In this document: piece by piece, positions 1-64,000 of the stretch
Numbering within the stretch: the stretch's first letter is position 1
Layout of the letters: each line of letters opens with the position of its first letter
DNA from: Candidatus Thalassarchaeaceae archaeon
GTDB taxonomy: Archaea > Thermoplasmatota > Poseidoniia > Poseidoniales > Thalassarchaeaceae
NCBI GenBank assembly: GCA_023268715.1
Contig: JALRLV010000005.1
Location: 1 to 64,000, forward strand
DNA length: 64,000 nt
Direction of reading: 5' to 3'
The notes under the pieces: model-generated
What the model was told of the DNA's origin: nothing
The model's database searches: none
Seen by the model: the letters and a program-made list of their open reading frames with translations, nothing else
Made by a program: the position numbers and the translations under genes

Positions 1-10
1 GTGTGAAGAT

Positions 11-916
11 TTAGTGTTGACTTGCCTTATCCAATGGCTGTGCTGGTGGTGCTAGGAAAACCAAGGCCACTCCCGAACCAACAATCAGTATTCCACCAGC
101 CCAATCAGCAATGCTGAGCGCCTCTTCGAAAAGCACGAATCCATAGAATGTCGCTACGATTACGGTCAGATAAGAGAATGCACTTACCCAGGCAGCGTTG
201 GCTCTGTGGTAAGCCATAGTTATGCCAACCTGACCTCCACCTGCTCCTATTCCTACTCCAATCAATGCTGCCAGCGTGTGGGTGTCGAGACTGGATACAT
301 GCGGTACAGCTTGAACGAGTGAACCCGCCACTGAAAATGCTGCGAACCAGAAAACCACAGAAGTCGCCGAATCTGTTTTTCTTAGTTCTCGCACATAGAT
401 GTAAGCCAAGGCGGCGAATAATCCCGAACCGAGTGCGAGTAGAGCATTGGGTTCGACTGACCCTAAACTTGGAGAGACGATTAGAACAATACCGGCAAAG
501 GCGGTAACTACCAAGGCAATTACTGATGGTTGAACCTTCTCGGCGATAATACGACCTGATAGTAGTGCTACGAAAATAGGCGCAGTGTACTGTAGTGTTA
601 CAGCCTGACCGATCGGAATCCTAGCAAGTGCTGAGAAATATAGAATCATTGCAATTAGGCCAACAGTGCAGCGTAGAAACATGGTTTTCGGGTCATTCAT
701 CTTGAGAGAGATTCCACGACTTACAGCAAATCCAGCAACTGCGAATGCTATGACCGCTGAACGAATCAAGATAACCATCCAAACATCGACACCATCCAAG
801 TCACTTGTGTACTTGACCAAGGCATTCATAGTACCGAAGCAAAGGCTTCCAAAAATCATCCATAGCACAGCTACATGGGGTGTATCAACTGGGTCGGACA
901 AACTCAGAGCCCCCAA
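11..916 (-). CDS. EamA/DMT-family transporter (10-TM drug/metabolite transporter type)
   Basis: 301 aa, about 10 hydrophobic segments in two halves, EamA-like motifs (PIGQAVTLQYTAPIFVALLSG; AFSYLTVIVATFYGFVLFEEALS). Confidence 0.85.
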   Translation of the reverse strand: MGALSLSDPVDTPHVAVLWMIFGSLCFGTMNALVKYTSDLDGVDVWMVILIRSAVIAFAVAGFAVSRGISLKMNDPKTMFLRCTVGLIAMILYFSALARIPIGQAVTLQYTAPIFVALLSGRIIAEKVQPSVIALVVTAFAGIVLIVSPSLGSVEPNALLALGSGLFAALAYIYVRELRKTDSATSVVFWFAAFSVAGSLVQAVPHVSSLDTHTLAALIGVGIGAGGGQVGITMAYHRANAAWVSAFSYLTVIVATFYGFVLFEEALSIADWAGGILIVGSGVALVFLAPPAQPLDKASQH

Positions 917-1905
917 CGTGATTCGAGCACACTGGAAACTTTCTGGTAGTCTTGGCCACCATTGCTGTTAGGGTCATGAAGATGGATTGGTATGCCATGG
1001 CTAGGTGCTTCTGCCAACTTGATATTTCGTCGGATTGCTGGCTCGATTAGTAATTCTGGAAATGCCTCCTTTACCTCACCTGCAACCTGTTGATTTAGCA
1101 AAGTCGGGGCGTGCATGGTAAGCATAACCCCGTCAACACCCAATCTCGGATTTAGAAGTCCTCTCACCTCTCTAATTGTACCCGCTAACATGGCTAGGCC
1201 TTCGAGGGCAAAATACTCCGTTTGAACTGGAATAATTATCCCATCACTTGCGACCAGTGCATTGATTGTCACTATTCCCAGTGAAGGGGGAGTGTCAATA
1301 ATTACAACATCATAATGCGGTAAAAGCGGGGCTAATGCCTCCGACAACCTTCGCTCTCTACCAAGTTGCCGTAGCATCTCCTGTTCTAGGCCGACGAGGG
1401 AGCGATCTCCGACGATTATGTGAACCCCATCAACCGCAGTTGCATGGCGACTTTCCACAGCACTTTCTGGATTGAGAATTAAATCTCTAGTGGTGGTTTT
1501 GACTCGACTCTTGTTTACACCAAGCCCGGTTGCGCAATTGCCCTGTGAATCTGCGTCAACAACCAATACCTTGTGACCGCGTAAGGCCAATTGTGCAGCG
1601 ATGTTGATTACACTCGTCGTCTTTCCAACTCCTCCTTTCTGATTGATGATGGTAACAACCCTAGCCCTACCCTCTGGGGTGGGCCGAGATTTGGGTAACT
1701 CAAGAGGAGTTCTTGCCCGTGCTGTACTAATCTCATCAACGGAGTCTAAAGTCGGCAGACCCTTGTCTTCGACCTCAGTGAATTCAGCATCGATAATCAG
1801 CGGTGCTGAGCCTGCCTCAGGCAGATCTTCCACCTTTCTACCAGCGGACATACGAGCGCTTCCGGCGCTCGGAAGGCTGTTCAATGTGCCGACAATGACG
1901 AACAA
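904..1905 (-). CDS. parA: ParA/Soj family partitioning ATPase with N-terminal extension
   Basis: Deviant Walker A INQKGGVGKTTSVIN, VVIIDTPPSLG, VDADSQGNCATGLG. Confidence 0.92.
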   Translation of the reverse strand: MFVIVGTLNSLPSAGSARMSAGRKVEDLPEAGSAPLIIDAEFTEVEDKGLPTLDSVDEISTARARTPLELPKSRPTPEGRARVVTIINQKGGVGKTTSVINIAAQLALRGHKVLVVDADSQGNCATGLGVNKSRVKTTTRDLILNPESAVESRHATAVDGVHIIVGDRSLVGLEQEMLRQLGRERRLSEALAPLLPHYDVVIIDTPPSLGIVTINALVASDGIIIPVQTEYFALEGLAMLAGTIREVRGLLNPRLGVDGVMLTMHAPTLLNQQVAGEVKEAFPELLIEPAIRRNIKLAEAPSHGIPIHLHDPNSNGGQDYQKVSSVLESRWGL

Positions 1906-1943
1906 TCTAGATGCCTTTAGGAGACAGAATTAGAATTGCCGAA

Positions 1944-4334
1944 TCAGTTAGGAGGCGCCCAGAAATGATACCAACCGAGCAGCCTTGCATTCTCAGCATC
2001 CATAATACAAACAACATCGTGATTTCTGTTGTTGCCATCCGTCCAAGATTTCTCTACATTGACGGTGACTGCCCCTTCTCCCAAACTAATTGGAATTAGG
2101 TCCAAGATTTCGTTATCTTGAGTGACCGATAATCGGTAGCCGTACTCTACGCCTTCTCCCCATCCTCCACTTCCGTCATTGATGTGCAAATTCAACCCTG
2201 GATATCTTGAAGATGAGAGCAATCTGGATTCCAATGAATTCATGGTTAATGTCTCAGGTATAGCGTTTCGATTCCATTGAACAGTTCCATCGTCCATATT
2301 TTCATCATCAATTAGTGAGCAACCCCCATTGTCTTCCTCAACAACGGTCCAACCAGCGCTCTCATCTTCAGTCACCCATGACATATTCCATTGAATGTTT
2401 GAGTTGACAACGATGGTTGATGCCCTCCAAACATATCCGCCTTGTTCTATGGCGGTAGAAACACCGCTTGTGGAATAGTTCGCAAGAGTGCACTCCAAAG
2501 CTGCCTCTAGATCCCACGACCTAATCGCGCTCTCATCTGGCATAGCAGCGCCCCAAGACCTCTGAGCACTAGTCCCTGGGCGATCTTCTCCAGGTCCGGG
2601 TTTACTGGTGTAATCCACCAACCATTCAATTGCCGTTGAACCGGAGTTGATTCCACTTTTCACAGCTCTCATTGAGAATGAAATTGTAATTCGTCCATCT
2701 GGGATTGCGGCGTCGGAAAGCGATGTTTCAATCAAGCCGCAATCACTCGATTTTAGATTTTTATCGATTACGATATTTGCAGTTTGTTCCACCGGCCAGG
2801 GGACATTGCTCTTGACCAACATGTTGATTGTAATGTGGCCATTACAAGCATCAAATTCTGGATGAGACATAGAAATTGGATAAACCAAACCATGCTCATT
2901 GTCATTGATTTCTTTACCCACTGACCAAGACCATTCTGAGCCTGCTTCAGATGTTGTGCCTGAAGTCAAAGATTCATCGCCGAAAAATTCGTACAAATCT
3001 AGGGGTGTAAGTGGTAGGAAGACATAGGACGATACCACACCTAACCCAGAAATTGATTCTAATCCAAAAGTTGTGGCTTCTAGGTTCGTGGCTTGATTTT
3101 CTGAATCTAAAATCGTCAAATCTGTACCTGTTCTTATCAATTGTTTATCTCCAATATCAGTCCAAGTTCTGGTTGTCATATCCAAGTTATTGTCATCCAA
3201 AAACCAACCTACAGTTCCACATTCCCCTTCATCTCGCCAAGTCTTACCACTCAAGTCTATATTCATCTCATGGTCGATAACTTTCTCAGCGGTCAAATGT
3301 GTTCTTCCAAATGCATCCAAGGCGTTGACTGCGCCGCTATACTGCTTATCTGAAGGATGTATAATATCCGCTGGATCTCCATTTCGAATACTAATGCTTC
3401 CAACTCCTGAGGCAATGTTTGCTGAAAGTTCTCCACAGGCGTCATCGAGCGGTCCAGAAGCAGCATCTCTGAATATCGCAACCATGTCGTCACCCTCGAC
3501 ATCTATGCTGGAACTCAAAATGTTGAATTCCATACTATCTCCGTAATGAAGAGTTCTTGCTTGGAATGAAGAATCTTGTTGCATAAAGAAGGTGAATCCT
3601 ATCGCTCCAAGAATAAGGGCCGATATTGTAATTGCTGCGATAACTTTCGGAGAGAATTGAATTGAAGATAGCCTTGGTATAGTAATCGTAATAGAGGCTT
3701 GTTCCACATCAGAATCGATTTCACTAGCAACTAACGCTAGCTCAGTCTCATCGGCTATCACGCCTCCAGCCCAAGCATCTTCTTCCTCTTCATCGAGGAT
3801 TAACTCTGGTTTTTTCGTTACAGAAGTTATTTCTTCGTCGGCACTTTCTAGGACTAAATCCAGCTCATCCTCAGCCTCCGACTCAATTTCGGCCTGGATT
3901 AAATCTGCCTCCATGACTTCTTGTTCGAGAATTTCTACAGTTTCGGGTTCAGTTTCTACAGCTACTTCCTGTGGTCCTCCTTCCCCACCGGACTCAAAAC
4001 GGGAAAGAAGTCGATCTATCGCATCATCCTTGTCTTGTTCTGAACTAGAAGATATTACTTTGGTTTCAGGCGGGCTTTCGGGCATCTTATCTCCGAGTAA
4101 ACGAGAGATTAACTCCTCCTTATTTCCGGAGATGAGCACTCCCTTTTCTTTACACAAAGTACGTAGTTCTGATACCTTCATTGATGATAGTGAATCACGG
4201 TCCAGACCCATCCCTCCTGTTCGACTTACGCTAGGTAGTCGCACACTGGGGCTTTCAACTCCTTCGGCGTTCCGCTTTGCGGAACGTGGATACGTGCGCA
4301 TGCGGGACGCCGCCAGAAGGGCTAATTTTCTCAA
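1944..4334 (-). CDS. SAP-domain protein with acidic linker, single TM segment and large exported C-terminal region
   Basis: SAP motif SSMKVSELRTLCKEKGVLISGNKEELISRLLG; TM SPKVIAAITISALILGAIGFTFFM; alternative ATG at 4211 (MGLDRDSLSSMKV) may be the true start. Confidence 0.8.
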   Translation of the reverse strand: MRKLALLAASRMRTYPRSAKRNAEGVESPSVRLPSVSRTGGMGLDRDSLSSMKVSELRTLCKEKGVLISGNKEELISRLLGDKMPESPPETKVISSSSEQDKDDAIDRLLSRFESGGEGGPQEVAVETEPETVEILEQEVMEADLIQAEIESEAEDELDLVLESADEEITSVTKKPELILDEEEEDAWAGGVIADETELALVASEIDSDVEQASITITIPRLSSIQFSPKVIAAITISALILGAIGFTFFMQQDSSFQARTLHYGDSMEFNILSSSIDVEGDDMVAIFRDAASGPLDDACGELSANIASGVGSISIRNGDPADIIHPSDKQYSGAVNALDAFGRTHLTAEKVIDHEMNIDLSGKTWRDEGECGTVGWFLDDNNLDMTTRTWTDIGDKQLIRTGTDLTILDSENQATNLEATTFGLESISGLGVVSSYVFLPLTPLDLYEFFGDESLTSGTTSEAGSEWSWSVGKEINDNEHGLVYPISMSHPEFDACNGHITINMLVKSNVPWPVEQTANIVIDKNLKSSDCGLIETSLSDAAIPDGRITISFSMRAVKSGINSGSTAIEWLVDYTSKPGPGEDRPGTSAQRSWGAAMPDESAIRSWDLEAALECTLANYSTSGVSTAIEQGGYVWRASTIVVNSNIQWNMSWVTEDESAGWTVVEEDNGGCSLIDDENMDDGTVQWNRNAIPETLTMNSLESRLLSSSRYPGLNLHINDGSGGWGEGVEYGYRLSVTQDNEILDLIPISLGEGAVTVNVEKSWTDGNNRNHDVVCIMDAENARLLGWYHFWAPPN

Positions 4335-4422
4335 ATTTTAAAGTTAGATTGTGAAATAGAGAATATTCTCATCCCAATCTACATCCGTCAGACTCAAGAA
4401 GGATTGGTGTTCGGCGCGGGAT

Positions 4423-5376
4423 ATGTACCCACGTCTGGTCATTCTCTCTCGCGGTCCGAGGTTGTACTCAACCCGCCGTCTTGCAGAAGAAGCCCAGAAG
4501 GCTGGATGGGCAGTTCGAATCATCGATCCATTAAAGCTCACAGTAGTGGTTGATGAAAAGGGCGGGCGTATATTCCACCGTGGTTGGCCTATCGAATGTG
4601 AGGCGGTAATCCCGCGAATCGGATTCTCCATCACTCGAAGAGGTGTGGCGATAGTGCGTCAATTCGAGCAAATGGGAGTAATTGTTCTAAATCCGTCTCT
4701 TTCGATTGAACAGAGTCGGGACAAACTCCGAGCTAGTCAATTGATGGCGGATGCAGGAGTTCCTATCCCCGTAACAGCCCACGTTGCTTCTACTTCAGAC
4801 GTAGACAGTGCATTGGCTAGAGTTGGTGGGGTTCCTTGTGTCGTAAAAACAACAGAGGGAACTCAGGGTTCTGGTGTATTTCTTGCTAGAAACTATCCTC
4901 AAGTTAGACAACTCGTAAGCCAAATGCTAGAGAGAGGAATGAAACCATTAGTCCAGAAATATATTGAGGAATCTCATGGTAGAGACATTCGAGTTCTTGT
5001 CGTTGGTGGAAAAGTCGCTGCAGCAATGAGACGACGGGCATCTGGAAGTGAATTCAGATCCAACTTCCACCTTGGAGGAAGTGTAGAGAGAGTTCAGTTG
5101 AACGAGGAATATGTTTCAGTAGCGCTTTCAGCGGCAAATATCCTCGGCATGGATATTGCAGGTGTCGACCTGTTGGAATCGAGTAGTGGTCCACTTGTTC
5201 TGGAAGTCAACTCAAGTCCCGGTCTGGAAGGCATTGAGGGCGCATCTGGAGTAAATGTTGCTGGGGCGGTTGCTGAATATCTGAATAACCGCCTGGAAGC
5301 GTTCGAAGGACAACAAAAAGAAGAATCGGAATTGCCAGATTCAGCCTTCGACGAGCCCTCAATGACTACTGATTGA
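4423..5376 (+). CDS. rimK: RimK-family ATP-grasp ligase
   Basis: 317 aa, close to bacterial RimK: ILSRGPRLYSTRRL, VIPRIGFSITRRGVAIVRQFE, DIRVLVVGGKVAAAMRR, VLEVNSSPGLEGIE. Confidence 0.88.
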   Translation: MYPRLVILSRGPRLYSTRRLAEEAQKAGWAVRIIDPLKLTVVVDEKGGRIFHRGWPIECEAVIPRIGFSITRRGVAIVRQFEQMGVIVLNPSLSIEQSRDKLRASQLMADAGVPIPVTAHVASTSDVDSALARVGGVPCVVKTTEGTQGSGVFLARNYPQVRQLVSQMLERGMKPLVQKYIEESHGRDIRVLVVGGKVAAAMRRRASGSEFRSNFHLGGSVERVQLNEEYVSVALSAANILGMDIAGVDLLESSSGPLVLEVNSSPGLEGIEGASGVNVAGAVAEYLNNRLEAFEGQQKEESELPDSAFDEPSMTTD

Positions 5377-5470
5377 AATCAGTAAACGGCTTTTTTGCTA
5401 TTACTCAAAAAACCTAGCCGTAAGGCTGCCCACATCAGAAGCATTCAAGTTTGGATAGACACACTTGGGC

Positions 5471-5520
5471 TCGCCCGTATGGGCAGGGATGCACCCGTCG
5501 TTCGCGACGGAAATAGGCGA
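5471..5520 (+). promoter_or_regulatory. Structured segment upstream of xer gene: GCCC-GTAT-GGGC hairpin and CCGTCG-TTCG-CGACGG (UUCG tetraloop) hairpin, closable by TCGCC/GGCGA
   Basis: Complementary arms read directly: 5473-5476/5481-5484 and 5495-5500/5505-5510. Confidence 0.4.
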
Positions 5521-5531
5521 GGGACCTTGAT

Positions 5532-6659
5532 ATGGAAGACGAAGATAGAGGATTTGCTAGCCGAGAGGTTATGCAGGGGCGGTTCGAAACTTCCTCTACT
5601 ATTAGTCAATCCAGCCCGGTAAACCCTCTTCCTACGAGACTAATGAGATTGGCAGCCCTCCCTTGGTTTGATTGCTGGGCTGGGCAATTACGCACTGAAA
5701 AGAAATCAAAGCACACAATTCGCGCATATACAGTAGCGGCGCGAGATTTCTCGACTACTGTTTTACCGGGTGAGGAAGAAGTAACTTGGGAAACCGCTCA
5801 GGATATTCCAGTAAGAGTCTATCATGAGCGCGTTAATCCATCTTCGGGGCGTGTAGATGCTTGGCTGAACAGCCTAGGTGAGTTGCGTCCTGCTACAATA
5901 AACGCCAGACTAGCGGCGGTATCTCATCTTCTCAAATGGCTAGGATATACTGTTCCTGAATGGGTACAAAGACCGGCGCGCCGACGACCTCTGCCACGAC
6001 CATTAGGTCGGTCAGAGGTAGTGAAAGTTCGTTCAGCGGCGCTTAGGATGGAAGACCCATTAGCTCATCCAATAGTTACCACAATGTTGGACACCGGATT
6101 GCGAATATCTGAATTGTGCAATTTAGATATTGATGATGTTGACCATGAAGACCTATCGGCTCTCGTAATTGGTGGTAAGGGAGAAAAGGACCGAACTGTG
6201 TTGTTTACGAAGAAGACCACCGAAGCTATTGAAGCGTGGAATCCTATCAGAACCATGCGCTCAAAGATGTTAGAAAATGAGGACTCGGAAAGAGCCCTAT
6301 TCCTTTCTAGCAGAGGAAACAGAATCAATCCTAGGTCTATTCAGAAATTAATTGACAGATTGGCAGATGAGGCTGAAATCCCTCGAGCACGATTATCCCC
6401 CCACACTTTGCGACACACATTCGCGACAGGTTTGCTTGAGCGTGGTGCAGATTTAGTTACCATTCAGAGATTATTAGGGCATGCAAGTATCGCAACAACC
6501 AGAGTATATCTAGAGATAAGTGACCAAACACTCAGAGAGATTTACCACAGAGCTCAGCGGTTACCAGAATTGGAAGAGTTCGAAATTGGCTCAGAAGTTG
6601 AAGATGAATTAGAGAGCGAATATCTGATACTTCCAGCGACTGCGATTCAACAAGATTAG
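5532..6659 (+). CDS. xerA: Xer-type tyrosine recombinase
   Basis: N-terminal SAM-like domain plus catalytic motifs DTGLRISEL, GGKGEKDR, HTLRHTFATGLLERGADLVTIQRLLGHASIATTRVYLEI. Confidence 0.92.
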   Translation: MEDEDRGFASREVMQGRFETSSTISQSSPVNPLPTRLMRLAALPWFDCWAGQLRTEKKSKHTIRAYTVAARDFSTTVLPGEEEVTWETAQDIPVRVYHERVNPSSGRVDAWLNSLGELRPATINARLAAVSHLLKWLGYTVPEWVQRPARRRPLPRPLGRSEVVKVRSAALRMEDPLAHPIVTTMLDTGLRISELCNLDIDDVDHEDLSALVIGGKGEKDRTVLFTKKTTEAIEAWNPIRTMRSKMLENEDSERALFLSSRGNRINPRSIQKLIDRLADEAEIPRARLSPHTLRHTFATGLLERGADLVTIQRLLGHASIATTRVYLEISDQTLREIYHRAQRLPELEEFEIGSEVEDELESEYLILPATAIQQD

Positions 6660-6664
6660 TAGAC

Positions 6665-6904
6665 TCATTTTTTTGCTGGATTTTTCTTATTTTGTCGCTT
6701 ATCAACAACTTCTGGACCCTGCCATTCACGTTCAGCTTGAATATTATTTCCCGAATGACCAGGGAGTGGACAATACTTTCCAGCACGACAGCGTGAGCAG
6801 TTATCCTTTGGTGGAATCTCTACGACTTTGGTAAGTCGCCCATACTTGCGTCGTGGCACGTGGTAGTGTTCAAACAGGCGGGACTTGAGCATTCTCGTCT
6901 GCAC
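6665..6904 (-). CDS. Small basic Cys-containing protein, unknown function
   Basis: 79 aa with CSRCRAGKYCPLPGH cluster; fills gap between convergent/divergent genes. Confidence 0.4.
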   Translation of the reverse strand: MQTRMLKSRLFEHYHVPRRKYGRLTKVVEIPPKDNCSRCRAGKYCPLPGHSGNNIQAEREWQGPEVVDKRQNKKNPAKK

Positions 6905-6939
6905 GTAACGTTCAACGCGAAGGCAGTTCAGCCACCATC

Positions 6940-7797
6940 ATGGATGGCGAGGCCGAGTCAGTAGAGGAGGGGACTATCGGCCTCGATCCAAACAAAACCA
7001 TACTATGGGCTCAGGTAAGAGAAGGACAACCACAGATGTCAATAGACATTGAAGGAAGACTTCGTCCCGCTGGAATCAAGGGCAATTCGACTGTATATCT
7101 CGGAGATATTGCCAGGGCTGCTCTACGCTCCCTAGGCCCTGCTGACCCACCATTTTTCGAATCAAAACCTGGTTATGATGAACAGAGGTGGAGACTTTCA
7201 ACCTCAGCAGGAGATGTTTCTATGGTTGTAAAATCGGATTCATATTGGGGATTCGGATTAGTAGCAAGATGTTTTCTCAACCGGATCGAAATCACTGGTC
7301 CATTGGCTCTACGTGCGCGCATTATACACGATATAGCCGCCACCTTAGGTCGAAATCCTTGGGAGCCATCATGGACATCGAGATTTGTCAAAAGGACAGG
7401 CGCTACAATCTCCCAACATCGTAGCGCTTGGGAAGGACTCATACATCACGCAAGAGATGAGATGAACGAAGAAATCACCAATCTATCTGAAAAAATATCA
7501 ACGCTTCGTGGAAGCGAGGATATCGAGCTCATACTAAACCAAGCCGAACAAAATTTGGATGAGGCTCGAGCTGCCCTTTCCGATCAAAATGCTCCAGCCG
7601 TGGAAAGGGCTCTAGCTAGGGCAACACAGGCCCTAGTGGAAGCAGACCCTACAACAGAAGTCAGATCATCAGAGGCAGCCGCAATCGATTCGGGAGCTCT
7701 CACATGGTGGGACAAGAACCAAGATGAAGATGAGGTGGAGCCCTCGCACCTACTAGATGATGAATTACCAGTTGTCGATTTAACCGGTGAAGAGTGA
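6940..7797 (+). CDS. Hypothetical protein with C-terminal coiled-coil
   Basis: 285-aa intact ORF on the gene-dense track; no family recognised. Confidence 0.65.
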   Translation: MDGEAESVEEGTIGLDPNKTILWAQVREGQPQMSIDIEGRLRPAGIKGNSTVYLGDIARAALRSLGPADPPFFESKPGYDEQRWRLSTSAGDVSMVVKSDSYWGFGLVARCFLNRIEITGPLALRARIIHDIAATLGRNPWEPSWTSRFVKRTGATISQHRSAWEGLIHHARDEMNEEITNLSEKISTLRGSEDIELILNQAEQNLDEARAALSDQNAPAVERALARATQALVEADPTTEVRSSEAAAIDSGALTWWDKNQDEDEVEPSHLLDDELPVVDLTGEE

Positions 7798-7995
7798 TCA
7801 GACAATTCCAGAAAGGACGTCGCCCATCCATGCCCATACTCCATGGTGCTGAAGATAAATTGCTAGAGAGAAGACAACACATGCAGCGTAGACTATTCCT
7901 TTACTGATCTGAATGGCATCCTCTGACTCCTCGTCGAAGTAGCGGATTAATCCCGCTGCTTGCTGGATGCCGCTGCCCTTCTTCTCCTTCGCCAT
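7798..7995 (-). CDS. secG: Preprotein translocase subunit Sec61beta
   Basis: MAKEKKGSGIQQAAGLIRYFDEESEDAIQISKGIVY + single C-terminal TM, typical archaeal Sec61beta pattern. Confidence 0.88.
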   Translation of the reverse strand: MAKEKKGSGIQQAAGLIRYFDEESEDAIQISKGIVYAACVVFSLAIYLQHHGVWAWMGDVLSGIV

Positions 7996-8084
7996 TGGGC
8001 CGTCGCACCTACCTGCACTATTTCAAGACGGCGAAACAGAATAAATGATTAAATTCACAATAAATTACTCAAAATGATACAACA

Positions 8085-8459
8085 TCAAGGATCTAGTGTC
8101 TCAATTAGTACACATCCACCATCGAGTTCGACAATCTTTGAAGCCGCATCCATGGCAGCATCAATGCCGGCGGTCATCAGAATTTCTCGGCGCTTTCCGG
8201 CCGATGATTCGAATACTAATCTGTGAGACAATACTTCCAGTACATCTCTGTCTACAACCTGCCAAACCCATGCTTCCTGATCGACTGTGATTAATGCCTC
8301 AACAGGCACTAGTGGACCTTGCTCTCTACCATTTGTCCTTGCTCGTTCAACGAGACCAATCAACTTTCGAGTTGCCTCAGTATTTGTCGTTCGATTAGGT
8401 TCGGTTGGGCTCCTTGCTATTCTTCTTCTCAGTCCTGTCATGTGCATCCCATACGGCAT
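8085..8459 (-). CDS. Hypothetical protein
   Basis: 124-aa ORF between neighbours, no overlap with a better ORF. Confidence 0.5.
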   Translation of the reverse strand: MPYGMHMTGLRRRIARSPTEPNRTTNTEATRKLIGLVERARTNGREQGPLVPVEALITVDQEAWVWQVVDRDVLEVLSHRLVFESSAGKRREILMTAGIDAAMDAASKIVELDGGCVLIETLDP

Positions 8460-8593
8460 AGGCCGTGAACCCTGAGCGCATAGTTAGAGGTTTAACCGTT
8501 TACGAATTTGTTTGGGAGAAGAATGAGAATTGTTGGGGGTAGTGAGATTGCCAGAGCCAATCGCTTGATGTTGAAGATGATTGACGCAGCCTT

Positions 8594-10240
8594 GTGCGAG
8601 ACGAGGTCGATTGGGATAAGGCCGCGCGCGCCAGCCTGTTATTGAAGGCGATAAGTTGCTGGCGGAAAAATTCTGATGCATGGTTCGCACACGCGTATGA
8701 AAGACTCCCAGAAACAGTACGAGTGAATCCCTTATCAGGAGACCAAGAATGGCTCGAAGACTGGTTAAAATCGTTAGACTGTGAGCCTATCGAGTGGTTC
8801 AATGGAGTCGGTTCCGCTTGGACTATGCCGTTCCCACGCGGTAAGGCTGAGGGGGAAGTAAAATCTGCCCTTGCCGCTTTACATGAAACTGGAAGATTAA
8901 CTCGGCAAGAGGCTGTGTCGATGTTGCCTGTGCTGGCTCTCGACCCGAAACCTGGCGAATATATTCTCGACCTATGCGCCAGCCCCGGGTCAAAGACTTC
9001 ACAGATTGCAGAACATCTGAATGATTCTGGCGTCGTTGTCGCGAATGAAATTGTCAGAGGTCGAGTAAATTTACTAGTTTCCAATATCCAGAGACACCGT
9101 TCGCGAAGCAATATCATCGTCAACCATGATGCACGTCATTTTCCCAAGGTTCCAGAATTTGGCTATGACCGAATATTAGTCGATGCACCCTGCACTGGCA
9201 CTGGAACCACACGCAAGAACCCCGATGTATGGTCTCGATGGAAGCCAAGTGGTGGACGCTCGATGCAGAAATTGCAAATCGATATTTTGAGTCGAGCTAC
9301 AAAACTTGTCAAATCCGGAGGACGAGTTGTCTACTCAACCTGTTCTCTAGATCCAATTGAAAACGAAGCCGTAGTTGCCGAGGTTTTGAGAAACGACTCT
9401 TCTTTGAAGCTGATTTCAGCCCATGAATTGATTCCAAAATTGCTCGCATCTGAAGGAATGACCCAATGGCCTTTGCTTTCTGATGAATGTTCAATTGTTC
9501 AGAATGGACAAGAAGATGACCGTTTCCTTTCTCCTTCTGAAAAAGAAATCATTGATGCTCTGCCTCTCTGTATGAGGGTATGGAATGATGAGTCAACAGC
9601 AGGAGGATTTTTCCTTGCTGTAATAGAGAAAAACTCCTCTACAGAAAAAGAAGCCAATATTCCAGTCAATCGGGAGTTGACGGAAGATGAATCACCCGTA
9701 GATAACGAGGATGTTCCCCAACCAATTTCATCCGAAACTAGAACAATCTTGGAAGAGCAATTGGGAGACTTACCAGACGACCTTTGGGTGCGAGGCAAGA
9801 AAGTTCTCTTATCGACTGCCCAAGCACACGAAATTTGGTCCTCTGAAAGGAGTCGAAGAGGCGGAAGGACCCGGATTCCGGGTAGGCGTTGGCGTCCTTT
9901 GAAAGTGGTTTATCTCGGCCTCGAAGTAATTCATTTACGACGTGGAGAGTTTGAACGAGTTGTTGGTTCTGCGGCAAACAAATTCGCCGATATAATCGAT
10001 AAAGGACGTACCGAAGTGCCTTCGAAAGTTATTGATTCCTTACTCTCAGGAGATGAGCCAGAACCCACTTCGGTGAGTACAAAACTATCATCTGAGAGAG
10101 GCAATTTTCTATTGGTCGATGAATCGGATGGAACCACTATTCCGGTTTGGATCGGCGGTCGAATTAGTCTGATGATGAGAACCGCAGAGGTACATGTTTT
10201 ACGACTAATAAGAGATATCATAGTCAATCAAGAAGAATGA
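8594..10240 (+). CDS. RNA cytosine-C5 methyltransferase, Trm4/NSUN2-like, with C-terminal extension
   Basis: DLCASPGSKTSQIAEHL, NHDARHFPK, YDRILVDAPCTGTGTTRKNPDVWSRW, VYSTCSLDPIENEAV; GTG start. Confidence 0.88.
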   Translation: MRDEVDWDKAARASLLLKAISCWRKNSDAWFAHAYERLPETVRVNPLSGDQEWLEDWLKSLDCEPIEWFNGVGSAWTMPFPRGKAEGEVKSALAALHETGRLTRQEAVSMLPVLALDPKPGEYILDLCASPGSKTSQIAEHLNDSGVVVANEIVRGRVNLLVSNIQRHRSRSNIIVNHDARHFPKVPEFGYDRILVDAPCTGTGTTRKNPDVWSRWKPSGGRSMQKLQIDILSRATKLVKSGGRVVYSTCSLDPIENEAVVAEVLRNDSSLKLISAHELIPKLLASEGMTQWPLLSDECSIVQNGQEDDRFLSPSEKEIIDALPLCMRVWNDESTAGGFFLAVIEKNSSTEKEANIPVNRELTEDESPVDNEDVPQPISSETRTILEEQLGDLPDDLWVRGKKVLLSTAQAHEIWSSERSRRGGRTRIPGRRWRPLKVVYLGLEVIHLRRGEFERVVGSAANKFADIIDKGRTEVPSKVIDSLLSGDEPEPTSVSTKLSSERGNFLLVDESDGTTIPVWIGGRISLMMRTAEVHVLRLIRDIIVNQEE

Positions 10241-10295
10241 ACATACGTTCAATCTACTAGCGGATTTTGAGGTGAATGTTCAATAGCCTAATGCC

Positions 10296-10769
10296 TTGAG
10301 CACAGTCTCCCGAGGGATATTCATTCTGGACGACACCGACCGTAGAATCATTGAGGTGCTGGAACGCGATGCTAGAACATCGCTTCGCCGCATAGCAGAG
10401 GAGGTCGATGTTTCTCTTGGTACAGTTAGTAATCGAGTGAAGAAATTAGAAGACAGTGGGGTCATCAAGGAGTACCGAGTGATTCTCGACTCGGATAAGG
10501 TTGGATGGGGGTTAAATGTCGTTATTGGACTAAGAATTCAGAAGGGGCGTCTAATCGAAATTCAAGAGATTATTGCCCGTGATCCAAGAGTCTACGGCGT
10601 TTACGATGTTACCGGCGAATTTGATTCGATGATTATCGCCAGAGCCAGCGATAGAAGTGACCTCGACGATTTATCGAAAAATCTGCTCTCAATGGATGGT
10701 GTCAAACGTTCGGTTACTCACCTAGTACTCAATACTGTCAAAGAGAGTCCCACATCATTTCCAAAATGA
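10296..10769 (+). CDS. Lrp/AsnC-family transcriptional regulator
   Basis: LDDTDRRIIEVLERDARTSLRRIAEEVDVSLGTVSNRVKKLEDSGVIKEY + RAM-like C-terminus. Confidence 0.92.
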   Translation: MSTVSRGIFILDDTDRRIIEVLERDARTSLRRIAEEVDVSLGTVSNRVKKLEDSGVIKEYRVILDSDKVGWGLNVVIGLRIQKGRLIEIQEIIARDPRVYGVYDVTGEFDSMIIARASDRSDLDDLSKNLLSMDGVKRSVTHLVLNTVKESPTSFPK

Positions 10770-10770
10770 G

Positions 10771-11289
10771 TTAGATTGCATCCAGTTGTTCTTCGATTAG
10801 AGATCTCAGAGTTTTTGCAAATGGTGCTAATGCTTCGACGGTTTTTCCCTCTGGCTTCATGGTTCTTAACAGAACTTTTCTGAGATTTTCATCGATTGGA
10901 ACGTCTAGTGAATTTAGTCGGTCTCGAAGAGATGTCTGAATTTGACCTCCGGTGCGGTCCCAATCCATTAGCAACATTAGAGGTGGACCGCCGTCTATTG
11001 TATTTCGAGTTCCGTATTTCTCGTAGAAATATGCTACAAGTCGAGATCTATCCCAGCCGCGATTGATCAGTTCAATCGGCCCCTTAAATCCTAGAGCTCT
11101 CAGAGCAGATTTGTCTCTCTTGCCCTCTACCAAAACTGGACATCCGGCTCCTCCTTCTGATGGCATTCGATTTCGGAGTTGACTTTCTGCGAAGGCACGA
11201 GCTGCTGCATTGAAGCGGACTTCACGATCGGGAGGGCCGGAAATTTTACCCTTATCTTGGATCCAATCACTAGCACCCATCTGTATCAC
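10771..11289 (-). CDS. Small TOPRIM-domain protein
   Basis: VLVEGKRDKSALRALGFKGPIELINRG ... LLMDWDRTGG TOPRIM signature. Confidence 0.75.
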   Translation of the reverse strand: MIQMGASDWIQDKGKISGPPDREVRFNAAARAFAESQLRNRMPSEGGAGCPVLVEGKRDKSALRALGFKGPIELINRGWDRSRLVAYFYEKYGTRNTIDGGPPLMLLMDWDRTGGQIQTSLRDRLNSLDVPIDENLRKVLLRTMKPEGKTVEALAPFAKTLRSLIEEQLDAI

Positions 11290-11357
11290 CTCTTGAACAA
11301 AAATCTCAGTTATTTCGACTAAATCTGACCTTATCCGGATGGGCTCACGTTGGTTGG

Positions 11358-12197
11358 TTGTTTGAAGTCATTTCCGACTACGTCGGACCTCTCTTCAGGA
11401 ATGACAAACCTCACACTTATGAGGGACTTTCACTCGCGGTCAGATTGGAGATAACGATGGGTCTCATCACACCTCTATACGATAGCCTCTGGAACGAGTA
11501 TCTTGCTTGGTCGGCTTTGGTTGCATTGTTCACCTTCGGGTGGCTGTATCACCACTCATTTTTCTATCGCTCTAAAGATGGGGAAAACCCCAATGTAGAC
11601 AATTTAGAGGTTGGAGTTTTTCCTGCTGAAAATGACGATCTAAAATTGGAATTGGCCTGGACTATTGTACCGTTTATTCTAATCGTCTACCTAACTTACA
11701 TCTCTTGGGCGCCACTAGACAATATTTGGGCTTCCCCAAACGGTGGACAATTTGGTGATGAATGCGATTACGATTCTCAAGATTACCTAACCTATGGTTC
11801 GGACTTATCTTTCGATCCTGAGGCTAAATTGAAGGGGGAGTACACAGCAAATTGCTACCACATTATCGAAATTACCGCTAAACAGTGGGTTTGGAGTTTT
11901 GATTGTGGAACACTCGAAGCAGAATTATGCGAGTCTGGATTCACTGAAGCAGACGGAAGAGCCGTGCCTCATCTCTCTTTACAGGCGGGGAATGCATATC
12001 TCGCATACATGACTTCTGAAGATGTAACTCATGCACCTTGGTTTGTCTCTTTGGGGGTAAAGGAAGACGTTCTTCCGGGACAGACAACCACTGTTTGGAT
12101 TCTCGCAGAGGATGTTGAGGACTTCCTTCTGCTATGTACCGAATATTGTGGAGACGACCACGCATACATGATGGCGGGCGTTAGTATCCATGCCTGA
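11358..12197 (+). CDS. coxB: Cytochrome c oxidase subunit II (CuA)
   Basis: N-terminal TMs, QWVWSF, CuA ligand motif CTEYCGDDHAYM. Confidence 0.93.
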   Translation: MFEVISDYVGPLFRNDKPHTYEGLSLAVRLEITMGLITPLYDSLWNEYLAWSALVALFTFGWLYHHSFFYRSKDGENPNVDNLEVGVFPAENDDLKLELAWTIVPFILIVYLTYISWAPLDNIWASPNGGQFGDECDYDSQDYLTYGSDLSFDPEAKLKGEYTANCYHIIEITAKQWVWSFDCGTLEAELCESGFTEADGRAVPHLSLQAGNAYLAYMTSEDVTHAPWFVSLGVKEDVLPGQTTTVWILAEDVEDFLLLCTEYCGDDHAYMMAGVSIHA

Positions 12198-12202
12198 GGG
12201 GG

Positions 12203-14530
12203 TTGAAAGATATGAGAAGAAACATTACAATTTCACGAAGTATGGTAGCTTTTCTGTTAATCTCCATAGCGATGGTCGTATCACCGGCAGTAAACTCGCT
12301 ACCAACCGGAGTAAATTATGATCAGATTAGTGCAGGGGGATGTAACTGTCACGCCGCTGCTCCAAATGCTGCGGTCATGGTGACTTTGGATGGCCTTCCA
12401 GAAGAATACAATATGTCTGAAACCTATCAGGTTACAATTTCATTCACTGGTGGCCCATCTACTGAAGGAAATGCGAATCTTGGAGGATTCAACCTTTGGG
12501 CATCCGGCGGTGAAATTACTCCTCTAGATGCAACTGTTCAATCCAATGGCCCATCTGAGGTTACTCACACTGAGGCAGGGAACGATTACACATCATGGAC
12601 AGTCGAGTGGATTGCCCCAAGCCATGGTAGAGATGTTGACTTCGTGGTCCACGTCAACTCTGTTAACGGAGATGGAAATGCTGGCCCGGAAGATCAGTGG
12701 AATAAACTGACTCTGAAGGTAGCAGGATCATTGGGTCCAGGATTAGAAGATGCAGATCCATACAAGGTATTGGCCACACTGATCATCATCTCCGGAATAC
12801 TTCTCACAATCACAGTTCTGTATGGATTCTACAGAACCAATCCTGATGCATTCGATTGGGAGCATCTAGCACCTTGGTTGACCGAGTGGCTAACCAGTAC
12901 AGACCACAAGAAGATAGGAACTCTATACTTCGTTCAAGGTCTATTCTTCCTCGGAATCGGTGGAATTCTTGCTATGATGATTAGAGTTCAACTGGCAGTC
13001 CCAGGTAATGACTTCATTTCTCAAGACCAGTACAACTCATTCTTTACACTGCACGGAACGACTATGATTTTCCTCGCGGCAATGCCTTTGATCAATGGTT
13101 TTGCAAATTGGATGGTCCCTCTTCAAATCGGTGCTCCTGACCTTGCTATGCCAAGATTGAATGCGCTATCATTCTGGCTGCAACCGTTCGCTGCATTATT
13201 GATTTTCACCGGTGTATTCACTGGAGAAGGAGCAGATACCGGATGGACAGGATATGCTCCCTACATCGTAACAGAAGGCGCACATACTGGTGTGACAATG
13301 TGGGTTGCTGGACAGATAATGCTGGTAGCATCATCTACCTTAACCGGAATTAACTTCCTTACCACAATGGCAGTAATGCGTGCGGAAGGAATGGGATGGA
13401 TGCAGATGCCATTGTTCACATGGAGTATTTTGGTTGCCAACCTAATGCTATTCCTTTCAATTCCAGCATTCGGTGTAGGGCTGATTCAAGTCTACCTTGA
13501 CAGAACAATCTCCACTGCATTCTATGACATATCTGCTGGAGGTGACCCATTACTCTGGAGTCACTTGTTCTGGTACTTCGGACATCCTGAGGTGTACGTG
13601 GTTATTGTGCCTGCATTCGGTGTTATTTCCGAAGTACTTGCCACGTCCGCGAGGCGTTCTATCTTTGGATACCGCTCCATGGTTTACGCAATGGCTGGAA
13701 TCGGAATCGTGGCTTTCATCGTATACGGACACCACATGTTTACTTCCGGAATGTCACCTTCGCTACGATTCGTAACAATGCTGACAACTATGTTAGTCGC
13801 GGTTCCTACTGGTATCAAGATCTTCAATTGGCTGAAAACTATGCACGGAGGTTCGCTTGTCTATCGCACGCACACTTTGTGGGCGCTAGGATTCTTGGTT
13901 ACCTTCACGCTTGGTGGAATTTCCGGTATGTTCTTCCCATCCATCGCCATGGATACTCACCTCCACGAGACTTACTTCGTTGTAGCTCACTTCCACTATG
14001 TTCTGGTAGGAGGTACAGTCTTCGGATTCTTCTCAGCAATATACTACTGGTATCCAAAGATGACCGGACGAATGCTAGACGAGAGATTAGGGACTCTGCA
14101 CTTCCTAACCGCATTCATCACCTACAACGGAATCTTCTGGCCTATGCACAAGCTAGGTGTTGTTGGAATGGCAAGAAGGCACCACACCTACTTCATCACA
14201 ACAGACGATTTCACAAATCTACCCGAATGGGCTGCTGAGTGGAATCTATTCATATCGGTCAGTGCATTCCTATTCTTCTTCTCTAACTTCATCATGGTTG
14301 CTAACATGTTGATTAGTCTAGTCAGGGGGGAAAAGGCTCCTGCCGACCCATGGGGTGGATGGTCATTCGAGTGGATGACATCATCACCACCACCGACTCC
14401 TTCCTTCGATTGGCACAATCCTCCAGTACTCAAGGATGCCAACGAGCACATTGCACATGAGCCAGGAAGGTTAGGGCAGTGGTTCAATCGATTGATGGTC
14501 CCCGAAGATCATGAGGAGGTGAGTCATTGA
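12203..14530 (+). CDS. coxA: Cytochrome c oxidase subunit I with exported N-terminal CxCH-containing domain fusion
   Basis: TDHKKIGTLYF, HGTTMIFLAAMP, WSHLFWYFGHPEVYVVIVPAFG, VYGHHMFTSGM, ETYFVVAHFHYVL; N-terminal signal-like segment then GGCNCHAAAP and beta-rich domain. Confidence 0.95.
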   Translation: MKDMRRNITISRSMVAFLLISIAMVVSPAVNSLPTGVNYDQISAGGCNCHAAAPNAAVMVTLDGLPEEYNMSETYQVTISFTGGPSTEGNANLGGFNLWASGGEITPLDATVQSNGPSEVTHTEAGNDYTSWTVEWIAPSHGRDVDFVVHVNSVNGDGNAGPEDQWNKLTLKVAGSLGPGLEDADPYKVLATLIIISGILLTITVLYGFYRTNPDAFDWEHLAPWLTEWLTSTDHKKIGTLYFVQGLFFLGIGGILAMMIRVQLAVPGNDFISQDQYNSFFTLHGTTMIFLAAMPLINGFANWMVPLQIGAPDLAMPRLNALSFWLQPFAALLIFTGVFTGEGADTGWTGYAPYIVTEGAHTGVTMWVAGQIMLVASSTLTGINFLTTMAVMRAEGMGWMQMPLFTWSILVANLMLFLSIPAFGVGLIQVYLDRTISTAFYDISAGGDPLLWSHLFWYFGHPEVYVVIVPAFGVISEVLATSARRSIFGYRSMVYAMAGIGIVAFIVYGHHMFTSGMSPSLRFVTMLTTMLVAVPTGIKIFNWLKTMHGGSLVYRTHTLWALGFLVTFTLGGISGMFFPSIAMDTHLHETYFVVAHFHYVLVGGTVFGFFSAIYYWYPKMTGRMLDERLGTLHFLTAFITYNGIFWPMHKLGVVGMARRHHTYFITTDDFTNLPEWAAEWNLFISVSAFLFFFSNFIMVANMLISLVRGEKAPADPWGGWSFEWMTSSPPPTPSFDWHNPPVLKDANEHIAHEPGRLGQWFNRLMVPEDHEEVSH

Positions 14531-15597
14531 GCGGCGATTACCACGATGACCATCATGCACCTCAACCATGGGGTCCACACGATTGGGGCCACGGTGCTCC
14601 ACACAATTCATTCTCGCCATTATTCATGAGTATGGGAATTGCAATCTTCCTCTTTGCAATGGCGGAGGCATGGTCCTACGGGACCTATAACCCCGGAAAT
14701 ATCCCGATGATTCTAGTTGGATTAATGGTTGTTGGATTCTCATTGTTCATATGGTGGAGACAAGATCTATCCTTCGACGGGAATTACGAACCTCGAGCAA
14801 CAGGAACTCCATTCCGTGGTATTCAGATTAGGAAAGTTGGTGTTTGGGTATTCCTAATGTCCGAAATGATGGTCTTCACATCTTTGTTCAGCACCTACAT
14901 GAGGTACAGACTGGGAATCGAAAACTGTGGTACCGTATTCGAAAGAGGAATGTTCGACCCGGTAACTAACCCAACCGGATGGCAGGAAGGTGTCGTTGTT
15001 ACATGCTTCGAGCCAGCTAGCCATCTTATCGCATCCAGTTGGTGGCACATCGCACCTGGTGCAATCAACACCTTCGCACTGATTATATCGTCATTCACAA
15101 TTGTTCAAGCACTTCGTTATGCGAAGATGCCTGACCTAGATGATGAAGCTCGAAGAAAGAAGGTCTACAGATACTTAGGAGCAACATGGTTCCTAGCAGT
15201 TCTGTTCCTTACTCTGAAAATGGTTGAATGGTTTATCGGATTCTACGTTCCAGAAATTAGTATAATTGGACTACACGAACATGACATCATCTCCCTAGTA
15301 GATGAAGGCTACACAATTAATGCCGACCACTACCAACATCACTCCTACGTTGATGAAGCAACAGGAGCACACATGGTAGCAGACATACAGGTCTCAGCAT
15401 CTCTATTCTACGTGACTACCGGAACTCACGGTGCTCACGTTGCTGGTGGAATCATTGGCTTGACTTACATGACCTACAAGGCATGGCTTGGCGGTTACAC
15501 TCCAAAGAATGCGGTATCGATTGAGTACTTCGGTCTTTACTGGCACTTTGTGGATTTGATTTGGGTACTAGTATTCCCATTCTTCTATCTTTATTGA
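14527..15597 (+). CDS. coxC: Cytochrome c oxidase subunit III
   Basis: Multi-TM, SEMMVFTSLFSTYMRYR, VTTGTHGAHVAGGIIGL, YWHFVDLIWVLVFPFFYL. Confidence 0.93.
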   Translation: MSGDYHDDHHAPQPWGPHDWGHGAPHNSFSPLFMSMGIAIFLFAMAEAWSYGTYNPGNIPMILVGLMVVGFSLFIWWRQDLSFDGNYEPRATGTPFRGIQIRKVGVWVFLMSEMMVFTSLFSTYMRYRLGIENCGTVFERGMFDPVTNPTGWQEGVVVTCFEPASHLIASSWWHIAPGAINTFALIISSFTIVQALRYAKMPDLDDEARRKKVYRYLGATWFLAVLFLTLKMVEWFIGFYVPEISIIGLHEHDIISLVDEGYTINADHYQHHSYVDEATGAHMVADIQVSASLFYVTTGTHGAHVAGGIIGLTYMTYKAWLGGYTPKNAVSIEYFGLYWHFVDLIWVLVFPFFYLY

Positions 15598-15608
15598 GGT
15601 GATTAGAT

Positions 15609-15971
15609 ATGGCACATTACAAGATATTTGGACAAGACCCTTACTGGATGAATTTCTACGGATTAATGATTCTAACACTAATCGAAGTGGCTGCTGTTGG
15701 ATTAGATCTGACTCAATTTGCCGAAGAACGTGGCACCACAGAGAAAGTTGTGACGCTTTGGATTTTGACAATAATTGCAATTCCAAAATTCATCATGATT
15801 GCAGCCATTTTCATGCACCTCTACGGTGATGCTGACTCAAAGATACTGACTATGACAGCGTTGTTCCCAGCCTTCTTCATCATTATCATGGTGTTATTCG
15901 TAGGACTTACTCACCCTGATGCCGCATCTGGTTTACCAGATTGGTGTAGACCCGGAACTTATGGTCTTTGA
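15609..15971 (+). CDS. coxD: Cytochrome c oxidase subunit IV-like small membrane protein
   Basis: 120 aa, three TMs, PKFIMIAAIFMHLYGDA, immediately downstream of coxC. Confidence 0.75.
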   Translation: MAHYKIFGQDPYWMNFYGLMILTLIEVAAVGLDLTQFAEERGTTEKVVTLWILTIIAIPKFIMIAAIFMHLYGDADSKILTMTALFPAFFIIIMVLFVGLTHPDAASGLPDWCRPGTYGL

Positions 15972-16026
15972 TTGGTCTTTGGCCACCACATAGATTCATC
16001 AAAAGGAGCCGCTACGGGTGGCCACT

Positions 16027-16112
16027 GCAGACGTCGCATAGCCTGGTATTGCGCCGGATTTGAAATCCGGTGTCCCTTGGACTCGGGAGTTCAAATCTCT
16101 CCGTCTGCGCCA
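16027..16112 (+). tRNA. tRNA-Ser (anticodon UGA), genomically encoded CCA
   Basis: Acceptor GCAGACG/CGTCTGC; anticodon arm CCGGA-TTTGAAA-TCCGG; long variable arm GTCC-CTT-GGAC; T-arm GGGAG-TTCAAAT-CTCTC. Confidence 0.95.
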
Positions 16113-16115
16113 CAA

Positions 16116-17147
16116 TCATTCATTGGGTATTGTTGATGCTCCACGAACAATTAGTTGATCACTGTGGAACTGAAGACTGCAAGGTGTAGTCAAACAAGCC
16201 TCGCCGTCGACATTGATGAATAGAGGAGGGCTGTGAGGCAGGGTATCGCTAGGATTACCATCGGAATCTACTGCACCTATTTCGAAAGATGTGCAATCTT
16301 CCATGGTAATCTTCCCCCATTTTCCGACGTGCTTACCCTTTTCAAGGGGGCCCATGACTGCTAACATTTGCAGTTTTGATAATCCTAGGCCAATAATTAA
16401 TGAAGCGTGATCTCTCTTTGGATGAGCTCCTGGGGTTACTTTGAACCCGCCACCAAAGGTTTCACACTGGCTAAGGACAAACAATCCCTGAAGTGGAACG
16501 GTTTGGGTTTCACCGCCATTGACTCGCATCCATGCTGGTTGAGTTTTCCAACCTAGAATCGCACGAATACCTAGTGCGGTATACTTGGCTTGGCCGCGAA
16601 TCCAACTATACTTGCCTGCAATTTTCATTCGATTGACAGAGCTAGTAACTCCACCATCGACCTCCAAGAATGACCAACGAACTAGATTTCCTTCTCGATT
16701 CGCTTCTCCATTACATGGATGAGGTGGTGGCACCTTGTACTGTGGTAGGTCATCTGCTGCTGGGCCCTCGGCCCGAACCGCTCCAACCGAATGATCGGTT
16801 CCATTTGCTAGCAAATCTACCGCGCCTTGAACGTCGAAAAGTGGAATTCCTAGGGCGCGGGCGAAATCATTACCGCTTCCAATAGGCAAGATACCCATCG
16901 TTTTTTTACTACCTCGTAATCCAGAGGCCACCTCGTGAACAGTACCATCTCCTCCTACTGCGACAATCATATCGTGGTCGTCAGATAGTAGTTCGTAAGC
17001 TATCTCCATTGCATGGCCAACCCGCTGTGTTTCGTGAATGTCGATTTCAAAACCTGCAGTGGTTAGTGCAGTTTCAAATTCAGGCCAACTTTTCGATGAT
17101 ATTCCGTCTCTGGCCTTTGGATTGAGGATGCAGGCTATCCTAGGCAT
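16116..17147 (-). CDS. Diacylglycerol kinase-family (DagK/YegS-like) lipid kinase
   Basis: VAVGGDGTVHEVASGL, GILPIGSGNDFARALGIP. Confidence 0.9.
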   Translation of the reverse strand: MPRIACILNPKARDGISSKSWPEFETALTTAGFEIDIHETQRVGHAMEIAYELLSDDHDMIVAVGGDGTVHEVASGLRGSKKTMGILPIGSGNDFARALGIPLFDVQGAVDLLANGTDHSVGAVRAEGPAADDLPQYKVPPPHPCNGEANREGNLVRWSFLEVDGGVTSSVNRMKIAGKYSWIRGQAKYTALGIRAILGWKTQPAWMRVNGGETQTVPLQGLFVLSQCETFGGGFKVTPGAHPKRDHASLIIGLGLSKLQMLAVMGPLEKGKHVGKWGKITMEDCTSFEIGAVDSDGNPSDTLPHSPPLFINVDGEACLTTPCSLQFHSDQLIVRGASTIPNE

Positions 17148-17204
17148 AGTTGCCTGAGGGCCAGAACTGAACTTGAATCCTCGCGAATGTAGAAGTCAAG
17201 TGTA

Positions 17205-18317
17205 ATGGGTTATTCGGGAGGTCTGAGTTGCATGGACGATGAGGCACAATTCATGCGACGAGCGATTGAAATCGCTGAACGTGGAAGGCATCGCGTAATG
17301 CCGAATCCGTTAGTTGGTTGCGTCCTAGTCAAGGATGGAAAAATCATCGCCGAGGGTTGGCATGACCACATAGGCGGCCTACATGCAGAACAGATGGCAA
17401 TTGCAGATGCGGAAGCGAAAGGAGTAGCCACTCAAGGCTCTACAGCTTATGTTACATTAGAGCCATGTAATCACTTTGGAAGGACTCCTCCATGTACAGA
17501 AGCACTACTTTGGGCGGGAGTAAAGAGGGTTGTAATCGGGGCGGATGATCCGAACCCAACAGTGCGTGGAGATGGTGCTTCAGCACTGGTAAATTCGAAT
17601 GTAAAGGTAGAATCTGGACTTCTAGCAGAAGAATGCGGTGAACAGATGAGTGAATTCATGCATTGGTGTCAAAATATGCGTCCAGAGGTCTTATTGAAGG
17701 CTGCAATCGATGCAAATGGTCGAGTTGATTGCGACCCTAATGAGCCAGCACAGCGATTTTCATCCCCAGAATCATTGGAGATTGTTCATGCACTTCGTGG
17801 AGATTCTATGGCGATTCTAGTTGGTGTTGATACCGTTGCCCGCGATGACCCCTCTTTGACAGTGCGGGGACCAGACATAGGTCCACGAAATGCGCCAACA
17901 CGAGTTGTCATAGACCCAAGTGGTAGAATCCCTACAGACTGTAAATTACTTAATGATGGTAAAGCACCAACCCTGTTAATTCATGCCGAGCCTTTTGAAT
18001 TACCGAATTCAGATGCAGAACACGTTGAACGTGCGATTCTTTCGGCTAGTGATGGAGAAATTACCATCGCTAGAATTCTAGATTATCTTGGCGATAGAGG
18101 AATTCAATCATTGTTGGTAGAAGGGGGACCAAACACTTGGAGTAGATTCCTAGCAGAGGGTCTTGTCGACAAGGCTCACCTTTGCCAATCACCTGTCGAA
18201 TTAAGTGGTAATGGGACCATATTTTCCGAGAATGATTTGAGATCCGCGGGATTGATGAAAATTAGAGAAATTGACGTGGGTGGAGATAGAATTAGTCATT
18301 GGAGGCGAGAGGATTAG
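17205..18317 (+). CDS. ribD: Riboflavin biosynthesis bifunctional deaminase/reductase RibD
   Basis: MRRAIEIAERGRHRVMPNPLVGCVLV, HAEQMAI, TLEPCNHFGRTPPCTEAL + C-terminal reductase domain (VEGGPNTWSRFL). Confidence 0.93.
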   Translation: MGYSGGLSCMDDEAQFMRRAIEIAERGRHRVMPNPLVGCVLVKDGKIIAEGWHDHIGGLHAEQMAIADAEAKGVATQGSTAYVTLEPCNHFGRTPPCTEALLWAGVKRVVIGADDPNPTVRGDGASALVNSNVKVESGLLAEECGEQMSEFMHWCQNMRPEVLLKAAIDANGRVDCDPNEPAQRFSSPESLEIVHALRGDSMAILVGVDTVARDDPSLTVRGPDIGPRNAPTRVVIDPSGRIPTDCKLLNDGKAPTLLIHAEPFELPNSDAEHVERAILSASDGEITIARILDYLGDRGIQSLLVEGGPNTWSRFLAEGLVDKAHLCQSPVELSGNGTIFSENDLRSAGLMKIREIDVGGDRISHWRRED

Positions 18318-18567
18318 CCAATCACCAGAGCAAAATTGGCTGCAACGCTTTCTTGCAAATCCACTGGTCAAGTCATTCATTGCCTACTCGATTTTTAGGG
18401 CATTCTACGGAATAGGTATTCTAATTGTGACCTATTTCATCGCTACAAGTGAGAATAATCCTTGGTGGTATTCACTAGTTTTCCTTATCTTCTCGATGAT
18501 ATTCTCAAGGGTTTTATTCCGTTGGATAAAGAATCGACGAGCTACAAAAGAACCGAGTTTTGACTAG
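18271..18567 (+). CDS. Small two-TM membrane protein (start uncertain; probably inside this range)
   Basis: Two hydrophobic segments with basic tail FRWIKNRRATKE; 5' part overlaps ribD. Confidence 0.55.
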   Translation: MTWVEIELVIGGERISQSPEQNWLQRFLANPLVKSFIAYSIFRAFYGIGILIVTYFIATSENNPWWYSLVFLIFSMIFSRVLFRWIKNRRATKEPSFD

Positions 18568-18603
18568 TGCAAATCTCATAGTCCGCTTGCATCGGACAGC
18601 TTC

Positions 18604-19356
18604 GTGGACAACGAGGTATTCCTTCTATTGATGTTAGTTGGAGTATTCGCCGGATTTGTAGATAGTGCTGTTGGCGGAGGGGGCTTACTTCGATTACCTG
18701 CAGTTTTGTGGGCCGGTCTACCTCCACATGTTGCACTTGGAACAAACAAATTCGCATCAACTGCTGCCGCTGCTGTTGCGAGTGTAAAATATCTAGAAAG
18801 CGATATTGTGCCAAGAAAAGCCGCTTTTATTGGATGGGTTGTGATGATTATTTTTTCAATGATTGGAACATACGCTGTATTACTGGTAGAACCAGATGTA
18901 TTATTGCCGATTGTAATCGTTGTACTGATTGCATTATTCTTCTATGTATTATTCAATCCTAAATTTGGCAAGGAAGAAGATCTCAAGGAAGAAAGAGTGA
19001 TTCCAGTAACTGTTGGTATGGGAACTGGAATAGGATTCTACGAAGGATTTCTTGGGCCTGGGACTGGAAGTATGCTGATGGCCGGATACATCAAAGGCGC
19101 TGGATTTGGCATGGACAGGGCCGCTGCAACAGCCCGAATTCTAAATTTCGGAGGGAATATCGGATCGTATGCAATATTCGCAATAGCGGCATCAGTAAAT
19201 TACGAAGTTGCTATTCCTTTTGCTTTAGCGAACATGATTGGAGGTTATCTTGCACCTGGTTATGTTCTGAAGTATGGTTACGCATTATTGCGACCAATGT
19301 TCCTCGTAGTGGCAGCCATCATGATTACAGTTCAGATTGTCAGTTATCTTGGTTGA
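18604..19356 (+). CDS. TSUP / TauE-SafE family membrane transporter
   Basis: VGVFAGFVDSAVGGGGLLRLPAVLWAGLPPHVALGTNKFAST, GFYEGFLGPGTGSML. Confidence 0.9.
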   Translation: MDNEVFLLLMLVGVFAGFVDSAVGGGGLLRLPAVLWAGLPPHVALGTNKFASTAAAAVASVKYLESDIVPRKAAFIGWVVMIIFSMIGTYAVLLVEPDVLLPIVIVVLIALFFYVLFNPKFGKEEDLKEERVIPVTVGMGTGIGFYEGFLGPGTGSMLMAGYIKGAGFGMDRAAATARILNFGGNIGSYAIFAIAASVNYEVAIPFALANMIGGYLAPGYVLKYGYALLRPMFLVVAAIMITVQIVSYLG

Positions 19357-19359
19357 TTA

Positions 19360-20208
19360 TCAGATAATAGATATGTCCCATTCAACGTTTGGTTTATGCC
19401 AGTCCCTCAGTTGATCAGTCTCTAAACGGATTTGGATTCCTTGTCCGGGCTGTATAATTAGTTGGTCTATGTTGAAATCAACTATCTGTTCATTGCTTCT
19501 GAAAGTATCGTCAAAAATGATTTCCTCAGATACGACATTTCCTTCCTCAGTCCTCTGGACTATTACTCTTAGATGACATTCTTGGAGTGGATTCCTCAGC
19601 GAGCATGATTCGCTGCTCCCATCATGTTCCACCACAAGATATCCTTGAATATTTGAATTCCCACTTGGTGGGATTAGGTCAATGACTGTGTCTTTGGCGG
19701 TTGGAGCGCATTCACATTCCATGTTATCAACTTCGGCAACTCCAGTTAAATCGACTGTAATTGTGATAACTTGAGTCTGAATCTTGTCAGACGCAATCGA
19801 AGTCGCAGTAACCATGTACACACCGGGGAATTGATATTCATGTGACACAATTTCTCCTAAAGCTAGGTATCCATCTCCGAAATCCCAAGTTACGGATTTG
19901 CCATTTAGGCTTGAAAATGTGAAATTATGATTGATGTATGTAATTTGTTTCTCCTCGTTGTTATCACCTTCGTCTACTTCAACTAAGGTATAGTAATTCG
20001 TACCTGAAGCAGAATCAACCGATATGGAGAATTTTGTCTCCTCGTTGGATGCAAATGCGACAAATTTTGTCCCTATTGAAGCACTCCCAATCATTGCACC
20101 GAACAGGAATACGAATGCAAATGATGCTAGAAGCGTTCTTTTTTCCATATGATTCTGAGTGTGCTTGTAAATATGAATGAGTGTTTGATGGAATAATCCG
20201 AATTCCAC
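19360..20208 (-). CDS. Secreted/membrane-anchored protein with PKD domain
   Basis: N-terminal hydrophobic signal; NGKSVTWDFGDGYLALGEIVSHEYQFPGVYMVTATS PKD motif. Confidence 0.75.
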   Translation of the reverse strand: MEFGLFHQTLIHIYKHTQNHMEKRTLLASFAFVFLFGAMIGSASIGTKFVAFASNEETKFSISVDSASGTNYYTLVEVDEGDNNEEKQITYINHNFTFSSLNGKSVTWDFGDGYLALGEIVSHEYQFPGVYMVTATSIASDKIQTQVITITVDLTGVAEVDNMECECAPTAKDTVIDLIPPSGNSNIQGYLVVEHDGSSESCSLRNPLQECHLRVIVQRTEEGNVVSEEIIFDDTFRSNEQIVDFNIDQLIIQPGQGIQIRLETDQLRDWHKPNVEWDISII

Positions 20209-20227
20209 TCCATCAATGGTATGTTTG

Positions 20228-20304
20228 TGGTGGGCGATACAGGATTCGAACCCATGTCCTAGCGTCCGAAGCGCCAGATGATATCCAGACTACACCAATC
20301 GCCC
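20228..20304 (-). tRNA. tRNA-Arg (anticodon UCG), genomically encoded CCA
   Basis: Reverse complement GGGCGAT..ATCGCCC acceptor; anticodon arm TGGCG-CTTCGGA-CGCTA; GGGTTCGAATCC T-arm. Confidence 0.95.
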
Positions 20305-20332
20305 GTGCTCTGAGGCGAGCGTCAGCCTTTCT

Positions 20333-21487
20333 TCAATGCGACGGGTGGGCGACGACGAGTAGACGAGCCAATGAGCGGTGAACTTTGACCGGAGCCATCA
20401 ATACAACTTTCCAGCCACGGTCAAGCATTTCGTCAGCTACCTTTGACCAAGGTTTACCCATCACCAAATAGTCAATGGGTTCATCTGATTTATCTTTCAA
20501 AATCGCAGGGTCTGTAGGAAGAAGAGTGCATAGAGTGCCTGAATGGTCAATGGTTCTAGCAGCTGAACAGGCCTTCAGGAATAGTTGGTATCCGTCATCT
20601 GATTTCCATGCATTCCGTCCATATGGAGGGTCAAAAGCAAAAATCGCCCCACTAATTTTACCCCATACATCTGGAGTTAAACCTACACCAGATTCTTGCA
20701 CGTCCCATGTTGCCGAATACCCGCTACAGAGTTCTTCGGACACCCATTGCAAATTCTCTTCTGTGCCTTTCACCATCCTTGGATCGAGGTCGCTTGCAAG
20801 TACATTCAGTCCAGCTAACATTGCTTCTATTGCGATTCCACCCGTTCCACAGAATGGATCTATCACAGTTGTCGGCTCTGACTCTGAGCGATGGCCAAGT
20901 GATATCATCAGTCTAGCCAATCTAGGTTCTAAGGAGACCGGTTGGAAGAATGGGCGATCGGTAGGCGAACGGCCTCCCCAACCTGACCGCTCCCAATTTT
21001 CCTGTTTCAATCCCCAGATAATCATCGGCGGAGAGAGGTATAGTGGGTCGGGATGATTTGGTGGATCCTCTGGGCCCGCTAGGAAAACTACGATTTCATT
21101 GTCGGGATTCTCCAAATCTACCGGATGTGATTCTCCAAAGACTCCAGCTCCTACATTCTGTGCAATTTCGGAACGGGAAAAACCTGCCAAGGACGAACCG
21201 ATTACATTGACTCGGACTGCAAAACTACCTTCTGGAAGATTCTCTTTCGCCCAATCTACTATTTGTCGGATAATATTCTCTGGTTCTACAACTTCACTAT
21301 ACTCAGCATTGCACAGTACTTCGTCGACTAATGCCGACCTACTTAGTCGATTGAGCCCTATCTCATCTGTGGAGGTGGTTACTACGATTCTGGGGTGAAC
21401 AACACCAACTGGACCTACTAATGCTTCTGCCTCTGAACGGAATAATGCTGGATGCCAGCCACTTCCAATCAGCATAAGCCCACTCAA
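20333..21487 (-). CDS. THUMP-type tRNA (guanine10-N2)-methyltransferase TrmG10-like
   Basis: VIDPFCGTGGIAIEAMLAGLNVLASDLDPRMVKGTEENL and FDPPYGRNAW catalytic motif. Confidence 0.85.
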   Translation of the reverse strand: MSGLMLIGSGWHPALFRSEAEALVGPVGVVHPRIVVTTSTDEIGLNRLSRSALVDEVLCNAEYSEVVEPENIIRQIVDWAKENLPEGSFAVRVNVIGSSLAGFSRSEIAQNVGAGVFGESHPVDLENPDNEIVVFLAGPEDPPNHPDPLYLSPPMIIWGLKQENWERSGWGGRSPTDRPFFQPVSLEPRLARLMISLGHRSESEPTTVIDPFCGTGGIAIEAMLAGLNVLASDLDPRMVKGTEENLQWVSEELCSGYSATWDVQESGVGLTPDVWGKISGAIFAFDPPYGRNAWKSDDGYQLFLKACSAARTIDHSGTLCTLLPTDPAILKDKSDEPIDYLVMGKPWSKVADEMLDRGWKVVLMAPVKVHRSLARLLVVAHPSH

Positions 21488-21570
21488 CCTGCTTCCTCCT
21501 ACCTCCTCGCCCCCGACTTCAACCCTAAATGCCTCGACGGGTAGGATAGGCTAAGCATCGGCAGGGGGGA

Positions 21571-22584
21571 GTGAATCTGGGCTGTAATTTGAGAGACTTA
21601 GCCACCGCACATCCACTCGAACTGAACGAGATGTCAGGTCAACGTATAGCCGTCGATGTCTTCCTTAATGCCTACCAATTCATCACCAGTCTAGTGGGTC
21701 AGGATGGAAAGCCACTATCTTTCGATGGAAGGCCTGTTGCTCATTTGATGGGATTTCTTGACCGAGCAACTTGGATGCTTGAGAATGGTATCGAACCTGT
21801 GTTCATCTTCGATGGCCGCCCGCATGAACTGAAGATGGAAACCTTAGCTGGAAGAAAGGAGCGCAAGGTTGAGGCAGTAGAGAAGTGGGAAGCAGCAGTT
21901 GAGAATGGAGATATGGCTCTTGCAAAGAAACTCGGACCACAAACTGCAGAATACACACGAGACATGGTTGCTGAAACCAAGCGACTATTCGATTGCCTTG
22001 GTTTAGTTTGGATAGAAGCACCAATGGAAGCAGAAGGTGCTGGTGCTGTCCGATGCGCGAACGGAGAGGTTGCAGCAGTGGCAAGCCAAGATTGGGACAC
22101 TCTACTATACGGCTCGCCGGTGATGATTCGAAATCTAACTAGCCATGGACGCAAAAAATTTGGTCGATTGTTGACCGCTGAGAAAGTAGTTTTGCAAGAG
22201 TTACTGGACACTCACGAGATTACTAGAGAACAATTGGTGGACCTTGCGATAATGATTGGAACTGATTTCCATCCTGGAATCAAGGGAATCGGCCCAAAAA
22301 CCGGTTTGAAACTAATCAAGGAGCACGGTACCATGGAAGCAGTTTCTGAAGTAAAGGAATTTGAGATGCCAGAAAATATCGAAACAATACGCGGTTTATT
22401 CCTAAAACATCCCGTGCACCCAGATCCAATACCAAAAGCTTCGCGAGCGGTCGAGAAGGATTTACGAGACTTCCTGCAAGGAGAGTGTGGGTTCTCTGAT
22501 GGAAGGCTACAGAGGGCTTTGGATAGGTTGGCTTCTGCTAATCATCTCAAATCCGATAGTCAGCCGACCCTATTCGACTTCTGA
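21571..22584 (+). CDS. fen: Flap endonuclease 1 (FEN1/XPG family)
   Basis: NLRDLATAHPLELNEMSGQRIAVDVF, PVFIFDGRPHELKMETLAGRKERK, APMEAEGAGAVRC, SQDWDTLLYGSP, IGTDFHPGIKGIGPKTGLKLI. Confidence 0.95.
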   Translation: MNLGCNLRDLATAHPLELNEMSGQRIAVDVFLNAYQFITSLVGQDGKPLSFDGRPVAHLMGFLDRATWMLENGIEPVFIFDGRPHELKMETLAGRKERKVEAVEKWEAAVENGDMALAKKLGPQTAEYTRDMVAETKRLFDCLGLVWIEAPMEAEGAGAVRCANGEVAAVASQDWDTLLYGSPVMIRNLTSHGRKKFGRLLTAEKVVLQELLDTHEITREQLVDLAIMIGTDFHPGIKGIGPKTGLKLIKEHGTMEAVSEVKEFEMPENIETIRGLFLKHPVHPDPIPKASRAVEKDLRDFLQGECGFSDGRLQRALDRLASANHLKSDSQPTLFDF

Positions 22585-22692
22585 GGTTGGAAAAAGGGGC
22601 GGTTCACTCGGGGACTGAAGCGCCCCCGAGGAACCTGTCACCGCGAATCAACGGACCGCGGGCCTGAGCAGTAATCGACCAACGTTACTGTA
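22585..22692. ncRNA. Candidate structured RNA / complex terminator between convergent genes
   Basis: 12-bp hairpin GGTTC(a)CTCGGGG..CCCCGAG.GAACC (22601-22635, one bulge), alternative GGGGCG/CGCCCC (22596-22601/22621-22626), hairpins CCGCG/CGCGG (22641-22661) and CAGTAA/TTACTG (22669-22690). Confidence 0.4.
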
Positions 22693-24387
22693 TCACAGTA
22701 GGCTGCCGTCGCTTTCATCCTCGTCGAGGATTCCATCGGCGTCATCGTCGTCATCAAGATGGTCTTCAATACCGTCATTGTCGTGGTCGAATTGACCAGT
22801 CAATGGGTTGCCATCGTTCTGCTCGAACCAGTCGGAAAGTCCGTCGTTGTCGTCATCTGTATCTACTCTGTCGGTTAGACCATCGTTATCGTGGTCGTAT
22901 CTCCAGAGACCGATTGCACCGTCGATTTCGTCGACATCAAGGATGTCGTCGTTATCGTCGTCTGGGTCAACTCCGTCATCTAGTCCGTCGTTGTCGTGGT
23001 CCCTACGGTAATCTTCTCCGTTTGGTCCAACGTCGTTCCAGTTGTCGATGCCGTCGTTGTCGATGTCGAAATCGATGTTATCGCGTACTCCATCATTGTC
23101 GTGATCGTAGATATCCGAGTTAGGGTCTCCGTCATTGACTTCCTCGCGGTCGTCTATTCCGTCGCCGTCGTCGTCATCATCCTCAGCGTCATTGATGCCG
23201 TCGTTGTCGTGATCCTCTGGGAATTCATCCACATTATCGGGGATTCCGTCATTGTCGTCATCAAAATCCAAATCGTCTGGAATACCATCGCCATCGTTGT
23301 CGTTCTCGCCGTTCTGGTCTTGGTTGTCGAGCTGCTGACTTTGCTGCTGGTCGGACTGCTGGCCCTGTTGACCCTGACTGTTGTCTTGGGTCTGGCCTTG
23401 CTGCGCTTGGTTCTGACCATTCTGGTTGTTACCATTCTGGTTCTGGGACTCCTGGTCTCCCTGTTGTCCACTCTGTTCACCACCTTGCTGCTGGCCTTGG
23501 CCGTTGTCTTGCTGGTTGGATTGTTCTCCACCTTGCTGACCGCTGCCCTGCTGACCGTCTTGACCGGATTGGGAACCTTGGTTCTGACCTTGGCCCTGTT
23601 GGCCACCTTGGCCTTGGCCTTGGCCGCTTTGACCTTGACCTTGGCCGCTTTGACCTTGACCCTGTCCTTGACCTTGGCCCTGACCTTGGCCTTGACCTTG
23701 GCCTTGACCTTGGCCCTGACCTTGGCCCTGACCTTGGCCTTGACCTTGGCCTTGACCTTGGCCTTGACCTTGGCCTTGACCTTGGCCTTGACCCTGTCCT
23801 TGACCTTGGCCTTGACCTTGGCCTTGACCTTGTCCTTGACCCTGTCCTTGACCTTGTCCTTGACCTTGTCCCTGTCCATCTTGGTCGGAATCTCCACCGC
23901 CATCAGTTCCGCCGTCTCCAGTACCCTCTCCGTTGTCACCGTAATCCGGATCGTACGCATCTGGGATACCGTCGCCATCCGAATCCGACATCGACCCGTT
24001 GTTAGGGTCGTTCGGGAACGGATCGTTGGCGTCATCTTGCCCATCACCATCGGTGTCTGCCGAGTTGGGGTTGGTACCGGACGCGTACTCCTGAGAGTTC
24101 GTCAATCCGTCACCGTCTGGGTCCGCGTTAGCGTCACTAGCCGAGTTCGGATTTAGTCCGTATGCAACCTCCCAACCGTCCGGTAGACCGTCATTATCGG
24201 TGTCGGGGTTGGTGGGGTCCGTGCCTTCAGCTGTCTCCTCTGCGTTTGTCAGACCGTCTCCGTCCCAGTCGGCTCCTCCGTCGGAGGGGTCGAGTGGGTC
24301 AGAACCATCGGCTGAAACGCCAACGGAACCGGCCATCAAAACAAGGAGCAGCGCAATCATCATGCTCGTATTCTTTGTTTTCTGCAT
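22693..24387 (-). CDS. Secreted low-complexity (Gly-Gln)n protein with N- and C-terminal thrombospondin-type-3/DxDxDG Ca-binding-like repeats
   Basis: Signal peptide MQKTKNTSMMIALLLVLMAGSVGVSA; DGDGLTNAEE..DTDNDGLPDGWE repeats; central GQ tract; C-terminal DHDNDGxxD repeats. Confidence 0.9.
   Translation of the reverse strand: MQKTKNTSMMIALLLVLMAGSVGVSADGSDPLDPSDGGADWDGDGLTNAEETAEGTDPTNPDTDNDGLPDGWEVAYGLNPNSASDANADPDGDGLTNSQEYASGTNPNSADTDGDGQDDANDPFPNDPNNGSMSDSDGDGIPDAYDPDYGDNGEGTGDGGTDGGGDSDQDGQGQGQGQGQGQGQGQGQGQGQGQGQGQGQGQGQGQGQGQGQGQGQGQGQGQGQGQGQGQGQGQGQGQGQGQGQGQSGQGQGQSGQGQGQGGQQGQGQNQGSQSGQDGQQGSGQQGGEQSNQQDNGQGQQQGGEQSGQQGDQESQNQNGNNQNGQNQAQQGQTQDNSQGQQGQQSDQQQSQQLDNQDQNGENDNDGDGIPDDLDFDDDNDGIPDNVDEFPEDHDNDGINDAEDDDDDGDGIDDREEVNDGDPNSDIYDHDNDGVRDNIDFDIDNDGIDNWNDVGPNGEDYRRDHDNDGLDDGVDPDDDNDDILDVDEIDGAIGLWRYDHDNDGLTDRVDTDDDNDGLSDWFEQNDGNPLTGQFDHDNDGIEDHLDDDDDADGILDEDESDGSLL
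23650..23877 (-). repeat. In-frame hexanucleotide/12-nt tandem repeat encoding 38 consecutive Gly-Gln dipeptides
   Basis: 228 nt of CCTTGACCTTGG-type units (plus strand) in phase with the CDS. Confidence 0.95.
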
Positions 24388-24412
24388 TTTCTTTTCACTT
24401 CCAAAAATCAGT

Positions 24413-24613
24413 TCAGAGAACCCGCCGTTCTCTCTTTCCGTTGAATGCTCGCGCTCGCTTTGGCGCGAAACTAATTCCTCCGGGAGTGACGGATGCTATT
24501 TTGGAGCCAACTAGGTATGCCTTCCACAACCGCTCTAAACGTAGCACTGCGCTCCATTTGCGGTTTTTGTGGATTTGCTGTGTAACTTCGTTTGCTCCTC
24601 CTCTTTTACGCAT
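24413..24613 (-). CDS. Possible small basic protein (66 aa)
   Basis: MRKRGGANEVTQQIHKNRKWSAVLRLERLWKAYLVGSKIASVTPGG...; ATG start; ends inside a palindrome followed by T-run. Confidence 0.3.
   Translation of the reverse strand: MRKRGGANEVTQQIHKNRKWSAVLRLERLWKAYLVGSKIASVTPGGISFAPKRARAFNGKRERRVL
24415..24433. repeat. Palindromic hairpin copy 1: AGAGAAC-CCGCC-GTTCTCT
   Basis: Perfect 7-bp stem, 5-nt loop. Confidence 0.85.
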
Positions 24614-24633
24614 CCAATCTCACGGGCTTTCAT

Positions 24634-24652
24634 AGGGAACCCACCGTTCCCT
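24634..24652. repeat. Palindromic hairpin copy 2: AGGGAAC-CCACC-GTTCCCT
   Basis: Perfect 7-bp stem, 5-nt loop; same sequence as copy 1 with one compensatory pair and one loop change. Confidence 0.85.
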
Positions 24653-24727
24653 CTAATTCCTCAGCCATTGCGTGGCTATATCAAGGGTTCCCGAGCCTGA
24701 TTCGGGCTATTTTAGGATAATTTTCCT

Positions 24728-25126
24728 TCAAGGAGTCAGTGCCGCTAGTTCCGCTCGGAATTTTGTTGAACCCATGAAGTGGAGTAGAGGAGTCGCTAAA
24801 GTCCCGATAATTAGAGTGCCTAAAAGTAAATTAGACCACAATTCGATTCCCGTTCCAAATGAGAAGAATAAGAGCCATCCCGCAAGAAGAAAACCCCAGG
24901 GCCTGAAACGACGAGCGAAAAGTGCTGTACGCGCTCGAACTAACTCGTCTGAGTATAGGGCTGTTTCTTCGCCCTCAGCCAGCATATCGTTCTCGGTAGC
25001 GCAACGAACGCAAACCTGGTAGCGGGGGCCATTACCACTAACGAACTGAGAGTTCGGGTAGTTTTGGGTGCACATGCGACAGACTGGCATAGACGTCAAC
25101 CTTGCCAGCGAACATCGCTCCTTCAA
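24728..25126 (-). CDS. Membrane protein with N-terminal zinc-ribbon-like Cys pairs
   Basis: CRMCTQNYPNSQFVSGNGPRYQVCVRC + two C-terminal TMs. Confidence 0.65.
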   Translation of the reverse strand: MKERCSLARLTSMPVCRMCTQNYPNSQFVSGNGPRYQVCVRCATENDMLAEGEETALYSDELVRARTALFARRFRPWGFLLAGWLLFFSFGTGIELWSNLLLGTLIIGTLATPLLHFMGSTKFRAELAALTP

Positions 25127-25128
25127 CG

Positions 25129-27375
25129 CTACGGTCGTCTAACCTGTTTGTTAGGAGCAAACTTGGTAACTTTGTTTGAGAAACTAAGGAATGATCTAAG
25201 CAAGGCTAGTCCATCTGGACTGCCGACTGATTCAGGATGGAATTGAACACCCTCTATCGGAAGAGAAGGATGGCTTAACCCCATAATCAAACTTCCAGAT
25301 TCATCCCATGAGTTTGCAATGATGTCCTCGTTGGTCGCCTTCAGTACCAGGCTATTGTAGCGCATCATCACAACCTCCTCTGAGGCATTTTCGAATAGAC
25401 CTGAGCCGTCATGAGTGATTCTTGATGGCACCCCGTGAACTGCGCCCAGAGGTGATTCAATTAGATCCCATCCAGCTGCGAGACCAATCGCTTGGTGACC
25501 CAAACACCAACCAAGTAATGGAATAGGGGTATCCAATATTTTCAATCTATTTTGCAAGGCTCTGTGGGCTATTTCCATGCTTAGAGGAGAAACTTCTGGG
25601 CGAGAAGGACCTGGTCCGAGGATGATATGTGTAGGACGGTGAGTTTCTAGCCAGATTTCGACTTGGGTGCTTGTATCGATTTTTTCAACTGGTCTACCCT
25701 CAACAATCGTCACCTTTGCTCCAAGTCGATGTAACGATTCTGCGATATTGTTTGTGAAGGAATCGAGGTTGTCTACTAAGAGAACGTGATAATCGATTTT
25801 CGAATTGGATTTCTTTGGACGTCCGGGAGATATTCTACCCAGTGCTCCTTTGACTTTGGGGAGAGGAAGTATGCCAACTTCTCTCTTGGGTAATTCTTCA
25901 CTACTGAATCCAGTTCGGAATCCCCACGTTGCTTCGGTTACTGCAGCCGCCTTCCATCGTGCTTCAGCGACCTCATCAGCAGGATTAGAATCGATGACAA
26001 CCCCTCCACCTGCCTGAACCGTAGCATACCATGATTCCGGGCCACTGCGAGCCTCCATAGTTCGAATTAGGATATTCCAATCGGCCTGTCCAGCGCTTTG
26101 GTTAAGATGGCCGATTGATCCTGTCCAAGCACTTCTCGGCGAACCCTCTAGTTGGTCGATTGCTGCCATAGTCACAACCTTTGGACAACCGGTGATTGAG
26201 CCACCTGGGAATAAGGCCGCTAGAGATTTCCCTGCACTGTTGTTTGGGCATATTTTTCCCTCAACTCCGGAAACCAAATGTTGCACATTTGCCAAAGCTT
26301 CAATGCGGCAATCAGACCAATGTACGCTGCCGCTTTGACAAACAGAAGAAAGATCGTGCCGTTCCAAATCTACCAACATCAGGTGCTCGGCCATTTCCTT
26401 TTCTGATGATGCTAATTCTGACCTTAGAGCAGAATCTTCCTTCTCATTCTTTCCTCTCGCTCTCGTTCCCTTTATTGGTCTGGTTGAGACAATTCCAGAT
26501 TCAAGACGCATCAAACGCTCAGGAGATGCTGAGGCGACTGCCCAACCGTGATCGGCTAAGCACAGCCATGAAGAGAAAGGGGCTGGATTAGAATGAGTCA
26601 TTCGAAGGAATGTATCCCACGGTTGACCTGACATTTCACCTTGCCATCTGCGGCCATAATTCACCTGATAGAGATGGCCACCACGGATGGATTCGCGGAT
26701 TTTCTCGACCTTTCTCGCATGTTCAGAATCGCTCTCGCTATCGGGCACTATTGATTCTAGTTTCGCAGGCATTTTCAATTCCGAAAGTTTGGGTAATTCT
26801 TGCTCTAACCATTGATGCCCCTCAATCGCAAATAACCGCAATTGATTGTTAGCCCGTTCGTGTATCCACCATGCATCACATCTCCACAATACGCCGAGTA
26901 GCGTACCCGGTTCTGGTGTATTTGATAAACGAATAGAATTTGCCCAACGACCTAAATCATATCCTAGTAAGCCGGCGAAACCACCTGGAATCACAGGGTG
27001 TTTTTCTTGTAATTCAACTTCGATTTCATGCTCAGCAACGATAGATAGGGCTTCCTCTAATGTTGCTGGATTATACTCCTCCTCAGTATGCCATCGCTCT
27101 TCTATAAATCGTTGACGAACTAAGTTCAGAGGAGGAGGATTTCCTAGGTGTATTTCGCCACTAAGCGCTGAACCAGCGGGTGCTTCTTCACCATACGGTT
27201 CAAAGAAAAGGAAGCGTATGCTATCCAAGGCTGGAAGCATTGACTTTTGTGACAGGTCAGTTACAGGTCCACCTGAATGAAGAAGCAATTCATCCCCTTC
27301 ACGATTTCTAGCCTGCAACATGGAAATTAGAGGAGATTCATGCGAGTTATCCTCTGCTCGTTCAATTACTCGCAT
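25129..27375 (-). CDS. Fused chorismate-utilising synthase component I + glutamine amidotransferase (PabB-PabA or TrpE-TrpG type)
   Basis: Component I: VNYGRRWQGEMSG, SPERLMRLESGIVSTRPIKGTRARG, LFPGGSITGCPKV, AGGGVVIDSNP; GATase: LVDNLDSFTNNIAESL, ILGPGPSRPE, LGWCLGHQAIGLAAG, GVQFHPES. Confidence 0.93.
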   Translation of the reverse strand: MRVIERAEDNSHESPLISMLQARNREGDELLLHSGGPVTDLSQKSMLPALDSIRFLFFEPYGEEAPAGSALSGEIHLGNPPPLNLVRQRFIEERWHTEEEYNPATLEEALSIVAEHEIEVELQEKHPVIPGGFAGLLGYDLGRWANSIRLSNTPEPGTLLGVLWRCDAWWIHERANNQLRLFAIEGHQWLEQELPKLSELKMPAKLESIVPDSESDSEHARKVEKIRESIRGGHLYQVNYGRRWQGEMSGQPWDTFLRMTHSNPAPFSSWLCLADHGWAVASASPERLMRLESGIVSTRPIKGTRARGKNEKEDSALRSELASSEKEMAEHLMLVDLERHDLSSVCQSGSVHWSDCRIEALANVQHLVSGVEGKICPNNSAGKSLAALFPGGSITGCPKVVTMAAIDQLEGSPRSAWTGSIGHLNQSAGQADWNILIRTMEARSGPESWYATVQAGGGVVIDSNPADEVAEARWKAAAVTEATWGFRTGFSSEELPKREVGILPLPKVKGALGRISPGRPKKSNSKIDYHVLLVDNLDSFTNNIAESLHRLGAKVTIVEGRPVEKIDTSTQVEIWLETHRPTHIILGPGPSRPEVSPLSMEIAHRALQNRLKILDTPIPLLGWCLGHQAIGLAAGWDLIESPLGAVHGVPSRITHDGSGLFENASEEVVMMRYNSLVLKATNEDIIANSWDESGSLIMGLSHPSLPIEGVQFHPESVGSPDGLALLRSFLSFSNKVTKFAPNKQVRRP

Positions 27376-27376
27376 T

Positions 27377-28156
27377 TCAGCCCTCCAAATCTTCCAGTGT
27401 CATCCATGCATTCTCTAACCGAGCCATCCAGGCATTGTATGCCGCTTGATACAATTTACCATTTGGTTGACCGATTTGCCTCCCATCAATTTCACCTAAT
27501 GCCTGAACTCCCAAGCCACTTCCTAATACTATCATTTCGGAAGCCCTGAGCAACATTTTGAGAGTGAGTCTGGCTTCCCTAACTGGTACTCCAGCACTCT
27601 CGATACCTTCTCTGATTTGTTCAAGAGTGACGGAGTCTAGTGCACCTTCCGAGGGCTTTGGATAGTACGCGACACCATCATTATCTAGTAAAATCGGCAT
27701 ACACCTATCTCCATCAACCAAAATATCTCCATCGAATAGAAGAGATACATCCACTCCATGCTCTTCAGCTACCTCTCTAGCATCAAAGTATGGTTGCCAA
27801 TCGCCGTGTTTGGTACCTCTGACTGAATCGTCCCATCGAGGTGCTTCAAGGCTAATTGCCTTCATTGGATTAGGCCATATTCCATTTACTCTCGGAATCA
27901 AGCTAATGTCGCCATTTTGACTAACCCCAAGCCTGATCAAATATGGCGCTTGATTTTTTCCAACGATTGATTCACCAGGAATATTTGCTTTATTTAGCGC
28001 TTCAAAGATAAGTTCCGATAAGTTGTTCGGAAGATTGAATCCTAATATCTCAGCATGCCGAAAAAGGCGAGCGATGTGTAAGTCGGCTGCTAATAGCCGA
28101 TATCCTCCATCCCAAGCGATGGTAGTGAATACCTCCGAGCGTGGGTCACCATCCAT
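27377..28156 (-). CDS. pabC: Class IV aminotransferase fold enzyme, likely 4-amino-4-deoxychorismate lyase (PabC-like)
   Basis: Fold-type IV pattern; directly downstream on same strand of, and 1 bp from, the PabB-PabA-like fusion. Confidence 0.7.
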   Translation of the reverse strand: MDGDPRSEVFTTIAWDGGYRLLAADLHIARLFRHAEILGFNLPNNLSELIFEALNKANIPGESIVGKNQAPYLIRLGVSQNGDISLIPRVNGIWPNPMKAISLEAPRWDDSVRGTKHGDWQPYFDAREVAEEHGVDVSLLFDGDILVDGDRCMPILLDNDGVAYYPKPSEGALDSVTLEQIREGIESAGVPVREARLTLKMLLRASEMIVLGSGLGVQALGEIDGRQIGQPNGKLYQAAYNAWMARLENAWMTLEDLEG

Positions 28157-28200
28157 AGACTTCGATGGGTGTATAGGGCTTCAATCCAATGCTGATACAA

Positions 28201-31200
28201 TCAGAGCATTTCATCTAGGAAAGATGTGTCAATATCATCGTCTTCTGATTCTTCTTCGTCCAAGTCATCGAAGTTCAGGTCGTCTGCCATGTCATCAAGG
28301 TCGCCAAGATCTAAGTCTTCATCCTCATCTCCCAGTAATTCGTCCATAACCCCGCTATCTGCATATGGTGTGGGACCTAGATCATCTTCGAGTTGAACTC
28401 CTGCACTAGCCATAGTCTCGGTGTAATCGCTATTGCTTTCAACTGAAGAGTCGCTGTCGTTGCGCCTAGCGTTTGCGACTAGCCCGCCATCAATTTCTAA
28501 GTCATCTGTGCCGAAGTCTTCATCTTCGGTAAGGCCAGCTGCCTCGCGCTCGATTTGCTCTTCCAACTCGACTTCTAATGCGCCCATCTCCCAAGGCTCA
28601 GGAGCAGAATCTCCTCTTGGCCTTATGAACATCATTGCACCGATTAGGAACATTGCTACGGAGAGTGCAATGATGACCATGTTCATGTCGCCTGCTAGTA
28701 TTCGATCCACCCAGGACTCACCTGCGGCATCATCGCCTGGTTGGGTAGTACCAAAACTGGATTCTTCCCAAGGTGGAACTTCTACTGGGTCCGCATAGAA
28801 TGTGTGAACTTCTCCATTATAGGTTACAATCTCAATCCAATATGTCTCTTCGCGGTCAATCATTTCACCATTGAATTCATTGAGAATCAATATCGTATCT
28901 CTGATACCAGATTTAACCAAAGAAGCGTTTCTGGTGTCATCAAATGATTCTATGCTGACAAAGGCGTAGTAACTTGCATACAATGAATTCTCGGCATTAT
29001 CCCAAGTTACCTCTATCAGAGAACCTGCAGCATTCCAACTGGCCCGAATACCACTAACATCTGGACACTCAGGACACGGGTCTGCGGATAGTTCGTCTGC
29101 AAGTTCTATCCAATTACTAGCAAGATTGTCCGTCCAAGAATTCCCTGACGAATCAACTGCTACCACTGCAACATAAATTCGTCGGTTTGGTACCAATGGT
29201 GTAGCAATGTCATCCCCATAGGCTGAGAACTCGGTTAGTAAAACTGGAAGGTCCTGTTCTCTATCAACGACCATTGCGGGTTGTAGATCATCTATTCTTT
29301 GCAAAAGAACTGGAGTATCGATTACCGCATAAATCCGATATTCTGCGATGTCAGAGGCATCACTTGATGGGAATTCTACGAACATCGCATTTCCAGCATC
29401 ATTTGGTCTGTCTCTGAGTACCGGAGCTTGTAGTCGGTCGGGCGGAGATACATCTCCACGGTTATCCATTGGAGTAATGATGACCATATGTTCCGACAAG
29501 CCACTTAGGTGCACATTTCCAGATATATCATGAACAGTTACAGTGACGTAAAGAGGTATCATAGATTGGATTGGGGCTAATTGTAGAGTATCGAAAGAGC
29601 TTCCATAGAGCGCACTTTCCGCGGTATATTCTAATTGGAAGTTGACCCCGAACTGGCGCTGGTTAATTACAACTAATCCACATTCAGACGGAGTTTCATT
29701 GCAGGATTCCCAAATCTCGGTAACATCGTTCAACGGGAACTCTGAGACCCAAACTGTGTAGAATGAGAAGTCATCGGCTGAAGAACGATTCCAGCGAATA
29801 TCAATGGCTGAACCATCATCATCTGGATGATCCCACGCAGCGAGTCCTCTGACTCTATCTGGAGGTACTGCTTCGCCGTCGAAATCTGCCTCTGGAGTAG
29901 CATCGACGACGAGTACATTGTCGACATCACCATTACCCCAGTCGTCAAAGGCAACGACTCCAATCCAGTAGACGGTTCCATCGATTAGACGACCTGTACC
30001 AAGTGAATCAATGATGATTGAAGTTGTTTCACAATTATCGGTATATCCTGCAACTGGCCAACCATCTACTGTTGCAGGTGGTTGCCATCCGGAGGCTGGA
30101 AGAGCATAGACCGCGTAATAGGTACAGTCCTCCTCAGTATTTGCATCCCAAGTGACATTGATTCTGCCGCCTTCGTCGTTTGGCACATCGATGGCTGTTG
30201 TTCCAGTAATCGGCATCGGTGGAATTCCATCATCTAGGCCACCTGCGGTAACCACTGGACCGATTATTGTGGCATTATTGATTGATGATTGCCCAGCTTC
30301 GTCTACACAAACTGCGGCAAACCAATACGGAACTCCACCTTCCAATTGCAGTGCGGTTGTGTTCCCAGTACTCCAATGGAATTCTAATGGGTCTGAAAGT
30401 CCGACTACGCTGGTAATCTCCTGTTGCACTGCCCAAATTCTAACTCTATCTGGGTCAAGTTCAGTACAGGCAGCCCATTCTAGGAAAATGGTACCAGCCG
30501 CCCCACCCGAAGCTGGATTTGCGGTCATCCAAGCCGGAGCGGCTGGAACCTCATCTGTTGGAGTAATATTTTGTGAATATGTCATTGGAACACCCAATGA
30601 TCCATCTGCATATTCAATTACAACTGCTGCACGGTATTGGCGATCGTCTCGCAATTCTTCCGTTACACCAGCGTTGTCTGCTCTGGTTATGGTTGCATTT
30701 GTGCGAGACCAGAACTCTGACCTAACATAAGTGGAGAATGATCCTAAATCCTCTTCAGTTGGTTCCCACAATGGGTCAGCAGTCGAATCCCAGACATACA
30801 ATCTGTAGGCGTGCCATGCAGCATCTTCTGCAGGTAACCAAGAGGCCTCGATTACCCCCCCACCATCGTTCGGTCTATCGACTAAATTGGTAATTATTGT
30901 TGGAACTTCAATTCGTTCCCAATCGTAGGTAATGCGAACTTGCATTGCTCCATCTTGAGGAGACTGCATTTGAACATGTAAAATCGCAGATGATGTACCA
31001 GGACCTACTGCAGATATTGCCGATTGGAAGGCCTGTTGTATTCCTCCGTTGCTGGCTGCTAAATCCCAGCTTCCAGTATAATTTAGTGAAGTCGAGCGAG
31101 CCCAAACCCATGCACCTCTTTGGGGTGCCAACATGGTCATAGTTTCGACGTGCATTGGAAGTTTACCTGGTGCTGAAGCGCTGGAGCTTTCAGGAATCTG

Positions 31201-34200
31201 AATAGGATTTTCAGGGGTAACTAGTACTGTTGCCATTCCTGGGTGAGTTGTATTTGTGATATCCCATGTTCGACCACTGTACAGCAAAGTCAATGGATCT
31301 GCACGGCGTTGGTTCTCTCTTGCTGTCTCTTGCAAACTAATAGTTGGCTTGTAGACATGAAGACCATCATTTCCTACAGCATAAAATCCATTGAAATCGA
31401 TATGACCTCCTTGAAGCCCGGTTATCACTCGGTTGCTAACTACCTCATGTCTTCCGTTTACATCTACAACATCAAGACCTCTTGGACTCATAACTACAAG
31501 ATATTGGCCATCACTGTGCATTTCGTATGGAGGCCAAGAGAGAAGTGAATTGCTGCTTACTCCTGTCTCCATTTGCATCGTGCTACCATTCCAATGTACC
31601 AGAGGAGCAACGTCGGTCGCAACGTGTACTCCCCAATCATCTGCAACAATTGCCCGAACGTCGTTGCTTGGAATCATATCGATATTGTAGGTGCCATTTA
31701 CCATATCAGTGGCCAAATCCCAAGCTGCTACCCCTGGTCTAGTTGGGCCTTGTCCATTGTGAGAAATGAATATCGCCGCGTCGTGATAAATTGTGGAATT
31801 TGTTCCATCAGGATTCTGTATTACACGGGATACAGGTCCTGCTTCGGTAATACCACTAACAGTATTCCCCATTAAGCCATCATTGAATCCGAGTGTATTC
31901 AGGACTGATAAATTGGATTCATGTAGGACGGTTATTCCAGCGGCACCACCAGCCAGAACCTTACCTCCACCCTGAATCGTAGTATTGATTGAGTGTAAGT
32001 GAGTAATAATTGGAGAGGGCAATCCATCGATAGTGGTAATTGGATTATCCCAATCATCACGGGTGGTATTGTACATTCCAATACCACCATGAGTTGCTAT
32101 CATGATGTGGTCTCCATAGATCATGAAATCACGCACGAGGTTACTTGGTAGTCCTGCGATTAGACTTCCATAGCCCCATTGCCGGGCTACGGTATCGAAA
32201 GTTTGGAATCCCGCCGCTGAGCCTTCATTGCCCATTAGTCCAACATACATTGTGTTGTTCTCAATTATCATCCCGTCCATCTGGGCGTGAAGCGCCGGAG
32301 GAGTGGACACTATGCGGCGTTGCTTCAAATCGATTGCCTTGAGGCCGCGGCCAGCCGTGGAAACCCACAGAGTCTCTCCATCCAAGGTCATTTCATTCAC
32401 TACATCTTGTTGGAAATTGTAACCATACTCCCACCTTACTGAACCATTTGTAAGAAGTTCACCCTGAAGGACAGAAGATCCGTAGAATGAACTGGTATCC
32501 AATGCTGAGGTAATCCATACATGGGTATCATTGGAGATTATTTCCATTACGCGGCCACTGGTTAGTCCAGCCAATTCGTCATAGCCGCTTGCAATCAATC
32601 CCGAACTATCCAATCTATCGACTCTGTTCAGGCCGGTTGTTTGACCTGACCTTCCAACGGCATAGATTACCTGACCTGTCGATGAAGGTGCCCTATCTAT
32701 CGAACATCCATCCATTCCCGGATCCAAAACCTGTCCGTTTGCGGTTGCGGTTCCAGAGGTTATCAATCGAGATATTCCACCTTGGTTATCGTACTGATGT
32801 GCAGCCAACAGAACGTTGTTGTCATGTAACAATCCACCAGGGAAAATTCTGTCTTCACTAATTCCATCTGCCGAGGTAAGCGTTGAAAGGTATGTGTTGG
32901 TGTTGTAGTTGTAGCGATCAATTCCAACTCCTTCTGTGTCGTATGCAATGTAGAGAATGTCATTGGCTTCGTCACAAGTTACTGCTCTTGGATCATTATT
33001 TGATAGCCCGGAGTTACCAGATGTCATGGCACTAATCCATTCGTTTGTAATTGAGTCTGAATCGTGGTCTACTAGGTCATATCGGGCTACGCCGCCTTGA
33101 TTGCCCCACCAGAATCGAGCACCTATAGAGACATGCACTATGTCATCGCAAAAGCCGATATCTGCAGCATACCCATCTGGAATGTCTCCAGTCCCTAAAT
33201 CCCATGAAGACCAACTACCTGTGGTTCCATCCTTCCTCAAAATCTGAGCATTTGAGTTCCATCCAGAGGATTCCATATTCCCGGCCCACAGGTCGTTACC
33301 GATGACTTTCATCGAATAGAATTCCTCTTCCGTATTCGATGGTAAACCATCACCTGGAGTCCATGAATCGAGCCATGTTTCGTTTACTGGGTCCCACCTT
33401 AGGATACCATTCATGCTGGCGAAGAGATATTCTCCTTGATATTCTTCCATTCCACGGATAGGACCTTCTATGTCCGTCCATTCGTCTAATAACGTCATTG
33501 TGTCTGCATTGAATCTCCTCAGAATGAAGTTACCGTAGGCTACCCATAGTTCGCATGAGCTTGTGTTTAGCGGGAAGCACTCGCCAAGGAACCTCGCGTT
33601 CACTCGCAACACATTGCCAATGGTCGACAAATCATCTTCCCATGCCTCAGAGGTCATATTCCATCGAACAATTGTTCCATCACCATCATTCCATGTTTGG
33701 GTTGGTCGAATACCAATCCACAATTGATCGTCAACTATTCCAATTCCATTGATCACTCCATTCCAACCGGTGCGGTCGTCTACCTCTATGGTTGTCAGGC
33801 TAGTATTAGTAGTCAGGTTGATGCGGAAGATACTGTCGGAACCACCGCCCCACCAACTGGTTGAACGCTGGGTAGAGTAATGCAAAATGTCCCCATAGAT
33901 CTCTATGTCAGCGGGTATTGAATTGGAAAGAGTAGGGCCGTTTGAATTCGAGCCTCTATCCCATGAGATAAGCACTACATCATTGATGACATCGATTAGT
34001 GTAAGCCCAAAGTCACCACCGGCCCAAATGGTACCATAATTCAGACCAGGTACAAGAGCGGTTACATCATCATCATTGATGTATCCTTGATCACCATCCC
34101 AAGTCGTTAGCCATTCATTGTTTGTTAAGTCATAACGGGCTATTCCTGTATTTTCGAATCCAAGGTAGAGGATGTCATTCACTTTGACTGTGCGGGCCCG

Positions 34201-36789
34201 CTGAGTATCATCACCTGCAGTCCAGGTCTCAATTACGCTGAAGTTATCCATGTTTACGATACCAGCGCCTTGATTACCGCCCGTGTATGCTCTGTCAGGC
34301 GCTAGCATTTCTATTGTGTAGACGAAGCGACTTTCTAGGCCGTCGCCCGAACTTACACAGTCTTGGAATTGATATTGCCAATTCCATTTACATGCTCCTC
34401 TATTCGTTCCCGCATAGAGCCCGTCTCCATCGCTGGTTACGTCATAGAATACATTTGGTCGATTCCACCATGAGCCACTGGTTGTCAATGTAGTCCAGGT
34501 ACTGCCATCATACCGTGAGAATGAGCCTTCTGAGCCGACCAAAAGGCCTCCGAAATCATCCATCTCTAGAGATAATACATCATCATCTGGCAGCGAGTTT
34601 GTATCCTGATTCCAAAGATCGGTTATATCACCGGTTAGTCTGTCCACAACAAGAATTCCAAACTCGTACAATCCTATGTATACCACATCGCCGTCCACTG
34701 CTACAGGTGTTGCGTCCAAATCATCAGCCCCGAGTGATTGCCAAGAGCCGATGATGGTGGAAGTTGATAATTCAACTCGCATAACTCCCTTATCAGGAGT
34801 GGCTATGTATGCTATTCCAAATCTGGTTGCGACCGTTCTAACAAGGTCGGAATCTAGGCCATCCGAAGTGGTGATAGTATCCACAAGTGTCATCTGATTG
34901 GTGTCAATAATTGATATCCCAGATTGGCTATGTCCAACTACTAAGTAACCATTTGTATCGTCAAAAGCCAAGGAACTGACGTCGGTTGAGCTCAATCCAG
35001 ATACGGTTCCTATGTAGCTTCCGTCGGTATTGTCCAACCTCAAAACTCCAGCGTTACTTGTTCCAATCCAAACGTGGTCGTTATCGTCTTGCTTAATATC
35101 AACGATTTGGCCTGGATTGCTTACATAATCGCGGATATCGATTGGAATCTTCCAGGCACGATCGGCTTCATCGTATTGGTCAATTATTCGGCCACTTGCA
35201 ACCCAAATCTCTCCACTTTCTCCATCATCAATACGAGATACTACATTCATTCCATCGATAGAAGGCCCACTAACTAGAGTCAGTGTGCCAGCGGGATTCT
35301 CGGCGATCTGCATTCCAAGAGTTCCTGAATCATCACTAAACAGGGCGGTGGAGGAGATAGGCCCTCTTGATGGATGTGCTGGCCAAGAGATGGCCATTGC
35401 GCCATTACCATACAAACCAAGTTGGGACAGTTGATTCTGAGATTGGAAGATTAACGAATTGGTGTCGTAAGCATGAACCGTACTACCTGCGAGAATATGT
35501 AGCCAACCTGGTGTCAAGGATAGGCCGTGAATTTGATTTGAAGCTAGCCAGTTATTCGTCGACCAAGTTGCTATCCAAGATTGCGCGGTTAAGTCCCTTC
35601 GGTTGATACCTGAATCAGCGGTTGCGATCAGGAGATGGTTGCCGACAACCTCGAGGTCGGAGATTTGGTCTGAGGAGAGGAAATTCTGAGTGCTCCAATC
35701 TGTTTGAGAATCAACTGATACAGAAACACTGCCTGAGGAAGAAGAAGTGATGTAATTTAGAATATGAACTCCAGCATTTGTTGTTGCTAAATAAACGCTG
35801 TCGCCAATTATCGTCATGTCAGATGGAGTCTCAATGTTAGTGGTCGGACAGTAATCATAATCACTCCAGACTTCTTCTCCAATCGGCTTGAAGTGAATGC
35901 TACAATTTCCGGCAGCCCAGACCGTTCCGTAATCATCGACGGATATAGAATAGATTCCTGGGTTTTGCAAGCCGGTTGGTTGCCTTAGATTCGGCATTTC
36001 TGAGGAATCGAACAAACTTCGTGAAAGAACAGAACCATCTTCTGTTCCAATAAGTAAAGTTCCAGCATCACTATCTATCGCTAACGATCTTCCCATGATT
36101 CCTATTTCAATATCCACGATTGGTTTTTGAGAACGAGCGTCTAGATGCAGAAGGTCGTCGTCTAACAATATGTACAGTCGGCCATCATTCGGATTTACCG
36201 CAGAATCATGAATATTTATGTCGACTGCAGAATAGGAAACCATCGGGTCAGCCGGCCTTAATGCCTCGATAACCATATCAGTTAGTGTCACTCCAGCTGG
36301 CAATTCCCATGAGGCATCAGAAATTGAGTTGGGCTTCAGATAGGTGCTCAGAGTACCGTTTAGAACACTCGGTGGATTGTCCTGCATCTCATTCTGCTGA
36401 CCGAGGTCTCCGTAACCTCTCCAATCGAGGATTGGAGTTTGAGTGTCCATCAGTGTTATCTGAGGCTCATTTGCCCAGTATCCTGCAGAGCCATTTACTG
36501 CTATCTCGAAGCTTAGATTCGAAATTTGTGCCCCTGGAGCAAATGGCAGAAATAAGTCGCTGTATGCATAGCTGCCATTATCCGGATCGGCTCCGGTAGC
36601 GACCAAATCAATCCATCCGGTGTCATTACTTCCTGAGGCCCCCCATGAAGCCGGTGATAACTCACGAATTTCTTGCTCTGGTTCTAACTGATTTACATCA
36701 GAATATGCAGACCAAGGCAACAAAATCATCAATGTTGCAAGGAGCAAGGCGGACCGGCGCTTACTCAGCAGTTGACGAGGATTAGACAT
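28201..36789 (-). CDS. Giant surface protein: signal peptide, repeated beta-propeller (Reg_prop-like) units, several FN3-like domains, C-terminal TM and acidic cytosolic tail
   Basis: 2862-aa uninterrupted ORF; repeated DxxGxxWIGT/WAGG units; PPDRVRGLxxxDHPDDDGSAIDIRW repeats; TM MNMVIIALSVAMFLIGAMMFIRPR; tail DDLGDLDDMADDLNFDDLDEEESEDDD. Confidence 0.9.
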   Translation of the reverse strand: MSNPRQLLSKRRSALLLATLMILLPWSAYSDVNQLEPEQEIRELSPASWGASGSNDTGWIDLVATGADPDNGSYAYSDLFLPFAPGAQISNLSFEIAVNGSAGYWANEPQITLMDTQTPILDWRGYGDLGQQNEMQDNPPSVLNGTLSTYLKPNSISDASWELPAGVTLTDMVIEALRPADPMVSYSAVDINIHDSAVNPNDGRLYILLDDDLLHLDARSQKPIVDIEIGIMGRSLAIDSDAGTLLIGTEDGSVLSRSLFDSSEMPNLRQPTGLQNPGIYSISVDDYGTVWAAGNCSIHFKPIGEEVWSDYDYCPTTNIETPSDMTIIGDSVYLATTNAGVHILNYITSSSSGSVSVSVDSQTDWSTQNFLSSDQISDLEVVGNHLLIATADSGINRRDLTAQSWIATWSTNNWLASNQIHGLSLTPGWLHILAGSTVHAYDTNSLIFQSQNQLSQLGLYGNGAMAISWPAHPSRGPISSTALFSDDSGTLGMQIAENPAGTLTLVSGPSIDGMNVVSRIDDGESGEIWVASGRIIDQYDEADRAWKIPIDIRDYVSNPGQIVDIKQDDNDHVWIGTSNAGVLRLDNTDGSYIGTVSGLSSTDVSSLAFDDTNGYLVVGHSQSGISIIDTNQMTLVDTITTSDGLDSDLVRTVATRFGIAYIATPDKGVMRVELSTSTIIGSWQSLGADDLDATPVAVDGDVVYIGLYEFGILVVDRLTGDITDLWNQDTNSLPDDDVLSLEMDDFGGLLVGSEGSFSRYDGSTWTTLTTSGSWWNRPNVFYDVTSDGDGLYAGTNRGACKWNWQYQFQDCVSSGDGLESRFVYTIEMLAPDRAYTGGNQGAGIVNMDNFSVIETWTAGDDTQRARTVKVNDILYLGFENTGIARYDLTNNEWLTTWDGDQGYINDDDVTALVPGLNYGTIWAGGDFGLTLIDVINDVVLISWDRGSNSNGPTLSNSIPADIEIYGDILHYSTQRSTSWWGGGSDSIFRINLTTNTSLTTIEVDDRTGWNGVINGIGIVDDQLWIGIRPTQTWNDGDGTIVRWNMTSEAWEDDLSTIGNVLRVNARFLGECFPLNTSSCELWVAYGNFILRRFNADTMTLLDEWTDIEGPIRGMEEYQGEYLFASMNGILRWDPVNETWLDSWTPGDGLPSNTEEEFYSMKVIGNDLWAGNMESSGWNSNAQILRKDGTTGSWSSWDLGTGDIPDGYAADIGFCDDIVHVSIGARFWWGNQGGVARYDLVDHDSDSITNEWISAMTSGNSGLSNNDPRAVTCDEANDILYIAYDTEGVGIDRYNYNTNTYLSTLTSADGISEDRIFPGGLLHDNNVLLAAHQYDNQGGISRLITSGTATANGQVLDPGMDGCSIDRAPSSTGQVIYAVGRSGQTTGLNRVDRLDSSGLIASGYDELAGLTSGRVMEIISNDTHVWITSALDTSSFYGSSVLQGELLTNGSVRWEYGYNFQQDVVNEMTLDGETLWVSTAGRGLKAIDLKQRRIVSTPPALHAQMDGMIIENNTMYVGLMGNEGSAAGFQTFDTVARQWGYGSLIAGLPSNLVRDFMIYGDHIMIATHGGIGMYNTTRDDWDNPITTIDGLPSPIITHLHSINTTIQGGGKVLAGGAAGITVLHESNLSVLNTLGFNDGLMGNTVSGITEAGPVSRVIQNPDGTNSTIYHDAAIFISHNGQGPTRPGVAAWDLATDMVNGTYNIDMIPSNDVRAIVADDWGVHVATDVAPLVHWNGSTMQMETGVSSNSLLSWPPYEMHSDGQYLVVMSPRGLDVVDVNGRHEVVSNRVITGLQGGHIDFNGFYAVGNDGLHVYKPTISLQETARENQRRADPLTLLYSGRTWDITNTTHPGMATVLVTPENPIQIPESSSASAPGKLPMHVETMTMLAPQRGAWVWARSTSLNYTGSWDLAASNGGIQQAFQSAISAVGPGTSSAILHVQMQSPQDGAMQVRITYDWERIEVPTIITNLVDRPNDGGGVIEASWLPAEDAAWHAYRLYVWDSTADPLWEPTEEDLGSFSTYVRSEFWSRTNATITRADNAGVTEELRDDRQYRAAVVIEYADGSLGVPMTYSQNITPTDEVPAAPAWMTANPASGGAAGTIFLEWAACTELDPDRVRIWAVQQEITSVVGLSDPLEFHWSTGNTTALQLEGGVPYWFAAVCVDEAGQSSINNATIIGPVVTAGGLDDGIPPMPITGTTAIDVPNDEGGRINVTWDANTEEDCTYYAVYALPASGWQPPATVDGWPVAGYTDNCETTSIIIDSLGTGRLIDGTVYWIGVVAFDDWGNGDVDNVLVVDATPEADFDGEAVPPDRVRGLAAWDHPDDDGSAIDIRWNRSSADDFSFYTVWVSEFPLNDVTEIWESCNETPSECGLVVINQRQFGVNFQLEYTAESALYGSSFDTLQLAPIQSMIPLYVTVTVHDISGNVHLSGLSEHMVIITPMDNRGDVSPPDRLQAPVLRDRPNDAGNAMFVEFPSSDASDIAEYRIYAVIDTPVLLQRIDDLQPAMVVDREQDLPVLLTEFSAYGDDIATPLVPNRRIYVAVVAVDSSGNSWTDNLASNWIELADELSADPCPECPDVSGIRASWNAAGSLIEVTWDNAENSLYASYYAFVSIESFDDTRNASLVKSGIRDTILILNEFNGEMIDREETYWIEIVTYNGEVHTFYADPVEVPPWEESSFGTTQPGDDAAGESWVDRILAGDMNMVIIALSVAMFLIGAMMFIRPRGDSAPEPWEMGALEVELEEQIEREAAGLTEDEDFGTDDLEIDGGLVANARRNDSDSSVESNSDYTETMASAGVQLEDDLGPTPYADSGVMDELLGDEDEDLDLGDLDDMADDLNFDDLDEEESEDDDIDTSFLDEML

Positions 36790-36855
36790 GGCTACGAGTA
36801 ATCGGCCTACTTCTACCCATTAAGAAAGGGTGGGTTTGTTGATTTACACATGATT

Positions 36856-36873
36856 CTCCCTCTAATGAGGGAG
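36856..36873. promoter_or_regulatory. Perfect hairpin CTCCCTC-TAAT-GAGGGAG in the maeB upstream region
   Basis: 7-bp perfect inverted repeat with 4-nt loop. Confidence 0.5.
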
Positions 36874-36881
36874 TAGAGATT

Positions 36882-39260
36882 GTGGAAAGCACATTTCCAA
36901 GGGCCGATAAACCACTCGAATTCTGTAGGATAGCATCAAAGAGGGAGGCATTGCCCGAAGGTTCTCGAGGAGTTGGCATGGTCGAGGACAGACTGCGGGA
37001 AGAAGCGTTGGAATACCACGCTGCTGAACCAGCCGGAAAAATCCGTGTCGAGCCCACGAAACCACACGGAACAGCTCGTGAGCTTTCGCTGGCATATTCT
37101 CCGGGTGTTGCATATCCCTGCGAAGAGATTGCTGAGAACCCAGATGATGCCTACAAGTACACATCCAAAGGAAATTTAGTTGCAGTTGTCAGTAATGGTA
37201 CTGCAGTTCTTGGTTTGGGAGATATTGGTGCACTTGCCGGAAAGCCGGTTATGGAAGGAAAGGGCCTCTTGTTCAAGGCATTCGCCGACATTGATGTTTT
37301 CGACATCGAAGTTGACAGGACTGATGTTGACGAATTTGTCGAAGCGGTAAAGGCGATTGCCCCTACTTTCGGAGGAATCAACCTTGAGGATATCAAGGCA
37401 CCAGAATGCTTCGAAATCGAACGACGGCTAGTCGCAGAATTAGATATTCCAGTAATGCATGACGATCAGCATGGCACCGCAATTATTTCTGGTGCTGCCC
37501 TAATCAATGGATTGGAAGTCGTTGAGAAAGATGTTTCAGACGTTAAAGTAGTGATTTCTGGCGCTGGTGCTAGTGCAATTTCTTGCGCTCAGCACTACCT
37601 TCGTCTAGGGGTAAGTACGGATAATTTGCTAATGTGCGATAGCAAGGGGATTCTCACCAAATCACGTGGTGATAATGGTGAGTTAAACGAATACAAACTC
37701 GCCTTTGCAAGAGATGTTGAAGACGGCGGATTAGCCGAGGCAATGGTCGATGCAGATGTATTCCTTGGCCTATCCAAGGGAGGACTCGTCTCGGGAGAGA
37801 TGGTCAAATCTATGTCTGAACGACCATTGATTTTCGCTCTCGCAAACCCTGACCCTGAGATTCTACCAACCGATGTGCAATCAGTCCGTGATGATGCAAT
37901 CATAGCAACCGGCCGCTCAGACTTCCCAAACCAGATTAACAACGTGCTCGGATTCCCTTACATCTTCCGTGGCGCATTGGACGTGCGTGCTACAGAAATC
38001 ACAGAAGGAATGAAAATGGCCGCGACCAAGGCTCTGGCGGCTTTGGCCAAGGAGCCAGTACCTGACGAAGTAGCCGCAGCATATGCGGGAGAACAAATGC
38101 AATTTGGACCCGAATACCTGATTCCAAAACCGTTCGATGCACGTGTCTTAATTTGGGAAGCCAGCGCAGTGGCGCAAGCAGCTGTAGATGAGGGAATGGC
38201 GCGAATTAGTGCTGAGGAATTCGACGTTCAGAAGTACAGAGAGGATCTTGAGGCGAGGTTAGGATTAACTCGTTCAATTATGCGGCACGTAATCAATCAA
38301 GCAAGGAAAGACAGGAAGAAAGTTGTCTTCTCAGAAGGTGAAGAACCGACCATCATCAAGGCTGCTGCTCAATGTATGGTCGAGGGAATATGCGACCCCA
38401 TACTTCTGGGCCATCCTGAGCGTATTGAGGCTGTAAAGGAAGAGCTTGGGCTCACTTTTGATTGTGAAATTATCGACGTTAGATACGACCCTCGCAGGCG
38501 TGGAGATTATGCAGATGAATTACACAAACTTCGTGGACGTAAAGGACTAACACGAAGGGACGCTATTAACCAACTGAAGTCACCGAATTACTTTGGTCCA
38601 ATGATGGTACACTGTGGAGACGCTGATGGATATCTTGGAGGAATCGCACATAACTATCCAGATATCGTAAAACCATGCCTACAAACAATTGGCCCTGACC
38701 CTTCTTCGCATCGAATTGTCGGGCTATACATGATGACTGTGAATGGTCAGTTGATGTTCATTGCAGATGCAACTATCAACATTTATCCAGATGCGAGAAC
38801 GCTGGCAGAAATTGCTATTCAAACCGCCAAGGTTGCTCGAAGATTTGGAGTTAGTCCAAAGGTTGCTATGCTTTCATTCTCGAATTTTGGTACCTCAAAC
38901 GAATTGCGTACTGACCGAATTGAGGAAGCCATCGCAATGGCTCGTGAATTAGATCGCGGTCTAGTTATTGATGGCCCAATGCAGGCAGATACTGCTCTTG
39001 TTCCTGACCGTCAGAATGAGTTCCCATTCATGGAATTTGATGGACCAGCGAATGTTTTGGTGTGCCCTAACCTTGCGTCGGCAAATATTGCCTACAAATT
39101 GCTTCAGAGAATTGCGGGGGCAGAAATGACTGGTCCAATTCTAGAAGGTCTAGCCAAGCCTGCTCACGTACTCCAGCGGGGAGACTCAGTTAGGCAGGTC
39201 GTCCACATGGCCGCAATAACTGCCGTAGATGCACAAAGGCACGCAAGACAGCGACTGTGA
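36882..39260 (+). CDS. maeB: NADP-type malic enzyme fused to phosphotransacetylase-like domain
   Basis: [59 protein letters not shown]-terminal PTA-like domain; GTG start at 36882, alternative ATG at 36978. Confidence 0.94.
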
Positions 39261-39323
39261 ATAAAATAGCAGCAATCACTGCAATCTCTTCCAGCATTGA
39301 ATTCCCTCTGCAATTTTATTCAC
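39257..39323. terminator. Long imperfect inverted repeat between convergent genes (candidate bidirectional terminator)
   Basis: GTGAATAAAATaGCAG (39257-39272) vs CTGCaATTTTATTCAC (39308-39323): 16-bp arms, one mismatch, 35-nt spacer. Confidence 0.5.
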
Positions 39324-39326
39324 CTC

Positions 39327-40097
39327 TCAAAGATTTGGTGGAGATTCTACTTCCTCATAGAGAATTGTGATCGATTGATCGATGTCTATGAAATCTTGCC
39401 CACTATCATAACTAATTCTAAGGTCGTGAATTTCATTTGTTATTCTGTGATGAACCTTCCAATTTGCGATTTCACCTTCGTCAACAGTTGTTGGACGAAC
39501 CAAGCAGGCGTACTCCGCTTCATCGAAAAGACGCCAAGTGATTTCCACTTCTCTACCGCCTCCAACATTCTCGATTAAGTGTGGATTTTCCACATTTGAG
39601 TCAATAATTATCATCAAAGGATACGGCCCCCCATTATTCGGTATTGAGTCAATTTCAAATGAAATAGGCTCATTCGTATTATCTTCATTCCATACGATAT
39701 TAAGTTCGATTCTAACAGTAATCGTCAGATTCTCTTTTGACCCTGACTGGTCGATAGCAAATGCATCTAATTGGTATATTCCGTGCTCGGAGAATTCGAC
39801 CGAGACCGTTTGTGATGATTCTGCTTCTGCTAAAATCGGACTCCGGCCATCATTCGGATCAATTCCAAAACGAACTAACTTATGCTCTGAGCGTGTTATT
39901 GAAAAATCGAAATCAAGGATGACATTTGATTTAGATTGTAAATCTCCATCAACGTATGTTTCAACTATCGTACCATTTGTATATTCATAATTTACCATTA
40001 ATTCAATACCACTATTTTCCTGTGAATTGGAGATGCATCCAACAGTTGTAGAGGACAGTAAGAATACTGCCAATATAGCAACTGGGTTGATGGGCAC
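39327..40097 (-). CDS. Putative lipoprotein with PKD/Ig-like regions
   Basis: N-terminal hydrophobic stretch then lipobox-like TTVGC; beta-rich body. Confidence 0.65.
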   Translation of the reverse strand: MPINPVAILAVFLLSSTTVGCISNSQENSGIELMVNYEYTNGTIVETYVDGDLQSKSNVILDFDFSITRSEHKLVRFGIDPNDGRSPILAEAESSQTVSVEFSEHGIYQLDAFAIDQSGSKENLTITVRIELNIVWNEDNTNEPISFEIDSIPNNGGPYPLMIIIDSNVENPHLIENVGGGREVEITWRLFDEAEYACLVRPTTVDEGEIANWKVHHRITNEIHDLRISYDSGQDFIDIDQSITILYEEVESPPNL

Positions 40098-40155
40098 AAT
40101 TGATTCGAATCATTTTCAGATATAACCAAACTGGTTTGCCGTTCTAACACAGATT

Positions 40156-41772
40156 TCAAATTAGAACCTTGGGGGACGAAGCTAAAACTTCCTCGCTACA
40201 TCCTTCTTCGTACTGTTGGAAATTTTCCCTAAACATCTGGGCGAGAAGATTCGCTACATTGTCATATCTTTGCTTGTCAGACCATGTCTCCCTCGGTTGG
40301 AGTATTTCACTCGGTACACCTTGACATTCTAGCGGTACAGAGAAGCCAAATCGTTCGTCCTTGACAAATACTACGTCTTCTAAGTCACCACGTAATGCTG
40401 CATTCAACAGAGCTCGAGTCCAGCGAATTTTAATTCGATTAGATTCGCCGTATCCGCCTGCTACCCAACCAGTGTTAATCAACCAGCAGTTGGCATTTTG
40501 TTCGCTGATTTTCTTCGAAAGCAAATCTGCGTAAATACTTGGATGGCGGGGCATAAACGGCGCACCAAAACAGGTTGAGAATGTTGCTTGAGGTTCGGTT
40601 ACCCCTATTTCTGTTCCAGCAACCTTTGCGGTATAACCTGACATAAAGTGGTAAGCGGCTTGATCTGGAGTTAATCGTGATAAGGGAGGCAAAACTCCGA
40701 AGGCGTCACAGGTCAAGAAAACTACATTCTTTGGATGACCTGCAGTGGAATCTGCAGTTCTATTTTCTATGGCTTCTATAGGATAAGACGCTCGAGTATT
40801 CTGAGTAAGAGTTCCATCCTCAAAATCTGGAATTCCATTGGAATCAAGGATTACATTCTCCAAAATGGTCCCCGGCATTCTGGTTGTTGCGTGGATTTCT
40901 GGTTCATCTTCCTCAGACAAACCGATTAATTTGGCATAGCACCCTCCTTCAAAATTGAATACACCGTCATCTGACCAACCATGTTCGTCATCACCAACTA
41001 ATGCTCTGTGAGGATCTGCGGAAAGAGTCGTCTTTCCTGTCCCGGATAATCCAAAGAATAGGGCAGACTCTTCACCATCTGTGTTTGCGGAGCAATGCAT
41101 TGGCATTATTCCTCTTTCAGGTAGAATGTGATTCATTATGGTGAAGATTGCTTTCTTGATTTCCCCGGCATAATGTGTTCCACCAATAATTACCAAACCT
41201 CTGTCTAAGGCCAATATTACGAAGACCCCGGAATTTACGCCATCATCTTCAGGGTCAGCCATTAAATCAGGAGCGTGCAAAATTGTGTATTCGGGGACGT
41301 GGTCATTCAATTCAGAAGGGTCACTGCGAACGAACATGTTGTGGAAGAAGCCGGCGTGCCAAGCCTTCTCGGTAACTAGTCGGACAGGCATTGCATAATC
41401 TGCATCTGCGCCGCAATGTGCGTCTTTGACGAATAATTGGTCTGCTGAATTTAGGTGAGATTGCACCTTCTTGAGAAGATTCTCAAAAACCCAGCGACTA
41501 GTTGGGCGATTCACCTTACCCCACCAAACATGGTCTGCATATCCTGGTTCATCTACGATGAATCGGTCGTTTGGTGAACGTCCAGTGCGTTCTCCGGTGG
41601 TTGCGAGTAAGACACCGTGAGCTGTCATCTCTGCTTCACCTCGCTGTACAGCAGTTTGATGCAATTCATCCGAGGACAGGTTCCAATGTACTGAGCCCCT
41701 AGGATTCAACCCGTGCATCGACAAAGGGGTCGCTGAGGCGGCGGTGGTGGACGAGCGCGAGGTGCTCTCCAT
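40156..41772 (-). CDS. pckA: ATP-type phosphoenolpyruvate carboxykinase
   Basis: GLSGTGKTTLSADPHRALVGDDEHGWSDDGVFNFEGGCYAK, TGERTGRSPNDRFIVDEP. Confidence 0.95.
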   Translation of the reverse strand: MESTSRSSTTAASATPLSMHGLNPRGSVHWNLSSDELHQTAVQRGEAEMTAHGVLLATTGERTGRSPNDRFIVDEPGYADHVWWGKVNRPTSRWVFENLLKKVQSHLNSADQLFVKDAHCGADADYAMPVRLVTEKAWHAGFFHNMFVRSDPSELNDHVPEYTILHAPDLMADPEDDGVNSGVFVILALDRGLVIIGGTHYAGEIKKAIFTIMNHILPERGIMPMHCSANTDGEESALFFGLSGTGKTTLSADPHRALVGDDEHGWSDDGVFNFEGGCYAKLIGLSEEDEPEIHATTRMPGTILENVILDSNGIPDFEDGTLTQNTRASYPIEAIENRTADSTAGHPKNVVFLTCDAFGVLPPLSRLTPDQAAYHFMSGYTAKVAGTEIGVTEPQATFSTCFGAPFMPRHPSIYADLLSKKISEQNANCWLINTGWVAGGYGESNRIKIRWTRALLNAALRGDLEDVVFVKDERFGFSVPLECQGVPSEILQPRETWSDKQRYDNVANLLAQMFRENFQQYEEGCSEEVLASSPKVLI

Positions 41773-41830
41773 GCATCGTGCCTCAGATGTTTACCTTTCA
41801 ACCATTACGGATAACCCGTTGAGATGATTT

Positions 41831-44800
41831 ATGCAATATATCGGAATTCAACTATCTCCAACGGGGATGCGATTATCGTCGAATGCCGTTCCTCGCGAGC
41901 GCGTGAGCGATGAGAAGGACGACCGCGTGATTCGCGAACGTCGATTCAAAATCGGAGCAAACCTAGATATCGGAGACCTAGGTATAGTTGAAAAAACTGA
42001 GAAAGTTGCGGCCTCAAATCATCTCGAATCCGAAAAAAAAGATATCGAAGAAGTGGATGAGGCTCTAGGCGATATCTTCGACCTCTTCAAAGAAAAATCT
42101 GGCGACCAAGCAGGAGCGATAGCTGCTGACGGAACAGTGGCTAGTGCTCCAGAGGATGATATTGTTACCTCGATGGCAAAGGATGGTGAAAGACGGGTAA
42201 ATTGGTCACTTATGGTGTCTATGATATTCGTCTTTAGTGCTCTAAGCGTGGTTGCGGGAACGGCGTTCCCGCCAATGATTTCATTGGTATTACTGCTAAT
42301 TCTAGCAGGTGTAGGATTTGCTTTTGGAGAACGATGGGTTCCTGACAAGAATTTGCACTTACTTGGCGTTTCTTGGGTCATAATTTCGATGAAGGTCCTC
42401 TACGGCCTTGCAATCGAACTAAATCGGTGGGAATTAGGTGGTTTCCTTCCCATATCTGTAGAGGTTCTAGCGATTCTATTGTTATTGCTCGTTGCCCTAA
42501 ACGTATTCATTGCTTATCGGCATGATCACGATGCAATCGCAGCACAGGCGACTCTCGTTCTATTGGCTATTGGCTCTACTGCTGGCTCAATTGGAGGAGA
42601 AGTTGGAGTCGCGGTGATGATTTTATTGGCTACCTTGTTACTCCATGGTCTAGCGCTTCACAGAGGCTCGGGAAATCTCGCCGCGCTGGGAGTGGCGGCT
42701 TCGAATCTGTGGATTGGTATGCATGCAATTACAGGTGGATTTACTGCTGGTTCCTTGGTTATTGAACCTCTTGATACGCCACTAATTCTATTCCTATTAT
42801 TGATGCTCGTATCCGGAATTAACGCCGCTATGGCAGCGCGTTTTGCCAGAGAAGAAAACTGGTTCTCGGAGGGATTCAAGGCGGCCGGACTTGGTCAACC
42901 TGGACTTTGGGGAGTTTCGATTTCCCTCGGAATGATTGGAGCATTAATGGCCGTTGCATCAAGTCGAGAAGATTCCGGATATGCATTAGGAATGGTGACC
43001 TTTCTTGCTGGCGCATTTGGAGGTTCATACCTCGTTGTAAGAGGGGTTGAAAGGCTAAGAGTAAGCATACCTCTATTGGTTGGAGCCACGTTATTTTCTA
43101 TGTTCCTAATCTTTGGAGATTATACAGAAGCAGTATCATTTTTCGACCGTTATGAGACATTCACAATTTTCGCCGCTATTCTGACCGCATTTGTCATTTT
43201 ACGGGACCAAAATCACGTCACTGATCGTGTGTTATGGGTTGGTTCGGTTGGCATTCTGGTATTGTTGGTTGTACTAATCCCGGCAAAACCCGAAGCAAAT
43301 GGAGGGGATGGAGGATTGGTTCTCCTGGGGCTTCTAACCACGCTCCACGTAGGTACTGCAATTCTCGCAATAATGCGACAGGCACCTTCTCTAGCTGGCG
43401 CTACAGTACTACTCCCATGGTCTTGGGTCTTGTTGCAGGAATTTGTGGTCGAGTCATTCCGAACCGTGATTATAGCAAACGGTTGGACCGATCCTGGAAA
43501 TCTCATTGACCTAGCCACAACTCCGTTCGCGGCCTATCTCATTATCTCAATAGTTCTGATGCTTATTGTAAATTTACAGTTAGGGGAGACCGGAGTCAAT
43601 TTGGCAGCAGGATTTCTTGGAATTACAGAAGTATCAGCCTCTATTCGAGATTCGGGAGCATTGCAATTGTGGTCGATTGGATTGTGGTTACCTATGGTCA
43701 CCATCGTAGTCATGGCTCATGCTGGTGGTTTTACCGCAATTACCCTCTTGGCTGTGGTTTCAGTTGTATCATTATCCCACTTAGGTGCCGAATTTGCTGG
43801 GAAAAGACTCGGTGGACCAATTGCACTCTTGGGAATAATTGCGGTCAGTGCGGCTGTACTTGGTTGGAGGCATGGATTAGATGAAATGTGGATTATTCTC
43901 ATGCTTTTTGCTACTGCCTCAATTCTCTATCGAGGAGACCCTGAGAACGAGCCGGTATTCACCAATGGAATGGCTCTAATGTCCCTTCCACTAATTATTG
44001 CAATATCCACCAAAGAACCTAGCCGTATTCTAGAATCTACTGATTCCATACCCAATTTCGACCTGTCATTGACTTCCGTTACTTGCACCGGTTTGGTGAT
44101 GGCATTCTATCTCCCTCGTGCGGAGAAGATGGAAAAATTGCTCAAACCAGCGGCGGCAGCTCTTTGGTTGCTGGTGATTGCAATCGGACTTTCTTTACAA
44201 TTGGAAAACGCAACCTCGACAATGGCTGGCATCGGTTTGTTTGCATTGAGCGCATTATGGCTTGTTGCTCGAGGAGAAATTAGAGCTGAACTGAAGACTT
44301 TATCCCAAAGAGAACAACTTTTGGCAATCGCCGGTCAAGACAACGTCAAAAAATTGAGTCTAGGAACTGGGCAATTAGACACCTATGATCCAAAAAGAGT
44401 GGAACTAGAACAAAAGCGCAAGAAGAGGAGAGATCTAACCACAACGGAAGATGATTCCGAATTGTACACTACAGATGTATCTCATAGACCAACAATTGTT
44501 CTTTTGGTTTTATTCCTAGTTCTCGGTTCTGTAATCGTATGGGGCCTGTTATTCTCTTCATCTCCTTTCATTCTACTTACCGCCGGAATTTTCGCAACCA
44601 TTTTGGTTGCAATCGCTAGATTACGAACCAAACAACTCGACCTTGATTTGCCAACAGTAATGGGAATCGAAATGCCGATAGCATACTCAATTATTGGACT
44701 AATAGTTGCATTAATCTCAGGTCATTTGGGGCCTGGAGCGAGCAATAAGGAACTACTAGACTTAGCAGTAGTGACAATCCTAATTCTACAATTTGTGATT

Positions 44801-45661
44801 ATTTCTCTGTACCAAAGGGATAACCTACTAGATAGGATACCGATTGCAATTGATTGGTTTGTTTTACCCCTAGTTCTTGGTAGAATTGCAGGAGCGCTTC
44901 TTGTTGAGTCTCTACCATTCCCGTTTACCGTCAATCCATTCGATGGAGACCTGATTGGGTGGCAAATTCCTTGGTTGCTACTTGAGGCATTGTTAATCTT
45001 CACAATCGCGATAGATGCGATGATAGATTCTCGAAGGTCTAGTGTAGGCCGAGATTCGCATCTTGGAAGTTCAGGAAGAGGTCTTCGAGCCTTGGCATAC
45101 GTGATGATGTCTTGGGGTCCTGCTGCAATTCTTGCAGTGACTAATGCCATTTATGCTGGACGTAAACACCGACAGGTAGAGGCTGTAGGACTGTCAATAA
45201 TTTGTCTCCCATTAGCACTATTTTCCATGGGTACATTCATCCCACAAATTATCGAATATCTAGATTGGATTGTTCTTGCTGGCGGATTTATCATGCTTGG
45301 ATTTGTGGCAGCATCCGTACCAATGAGAAATGGCCATTGGACTATGATGGCAGCCATTGATTGCCACATACTAATGTTTGCTGGACTTGCTATGGTGAAT
45401 ATTTGGATCATCTATCCAATCGCATTATTTGCCATATCAACGACCCTATGGGTTGTTGGAATATTTCATTTGCGCCGAATTTTACGAATCTGGGGATTCG
45501 GAGACCTCATACTTGGAGTTGCAGCATCTCTACTAATGCTAGGTGCTGCTTCATCGATTGATGCAATTGGATTATTCCTTCTGTTAACCGTAGTTGGAGC
45601 CGAACTGGCTCTAGTGACTTGGTTGGGGCAAAGAAATCAAGAAGCGTTGTTGCAGGATTGA
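41831..45661 (+). CDS. Very large polytopic membrane protein, unknown function
   Basis: 1276 aa, soluble N-terminal about 130 aa then tens of hydrophobic segments with one internal charged loop (about residues 820-880). Confidence 0.8.
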   Translation: MQYIGIQLSPTGMRLSSNAVPRERVSDEKDDRVIRERRFKIGANLDIGDLGIVEKTEKVAASNHLESEKKDIEEVDEALGDIFDLFKEKSGDQAGAIAADGTVASAPEDDIVTSMAKDGERRVNWSLMVSMIFVFSALSVVAGTAFPPMISLVLLLILAGVGFAFGERWVPDKNLHLLGVSWVIISMKVLYGLAIELNRWELGGFLPISVEVLAILLLLLVALNVFIAYRHDHDAIAAQATLVLLAIGSTAGSIGGEVGVAVMILLATLLLHGLALHRGSGNLAALGVAASNLWIGMHAITGGFTAGSLVIEPLDTPLILFLLLMLVSGINAAMAARFAREENWFSEGFKAAGLGQPGLWGVSISLGMIGALMAVASSREDSGYALGMVTFLAGAFGGSYLVVRGVERLRVSIPLLVGATLFSMFLIFGDYTEAVSFFDRYETFTIFAAILTAFVILRDQNHVTDRVLWVGSVGILVLLVVLIPAKPEANGGDGGLVLLGLLTTLHVGTAILAIMRQAPSLAGATVLLPWSWVLLQEFVVESFRTVIIANGWTDPGNLIDLATTPFAAYLIISIVLMLIVNLQLGETGVNLAAGFLGITEVSASIRDSGALQLWSIGLWLPMVTIVVMAHAGGFTAITLLAVVSVVSLSHLGAEFAGKRLGGPIALLGIIAVSAAVLGWRHGLDEMWIILMLFATASILYRGDPENEPVFTNGMALMSLPLIIAISTKEPSRILESTDSIPNFDLSLTSVTCTGLVMAFYLPRAEKMEKLLKPAAAALWLLVIAIGLSLQLENATSTMAGIGLFALSALWLVARGEIRAELKTLSQREQLLAIAGQDNVKKLSLGTGQLDTYDPKRVELEQKRKKRRDLTTTEDDSELYTTDVSHRPTIVLLVLFLVLGSVIVWGLLFSSSPFILLTAGIFATILVAIARLRTKQLDLDLPTVMGIEMPIAYSIIGLIVALISGHLGPGASNKELLDLAVVTILILQFVIISLYQRDNLLDRIPIAIDWFVLPLVLGRIAGALLVESLPFPFTVNPFDGDLIGWQIPWLLLEALLIFTIAIDAMIDSRRSSVGRDSHLGSSGRGLRALAYVMMSWGPAAILAVTNAIYAGRKHRQVEAVGLSIICLPLALFSMGTFIPQIIEYLDWIVLAGGFIMLGFVAASVPMRNGHWTMMAAIDCHILMFAGLAMVNIWIIYPIALFAISTTLWVVGIFHLRRILRIWGFGDLILGVAASLLMLGAASSIDAIGLFLLLTVVGAELALVTWLGQRNQEALLQD

Positions 45662-45702
45662 ATTCGCTATCGACCTAAGCACTTGGAAATTGGAAAAGTC
45701 TG

Positions 45703-46764
45703 TTGCCAATAACTGACAAGCGGCGTTTAGTATTGGATTTTCGAATCGCCGATTATTTGAGTTGCATAGCACTAAACTTGATGACTGACGGGGTGTGGTC
45801 GAATACCGTGTCCCGCAGTTGGATCTCAGACACTCCCGATGAGGTCGAGCACCCTACAGTACCTCTTGGTATCAATGAAATGACGATTCCAAGGGCCGCA
45901 ATTTTGCTATCATTGGCCACCGCCGCCCTACTAATTGGATCGACTGTGGTTGTTGGTTACAGTGTCTACGTATTCGTCAAAGAGAATGAGGATGCGTTCT
46001 CGGTAACGGATCAAGATTTACTCAAGGACGATAACAATCGATGGTACTGGGAAGTTGACTTGTTATTCGACACCTGTGATTCTAGATTAGGTGATTGGGA
46101 CTGGCCAGATGTTCTATCTGAACAAGACGATGTGTTCCTTTATCCTGGTGAATTACGCTGTGATTGGGGACACCAAGGAGAAGGCGATAGAGCCAGCGTT
46201 GCGATATACAATCGAGGTAACCAAACCCTAGATCTTGTTCTCGAAATCACCGGTGGAGATGTGGTCTTTGCCTCGGAAGGTGACACAGTACTTACTGTGA
46301 ATGAAATAGGAGTAGATGAAACTGCAATAGTCGAAATTCAGTTGAATAGTGCAGTAACAGAGCACGATATACAGATTCAGGTATCACATCTTAATGTTCG
46401 AGAAGCGGAGGTACTTCTCGATGTACATATCTTCGAAGGCTCTAATCCTAGAGATTTACATGCTACCGATGGAGATACTTTAGAGGTTCATTACAAGGTT
46501 TGGGATGCTGATACAGAACAACTTCTTGACGAAGGGGATTTACTTGTCACAGCTGGCGATGATTCGAACTTCATTCAAGGATTTGGATGGTCTGCAATCG
46601 GTCTAGATATCGATGCAGATAGAGGGCTAATACCTGGTATTGATACTGGGACTACACACATTACATTACTACCTCCACCAATTGCTTACGGGAATAGCGA
46701 TGGTCATGAACTGCAAGAGTCTTGGTTGCGATTTGAGTTGAAGGTGGATAGAGCAACCATTTGA
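45703..46764 (+). CDS. Membrane-anchored exported protein with degenerate FKBP-type PPIase-like C-terminal domain
   Basis: N-terminal TM; GDTLEVHYKVWDADTEQLLDEGD...LIPGIDTGTTHITLLPPPIAYGNSDGHELQESWLRFELKV resembles the FKBP core. Confidence 0.65.
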   Translation: MPITDKRRLVLDFRIADYLSCIALNLMTDGVWSNTVSRSWISDTPDEVEHPTVPLGINEMTIPRAAILLSLATAALLIGSTVVVGYSVYVFVKENEDAFSVTDQDLLKDDNNRWYWEVDLLFDTCDSRLGDWDWPDVLSEQDDVFLYPGELRCDWGHQGEGDRASVAIYNRGNQTLDLVLEITGGDVVFASEGDTVLTVNEIGVDETAIVEIQLNSAVTEHDIQIQVSHLNVREAEVLLDVHIFEGSNPRDLHATDGDTLEVHYKVWDADTEQLLDEGDLLVTAGDDSNFIQGFGWSAIGLDIDADRGLIPGIDTGTTHITLLPPPIAYGNSDGHELQESWLRFELKVDRATI

Positions 46765-46813
46765 GAACTACTAGACGGGAAAAGGACTTGAGTTCAACAA
46801 AGGAGCGGAGTGC

Positions 46814-48118
46814 ATGAACGAGGAGCCAAGCCACTACGCTCTGAAACCCACATCGGACCTGGTAAAGAGGGCTTCAAAGGTTGCCGAGGCTAAATCTGCG
46901 CGCAAGGGAGAACCAAAATTCCACCTGACCGAAGATATGCGACGATTGTCCACTCCTTGGTCTATTTCTAAAGTCAGAGCTGAACAAATTCAGGCTGCCG
47001 ACCTACCTGCTGGAGTGATCCTAGATGCTGCGGCTGGAAGCGGTGTACAACTTATCGCATTGACCACTGGCTTGAAGCGGCCTGGATTGGCTATAGAATT
47101 GGACCCGAATATAGGATTACTATGTGCTGCAAACATGCACATTACCGGCGAAGAGTCTGACCTGCAGCGAAGCATGGATCGTGTCTTGGTGGGAGATGGA
47201 ACAGATGCAGAGAATGCAATCATTGCATACTGGAATAGCCTAAGGGAAGCTGGAACTAGAGCACATCCTCCTATTGGTATGCTACATCTAGATCCTGCTA
47301 GACCAAGAGATGCTCAGAGACATGAAATTGATGAGATGCAACCTGCACTCGGACCATTGCTGAAGGCCTGGGCAAGTCATCTTGAAACTGGTCCTCGTGG
47401 TCCGGCGATTTTGCTTGATTTATCCCCAAGACTAAACGAAGACCAACGGTCACTTGTTGATGCTACGATAGAGACGACTTTTCCCGGAATCCCAAGAACT
47501 TGGGAATACCTCAGTCAAGGTGGAGGTAGAATTGACCGACTATCGGTTTGGATAGGTTCTCTTTCCTCCAAAGAACCCTCTCGATGTATCAGAATGGGCA
47601 AGAAGAAAATTATGGCATCGATAGAAGGTAAGGTGGCAGAATCAGAATCGGTTAGCATGAGCTCCCCTCCACCGTATGGTGCATACCTGACAATAGTTGA
47701 CCCAGCACTTGTTCAATCCGGGCTACATGAGGCTTGGCTAGATAGGGCGATTCCGGAGAATTCAGGGCATTCTTGGCTTCGGTTGGAAGGCAGAAGGCCT
47801 CTACTAATTAGCACAGATCCACTGATTGAAGATGATGAAATCGATGCTTTCGTTATTGCAAGCGGAGAAATTGTCCAACACCGACTAACGCCTCCCGAAC
47901 TTCATACGATCGAACAAACCGCTGCTTCCGCTGCTCGTAATGGTGTTGGGAAGGTTACCCTCAGATGCAGTCTAGATCCAGACGAGCATCCGACCCTACA
48001 ACGTAGATTACACAAGGCTATGAAGGAATTTGAAGGAGAAAATGGATTCATGGTGGATCTAGATTTGGATAGAGGTAGTGGAAGTCATACCCTATACATC
48101 GTTTGTAAGGAGCAGTGA
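46814..48118 (+). CDS. Class I SAM-dependent methyltransferase with THUMP-like C-terminal domain
   Basis: ILDAAAGSGVQLIALTTGLKRPGLAIELDPNIGLLCAANM; HLDPARPRDAQR. Confidence 0.75.
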   Translation: MNEEPSHYALKPTSDLVKRASKVAEAKSARKGEPKFHLTEDMRRLSTPWSISKVRAEQIQAADLPAGVILDAAAGSGVQLIALTTGLKRPGLAIELDPNIGLLCAANMHITGEESDLQRSMDRVLVGDGTDAENAIIAYWNSLREAGTRAHPPIGMLHLDPARPRDAQRHEIDEMQPALGPLLKAWASHLETGPRGPAILLDLSPRLNEDQRSLVDATIETTFPGIPRTWEYLSQGGGRIDRLSVWIGSLSSKEPSRCIRMGKKKIMASIEGKVAESESVSMSSPPPYGAYLTIVDPALVQSGLHEAWLDRAIPENSGHSWLRLEGRRPLLISTDPLIEDDEIDAFVIASGEIVQHRLTPPELHTIEQTAASAARNGVGKVTLRCSLDPDEHPTLQRRLHKAMKEFEGENGFMVDLDLDRGSGSHTLYIVCKEQ

Positions 48119-48237
48119 GTCGATTAGCAATTTTATCGCCCCGTAGGGGCGGCCGTCTCCTTCAAATATGGAGGGCAGGTCGGCGGGATGCCCAATGAGG
48201 GCCATCGGGCAACCGATGAACACGGGGGAACCGTACT
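48119..48237 (+). promoter_or_regulatory. Candidate structured 5' leader of the rps13 operon
   Basis: Hairpins: GCCCC-GTA-GGGGC (48138-48150), CTCC/GGAG, GCCC-AATGA-GGGC, CATCGG-GCAA-CCGATG (GNRA tetraloop), ACGG-GGGAA-CCGT immediately before ATG. Confidence 0.45.
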
Positions 48238-48705
48238 ATGGCAAAAGTGAATGAAGCAGAACTAGGAGAGGATTTCTCCTACATCCTGAGGCTTGCAGAC
48301 TCTGATATCGATGGTCTTCGACCGATTGCACAAGGACTTACTTCGATTAACGGAGTTGGACAGCGATCGGCCGGTCAGATTTGTCGCATGGCAGGAATCG
48401 ATGGAAGTAAACTCGGAGGTCATCTGACCGAAGAAGAGCAAGACAGGATTCGAACAACAATTGACGAATATGCGTTGAACGTGCCTTGGTGGCTCGTCAA
48501 CAGACAGCGAGATTTGCAGTCTAACGAAGACGCGCACATCATCGGAACAGAAGTCCGATTGACTCGAGACGATGATGTAGCAAGATTAGCTGCAATCAAG
48601 ACATACCGCGGAATACGCCACCGCACCGGTCACAAGGTTCGCGGTCAGCGTCTTCGCAGTAATGGTCGCAGTGGTAGCACACTCGGTGTGCAGAGGAAGA
48701 AGTGA
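48238..48705 (+). CDS. rps13: 30S ribosomal protein S13 (uS13)
   Basis: GLTSINGVGQRSAGQICRMAGID, KTYRGIRHRTGHKVRGQRLRSNGR. Confidence 0.97.
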   Translation: MAKVNEAELGEDFSYILRLADSDIDGLRPIAQGLTSINGVGQRSAGQICRMAGIDGSKLGGHLTEEEQDRIRTTIDEYALNVPWWLVNRQRDLQSNEDAHIIGTEVRLTRDDDVARLAAIKTYRGIRHRTGHKVRGQRLRSNGRSGSTLGVQRKK

Positions 48706-48716
48706 GGTGTTGAAGT

Positions 48717-49409
48717 ATGGGACATCCTAAGTTTGCACGACCTAAGACACAGACTCCAACCCACCCTTGGAAGGCGGCTAGAATCGAAGAAGAGCACGCC
48801 CTCAAGGACCAATTCGGCCTGAAGAAGGTCGGTGGAATGCGCGAGATTTGGCGAGAGAAGTCAGCCCTAAGGCGTCACCGAAACCAAGCAATGAAACTCA
48901 TTGGTAGAGTTGATTCCTCCGAAGGCCACTATGCCCAAGAGAAAACCGACTTGGTCGATTCTCTTGTTCGCAAGGGACTTCTGGCCGAGGGATCGAGCGT
49001 AGACGATGTTCTGCAGATTACCGTAGAGCACATGCTTGCTCGAAGGCTACAATCAGTGGTCTACTACCGTGGTCTTGCACCGTCTATGCGTGCAGCTCGA
49101 AATATGATAGTTCACGGACATATCTCAATCGGCGACCAGAAAATGACTGTTCCTGGATACAAGATTCTCCGACAAGAGGAAGATAGTCTGCAATATAGTG
49201 CAACATCTCCTTACCTAGATGAGAACCATCCATTCCGTGTTGAGATGGAGCAACTCCGAATGACTCGACAGACTGATGAAGAGGAACTGGAAGAAGTCGG
49301 CGGAATTAGAGCAACCACCGATAATGATAATTTTGTTCAACAAATCAAGGCTGAAGCTGAAGAAGCACCTACAGTAGAGGAAACAATCCCTGAAGGAGGC
49401 GATGAGTGA
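48717..49409 (+). CDS. rps4: 30S ribosomal protein S4 (uS4)
   Basis: [31 protein letters not shown]4 domain [37 protein letters not shown]. Confidence 0.97.
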
Positions 49410-49789
49410 TGGGTCACAAGGCTGTTTTACACATCTTCAGCACGTACAACAACGTACTAATTACCGCCACCGACCTTACAGGAGCAGAGACTTTGGCAAA
49501 GGTATCTGGTGGAATGGTAACCAAGAAGGGCAGTGATGCAGGTGGTCAGTTTGCCGCAACAAGAGCGGCTGAAATGATTGCAGAAATGCTAGCCGAGAAA
49601 GAATTCGACCAAGTTATCGTCAAGTATCGAGGAGCAGGTGGAAACCGATCGCACAGTGCACCTGGTGCTACTGCAGCTATCCGTGCATTGACTCGTGCAG
49701 GTGTACAAATCACTCGAATCGAAGATGTAACTCCTATCCCAACCAACGGGACGAAGAAAAAGGGCGGCCGAAGAGGCCGTAGGGTCTGA
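49406..49789 (+). CDS. rps11: 30S ribosomal protein S11 (uS11)
   Basis: [84 protein letters not shown]. Confidence 0.98.
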
Positions 49790-49790
49790 G

Positions 49791-50789
49791 GTGATTATGA
49801 TGGTGAAAATAGAAGTTATAGACATGGGAGCAGAGAATGCTAAGCTCTTGATTAAAGATGGCGACCGTGCATTTGCAAACGCCCTTCGCCGAACTATGAT
49901 GTCAGAAACTCCAAAGATGGCGATTGAAACTGTTCGCTTCCAAATGGGTTCATTTGACCTGTGTCTTTCTTGCGGACATCTCAATCCTGCTGCCGCAGCC
50001 CGTGAATCATCTGGAGGTTCGGGTTGCAATCAGTGTGGGAAAAAGTTGGAAAAAGAGGGTGTCGACTACACCGTTTGGGAAACCAACGGTGCAATACCAG
50101 ATGAGATGGTGGCTCAGCGCCTTGCAATGATTCCAATTCCAACCGATCACAAGATGTTTCATTACGAGGAAACTTGTCCAACTTGCAAGGATTTGGTTCC
50201 AGAAGATCGCGGATGCCCTACTTGCAATATGATATACACTTGCAAGGCATTTGGAACCGAAGAGGGAATGACCGTTACCGCAGGTGACATGATTTACTTG
50301 GGCGATCAAAGTCTTGAGATCCCAGAGCACTACAGAACTATTCCAATTACTAAGTTGTACAAGGGACAGATGTTGGAATTCTACGCCACCGCAGTAATGG
50401 GTCGTGGAAGTCAACATGCAAAGTGGTCACCTGTTTGCGGTGTTACTTTCGTACCAAGGAAAGTTGGAATCTTGAATAACAAGACCAAGGCGAAAATGCT
50501 CTGGGATTTGAATCTCACAATCACTGCAAAGGATTTCGATAAAGATGGCCACCTTGATGATATTGAGAAGGTTGAGACTCTCGCAAAGGAACTTCACCAT
50601 GTTGGTGATGGAACAGAGATACAGACCGAATTCAAGGATGCAATCACAATAGAAGACGTACCTGGAGAGTTCATTTTCAGCTTCGAAACTGATGGTTCAA
50701 TGAGCCCACAAACTGCACTTGAGATGGCTTCCTCCTCTCTATCAGAGAAATTCAATTCTCTTGGAGAAGACCTGAAAGCTGTTCTCTGA
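49791..50789 (+). CDS. rpoD: DNA-directed RNA polymerase subunit D with two Cys-rich clusters
   Basis: DRAFANALRRTMMSETPKMAIETV; insert CLSCGHLN...CNQCGK; CPTCKDLVPEDRGCPTCNMIYTC. Confidence 0.95.
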   Translation: MIMMVKIEVIDMGAENAKLLIKDGDRAFANALRRTMMSETPKMAIETVRFQMGSFDLCLSCGHLNPAAAARESSGGSGCNQCGKKLEKEGVDYTVWETNGAIPDEMVAQRLAMIPIPTDHKMFHYEETCPTCKDLVPEDRGCPTCNMIYTCKAFGTEEGMTVTAGDMIYLGDQSLEIPEHYRTIPITKLYKGQMLEFYATAVMGRGSQHAKWSPVCGVTFVPRKVGILNNKTKAKMLWDLNLTITAKDFDKDGHLDDIEKVETLAKELHHVGDGTEIQTEFKDAITIEDVPGEFIFSFETDGSMSPQTALEMASSSLSEKFNSLGEDLKAVL

Positions 50790-50831
50790 TGCCAACGTAG
50801 CATTCTTGCAGTGCCTCGGAGATGAAGGCGT

Positions 50832-51806
50832 ATGACCGTGGTCTTGGGTAGAGGCACCTGCGGGGGTCACGTAACACTACTGTTCACAGTCGAAGACATT
50901 GACAAGGACCCCATCAAGCAAGGTAGTCTGGGCACTGGGTTGTGCCTGAATGATGGAGCAGAAGCCATTGCTAGAGGGGAATTAGGTGATTATTCTCTTG
51001 AAGTAAAACTGCTAGATGGAAATGGCGATTCAAAGATGTTCCAGCAGGTTTTAGACCTCCTTAGTGACGAAATTTCGGCGATTTTAGACTATAGTTGGGA
51101 AATCGCGATTAGAAACAAATTACCATCTTCACAAGGATTTGGAATGTCGGCCGCCGGTGCAATTGCCGCCGCCTCTGCATTTCAAAGGGCACTCGGATTA
51201 CCCCATGAGGAGAGTTGGCGAAGATCACTTGCCATCGCTCATTTGGTTGAAAGGCAGAATTCAACAGGGCTCGGAGATGTTACTGCACTAGCCGCTGGAG
51301 GAGTAGAGCGTAGATTGAGTCCAGGCTCTCCCTATTCGGGTCCTGATCTATTGAATGGGCCTGGTCGTTCCGAAGGTTGGACAGAATCGATTCCCGTTGT
51401 TTTGGCTTGGCGGGCAAACCCCGGAAGACACACATCGGAATATATTGACAATGATGATTGGAAACAGTCTATTACAGAGGCAGGCAGAAAACAAATCGAC
51501 CTGCTGTCCGATAAGACCTGGGATAATTCTCGATGGGGCGAACTCCTCAACTCTGCAGAGGCATTTTCAAAACAATCTGGGCTGAGTAATGATGCAGCCC
51601 GTTCTGAATTGGTAGATAAAGGAATAAACGCCTCACAAAGAGCCGGTTTAGATTCAGAGACGTCAGTTTTGTTGTGTATGTTAGGAGAGAGCATTGTCAT
51701 TGTTCCGAGAGATCTTTCAAAGGAAATTTCCCTAGAGAATTTATTGACGGAATTAACCGTAGAAGGGTTGAATGTTACTCTAACTAAGGTCGGGCCACTA
51801 TCATGA
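50832..51806 (+). CDS. Pantoate kinase (archaeal CoA pathway, GHMP family)
   Basis: GSLGTGLCLNDG, LPSSQGFGMSAAGAIAAASAFQRALG, STGLGDVTALAAGGVERRLSPGSPYSG. Confidence 0.85.
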   Translation: MTVVLGRGTCGGHVTLLFTVEDIDKDPIKQGSLGTGLCLNDGAEAIARGELGDYSLEVKLLDGNGDSKMFQQVLDLLSDEISAILDYSWEIAIRNKLPSSQGFGMSAAGAIAAASAFQRALGLPHEESWRRSLAIAHLVERQNSTGLGDVTALAAGGVERRLSPGSPYSGPDLLNGPGRSEGWTESIPVVLAWRANPGRHTSEYIDNDDWKQSITEAGRKQIDLLSDKTWDNSRWGELLNSAEAFSKQSGLSNDAARSELVDKGINASQRAGLDSETSVLLCMLGESIVIVPRDLSKEISLENLLTELTVEGLNVTLTKVGPLS

Positions 51807-52871
51807 ATGTGAACCGCCAGCTCGCTTTTCGTGGAATTCATCAAGAGGAGTCAAATCTAGAGGGCTAGCATCGAGTAAAATTGCACCTCTTTGAACTAAA
51901 GAATCAGTAAATCCGTGTCTATAAACGATCGCTCCTTGGCCATACTCCTTGACGTATCGGTCAACCTGTTTCTGAGTCTTCTTTCGAGGGAATCTTAGGT
52001 CCGCCCCATAGAAGTGCTTAGCATCAATCCAGGCACAAGGAACTCCATTGATTCTGACATCATCAAGCAACAGAAGGTCAGGGGTAACTACCGCTCGGCC
52101 TTCAGATTCTTTCTGCTCACGAAGTAAATCCTCCTGTCTTCGAAAACGAATGTCTAGGGAATCAAAGTGTGCACACAGAATATCTTCGAAAACCTCAGCA
52201 GCCGTCTGAGTATCGGACTGATTGACTGAACTGACCTTATCGGCTTCTTCCGCTTTAGCGAACTCCTCTTGGTCACGATCACTCATTCTATCTGGGTTTT
52301 TCAGTGTCTCTTTGATTCGATTCTTTGACCATCCTCGGCCGCTTAATATCGCCCTGAATGTATTGACTGGAGGCGCATCAAATCGTTGGGAAAGAGTCAG
52401 TACCCCCTCACCGTTATCGTATCGTCTTCGTAATTGGTTGGCATTTCGCATCAAGCGCCCGTGTGAATGTACACTCTTTTCTTGATTCAGGGCACCGCGA
52501 AGCGAAAGAGCTTGTTCTATGGTTATTGGAAGGTGGCCTATTTGTCCTCTAATTTCATCGACTCTTTCTTCAGGAAGGAAGCCAAATTCTCCAGGTTTAC
52601 AGACAATGTCGCCAACCTTCCTTTGGATGTTTTTTGGAACTGCATTAGTACTCCACTTCAATTGTCTTTCTTGTGGAAGTGGATCGATTGATTCAGGCAT
52701 TCCCATCGGAGGGGGTGACTGATTGAAACGTGCCAAGGCTTGCTCAACAGCATCGGGATCGCCTTGCGACCATGGCCTAGATTCGGTACCATTGGTCGGC
52801 TTCCTTCGAGACCGAGTCCTTCTGCGGCGGCCTCCACCTTCCTTATTCTCGCTCAACGAGACTTGCGACAT
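51801..52871 (-). CDS. CDIN1 (C15orf41)-like TPD-motif PD-(D/E)XK nuclease homologue
   Basis: VVTPDLLLLDDVRINGVPCAWIDAKHFYGAD ... YGQGAIVYRHGFTDSLVQRGAILL, with helical region upstream. Confidence 0.75.
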   Translation of the reverse strand: MSQVSLSENKEGGGRRRRTRSRRKPTNGTESRPWSQGDPDAVEQALARFNQSPPPMGMPESIDPLPQERQLKWSTNAVPKNIQRKVGDIVCKPGEFGFLPEERVDEIRGQIGHLPITIEQALSLRGALNQEKSVHSHGRLMRNANQLRRRYDNGEGVLTLSQRFDAPPVNTFRAILSGRGWSKNRIKETLKNPDRMSDRDQEEFAKAEEADKVSSVNQSDTQTAAEVFEDILCAHFDSLDIRFRRQEDLLREQKESEGRAVVTPDLLLLDDVRINGVPCAWIDAKHFYGADLRFPRKKTQKQVDRYVKEYGQGAIVYRHGFTDSLVQRGAILLDASPLDLTPLDEFHEKRAGGSHS

Positions 52872-52916
52872 GTCGGACGTCCATGAACCCTCGCGCTAAA
52901 GAAGCCCAATTTCAAA

Positions 52917-53282
52917 TCATGAATTACTGGAGTTTCTGTTTCGATTACGAGCATAGAGGTCGTAAGCAAAATTACGTATGGGGCTCGGAACAAACCAAAT
53001 GATTGCCCCAAAATTATAGGGGAAACCAAGACCGAGAAGGATGCGTATCACCGCTGTAGATTGAGCATACCATTTCCCAGATTCATCGATTAGAAACACT
53101 GAGTCAAGTTTACTCATCTTTACGGGACGATTGCTTAGAACTTCTCCCCCTTGAGTAGTCTCTTGGGCGATAATCGAGAAGCGTTTTAACGAATCTCGCT
53201 TGTTAATGAAAGTCGCCCAACCAGTACAGACCGGACAAAAACCATCGATAAGAACGGTGTACTGAGACCCCATCTTTAACAC
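52917..53282 (-). CDS. DCC-family (DUF393) thiol-disulfide oxidoreductase-like protein
   Basis: VLIDGFCPVCTGWATFINKRD (DGxCxxC), ...STAVIRILLGLG. Confidence 0.85.
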   Translation of the reverse strand: MLKMGSQYTVLIDGFCPVCTGWATFINKRDSLKRFSIIAQETTQGGEVLSNRPVKMSKLDSVFLIDESGKWYAQSTAVIRILLGLGFPYNFGAIIWFVPSPIRNFAYDLYARNRNRNSSNS

Positions 53283-53284
53283 CC

Positions 53285-56158
53285 TCAGACAAAGGCGATA
53301 CCGGGCTCCAATGGGAAAGCGAAGCGGGCCTTTCCTCCAATATCTTCACCTTCGCCAACCGGATATGCAGCAACAGAATTGACTTCCAAAACAGTCGCAA
53401 TAAAGTCCGAAGCAGAATTGATTACTTCGCTTTCATCAATGCCGCTCAAAATCAATTCTCTCTCACCTTCGGCCCATGTGTGTATTCGGCCTCTTTTCTT
53501 CTTAGAGCCCATAGTCAAGGCCATCCAAGTTTGGAATATTTCTCCCCTCAATGATTCATTCTTGAAAATCGCCATCGACTTGAGAAGATCTTGGCCTTTT
53601 GCTTTGAAATCAAAATCTTCACCCGCCAAATTTACCGCTTCACGCGATAACTCAACCTTCCAAGATGGCGCGGTTTGAATTACAACTCCAGAAATTTCCG
53701 CATCAGAGTGGCGTTCTGCTAGCCCCCTTAGGTTACGGGCAGATTCAATTACTCCCCGCAGGTAAGATTCTCTAGCAAGAATTGTAGCATCATTTTCCTC
53801 ACCCGAGTAGAACCTCATCTCATGTGTTGCCAACATATCGGATGCTTCGCCCATCGAAAGTTCTGACCAGAATTCTTCAGCGATATGCGGGGTTGCTGGC
53901 GCCAACATTGGTGCCCATCCGCGAAGATATTGGCGCGCAGTGTCCCTATCCGCTCCTCCTCTTCGTAGATACCAATGCCAATCAGATAACATCTCAAAGT
54001 GACTTGACATAACTCCCTCTCGAAGGCTTACAGCTTCCATGCACTCTCGCCAACGATTCTGATTGACCCTAAGGCGAGCCAGTAACCAGGAATCCATCGG
54101 ACCGGGAGAGTGAGAAAGGGAATTTCCGTGATTGAAGGCGTCAATAATTGAGCACACTTGCTTATGATTTGCAATTACAGCATTATCAGACCAATCCATT
54201 CCTGCCTCTGGGTTCGCACCGAAGAGTATGAACAGTCGGACAGTGTCAGCACCAAATCGGTCTACCATTTCTCCGGGACTCACAGTATTGCCCAGACTCT
54301 TGCTCATCTTGGCGGAACGTGAGCCTAATCCTTGTCCACAATTGGGGCAATCTCCTCCGAAATTATCTATGTGATACTCGGTATTACAATCTACACAGAA
54401 TGGCGCGGGCGCATTTAGCATCCCCTGACAGACTAAGCGCCCGAATGGCTCGCTGACCTCATTCATACCTAGGTCGCGAGTAGCCTTTGTGAAGAATCGA
54501 GCATAGAGTAGATGCATGACGGCGTGTTCAATACCGCCAATGTACAAGTCAACACCTCCATTCATCCAGTAATCTACTGCTTCACGATTGAATGGGGCTG
54601 AATCATTTGATGAATCGACGAATCTCATAAAGTACCAAGATGAATCATAGAATGTATCCATTGTATCGGTCTCTCTGCGCGCAGGACCGTTGCACTGCGG
54701 ACAAGTTGTAGTAAGGAAGGATTCACTACGAGCCAGTGGATTGCCACTCTCTTCCCAACTAAAAGTCACATCCAAAGGCAACTCTACGGGTAGTTGTTCG
54801 TAGGGTACTGGAACTACTCCACAAGAATCACAATGTAACATTGGAATTGGAGTTCCCCAGAAGCGCTGGCGGCTCAGTAACCAATCCTTCAGCCTATATT
54901 CAGTGGAACCGTGGCCCGCTCCTTTTTCTTCTAAGGCTGAAATTACCGCAGTCTTTGCATCATTACCGAATAGACCATCGAATCCTTCTATGGCTGAGTT
55001 GACCATCCATCCTAATCCATCGAATACTGGATTCTCCTCAACTCCTTCTCCACCTTCATTCCTTGATAGAACAGGTTTGATTTCAAGTCCGTATTTTTTG
55101 GCGAAGTCGTAATCTCGCTGATCATGTCCTGGAACCGCCATCACAGCACCGGTTCCATAACTTGCAACAACAAAATTACCAGCATAAATTGGTACTTGTT
55201 CCCCAGTGATTGGATTAGTTGCAAGTCTACCAAGAGGGACTCCTTTCTTTTCTTTCAGCATATTGATTCGCTCAAATTCAGTCATTCGAGCGCACTCCTC
55301 TGCTAAATCTCTCCAAGCCTGTTCGTATTCGGTTCCGCTTACTAGTGGCTCACAAAGGGGATGTTCAGGAGATAGAGTAACGAAAGTGACTCCGAAGATT
55401 GTATCTGGACGGGTTGTAAATGCACCAATGCTAGCGGATGCGCCTTCTACATCACCGACCACAGGGAATTCTATGTGGGCGCCATGTGAACGGCCAATCC
55501 AGTTCCTTTGCATCGCTTTGACGTTCTCTGGAAATTCAATGTGGTCTAATTCATCCAATAATTCGTCAGCATACTTTGTCATGCGCAAGAACCACTGCGC
55601 CATATCCTTCTGAACTACCTCAAGACCACAACGCCAGCAACGATTATTCTTGACTTGCTCATTTGCAAGTACTGTATCACAATCATCGCACCAATTGACT
55701 GGTGCGAATCTCCTTTCTACCAAACTCGCCTCGTTGAATCGAAGGAATAATTCTTGATTCCAGCGATAATATTCCGGTGTGGAAGTTGCAAACATTCTCC
55801 TCCAGTCGTATGAATACCCCATTCTCTCCTGATCGGCTCTAATCATCTCGATATTTCTCTCAGTGACGCTGTGAGGATGACCACCTTCCTTCTTGGCAGC
55901 GTTTTCGGCGGGCATTCCGAATGAGTCGTATCCCATCGGATAGAGGACATTCTTTCCCATTAAGCGCTGGAAACGAGCCATGGCATCGCCAATCGAGTAA
56001 TTTCTTACGTGGCCCATGTGCATGTATCCAGATGGATATGGAAACATTTCGAGACAGTAGAATTTCTCGCGAGAATCGTCTACTTCTGCATCGAATACGC
56101 GGGCGTCACGCCAGCGAGCCTGCCAGCGTGTCTCGATTTCCGCCGAATCGTATACCAT
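53285..56158 (-). CDS. leuS: Leucyl-tRNA synthetase, bacterial-type architecture
   Basis: MFPYPSGYMHMGHVRNYSIGDAMARFQRLMGKNVLYPMGYDSFGMPAENAA, WIGRSHG, KMSKSLGNTVSPGEMVDRFGADTVRLF. Confidence 0.96.
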   Translation of the reverse strand: MVYDSAEIETRWQARWRDARVFDAEVDDSREKFYCLEMFPYPSGYMHMGHVRNYSIGDAMARFQRLMGKNVLYPMGYDSFGMPAENAAKKEGGHPHSVTERNIEMIRADQERMGYSYDWRRMFATSTPEYYRWNQELFLRFNEASLVERRFAPVNWCDDCDTVLANEQVKNNRCWRCGLEVVQKDMAQWFLRMTKYADELLDELDHIEFPENVKAMQRNWIGRSHGAHIEFPVVGDVEGASASIGAFTTRPDTIFGVTFVTLSPEHPLCEPLVSGTEYEQAWRDLAEECARMTEFERINMLKEKKGVPLGRLATNPITGEQVPIYAGNFVVASYGTGAVMAVPGHDQRDYDFAKKYGLEIKPVLSRNEGGEGVEENPVFDGLGWMVNSAIEGFDGLFGNDAKTAVISALEEKGAGHGSTEYRLKDWLLSRQRFWGTPIPMLHCDSCGVVPVPYEQLPVELPLDVTFSWEESGNPLARSESFLTTTCPQCNGPARRETDTMDTFYDSSWYFMRFVDSSNDSAPFNREAVDYWMNGGVDLYIGGIEHAVMHLLYARFFTKATRDLGMNEVSEPFGRLVCQGMLNAPAPFCVDCNTEYHIDNFGGDCPNCGQGLGSRSAKMSKSLGNTVSPGEMVDRFGADTVRLFILFGANPEAGMDWSDNAVIANHKQVCSIIDAFNHGNSLSHSPGPMDSWLLARLRVNQNRWRECMEAVSLREGVMSSHFEMLSDWHWYLRRGGADRDTARQYLRGWAPMLAPATPHIAEEFWSELSMGEASDMLATHEMRFYSGEENDATILARESYLRGVIESARNLRGLAERHSDAEISGVVIQTAPSWKVELSREAVNLAGEDFDFKAKGQDLLKSMAIFKNESLRGEIFQTWMALTMGSKKKRGRIHTWAEGERELILSGIDESEVINSASDFIATVLEVNSVAAYPVGEGEDIGGKARFAFPLEPGIAFV

Positions 56159-56177
56159 TTCTTCACCTCATTCAAGA

Positions 56178-56199
56178 TGGGAGTCCTTTCAGACTCCCA
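56178..56199 (-). promoter_or_regulatory. Hairpin immediately upstream of leuS start (GGGAGTC/GACTCCC, 6-nt loop)
   Basis: 7-8 bp inverted repeat about 20 nt from the leuS ATG. Confidence 0.4.
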
Positions 56200-56364
56200 A
56201 GCTAAGCAGCATGTCGAGCGAGTAGCCCGCCGCGAAGTTAGGTGAAGCAGGCATTCGCGCCATACTTGGCCGTCGGGCCTTCTCTCTTTCAATCATTGGA
56301 TTGAGAAAGCAAGTTTGACGTCAATCAATCGCCATCGCTATGCCTCAGAAGCCTCTCGGGAGTA

Positions 56365-57120
56365 TTGATGCTAGCCGATGGCGAGTTCGATATCCGCACT
56401 GATGAGGCTGGAATCGAGGTTTGGGTCACCCAAATGGGTGATTTCATGAATATGAATACAGCATGGATTGACCGAGAAAATGGAGTCGTCGCAATTACCG
56501 ACCCATTTGATTCAGAGCGTTGGGTTGAAGCGCTTGCAACTGAGGGCCTGAGGCCTACTCACATACTCTATACACACACCCACAGAGATCATACTGCGGG
56601 GTATGCGAAAATGAAGGATTTAGTTCCAGATGTCGAAGTCTGGGGACATCATGATTCTATTCACAAATCCTTACTTGGACGTTTTGTCTTTGGGAACGTT
56701 TCTTTGACGAATGAGTGGAATCATCATCCTAACTCCAGCGTTGAATGGTCAGCAGGAGGAATTACCCTGAGTGTCACACACTCGCCTGGTCATGCCCCAG
56801 GGCACTGCACTTTCCATGGACATGGAGTCTATCATGCGGGAGACCTACTTTTCACAGCCGCATCAGGTAGAGTCGACCTACCTGGCTCAGATCCAACTGC
56901 ACAGTGGTGGTCTGTTTTATTCGCTCGGGGAATTCTTCGAGAATTGCCACAAGGTTGGAGATTAATTCCCGGCCATCGATATGACTGGATTGACGGTTCT
57001 ACTCCTGATTGGGTATCAGTCGCTGAAGCATTAGCACACAATTATGCATTGAACGCAAGGGAATTGGAGGTCTTTGAAAACTTACCATTCCAGAGATTCG
57101 ATGACGATATAGCGGCTTGA
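56365..57120 (+). CDS. MBL-fold metallo-hydrolase
   Basis: ILYTHTHRDHTAGYAKM, HSPGHAPGHCTFHG, IPGHRYDW. Confidence 0.92.
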   Translation: MMLADGEFDIRTDEAGIEVWVTQMGDFMNMNTAWIDRENGVVAITDPFDSERWVEALATEGLRPTHILYTHTHRDHTAGYAKMKDLVPDVEVWGHHDSIHKSLLGRFVFGNVSLTNEWNHHPNSSVEWSAGGITLSVTHSPGHAPGHCTFHGHGVYHAGDLLFTAASGRVDLPGSDPTAQWWSVLFARGILRELPQGWRLIPGHRYDWIDGSTPDWVSVAEALAHNYALNARELEVFENLPFQRFDDDIAA

Positions 57121-57123
57121 ATT

Positions 57124-57222
57124 CTATTTACGCCGAAAGATTCGCTTGATGAAACTAAGAATTACCCCAATTCTACCAGTGAACTTGAATATGGCCCAAA
57201 TGGTGCGGATTGGATTAGCCAT
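57124..57222 (-). CDS. Small ORF: 32-aa cationic membrane peptide MANPIRTIWAIFKFTGRIGVILSFIKRIFRRK
   Basis: ATG at 57222 lies 5 nt after the aceE TGA (57228-57230); intact to TAG 57124; below the length cutoff of the supplied ORF track. Confidence 0.4.
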   Translation of the reverse strand: MANPIRTIWAIFKFTGRIGVILSFIKRIFRRK

Positions 57223-57227
57223 GTAAA

Positions 57228-59987
57228 TCACTCAGTCTTATCGTACCTCTCGCTTGAGATTCCCAATTTTTTCGCCGCCTTGTTTGTAGTTCCAGCGTCA
57301 AGAGAGCCTTCTTGCTCTAATGCAGATAGGGAGGCAACAACAATGCTGGAAGTATCGATTTCAAAGAATCTGCGGAGTGATTCACGGGTATCTGAACGAC
57401 CGTACCCATCGGTCCCAAGTACAACGAATCGTCCTCCAACCCAGCGTTGAATCATCTCTGGTACGGCCGCGATATAATCTGAAGCAGCAACGGTTGTTAC
57501 ATCATCACCAAAACACTCTGAAACAAATGCTGATTGAGGGTTTTGAGGATCAAGTCGGGTTGCCCTCTCCGCTGCGAGTCCTGCCCTTCGCAGTTCCCCG
57601 TAGGAAGGTACTGACCAGACTTCTGACCTTACTCCATATTCCATCAACAGTTCAGCCGCCTCTCGAACGTGAGAAAGTATGGGCCCAGAACCAAGCAAAC
57701 GAATTACTGGGCCGTCTCCATCTGGGGCCTCACTAAAGAGGTAAGCTCCACGCATTAAGTCGGCATCTATTCCCTTGGGTTTAGGTGGCTGTTGTTCATT
57801 CTGATTGTAGAGCATTATGTAATGGAAGATGTCCTTGTTTTTACCCCACATTTCATCGATGCCGTTTTCGATTATTGTTGCCAACTCGTAAGCGTATGCA
57901 GGATCCCAAGCACGGCAGGATGGTACGGTGCTAGCATGTAACAAAGAGTGCCCATCCTGATGTTGCAGACCTTCCCCATTCAGCGTTGTTCGTCCGGCTG
58001 TTGCACCCATCAGGAAGCCGCGCGCTCGAGCGTCTGCCGCAGCCCAAATCTGGTCGTTGACACGCTGGAATCCAAACATCGAGTAGAATACGTAGAATGG
58101 TAGAGTTGGAGTTCCGGCGTGTGAGTAGGATGTTGCACTGGCTATCCAAGATGCAATTGAGTTGGCTTCTGAGATGCCCTCCTCGAGAATTTGTCCGCTT
58201 GTCGATTCCTTGTAATTCATAAGCATCTTATAGTCAACCGGAGTGTAAAGTTGACCGAATGAAGAGTAGATTCCGAACTCGCTGAAGAGTGGATCCATAC
58301 CAAATGTTCTGCCTTCATCAGGAATAATCGGGACTACTTTCTCTCCGATATCCGATTTCATTAGGTTTCTCAACAGGCGAACGAATACCATAGTTGTCGA
58401 AACTTCTTGTCCTTTTGGAGTGCCCTCATCGAAAGCCGCGTAAGTCTCGTTACCAGGGAGGGCCTCTTCGATGGTTGGAGAAAGCCGACTAGGAAGATAT
58501 CCTCCCAATTCGTTCCTTCTTTGGTGAAGATATGCGAGTGTATCGCTATCCTCATCAAACTCATGAAATGGGTCATTTTCGAGGTTCTCATCTGCTACGG
58601 TGACTCCTAGGTCATCCCTGTATTGTTTGAGATCTTCAAGGCTCATTTTCTTCTTCTGATGAGTGGTATTTCTAGCCTCAAAGGAGTCGATTCCCCAACC
58701 CTTGACCGTGTGAGCTAGGATAACAGCAGGTTTGTCTGACTGTTTGGCCGCATGATAAGCCGACCAGACCTTGATTGGGTCATGACCGCCCCTTCGTAAT
58801 AGACCGATTTCTTGGTCGGATATGTTTTGACCCATTTCTACCAATTTCGGCTCACCAGCGAATAATTCATTTCGGAATTCCGCTGGTTCTAGAGTGCTCA
58901 TACGTTGGAAATCACCATCTGTAATTTCTTCAAGACGAGCGAGTAACAACCCATCTCGATCTCGAGCAAATAGTCGATCCCAATTAGAATCCCAGAGGAC
59001 CTTGAATACCTCCCAGCCGGCTCCTCGATAGAGCCCTTCTAATTCCTGAACTATCTTGGCGTTCCCGCGAACGGGTCCGTCCAATCGTTGCAGATTACAA
59101 TTTACGATTGTGATTAGGTTGTCCAATTTTTCCCTACCCGCAACCGCGATTGCAGCGATTGATTCCGGCTCATCCATCTCACCATCGCCGAGAAAAGCAA
59201 AGACTGTAGATTCTGATGTATCAGCCAAGCCTCGATTGTGAAGGTATTTCCAAAATCGAGCATGCATAACCGCACCCAAGGGCCCGAGCCCCATCGAGAC
59301 TGTTGGATACTCCCAAAAATTTGCCATCAATCGTGGGTGCGGATAGGAAGAGAGTCCATCGGCAAATGCTTCTTGACGGAAATTAGACAATTGTTCACGG
59401 GTCAGCCTTCCCTCTAGGAAAGCTCTAGCATAAATCCCTGGACTTCCGTGACCTTGAATGTAGAGAGCATCTCCAATACCGTTGCTGTCCTTTCCACGAA
59501 ATACATGATTGAATCCTACTTCGTATAGTGTTGAGGAGGAAGCATAGGTCGAGATGTGTCCACCGATTCCATCGAGTCTGCGGTTGGCATCTGAAACCAT
59601 AACTGCAGAATTCCAAAGAATTGAGTTTTGTATTTCTCTCTCGGTATCGAGGTCTCCAGGGTATGGTGGTTGTTGGTCCCAAGATATGGTATTGACATAG
59701 GGTGTTTTGGAGATTTGCGCAATCTCAACATCTAGGTCTTCCGACTCCGCCATCAACTCGTGTAAAAGCAGTCGGGCTCGCTTAACACCATGAGCATCAA
59801 CGACTGAACGCAGGGCCTCTAGCCACTCGTCGGTTTCCTCTGGGTCGATGTCGGGAAGTCGTTGTCTGTGATTGATTGACATCGCCAACACCTGCCCTTC
59901 GGGCAGACTTGCGACCATACCGACCGATTTGAAGGGTCGCGTTAGAGACCGGTCCTCTAAGAGGACCGAATTAAGGTCTAATTTCAA
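57228..59987 (-). CDS. aceE: Pyruvate dehydrogenase E1 component, homodimeric (AceE) type
   Basis: FAFLGDGEMDEPESIAAIAVAGREKLDNLITIVNCNLQRLDGPVRGNAKIVQELEG; AHTVKGWGI; likely true start MSINHRQRLPDIDPEETDEW at 59882. Confidence 0.95.
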   Translation of the reverse strand: MKLDLNSVLLEDRSLTRPFKSVGMVASLPEGQVLAMSINHRQRLPDIDPEETDEWLEALRSVVDAHGVKRARLLLHELMAESEDLDVEIAQISKTPYVNTISWDQQPPYPGDLDTEREIQNSILWNSAVMVSDANRRLDGIGGHISTYASSSTLYEVGFNHVFRGKDSNGIGDALYIQGHGSPGIYARAFLEGRLTREQLSNFRQEAFADGLSSYPHPRLMANFWEYPTVSMGLGPLGAVMHARFWKYLHNRGLADTSESTVFAFLGDGEMDEPESIAAIAVAGREKLDNLITIVNCNLQRLDGPVRGNAKIVQELEGLYRGAGWEVFKVLWDSNWDRLFARDRDGLLLARLEEITDGDFQRMSTLEPAEFRNELFAGEPKLVEMGQNISDQEIGLLRRGGHDPIKVWSAYHAAKQSDKPAVILAHTVKGWGIDSFEARNTTHQKKKMSLEDLKQYRDDLGVTVADENLENDPFHEFDEDSDTLAYLHQRRNELGGYLPSRLSPTIEEALPGNETYAAFDEGTPKGQEVSTTMVFVRLLRNLMKSDIGEKVVPIIPDEGRTFGMDPLFSEFGIYSSFGQLYTPVDYKMLMNYKESTSGQILEEGISEANSIASWIASATSYSHAGTPTLPFYVFYSMFGFQRVNDQIWAAADARARGFLMGATAGRTTLNGEGLQHQDGHSLLHASTVPSCRAWDPAYAYELATIIENGIDEMWGKNKDIFHYIMLYNQNEQQPPKPKGIDADLMRGAYLFSEAPDGDGPVIRLLGSGPILSHVREAAELLMEYGVRSEVWSVPSYGELRRAGLAAERATRLDPQNPQSAFVSECFGDDVTTVAASDYIAAVPEMIQRWVGGRFVVLGTDGYGRSDTRESLRRFFEIDTSSIVVASLSALEQEGSLDAGTTNKAAKKLGISSERYDKTE

Positions 59988-60540
59988 TTATGTGACACTC
60001 GTGTAGAGTGCGTACTCCGGCAACCGTAATTGCCGAATCTCCCACCACACAGCGACTCCCATTCCAACGTCGGACGGTTCTCTCTACCGTCCTTTTTCCA
60101 GCAGCATTATTCGGGTCGACTTTCAACTCAACAGAAACCGGTTCTAATTCAGCGAGCCAGGTCAAAGCCGCCTCAATGGCTCGGCTGGCAATACCTCTCC
60201 TTTGTTCAGAAGATCTAACCCAATAGCCGAGATTCCATTCTGCAATTCCTGAACGTGTAACTCTATCGAATCCTAACAGTCCAAGCACTGTCCCATCCCA
60301 AGGTCGAATGAGAACCCAATGATGCATTCGACCGACTCTTCCAGTGCGTTCAGTTTCATCAAGAAAATCGGCCAATTGCGGCTCAATTTCCTTCTCTGGG
60401 AGAATCCAAGGCATAGCCCTGCTTACCTCCGGCCAAGTTTCTTCAAATGCCTCGAGTAGGTTGTTAGTGTAAGTTGTATTTGCAGGCCGCATAATTAGTC
60501 CGTCATCGACTTGAATTGTCGTCGTCGCGCGCCGCTGCAT
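59971..60540 (-). CDS. GNAT-family N-acetyltransferase (RimJ/RimL-like)
   Basis: GTVLGLLGFDRVTRSGIAEWNLGYWVRSSEQRRGIASRAIEAALTWL. Confidence 0.85.
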   Translation of the reverse strand: MQRRATTTIQVDDGLIMRPANTTYTNNLLEAFEETWPEVSRAMPWILPEKEIEPQLADFLDETERTGRVGRMHHWVLIRPWDGTVLGLLGFDRVTRSGIAEWNLGYWVRSSEQRRGIASRAIEAALTWLAELEPVSVELKVDPNNAAGKRTVERTVRRWNGSRCVVGDSAITVAGVRTLHECHIIEIRP

Positions 60541-60587
60541 ACTATCGCCTCAGGGTATTGAACGAATGAGGGCTACGGCGCGGTGAA

Positions 60588-61937
60588 TTATGGCCTTAAC
60601 TTGGCCTTTGCAGTCTGAACGTTGGGGTCATCAGGGAAATTTTTCATCGCTACTTCTAGCATTCTATCCACCGCCGCTGCTCTACCTATCCGCTGTAACA
60701 AGGCGCCTACTGGATAGATTAGTTTTGTTCGATCACCAAGATGAGGTCCTACTTCGTCTAACAACACTGTGCTCTGTGCCATGTTTCGACTTTTTGCGGC
60801 TTCCATAGCCTCTTTGATTTTCAATGCTACATCCCTATTCGACCATTCTTCCTGTTGAGGCCAGGGCCAAAATCCGTTATCCATTGACTCATCTTCAACA
60901 GAATTTGCTTCTTCGATGTGAGGTAATTTTGGTATTTTAGGTATTTTTGGTGGTTTTGGGATTGCCGGAACAACTGGTGCCGGAGCATCGCTATCAAACG
61001 CCGCGTCCATTGGATCTACTGGCCTAGCTGATACTGGAGGAGGGGCTGGTAATCCCACAGGCAAAGAAGGGACCGCTATCGGAGTTGAGGGCTCAGGTTC
61101 TGGTACAGCGACTTCTTCTTCCTCGATTTCGGGTTCTACATCTTCTTCAGTAGGCGCTTCGCCAGATAGAATTCGAGAAACTAATTCTGCCTTGGTTCCG
61201 CTGGTCACTAGCCCTTTGTCGGCTGCGATTTCAACCAATTCTACTTTCTTGAGACCGAGTAATTTGTCTCCCTCATTCGTCTCTTCGACTTCTTCTTCAA
61301 CTTCAGGACTTGCCTCTTCTTCGACCGTTTGCTCGGTTTCTTGCTGAACTTCTGTGGCTTGTTCCGGAGCCATAACCTCATCATCGTCATCTGGTACATC
61401 GTCTGCTGAAACAATCGGATCATTCTCCGGAGCGATAGCAGTAGGTTGGACCAATTCTACTTGTTGAGGTTGAGCGTCTTCAAGCGGTTCTAATTCAGTT
61501 TCAGGAACCTCGAATTTTGTGACAAATTTAGGAGCGTCAGCAGATGTCAATTGGTAATCGTCTTCCTCCTCTTCATCAACAGGATCAGGATGGTCGACGG
61601 TCATTGCAAAAGTTGGGTTCTCGCTGAGTTTGATTCCATCATCATCACCATATTGTTCGACATCTATTGTGACGTCGTCCATGGTGAAGGTTCCCTTTGA
61701 CCAATCGATTACTTGCTCCTCTTCATCATCCTCAATATCAGCGAGCAGTTCATCGAATAAGCTTCCTGCTTCCTCCTCGTCAACCGATGCGACTTGTTCA
61801 AACGCGGCCTTACCTAATTGGTACATACATTGGGAGCATTCTGTCGCTTCTTCGGGATTGTTAGTCTGACAAAGAGGGCATTGAACAGTTGGACCCGCTT
61901 CTGCCTTTCGCCAACCTTTGAACTTGTCAAATACCAT
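60588..61937 (-). CDS. Acidic protein with N-terminal zinc ribbon and internal SAP domain
   Basis: CPLCQTNNPEEATECSQC; LLGLKKVELVEIAADKGLVTSGTKAELVSRILSGE. Confidence 0.75.
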   Translation of the reverse strand: MVFDKFKGWRKAEAGPTVQCPLCQTNNPEEATECSQCMYQLGKAAFEQVASVDEEEAGSLFDELLADIEDDEEEQVIDWSKGTFTMDDVTIDVEQYGDDDGIKLSENPTFAMTVDHPDPVDEEEEDDYQLTSADAPKFVTKFEVPETELEPLEDAQPQQVELVQPTAIAPENDPIVSADDVPDDDDEVMAPEQATEVQQETEQTVEEEASPEVEEEVEETNEGDKLLGLKKVELVEIAADKGLVTSGTKAELVSRILSGEAPTEEDVEPEIEEEEVAVPEPEPSTPIAVPSLPVGLPAPPPVSARPVDPMDAAFDSDAPAPVVPAIPKPPKIPKIPKLPHIEEANSVEDESMDNGFWPWPQQEEWSNRDVALKIKEAMEAAKSRNMAQSTVLLDEVGPHLGDRTKLIYPVGALLQRIGRAAAVDRMLEVAMKNFPDDPNVQTAKAKLRP

Positions 61938-62048
61938 CTCAAGTCCCCCAATGACGAGTCAGTTCGGTTGGATTCTGCGTATAACCCTCACGTCCCTTTG
62001 GAAACCTCACTCTCCAACAAAAAAAGATCCCATGGTTTGCGAAATCTG

Positions 62049-63998
62049 ATGTGTCGCCCGCCCTTCAGGGGTGTCGTGACTTCTGACGCTGCACTCCCTG
62101 CGAGGTTTACTCGTAGCCAAGATCACCATGAGGCATATTTGCCGTTAATTCAATGGGAATTGGATGATGAATTGGACGCGACCGATGAAAGATTGCGCAA
62201 TTGGTCACGCGCAAAATTAGCTGCTCACGGTTTGGCTCTATTCGATTTACGAGCCCGACCGGATGGATGGTTATTCGGGCAGCGAATCGTCAAACTGGAG
62301 TTAGACGGTCGAGCCGATATGGGCCAACACAGATTTCGTCAGGGAGATATCGTAATGTTGAGTCGCGGGGACCCAATTGGAGAGAAGCCAATTGAAGCAA
62401 TAGTGTCGGATCGTTCACGGAATAGAATTCGAATTGTTTTGCCTGAATTACCTAGCGGAGTTCGTAGTGGATATTGGAGGATAGATAGAGCCGCGAATAA
62501 GGTAGCTTTCGATAGAATGCGGGACGCGTTGAATTCTATTTTCGAAGAGGAAGGAGGTGCGCCGCTTAGAGACCTACTTCTTGGATTAGTTCACGACCCC
62601 GTGGGGACTGCAAATCTGGGTCCAGAATTAGGTGGAGCAAATCGAAGGCCTGCGAGCAAACCTGAAGGACTCAACGAATCACAAAAAGTGGCCTGCGAAG
62701 CCGCAATATCTCAGCGACTTACCTTAATCCAAGGGCCTCCTGGAACAGGAAAAACCCACACCGCAGTACGAATTCTACAAGCTTGGTCAAGTCAAAACGC
62801 GGGGACCATTCTAGCTGTCGCTGACTCAAATGTAGCTGTAGACAATCTGCTCGAGGGGTTACTAGGTCTGGGTGTAAGTGCGGTTAGACTCGGTCAGCCG
62901 GTCAAGGTTAGAGAATCATTGCGAGAAGCTACTGTCGATGCACAGATGGAAAGGCATCCACTCCGTCGTGATCTTGAGGAGCATTTGGAATTGAATGAAA
63001 AATTAGCACGGCGGATTCCAGGGATGAAAGGAAAGGAGAAAGGCTTGGCTCACCGAGATTTGAATCGTGGTTGGAAAGAGGTTAGACGTATAGAGCGACA
63101 AATGCGTGATGATATTTTAGATCGAGCTCAAGTCCTCTGTTGCACTTGTATCGGTGTAGGGCACCAACTACTGGATGGTCGAAGATTTAGTCGTGTTTTG
63201 CTCGATGAGGCGACTCAGGCAACAGAGCCCGCTAGCCTTGTGCCTCTAGTTCGAGGTGCGAGGCAAATCGTCTTGGTTGGAGACCATCGACAACTACCTC
63301 CAACTGTAATCAGTCGTAGGGCGGAAAACGGTGGCCTGCGGCGCTCTTTATTCGAAAGATTGGTTGCTATGGGAATCGAACCAATGTTACTTGATACTCA
63401 ATATAGAATGCATCCTGCGATTTCTGATTTTCCTAACCGCACCTTCTACGAGGGAAGGTTAGTTGATGGTATCATGGCAGCCGAACGACCCAATCCTGCA
63501 GGGCTACTTTGGAATGATTGGGAAGTTCCAATGGCATTTCTGCCAGTTAATGGAGATGAGTTACTATCGCCTGATGGGGCTTCAAAAGAAAATCCTGCAG
63601 AGGCTGGTTGGGTTGCAAAAATACTTGAAAATCTACTACAGGCAGGTGATCTGGAAGAGGCGGATATTGGAATAATTACGCCTTATGCTGGACAAGTTAG
63701 AGCAATTCGTGACGCCCTGCCTGAACGAAATGATTCAGTTGAGGTTCACACCGTTGATGGTTATCAAGGCAGGGAAAAGGAGGTCATCATCTTCTCCTGC
63801 GTACGTTCAAATTCGGATGGAACAGTAGGATTTCTTTCGGATGAACGACGTCTAAACGTTGCTTTGACAAGAGCAAAACGTGGATTAATAGTAATTGGAG
63901 ACCCGGATACCCTCCGAAATGACCAGACTTGGGCTTCATGGTTGGATTACATTCGTGGACGTAACCTTGAGGCGTGGCACATTCTCGGCATGGGTTGA
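62049..63998 (+). CDS. Superfamily 1 DNA/RNA helicase, UPF1/IGHMBP2/SMUBP-2-like
   Basis: LIQGPPGTGKTHTAVRIL, LLDEATQATEPASLVPL, LVGDHRQLPPTV, LDTQYRMHPAI, TVDGYQGREKEVIIFSCVRSN; the listed ORF begins at 61818 but ATG 62049 avoids overlap with the divergent gene. Confidence 0.93.
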   Translation: MCRPPFRGVVTSDAALPARFTRSQDHHEAYLPLIQWELDDELDATDERLRNWSRAKLAAHGLALFDLRARPDGWLFGQRIVKLELDGRADMGQHRFRQGDIVMLSRGDPIGEKPIEAIVSDRSRNRIRIVLPELPSGVRSGYWRIDRAANKVAFDRMRDALNSIFEEEGGAPLRDLLLGLVHDPVGTANLGPELGGANRRPASKPEGLNESQKVACEAAISQRLTLIQGPPGTGKTHTAVRILQAWSSQNAGTILAVADSNVAVDNLLEGLLGLGVSAVRLGQPVKVRESLREATVDAQMERHPLRRDLEEHLELNEKLARRIPGMKGKEKGLAHRDLNRGWKEVRRIERQMRDDILDRAQVLCCTCIGVGHQLLDGRRFSRVLLDEATQATEPASLVPLVRGARQIVLVGDHRQLPPTVISRRAENGGLRRSLFERLVAMGIEPMLLDTQYRMHPAISDFPNRTFYEGRLVDGIMAAERPNPAGLLWNDWEVPMAFLPVNGDELLSPDGASKENPAEAGWVAKILENLLQAGDLEEADIGIITPYAGQVRAIRDALPERNDSVEVHTVDGYQGREKEVIIFSCVRSNSDGTVGFLSDERRLNVALTRAKRGLIVIGDPDTLRNDQTWASWLDYIRGRNLEAWHILGMG

Positions 63999-64000
63999 GG

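Follow-up and report, generated by a model that had tools for sequence, protein, structure and literature searches.

The rare inherited anaemia known as congenital dyserythropoietic anaemia type I (CDA-I) can arise from mutation of CDIN1 (C15orf41), a protein for which we know of no established biochemical role. The locus described here raises the question of whether an archaeal gene in a 64,000-nucleotide stretch of DNA (the window) from a Marine Group IIb archaeon (Thalassarchaeaceae, Poseidoniales) belongs to the same family and, if so, what kind of protein it encodes. Human CDIN1, either alone or together with codanin-1 fragments, displayed no nuclease activity on many DNA and RNA substrates (PMC7261414), and a 2026 paper states that no CDIN1 nuclease activity has been published (PMC13370696). 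A 2020 report described C15orf41 orthologues in Euryarchaeota, with a distribution that is older than that of codanin-1 (PMC7092493); archaeal members were therefore already on record, and the window gene adds a member, from a diverged subfamily, to a family already known.

A distant member of the TPD/CDIN1 family

A sequence-only reading of the window had proposed an archaeal CDIN1 homologue at 51801-52871. The open reading frame is borne out at those positions, on the minus strand (which that reading had not given), and the peptides that it quoted (VTPDLLLLDDVRINGVPCAWIDAKHFYGAD, GQGAIVYRHGFTDSLVQRGAILL, VLTLSQRFDAPPVNTFRAIL...IKETLKNPDRM and GGGRRRRTRSRRKPT) all lie within it. A Pfam profile search scored 73.1 bits for the TPD family (PF14811), whose curated cut-off is 27, at an E-value of 2.6e-20, well clear of chance; the match joins residues 198-328 of the protein to positions 3-127 of the 138-position profile. 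TPD was the sole Pfam family matched by the window protein, with no Pfam match to Hjc (PF01870), and an NCBIfam search gave no match; the divergent archaeal homologue rows also match TPD (39/39). By these profile comparisons the window protein truly belongs to the TPD/CDIN1 family, as one of its distant members. Its assembly holds one TPD gene only, and the gene is apparently single-copy and vertically inherited. The features of the locus are collected in Table 1.

Table 1. Coordinates of the TPD gene, its parts and its neighbours in the window
Feature	Position	Strand	Remarks
GHMP kinase, probable pantoate kinase	50832..51806	+	PF00288; NF040725, NF041122 at 62-69 bits
TPD/CDIN1-family ORF	51801..52871	-	356 aa, ATG start; PF14811 73.1 bits
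TPD nuclease-like domain, residues 198-345	51837..52280	-	Pfam match 198-328; alpha-beta pattern of model
Q302-x3-Y306, RecB/Cas4-type QxxxY motif	51954..51968	-	152/152 homologues
D283-A-K285, (D/E)xK motif	52017..52025	-	K in 152/152
T263-P264-D265, TPD motif, predicted metal-binding Asp	52077..52085	-	152/152
E229, invariant Glu, first core helix	52185..52187	-	152/152
All-helical region, residues 95-197	52281..52589	-	predicted helices, residues ~100-200 at pLDDT about 80-95
N-terminal extension, residues 1-92, basic tail GGGRRRRTRSRRK	52596..52871	-	Poseidoniales-specific; residues 1-33 predicted disordered, pLDDT <50
DCC1-like thiol-disulfide oxidoreductase	52917..53282	-	PF04134, E=3.7e-20; 45 bp upstream of TPD
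leuS, leucyl-tRNA synthetase	53285..56158	-	name from the sequence-only reading; 957-aa sequence consistent

The window protein shares with the TPD/CDIN1 family the domain match, the helical N-terminal region, the TPD and (D/E)xK motifs and the fold of the viral models described below, whilst it differs in that the acidic residue of (D/E)xK is Asp and not Glu, VYW-x-GF has R in place of W, and the N-terminus carries an extension, basic and about 95 aa long. The extra basic N-terminus had been remarked upon earlier and is indeed present, with a basic tail, as a feature specific to Poseidoniales: the median length before the core is 92-100 aa in Poseidoniales (the window's family and its sister family) compared with 2 aa in other archaeal members, and the first 40 residues carry a net charge of about +5 to +9. 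The invariant residues over about 256 aa are shared with the other Thermoplasmatota TPD proteins, and Methanosarcina acetivorans also has a match to PF14811; from all of these the window protein differs in its low identity (~17-26%) and in its place on a long, fully supported branch. In the tree a single, fully supported clade holds all the Poseidoniales sequences; its branch is long (3.06 changes per column), and the next family of the class and the remaining members fall outside it. On its sequence, the window protein is thus assigned to a long-branch Poseidoniales subfamily defined by DxK, W318R and the basic extension.

Putative active site and predicted fold

The homologue alignment (n=152, some genes having been fetched twice) spans about 256 residues and so extends beyond the Pfam domain. 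Eleven positions are identical in all rows (152/152), namely E229, T263, P264, D265, W281, K285, G289, Q302, Y306, G311 and G313, and the same positions remain invariant when near-copies are removed (57 rows, <80% identity). Residue 283 is Asp in 94/94 Poseidoniales rows and Glu in 58/58 others, and residue 318 follows the same split, being Arg in Poseidoniales and Trp elsewhere. The conserved set is of a PD-(D/E)xK-like pattern, in which Asp stands for Glu in the Poseidoniales lineage. Of the earlier proposal that the protein is a nucleic-acid nuclease, one part stands, in that the invariant PD-(D/E)xK-type residues are compatible with a nuclease; the activity itself is only putative. Compared with close relatives, the nuclease domain has a dN/dS of 0.014-0.055, the helical region one of 0.03-0.09 and the N-terminal extension one of 0.14-0.38 (ranges that omit one saturated comparison, L010). 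Purifying selection on the nuclease part is therefore strong, and no other part of the protein is as tightly constrained as this putative catalytic one.

The CDA-I missense site cited as Y238C may instead be numbered Y236C. It is possible that the tyrosine of the QxxxY motif is linked to this reported site (Y238C; PMC6539198).

An AlphaFold2 model of the protein was built from 46 Thalassarchaeaceae (MGIIb) sequences only, a restriction that made the folding alignment shallow, and reached a mean pLDDT of 71.6 and a pTM of 0.60 (a domain-only run was worse, at pLDDT 55.8). The model comprises a helical region at about residues 100-211, mostly of high confidence, followed by a helix (218-238) that holds E229, strands at 271-274 and 281-285, a helix (296-310) that holds Q302 and Y306, and strands at 313-317 and 330-334; confidence is low in the core around residues 257-266 and 288-295. 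Residues 95-197 probably correspond to the predicted helix-turn-helix (HTH) modules of the family, which are named after the human protein (PMC7261414). PD-(D/E)xK core elements are thus predicted, in a core of moderate confidence, and a Foldseek search of the model against the PDB returned no match at E<=0.001. Nor did the PDB yield a TPD structure by sequence, whether the query was the window protein, a relative closer to the consensus or the family profile.

Foldseek against predicted viral proteins (BFVD) gave three significant matches. The best was to A0A8F8SNR0, an unnamed protein (E=3.7e-18) which is 31% identical to the window protein, a value that exceeds the ~17-26% of the non-Poseidoniales archaeal members. 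The others were to a TPD domain protein of Powai lake megavirus (E=4.4e-9) and to the CDAN1-interacting nuclease 1 of Acanthamoeba polyphaga mimivirus (E=1.4e-5), the named giant-virus entries being A0A167RJG3 and A0A2L2DJP4. Since models of viral TPD/CDIN1 proteins match, the fold agrees with that of the family, predicted structure against predicted structure; structure prediction had been suggested as a check by the sequence-only reading, and the model appears to have a fold in common with the viral ones. Scans of viral contigs found no relative, although BFVD holds giant-virus TPD proteins.

Distribution and gene neighbourhood

TPD was found in 159/293 genomes of the phylum Thermoplasmatota, about half. 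It occurs in 39/39 genomes of the window's family, in 40/43 of the sister family and in 5/6 of the next family of the class, as well as in many, not all, other Thermoplasmatota; TPD is thereby shown to be nearly universal in Poseidoniales. Amongst the 14 named control genomes only Methanosarcina acetivorans carries it, and no match was obtained in further control genomes such as those of Haloferax volcanii, Methanocaldococcus jannaschii and Sulfolobus acidocaldarius. The record PBEM01000001.1, which is titled Chloroflexi bacterium, carries a TPD gene of Thalassarchaeaceae type (72% identity) and is probably a mislabelled or contaminated bin.

The gene had been described as lying next to pantoate kinase and leuS. 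Pantoate kinase does adjoin it and leuS is nearby, but a DCC1-like gene sits between TPD and leuS, all three being on the same strand with leuS the farthest upstream. The kinase and TPD genes are convergent, with an overlap of 6 bp, and are therefore not co-transcribed. The kinase scores of 62-69 bits fall far below the equivalog cut-offs (380 and 500) of two pantoate kinase models; the gene probably encodes a pantoate kinase that has diverged, or else a kinase related to it. Across Poseidoniales, TPD usually follows leuS, in many cases after one small intervening gene, and faces pantoate kinase and the uS13-uS4-uS11-RpoD block in convergent orientation. This synteny is kept within Poseidoniales, whereas outside it the neighbours are unrelated metabolic genes.

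No stable partner of TPD is evident. In several lineages outside Poseidoniales, TPD is adjoined by a Cas4-like PD-(D/E)xK nuclease whose middle part has several hydrophobic segments that probably span the membrane, and which has cysteines at its C-terminal end (directly downstream at L113:6520-7506, L114:6542-7528, L116:7184-8218, L117:6480-7469, L118:6823-7800 and L119:4296-5315). This Cas4-like membrane family is present in 92/145 Thermoplasmatota genomes, also where TPD is absent. As an obligate partner it was rejected, for it occurs without TPD in other families, and neither the window's genome nor the listed genomes of the same genus yielded it. Co-occurrence of TPD with histones is not general either (a histone match in 22/293 genomes compared with TPD in 159). 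One genome of the sister family does have a histone-fold gene in two adjoining pieces (G229, contig C15:11936-12180), whilst nearly all other Poseidoniales show none. The defence-system models gave no match. At four loci of the sister family (L134, L137 and L140, forming cluster 53, and L139:8082-8624) TPD is immediately preceded on its own strand by a gene of 171-196 aa; L139:8082-8624, the sole member scanned, had no Pfam match. The codanin-1 C-terminal domain (PF15296) was found in 0/60 genomes, and the control genomes gave no match either.

What kind of nuclease it may be

The order of motifs xPD, ExK and QxxxY is one that TPD shares with RecB/Cas4-type PD-(D/E)xK nucleases, and a QhxxY motif has been described for Cas4 and other RecB-like nucleases (PMC4625639). 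In Thermoplasmatota, [DE]xK followed by QxxxY was found in TPD (152/152), Cas4 (7/8), RecB-like proteins (13/15), the Cas4-like membrane family (5/6), Hjc (1/29) and ERCC4 (0/8), against a background of 6% in shuffled TPD sequences. At the profile level the two groups differ: hhalign comparisons of TPD with Hjc, Cas4, RecB-like and ERCC4 profiles gave nothing above unrelated controls (probability 0.7% for Hjc and 0.1% for Cas4 or RecB-like), so the RecB/Cas4 placement is a motif inference and not demonstrated homology. The C-terminal cysteines of Cas4 and RecB-like proteins are also not amongst the conserved TPD positions.

The explanation that we favour, and regard as probable, is that the window protein is a TPD/CDIN1 member acting as a metal-dependent nuclease on DNA ends or branched intermediates, independently of codanin. 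Nucleic acid would be bound by the basic tail together with the helical, HTH-like modules of the N-terminal region; E229, D265, D283 and K285 would coordinate one or two divalent metal ions and activate a water molecule; and Q302 and Y306 may stabilize the site, as in RecB/Cas4-type nucleases. The substrate would most likely be DNA ends or branched replication/repair intermediates, and QxxxY points to RecB/Cas4-type substrates (DNA ends, flaps, single-stranded DNA). Holliday junctions are an unlikely substrate because the same genome has its own Hjc and Hjc lacks QxxxY. TPD would act without codanin-1. The more specific proposal, that the distinct Poseidoniales subfamily (DxK, W318R, basic extension) is an ancient, codanin-free, RecB/Cas4-like DNA-end nuclease, is put forward tentatively.

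Three other readings were weighed against this nuclease. Inactivated nucleases usually lose the K or D of the active site. Were TPD instead to have lost catalysis and to serve as a scaffold or by binding nucleic acid, with the conserved residues being structural or metal-binding only, the negative assays of human CDIN1 (PMC7261414) and the changes of E to D at 283 and of W to R at 318 in Poseidoniales would be accounted for; this is unlikely, in that the putative catalytic positions are acidic or lysine in 152/152 homologues, quite unlike the usual course of inactivation, and codanin-1 was not detected (the controls being silent too). The conservation of the predicted active site in every archaeal copy examined suggests an ancient enzyme and not a scaffold.

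An RNA nuclease tied to translation would fit the way in which leuS and the uS13-uS4-uS11-RpoD block accompany TPD throughout Poseidoniales and, elsewhere, single cases in which the neighbour of TPD is a Mut7-C RNase or a gene of the RNA_binding family. The strand opposite to TPD, however, is the one that carries the ribosomal block and pantoate kinase, and the neighbours are wholly different outside Poseidoniales, which leaves this reading improbable. Less probable still is an Hjc-type Holliday junction resolvase, even though the literature likens C15orf41 to the archaeal resolvases (PMC7261414, PMC6539198) and Hjc shares with TPD the (D/E)xK motif and, by the literature, the PD-(D/E)xK superfamily. 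A separate Hjc is encoded in the window's own genome and in 39/41 phylum genomes overall, QxxxY is present in 152/152 TPD compared with 1/29 Hjc, and the hhalign probability is no better than that of unrelated controls.

If the codanin-independent nuclease is the correct reading, CDIN1 began as an enzyme and its link to codanin is a later eukaryotic addition. Archaeal TPD proteins without detectable codanin-1 keep all of the putative catalytic residues, which suggests that the family is, or was, enzymatic. To what had been reported for archaeal members are now added the near-universality of TPD in Poseidoniales, the QxxxY signature, the lineage-specific E-to-D change and a putative active site that is strictly conserved where codanin-1 was not detected; the window protein itself adds a diverged Poseidoniales branch. 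Archaeal TPD proteins are stand-alone proteins in which the enzymatic role of the family can be tested. The suggestion that the window protein could serve as a tractable model is weakened, since its subfamily is divergent (~17-26% identity to non-Poseidoniales archaeal members) and its host is uncultured plankton; the uncultured MGII are a poor model, and Methanosarcina acetivorans, which also carries TPD, is a better one.
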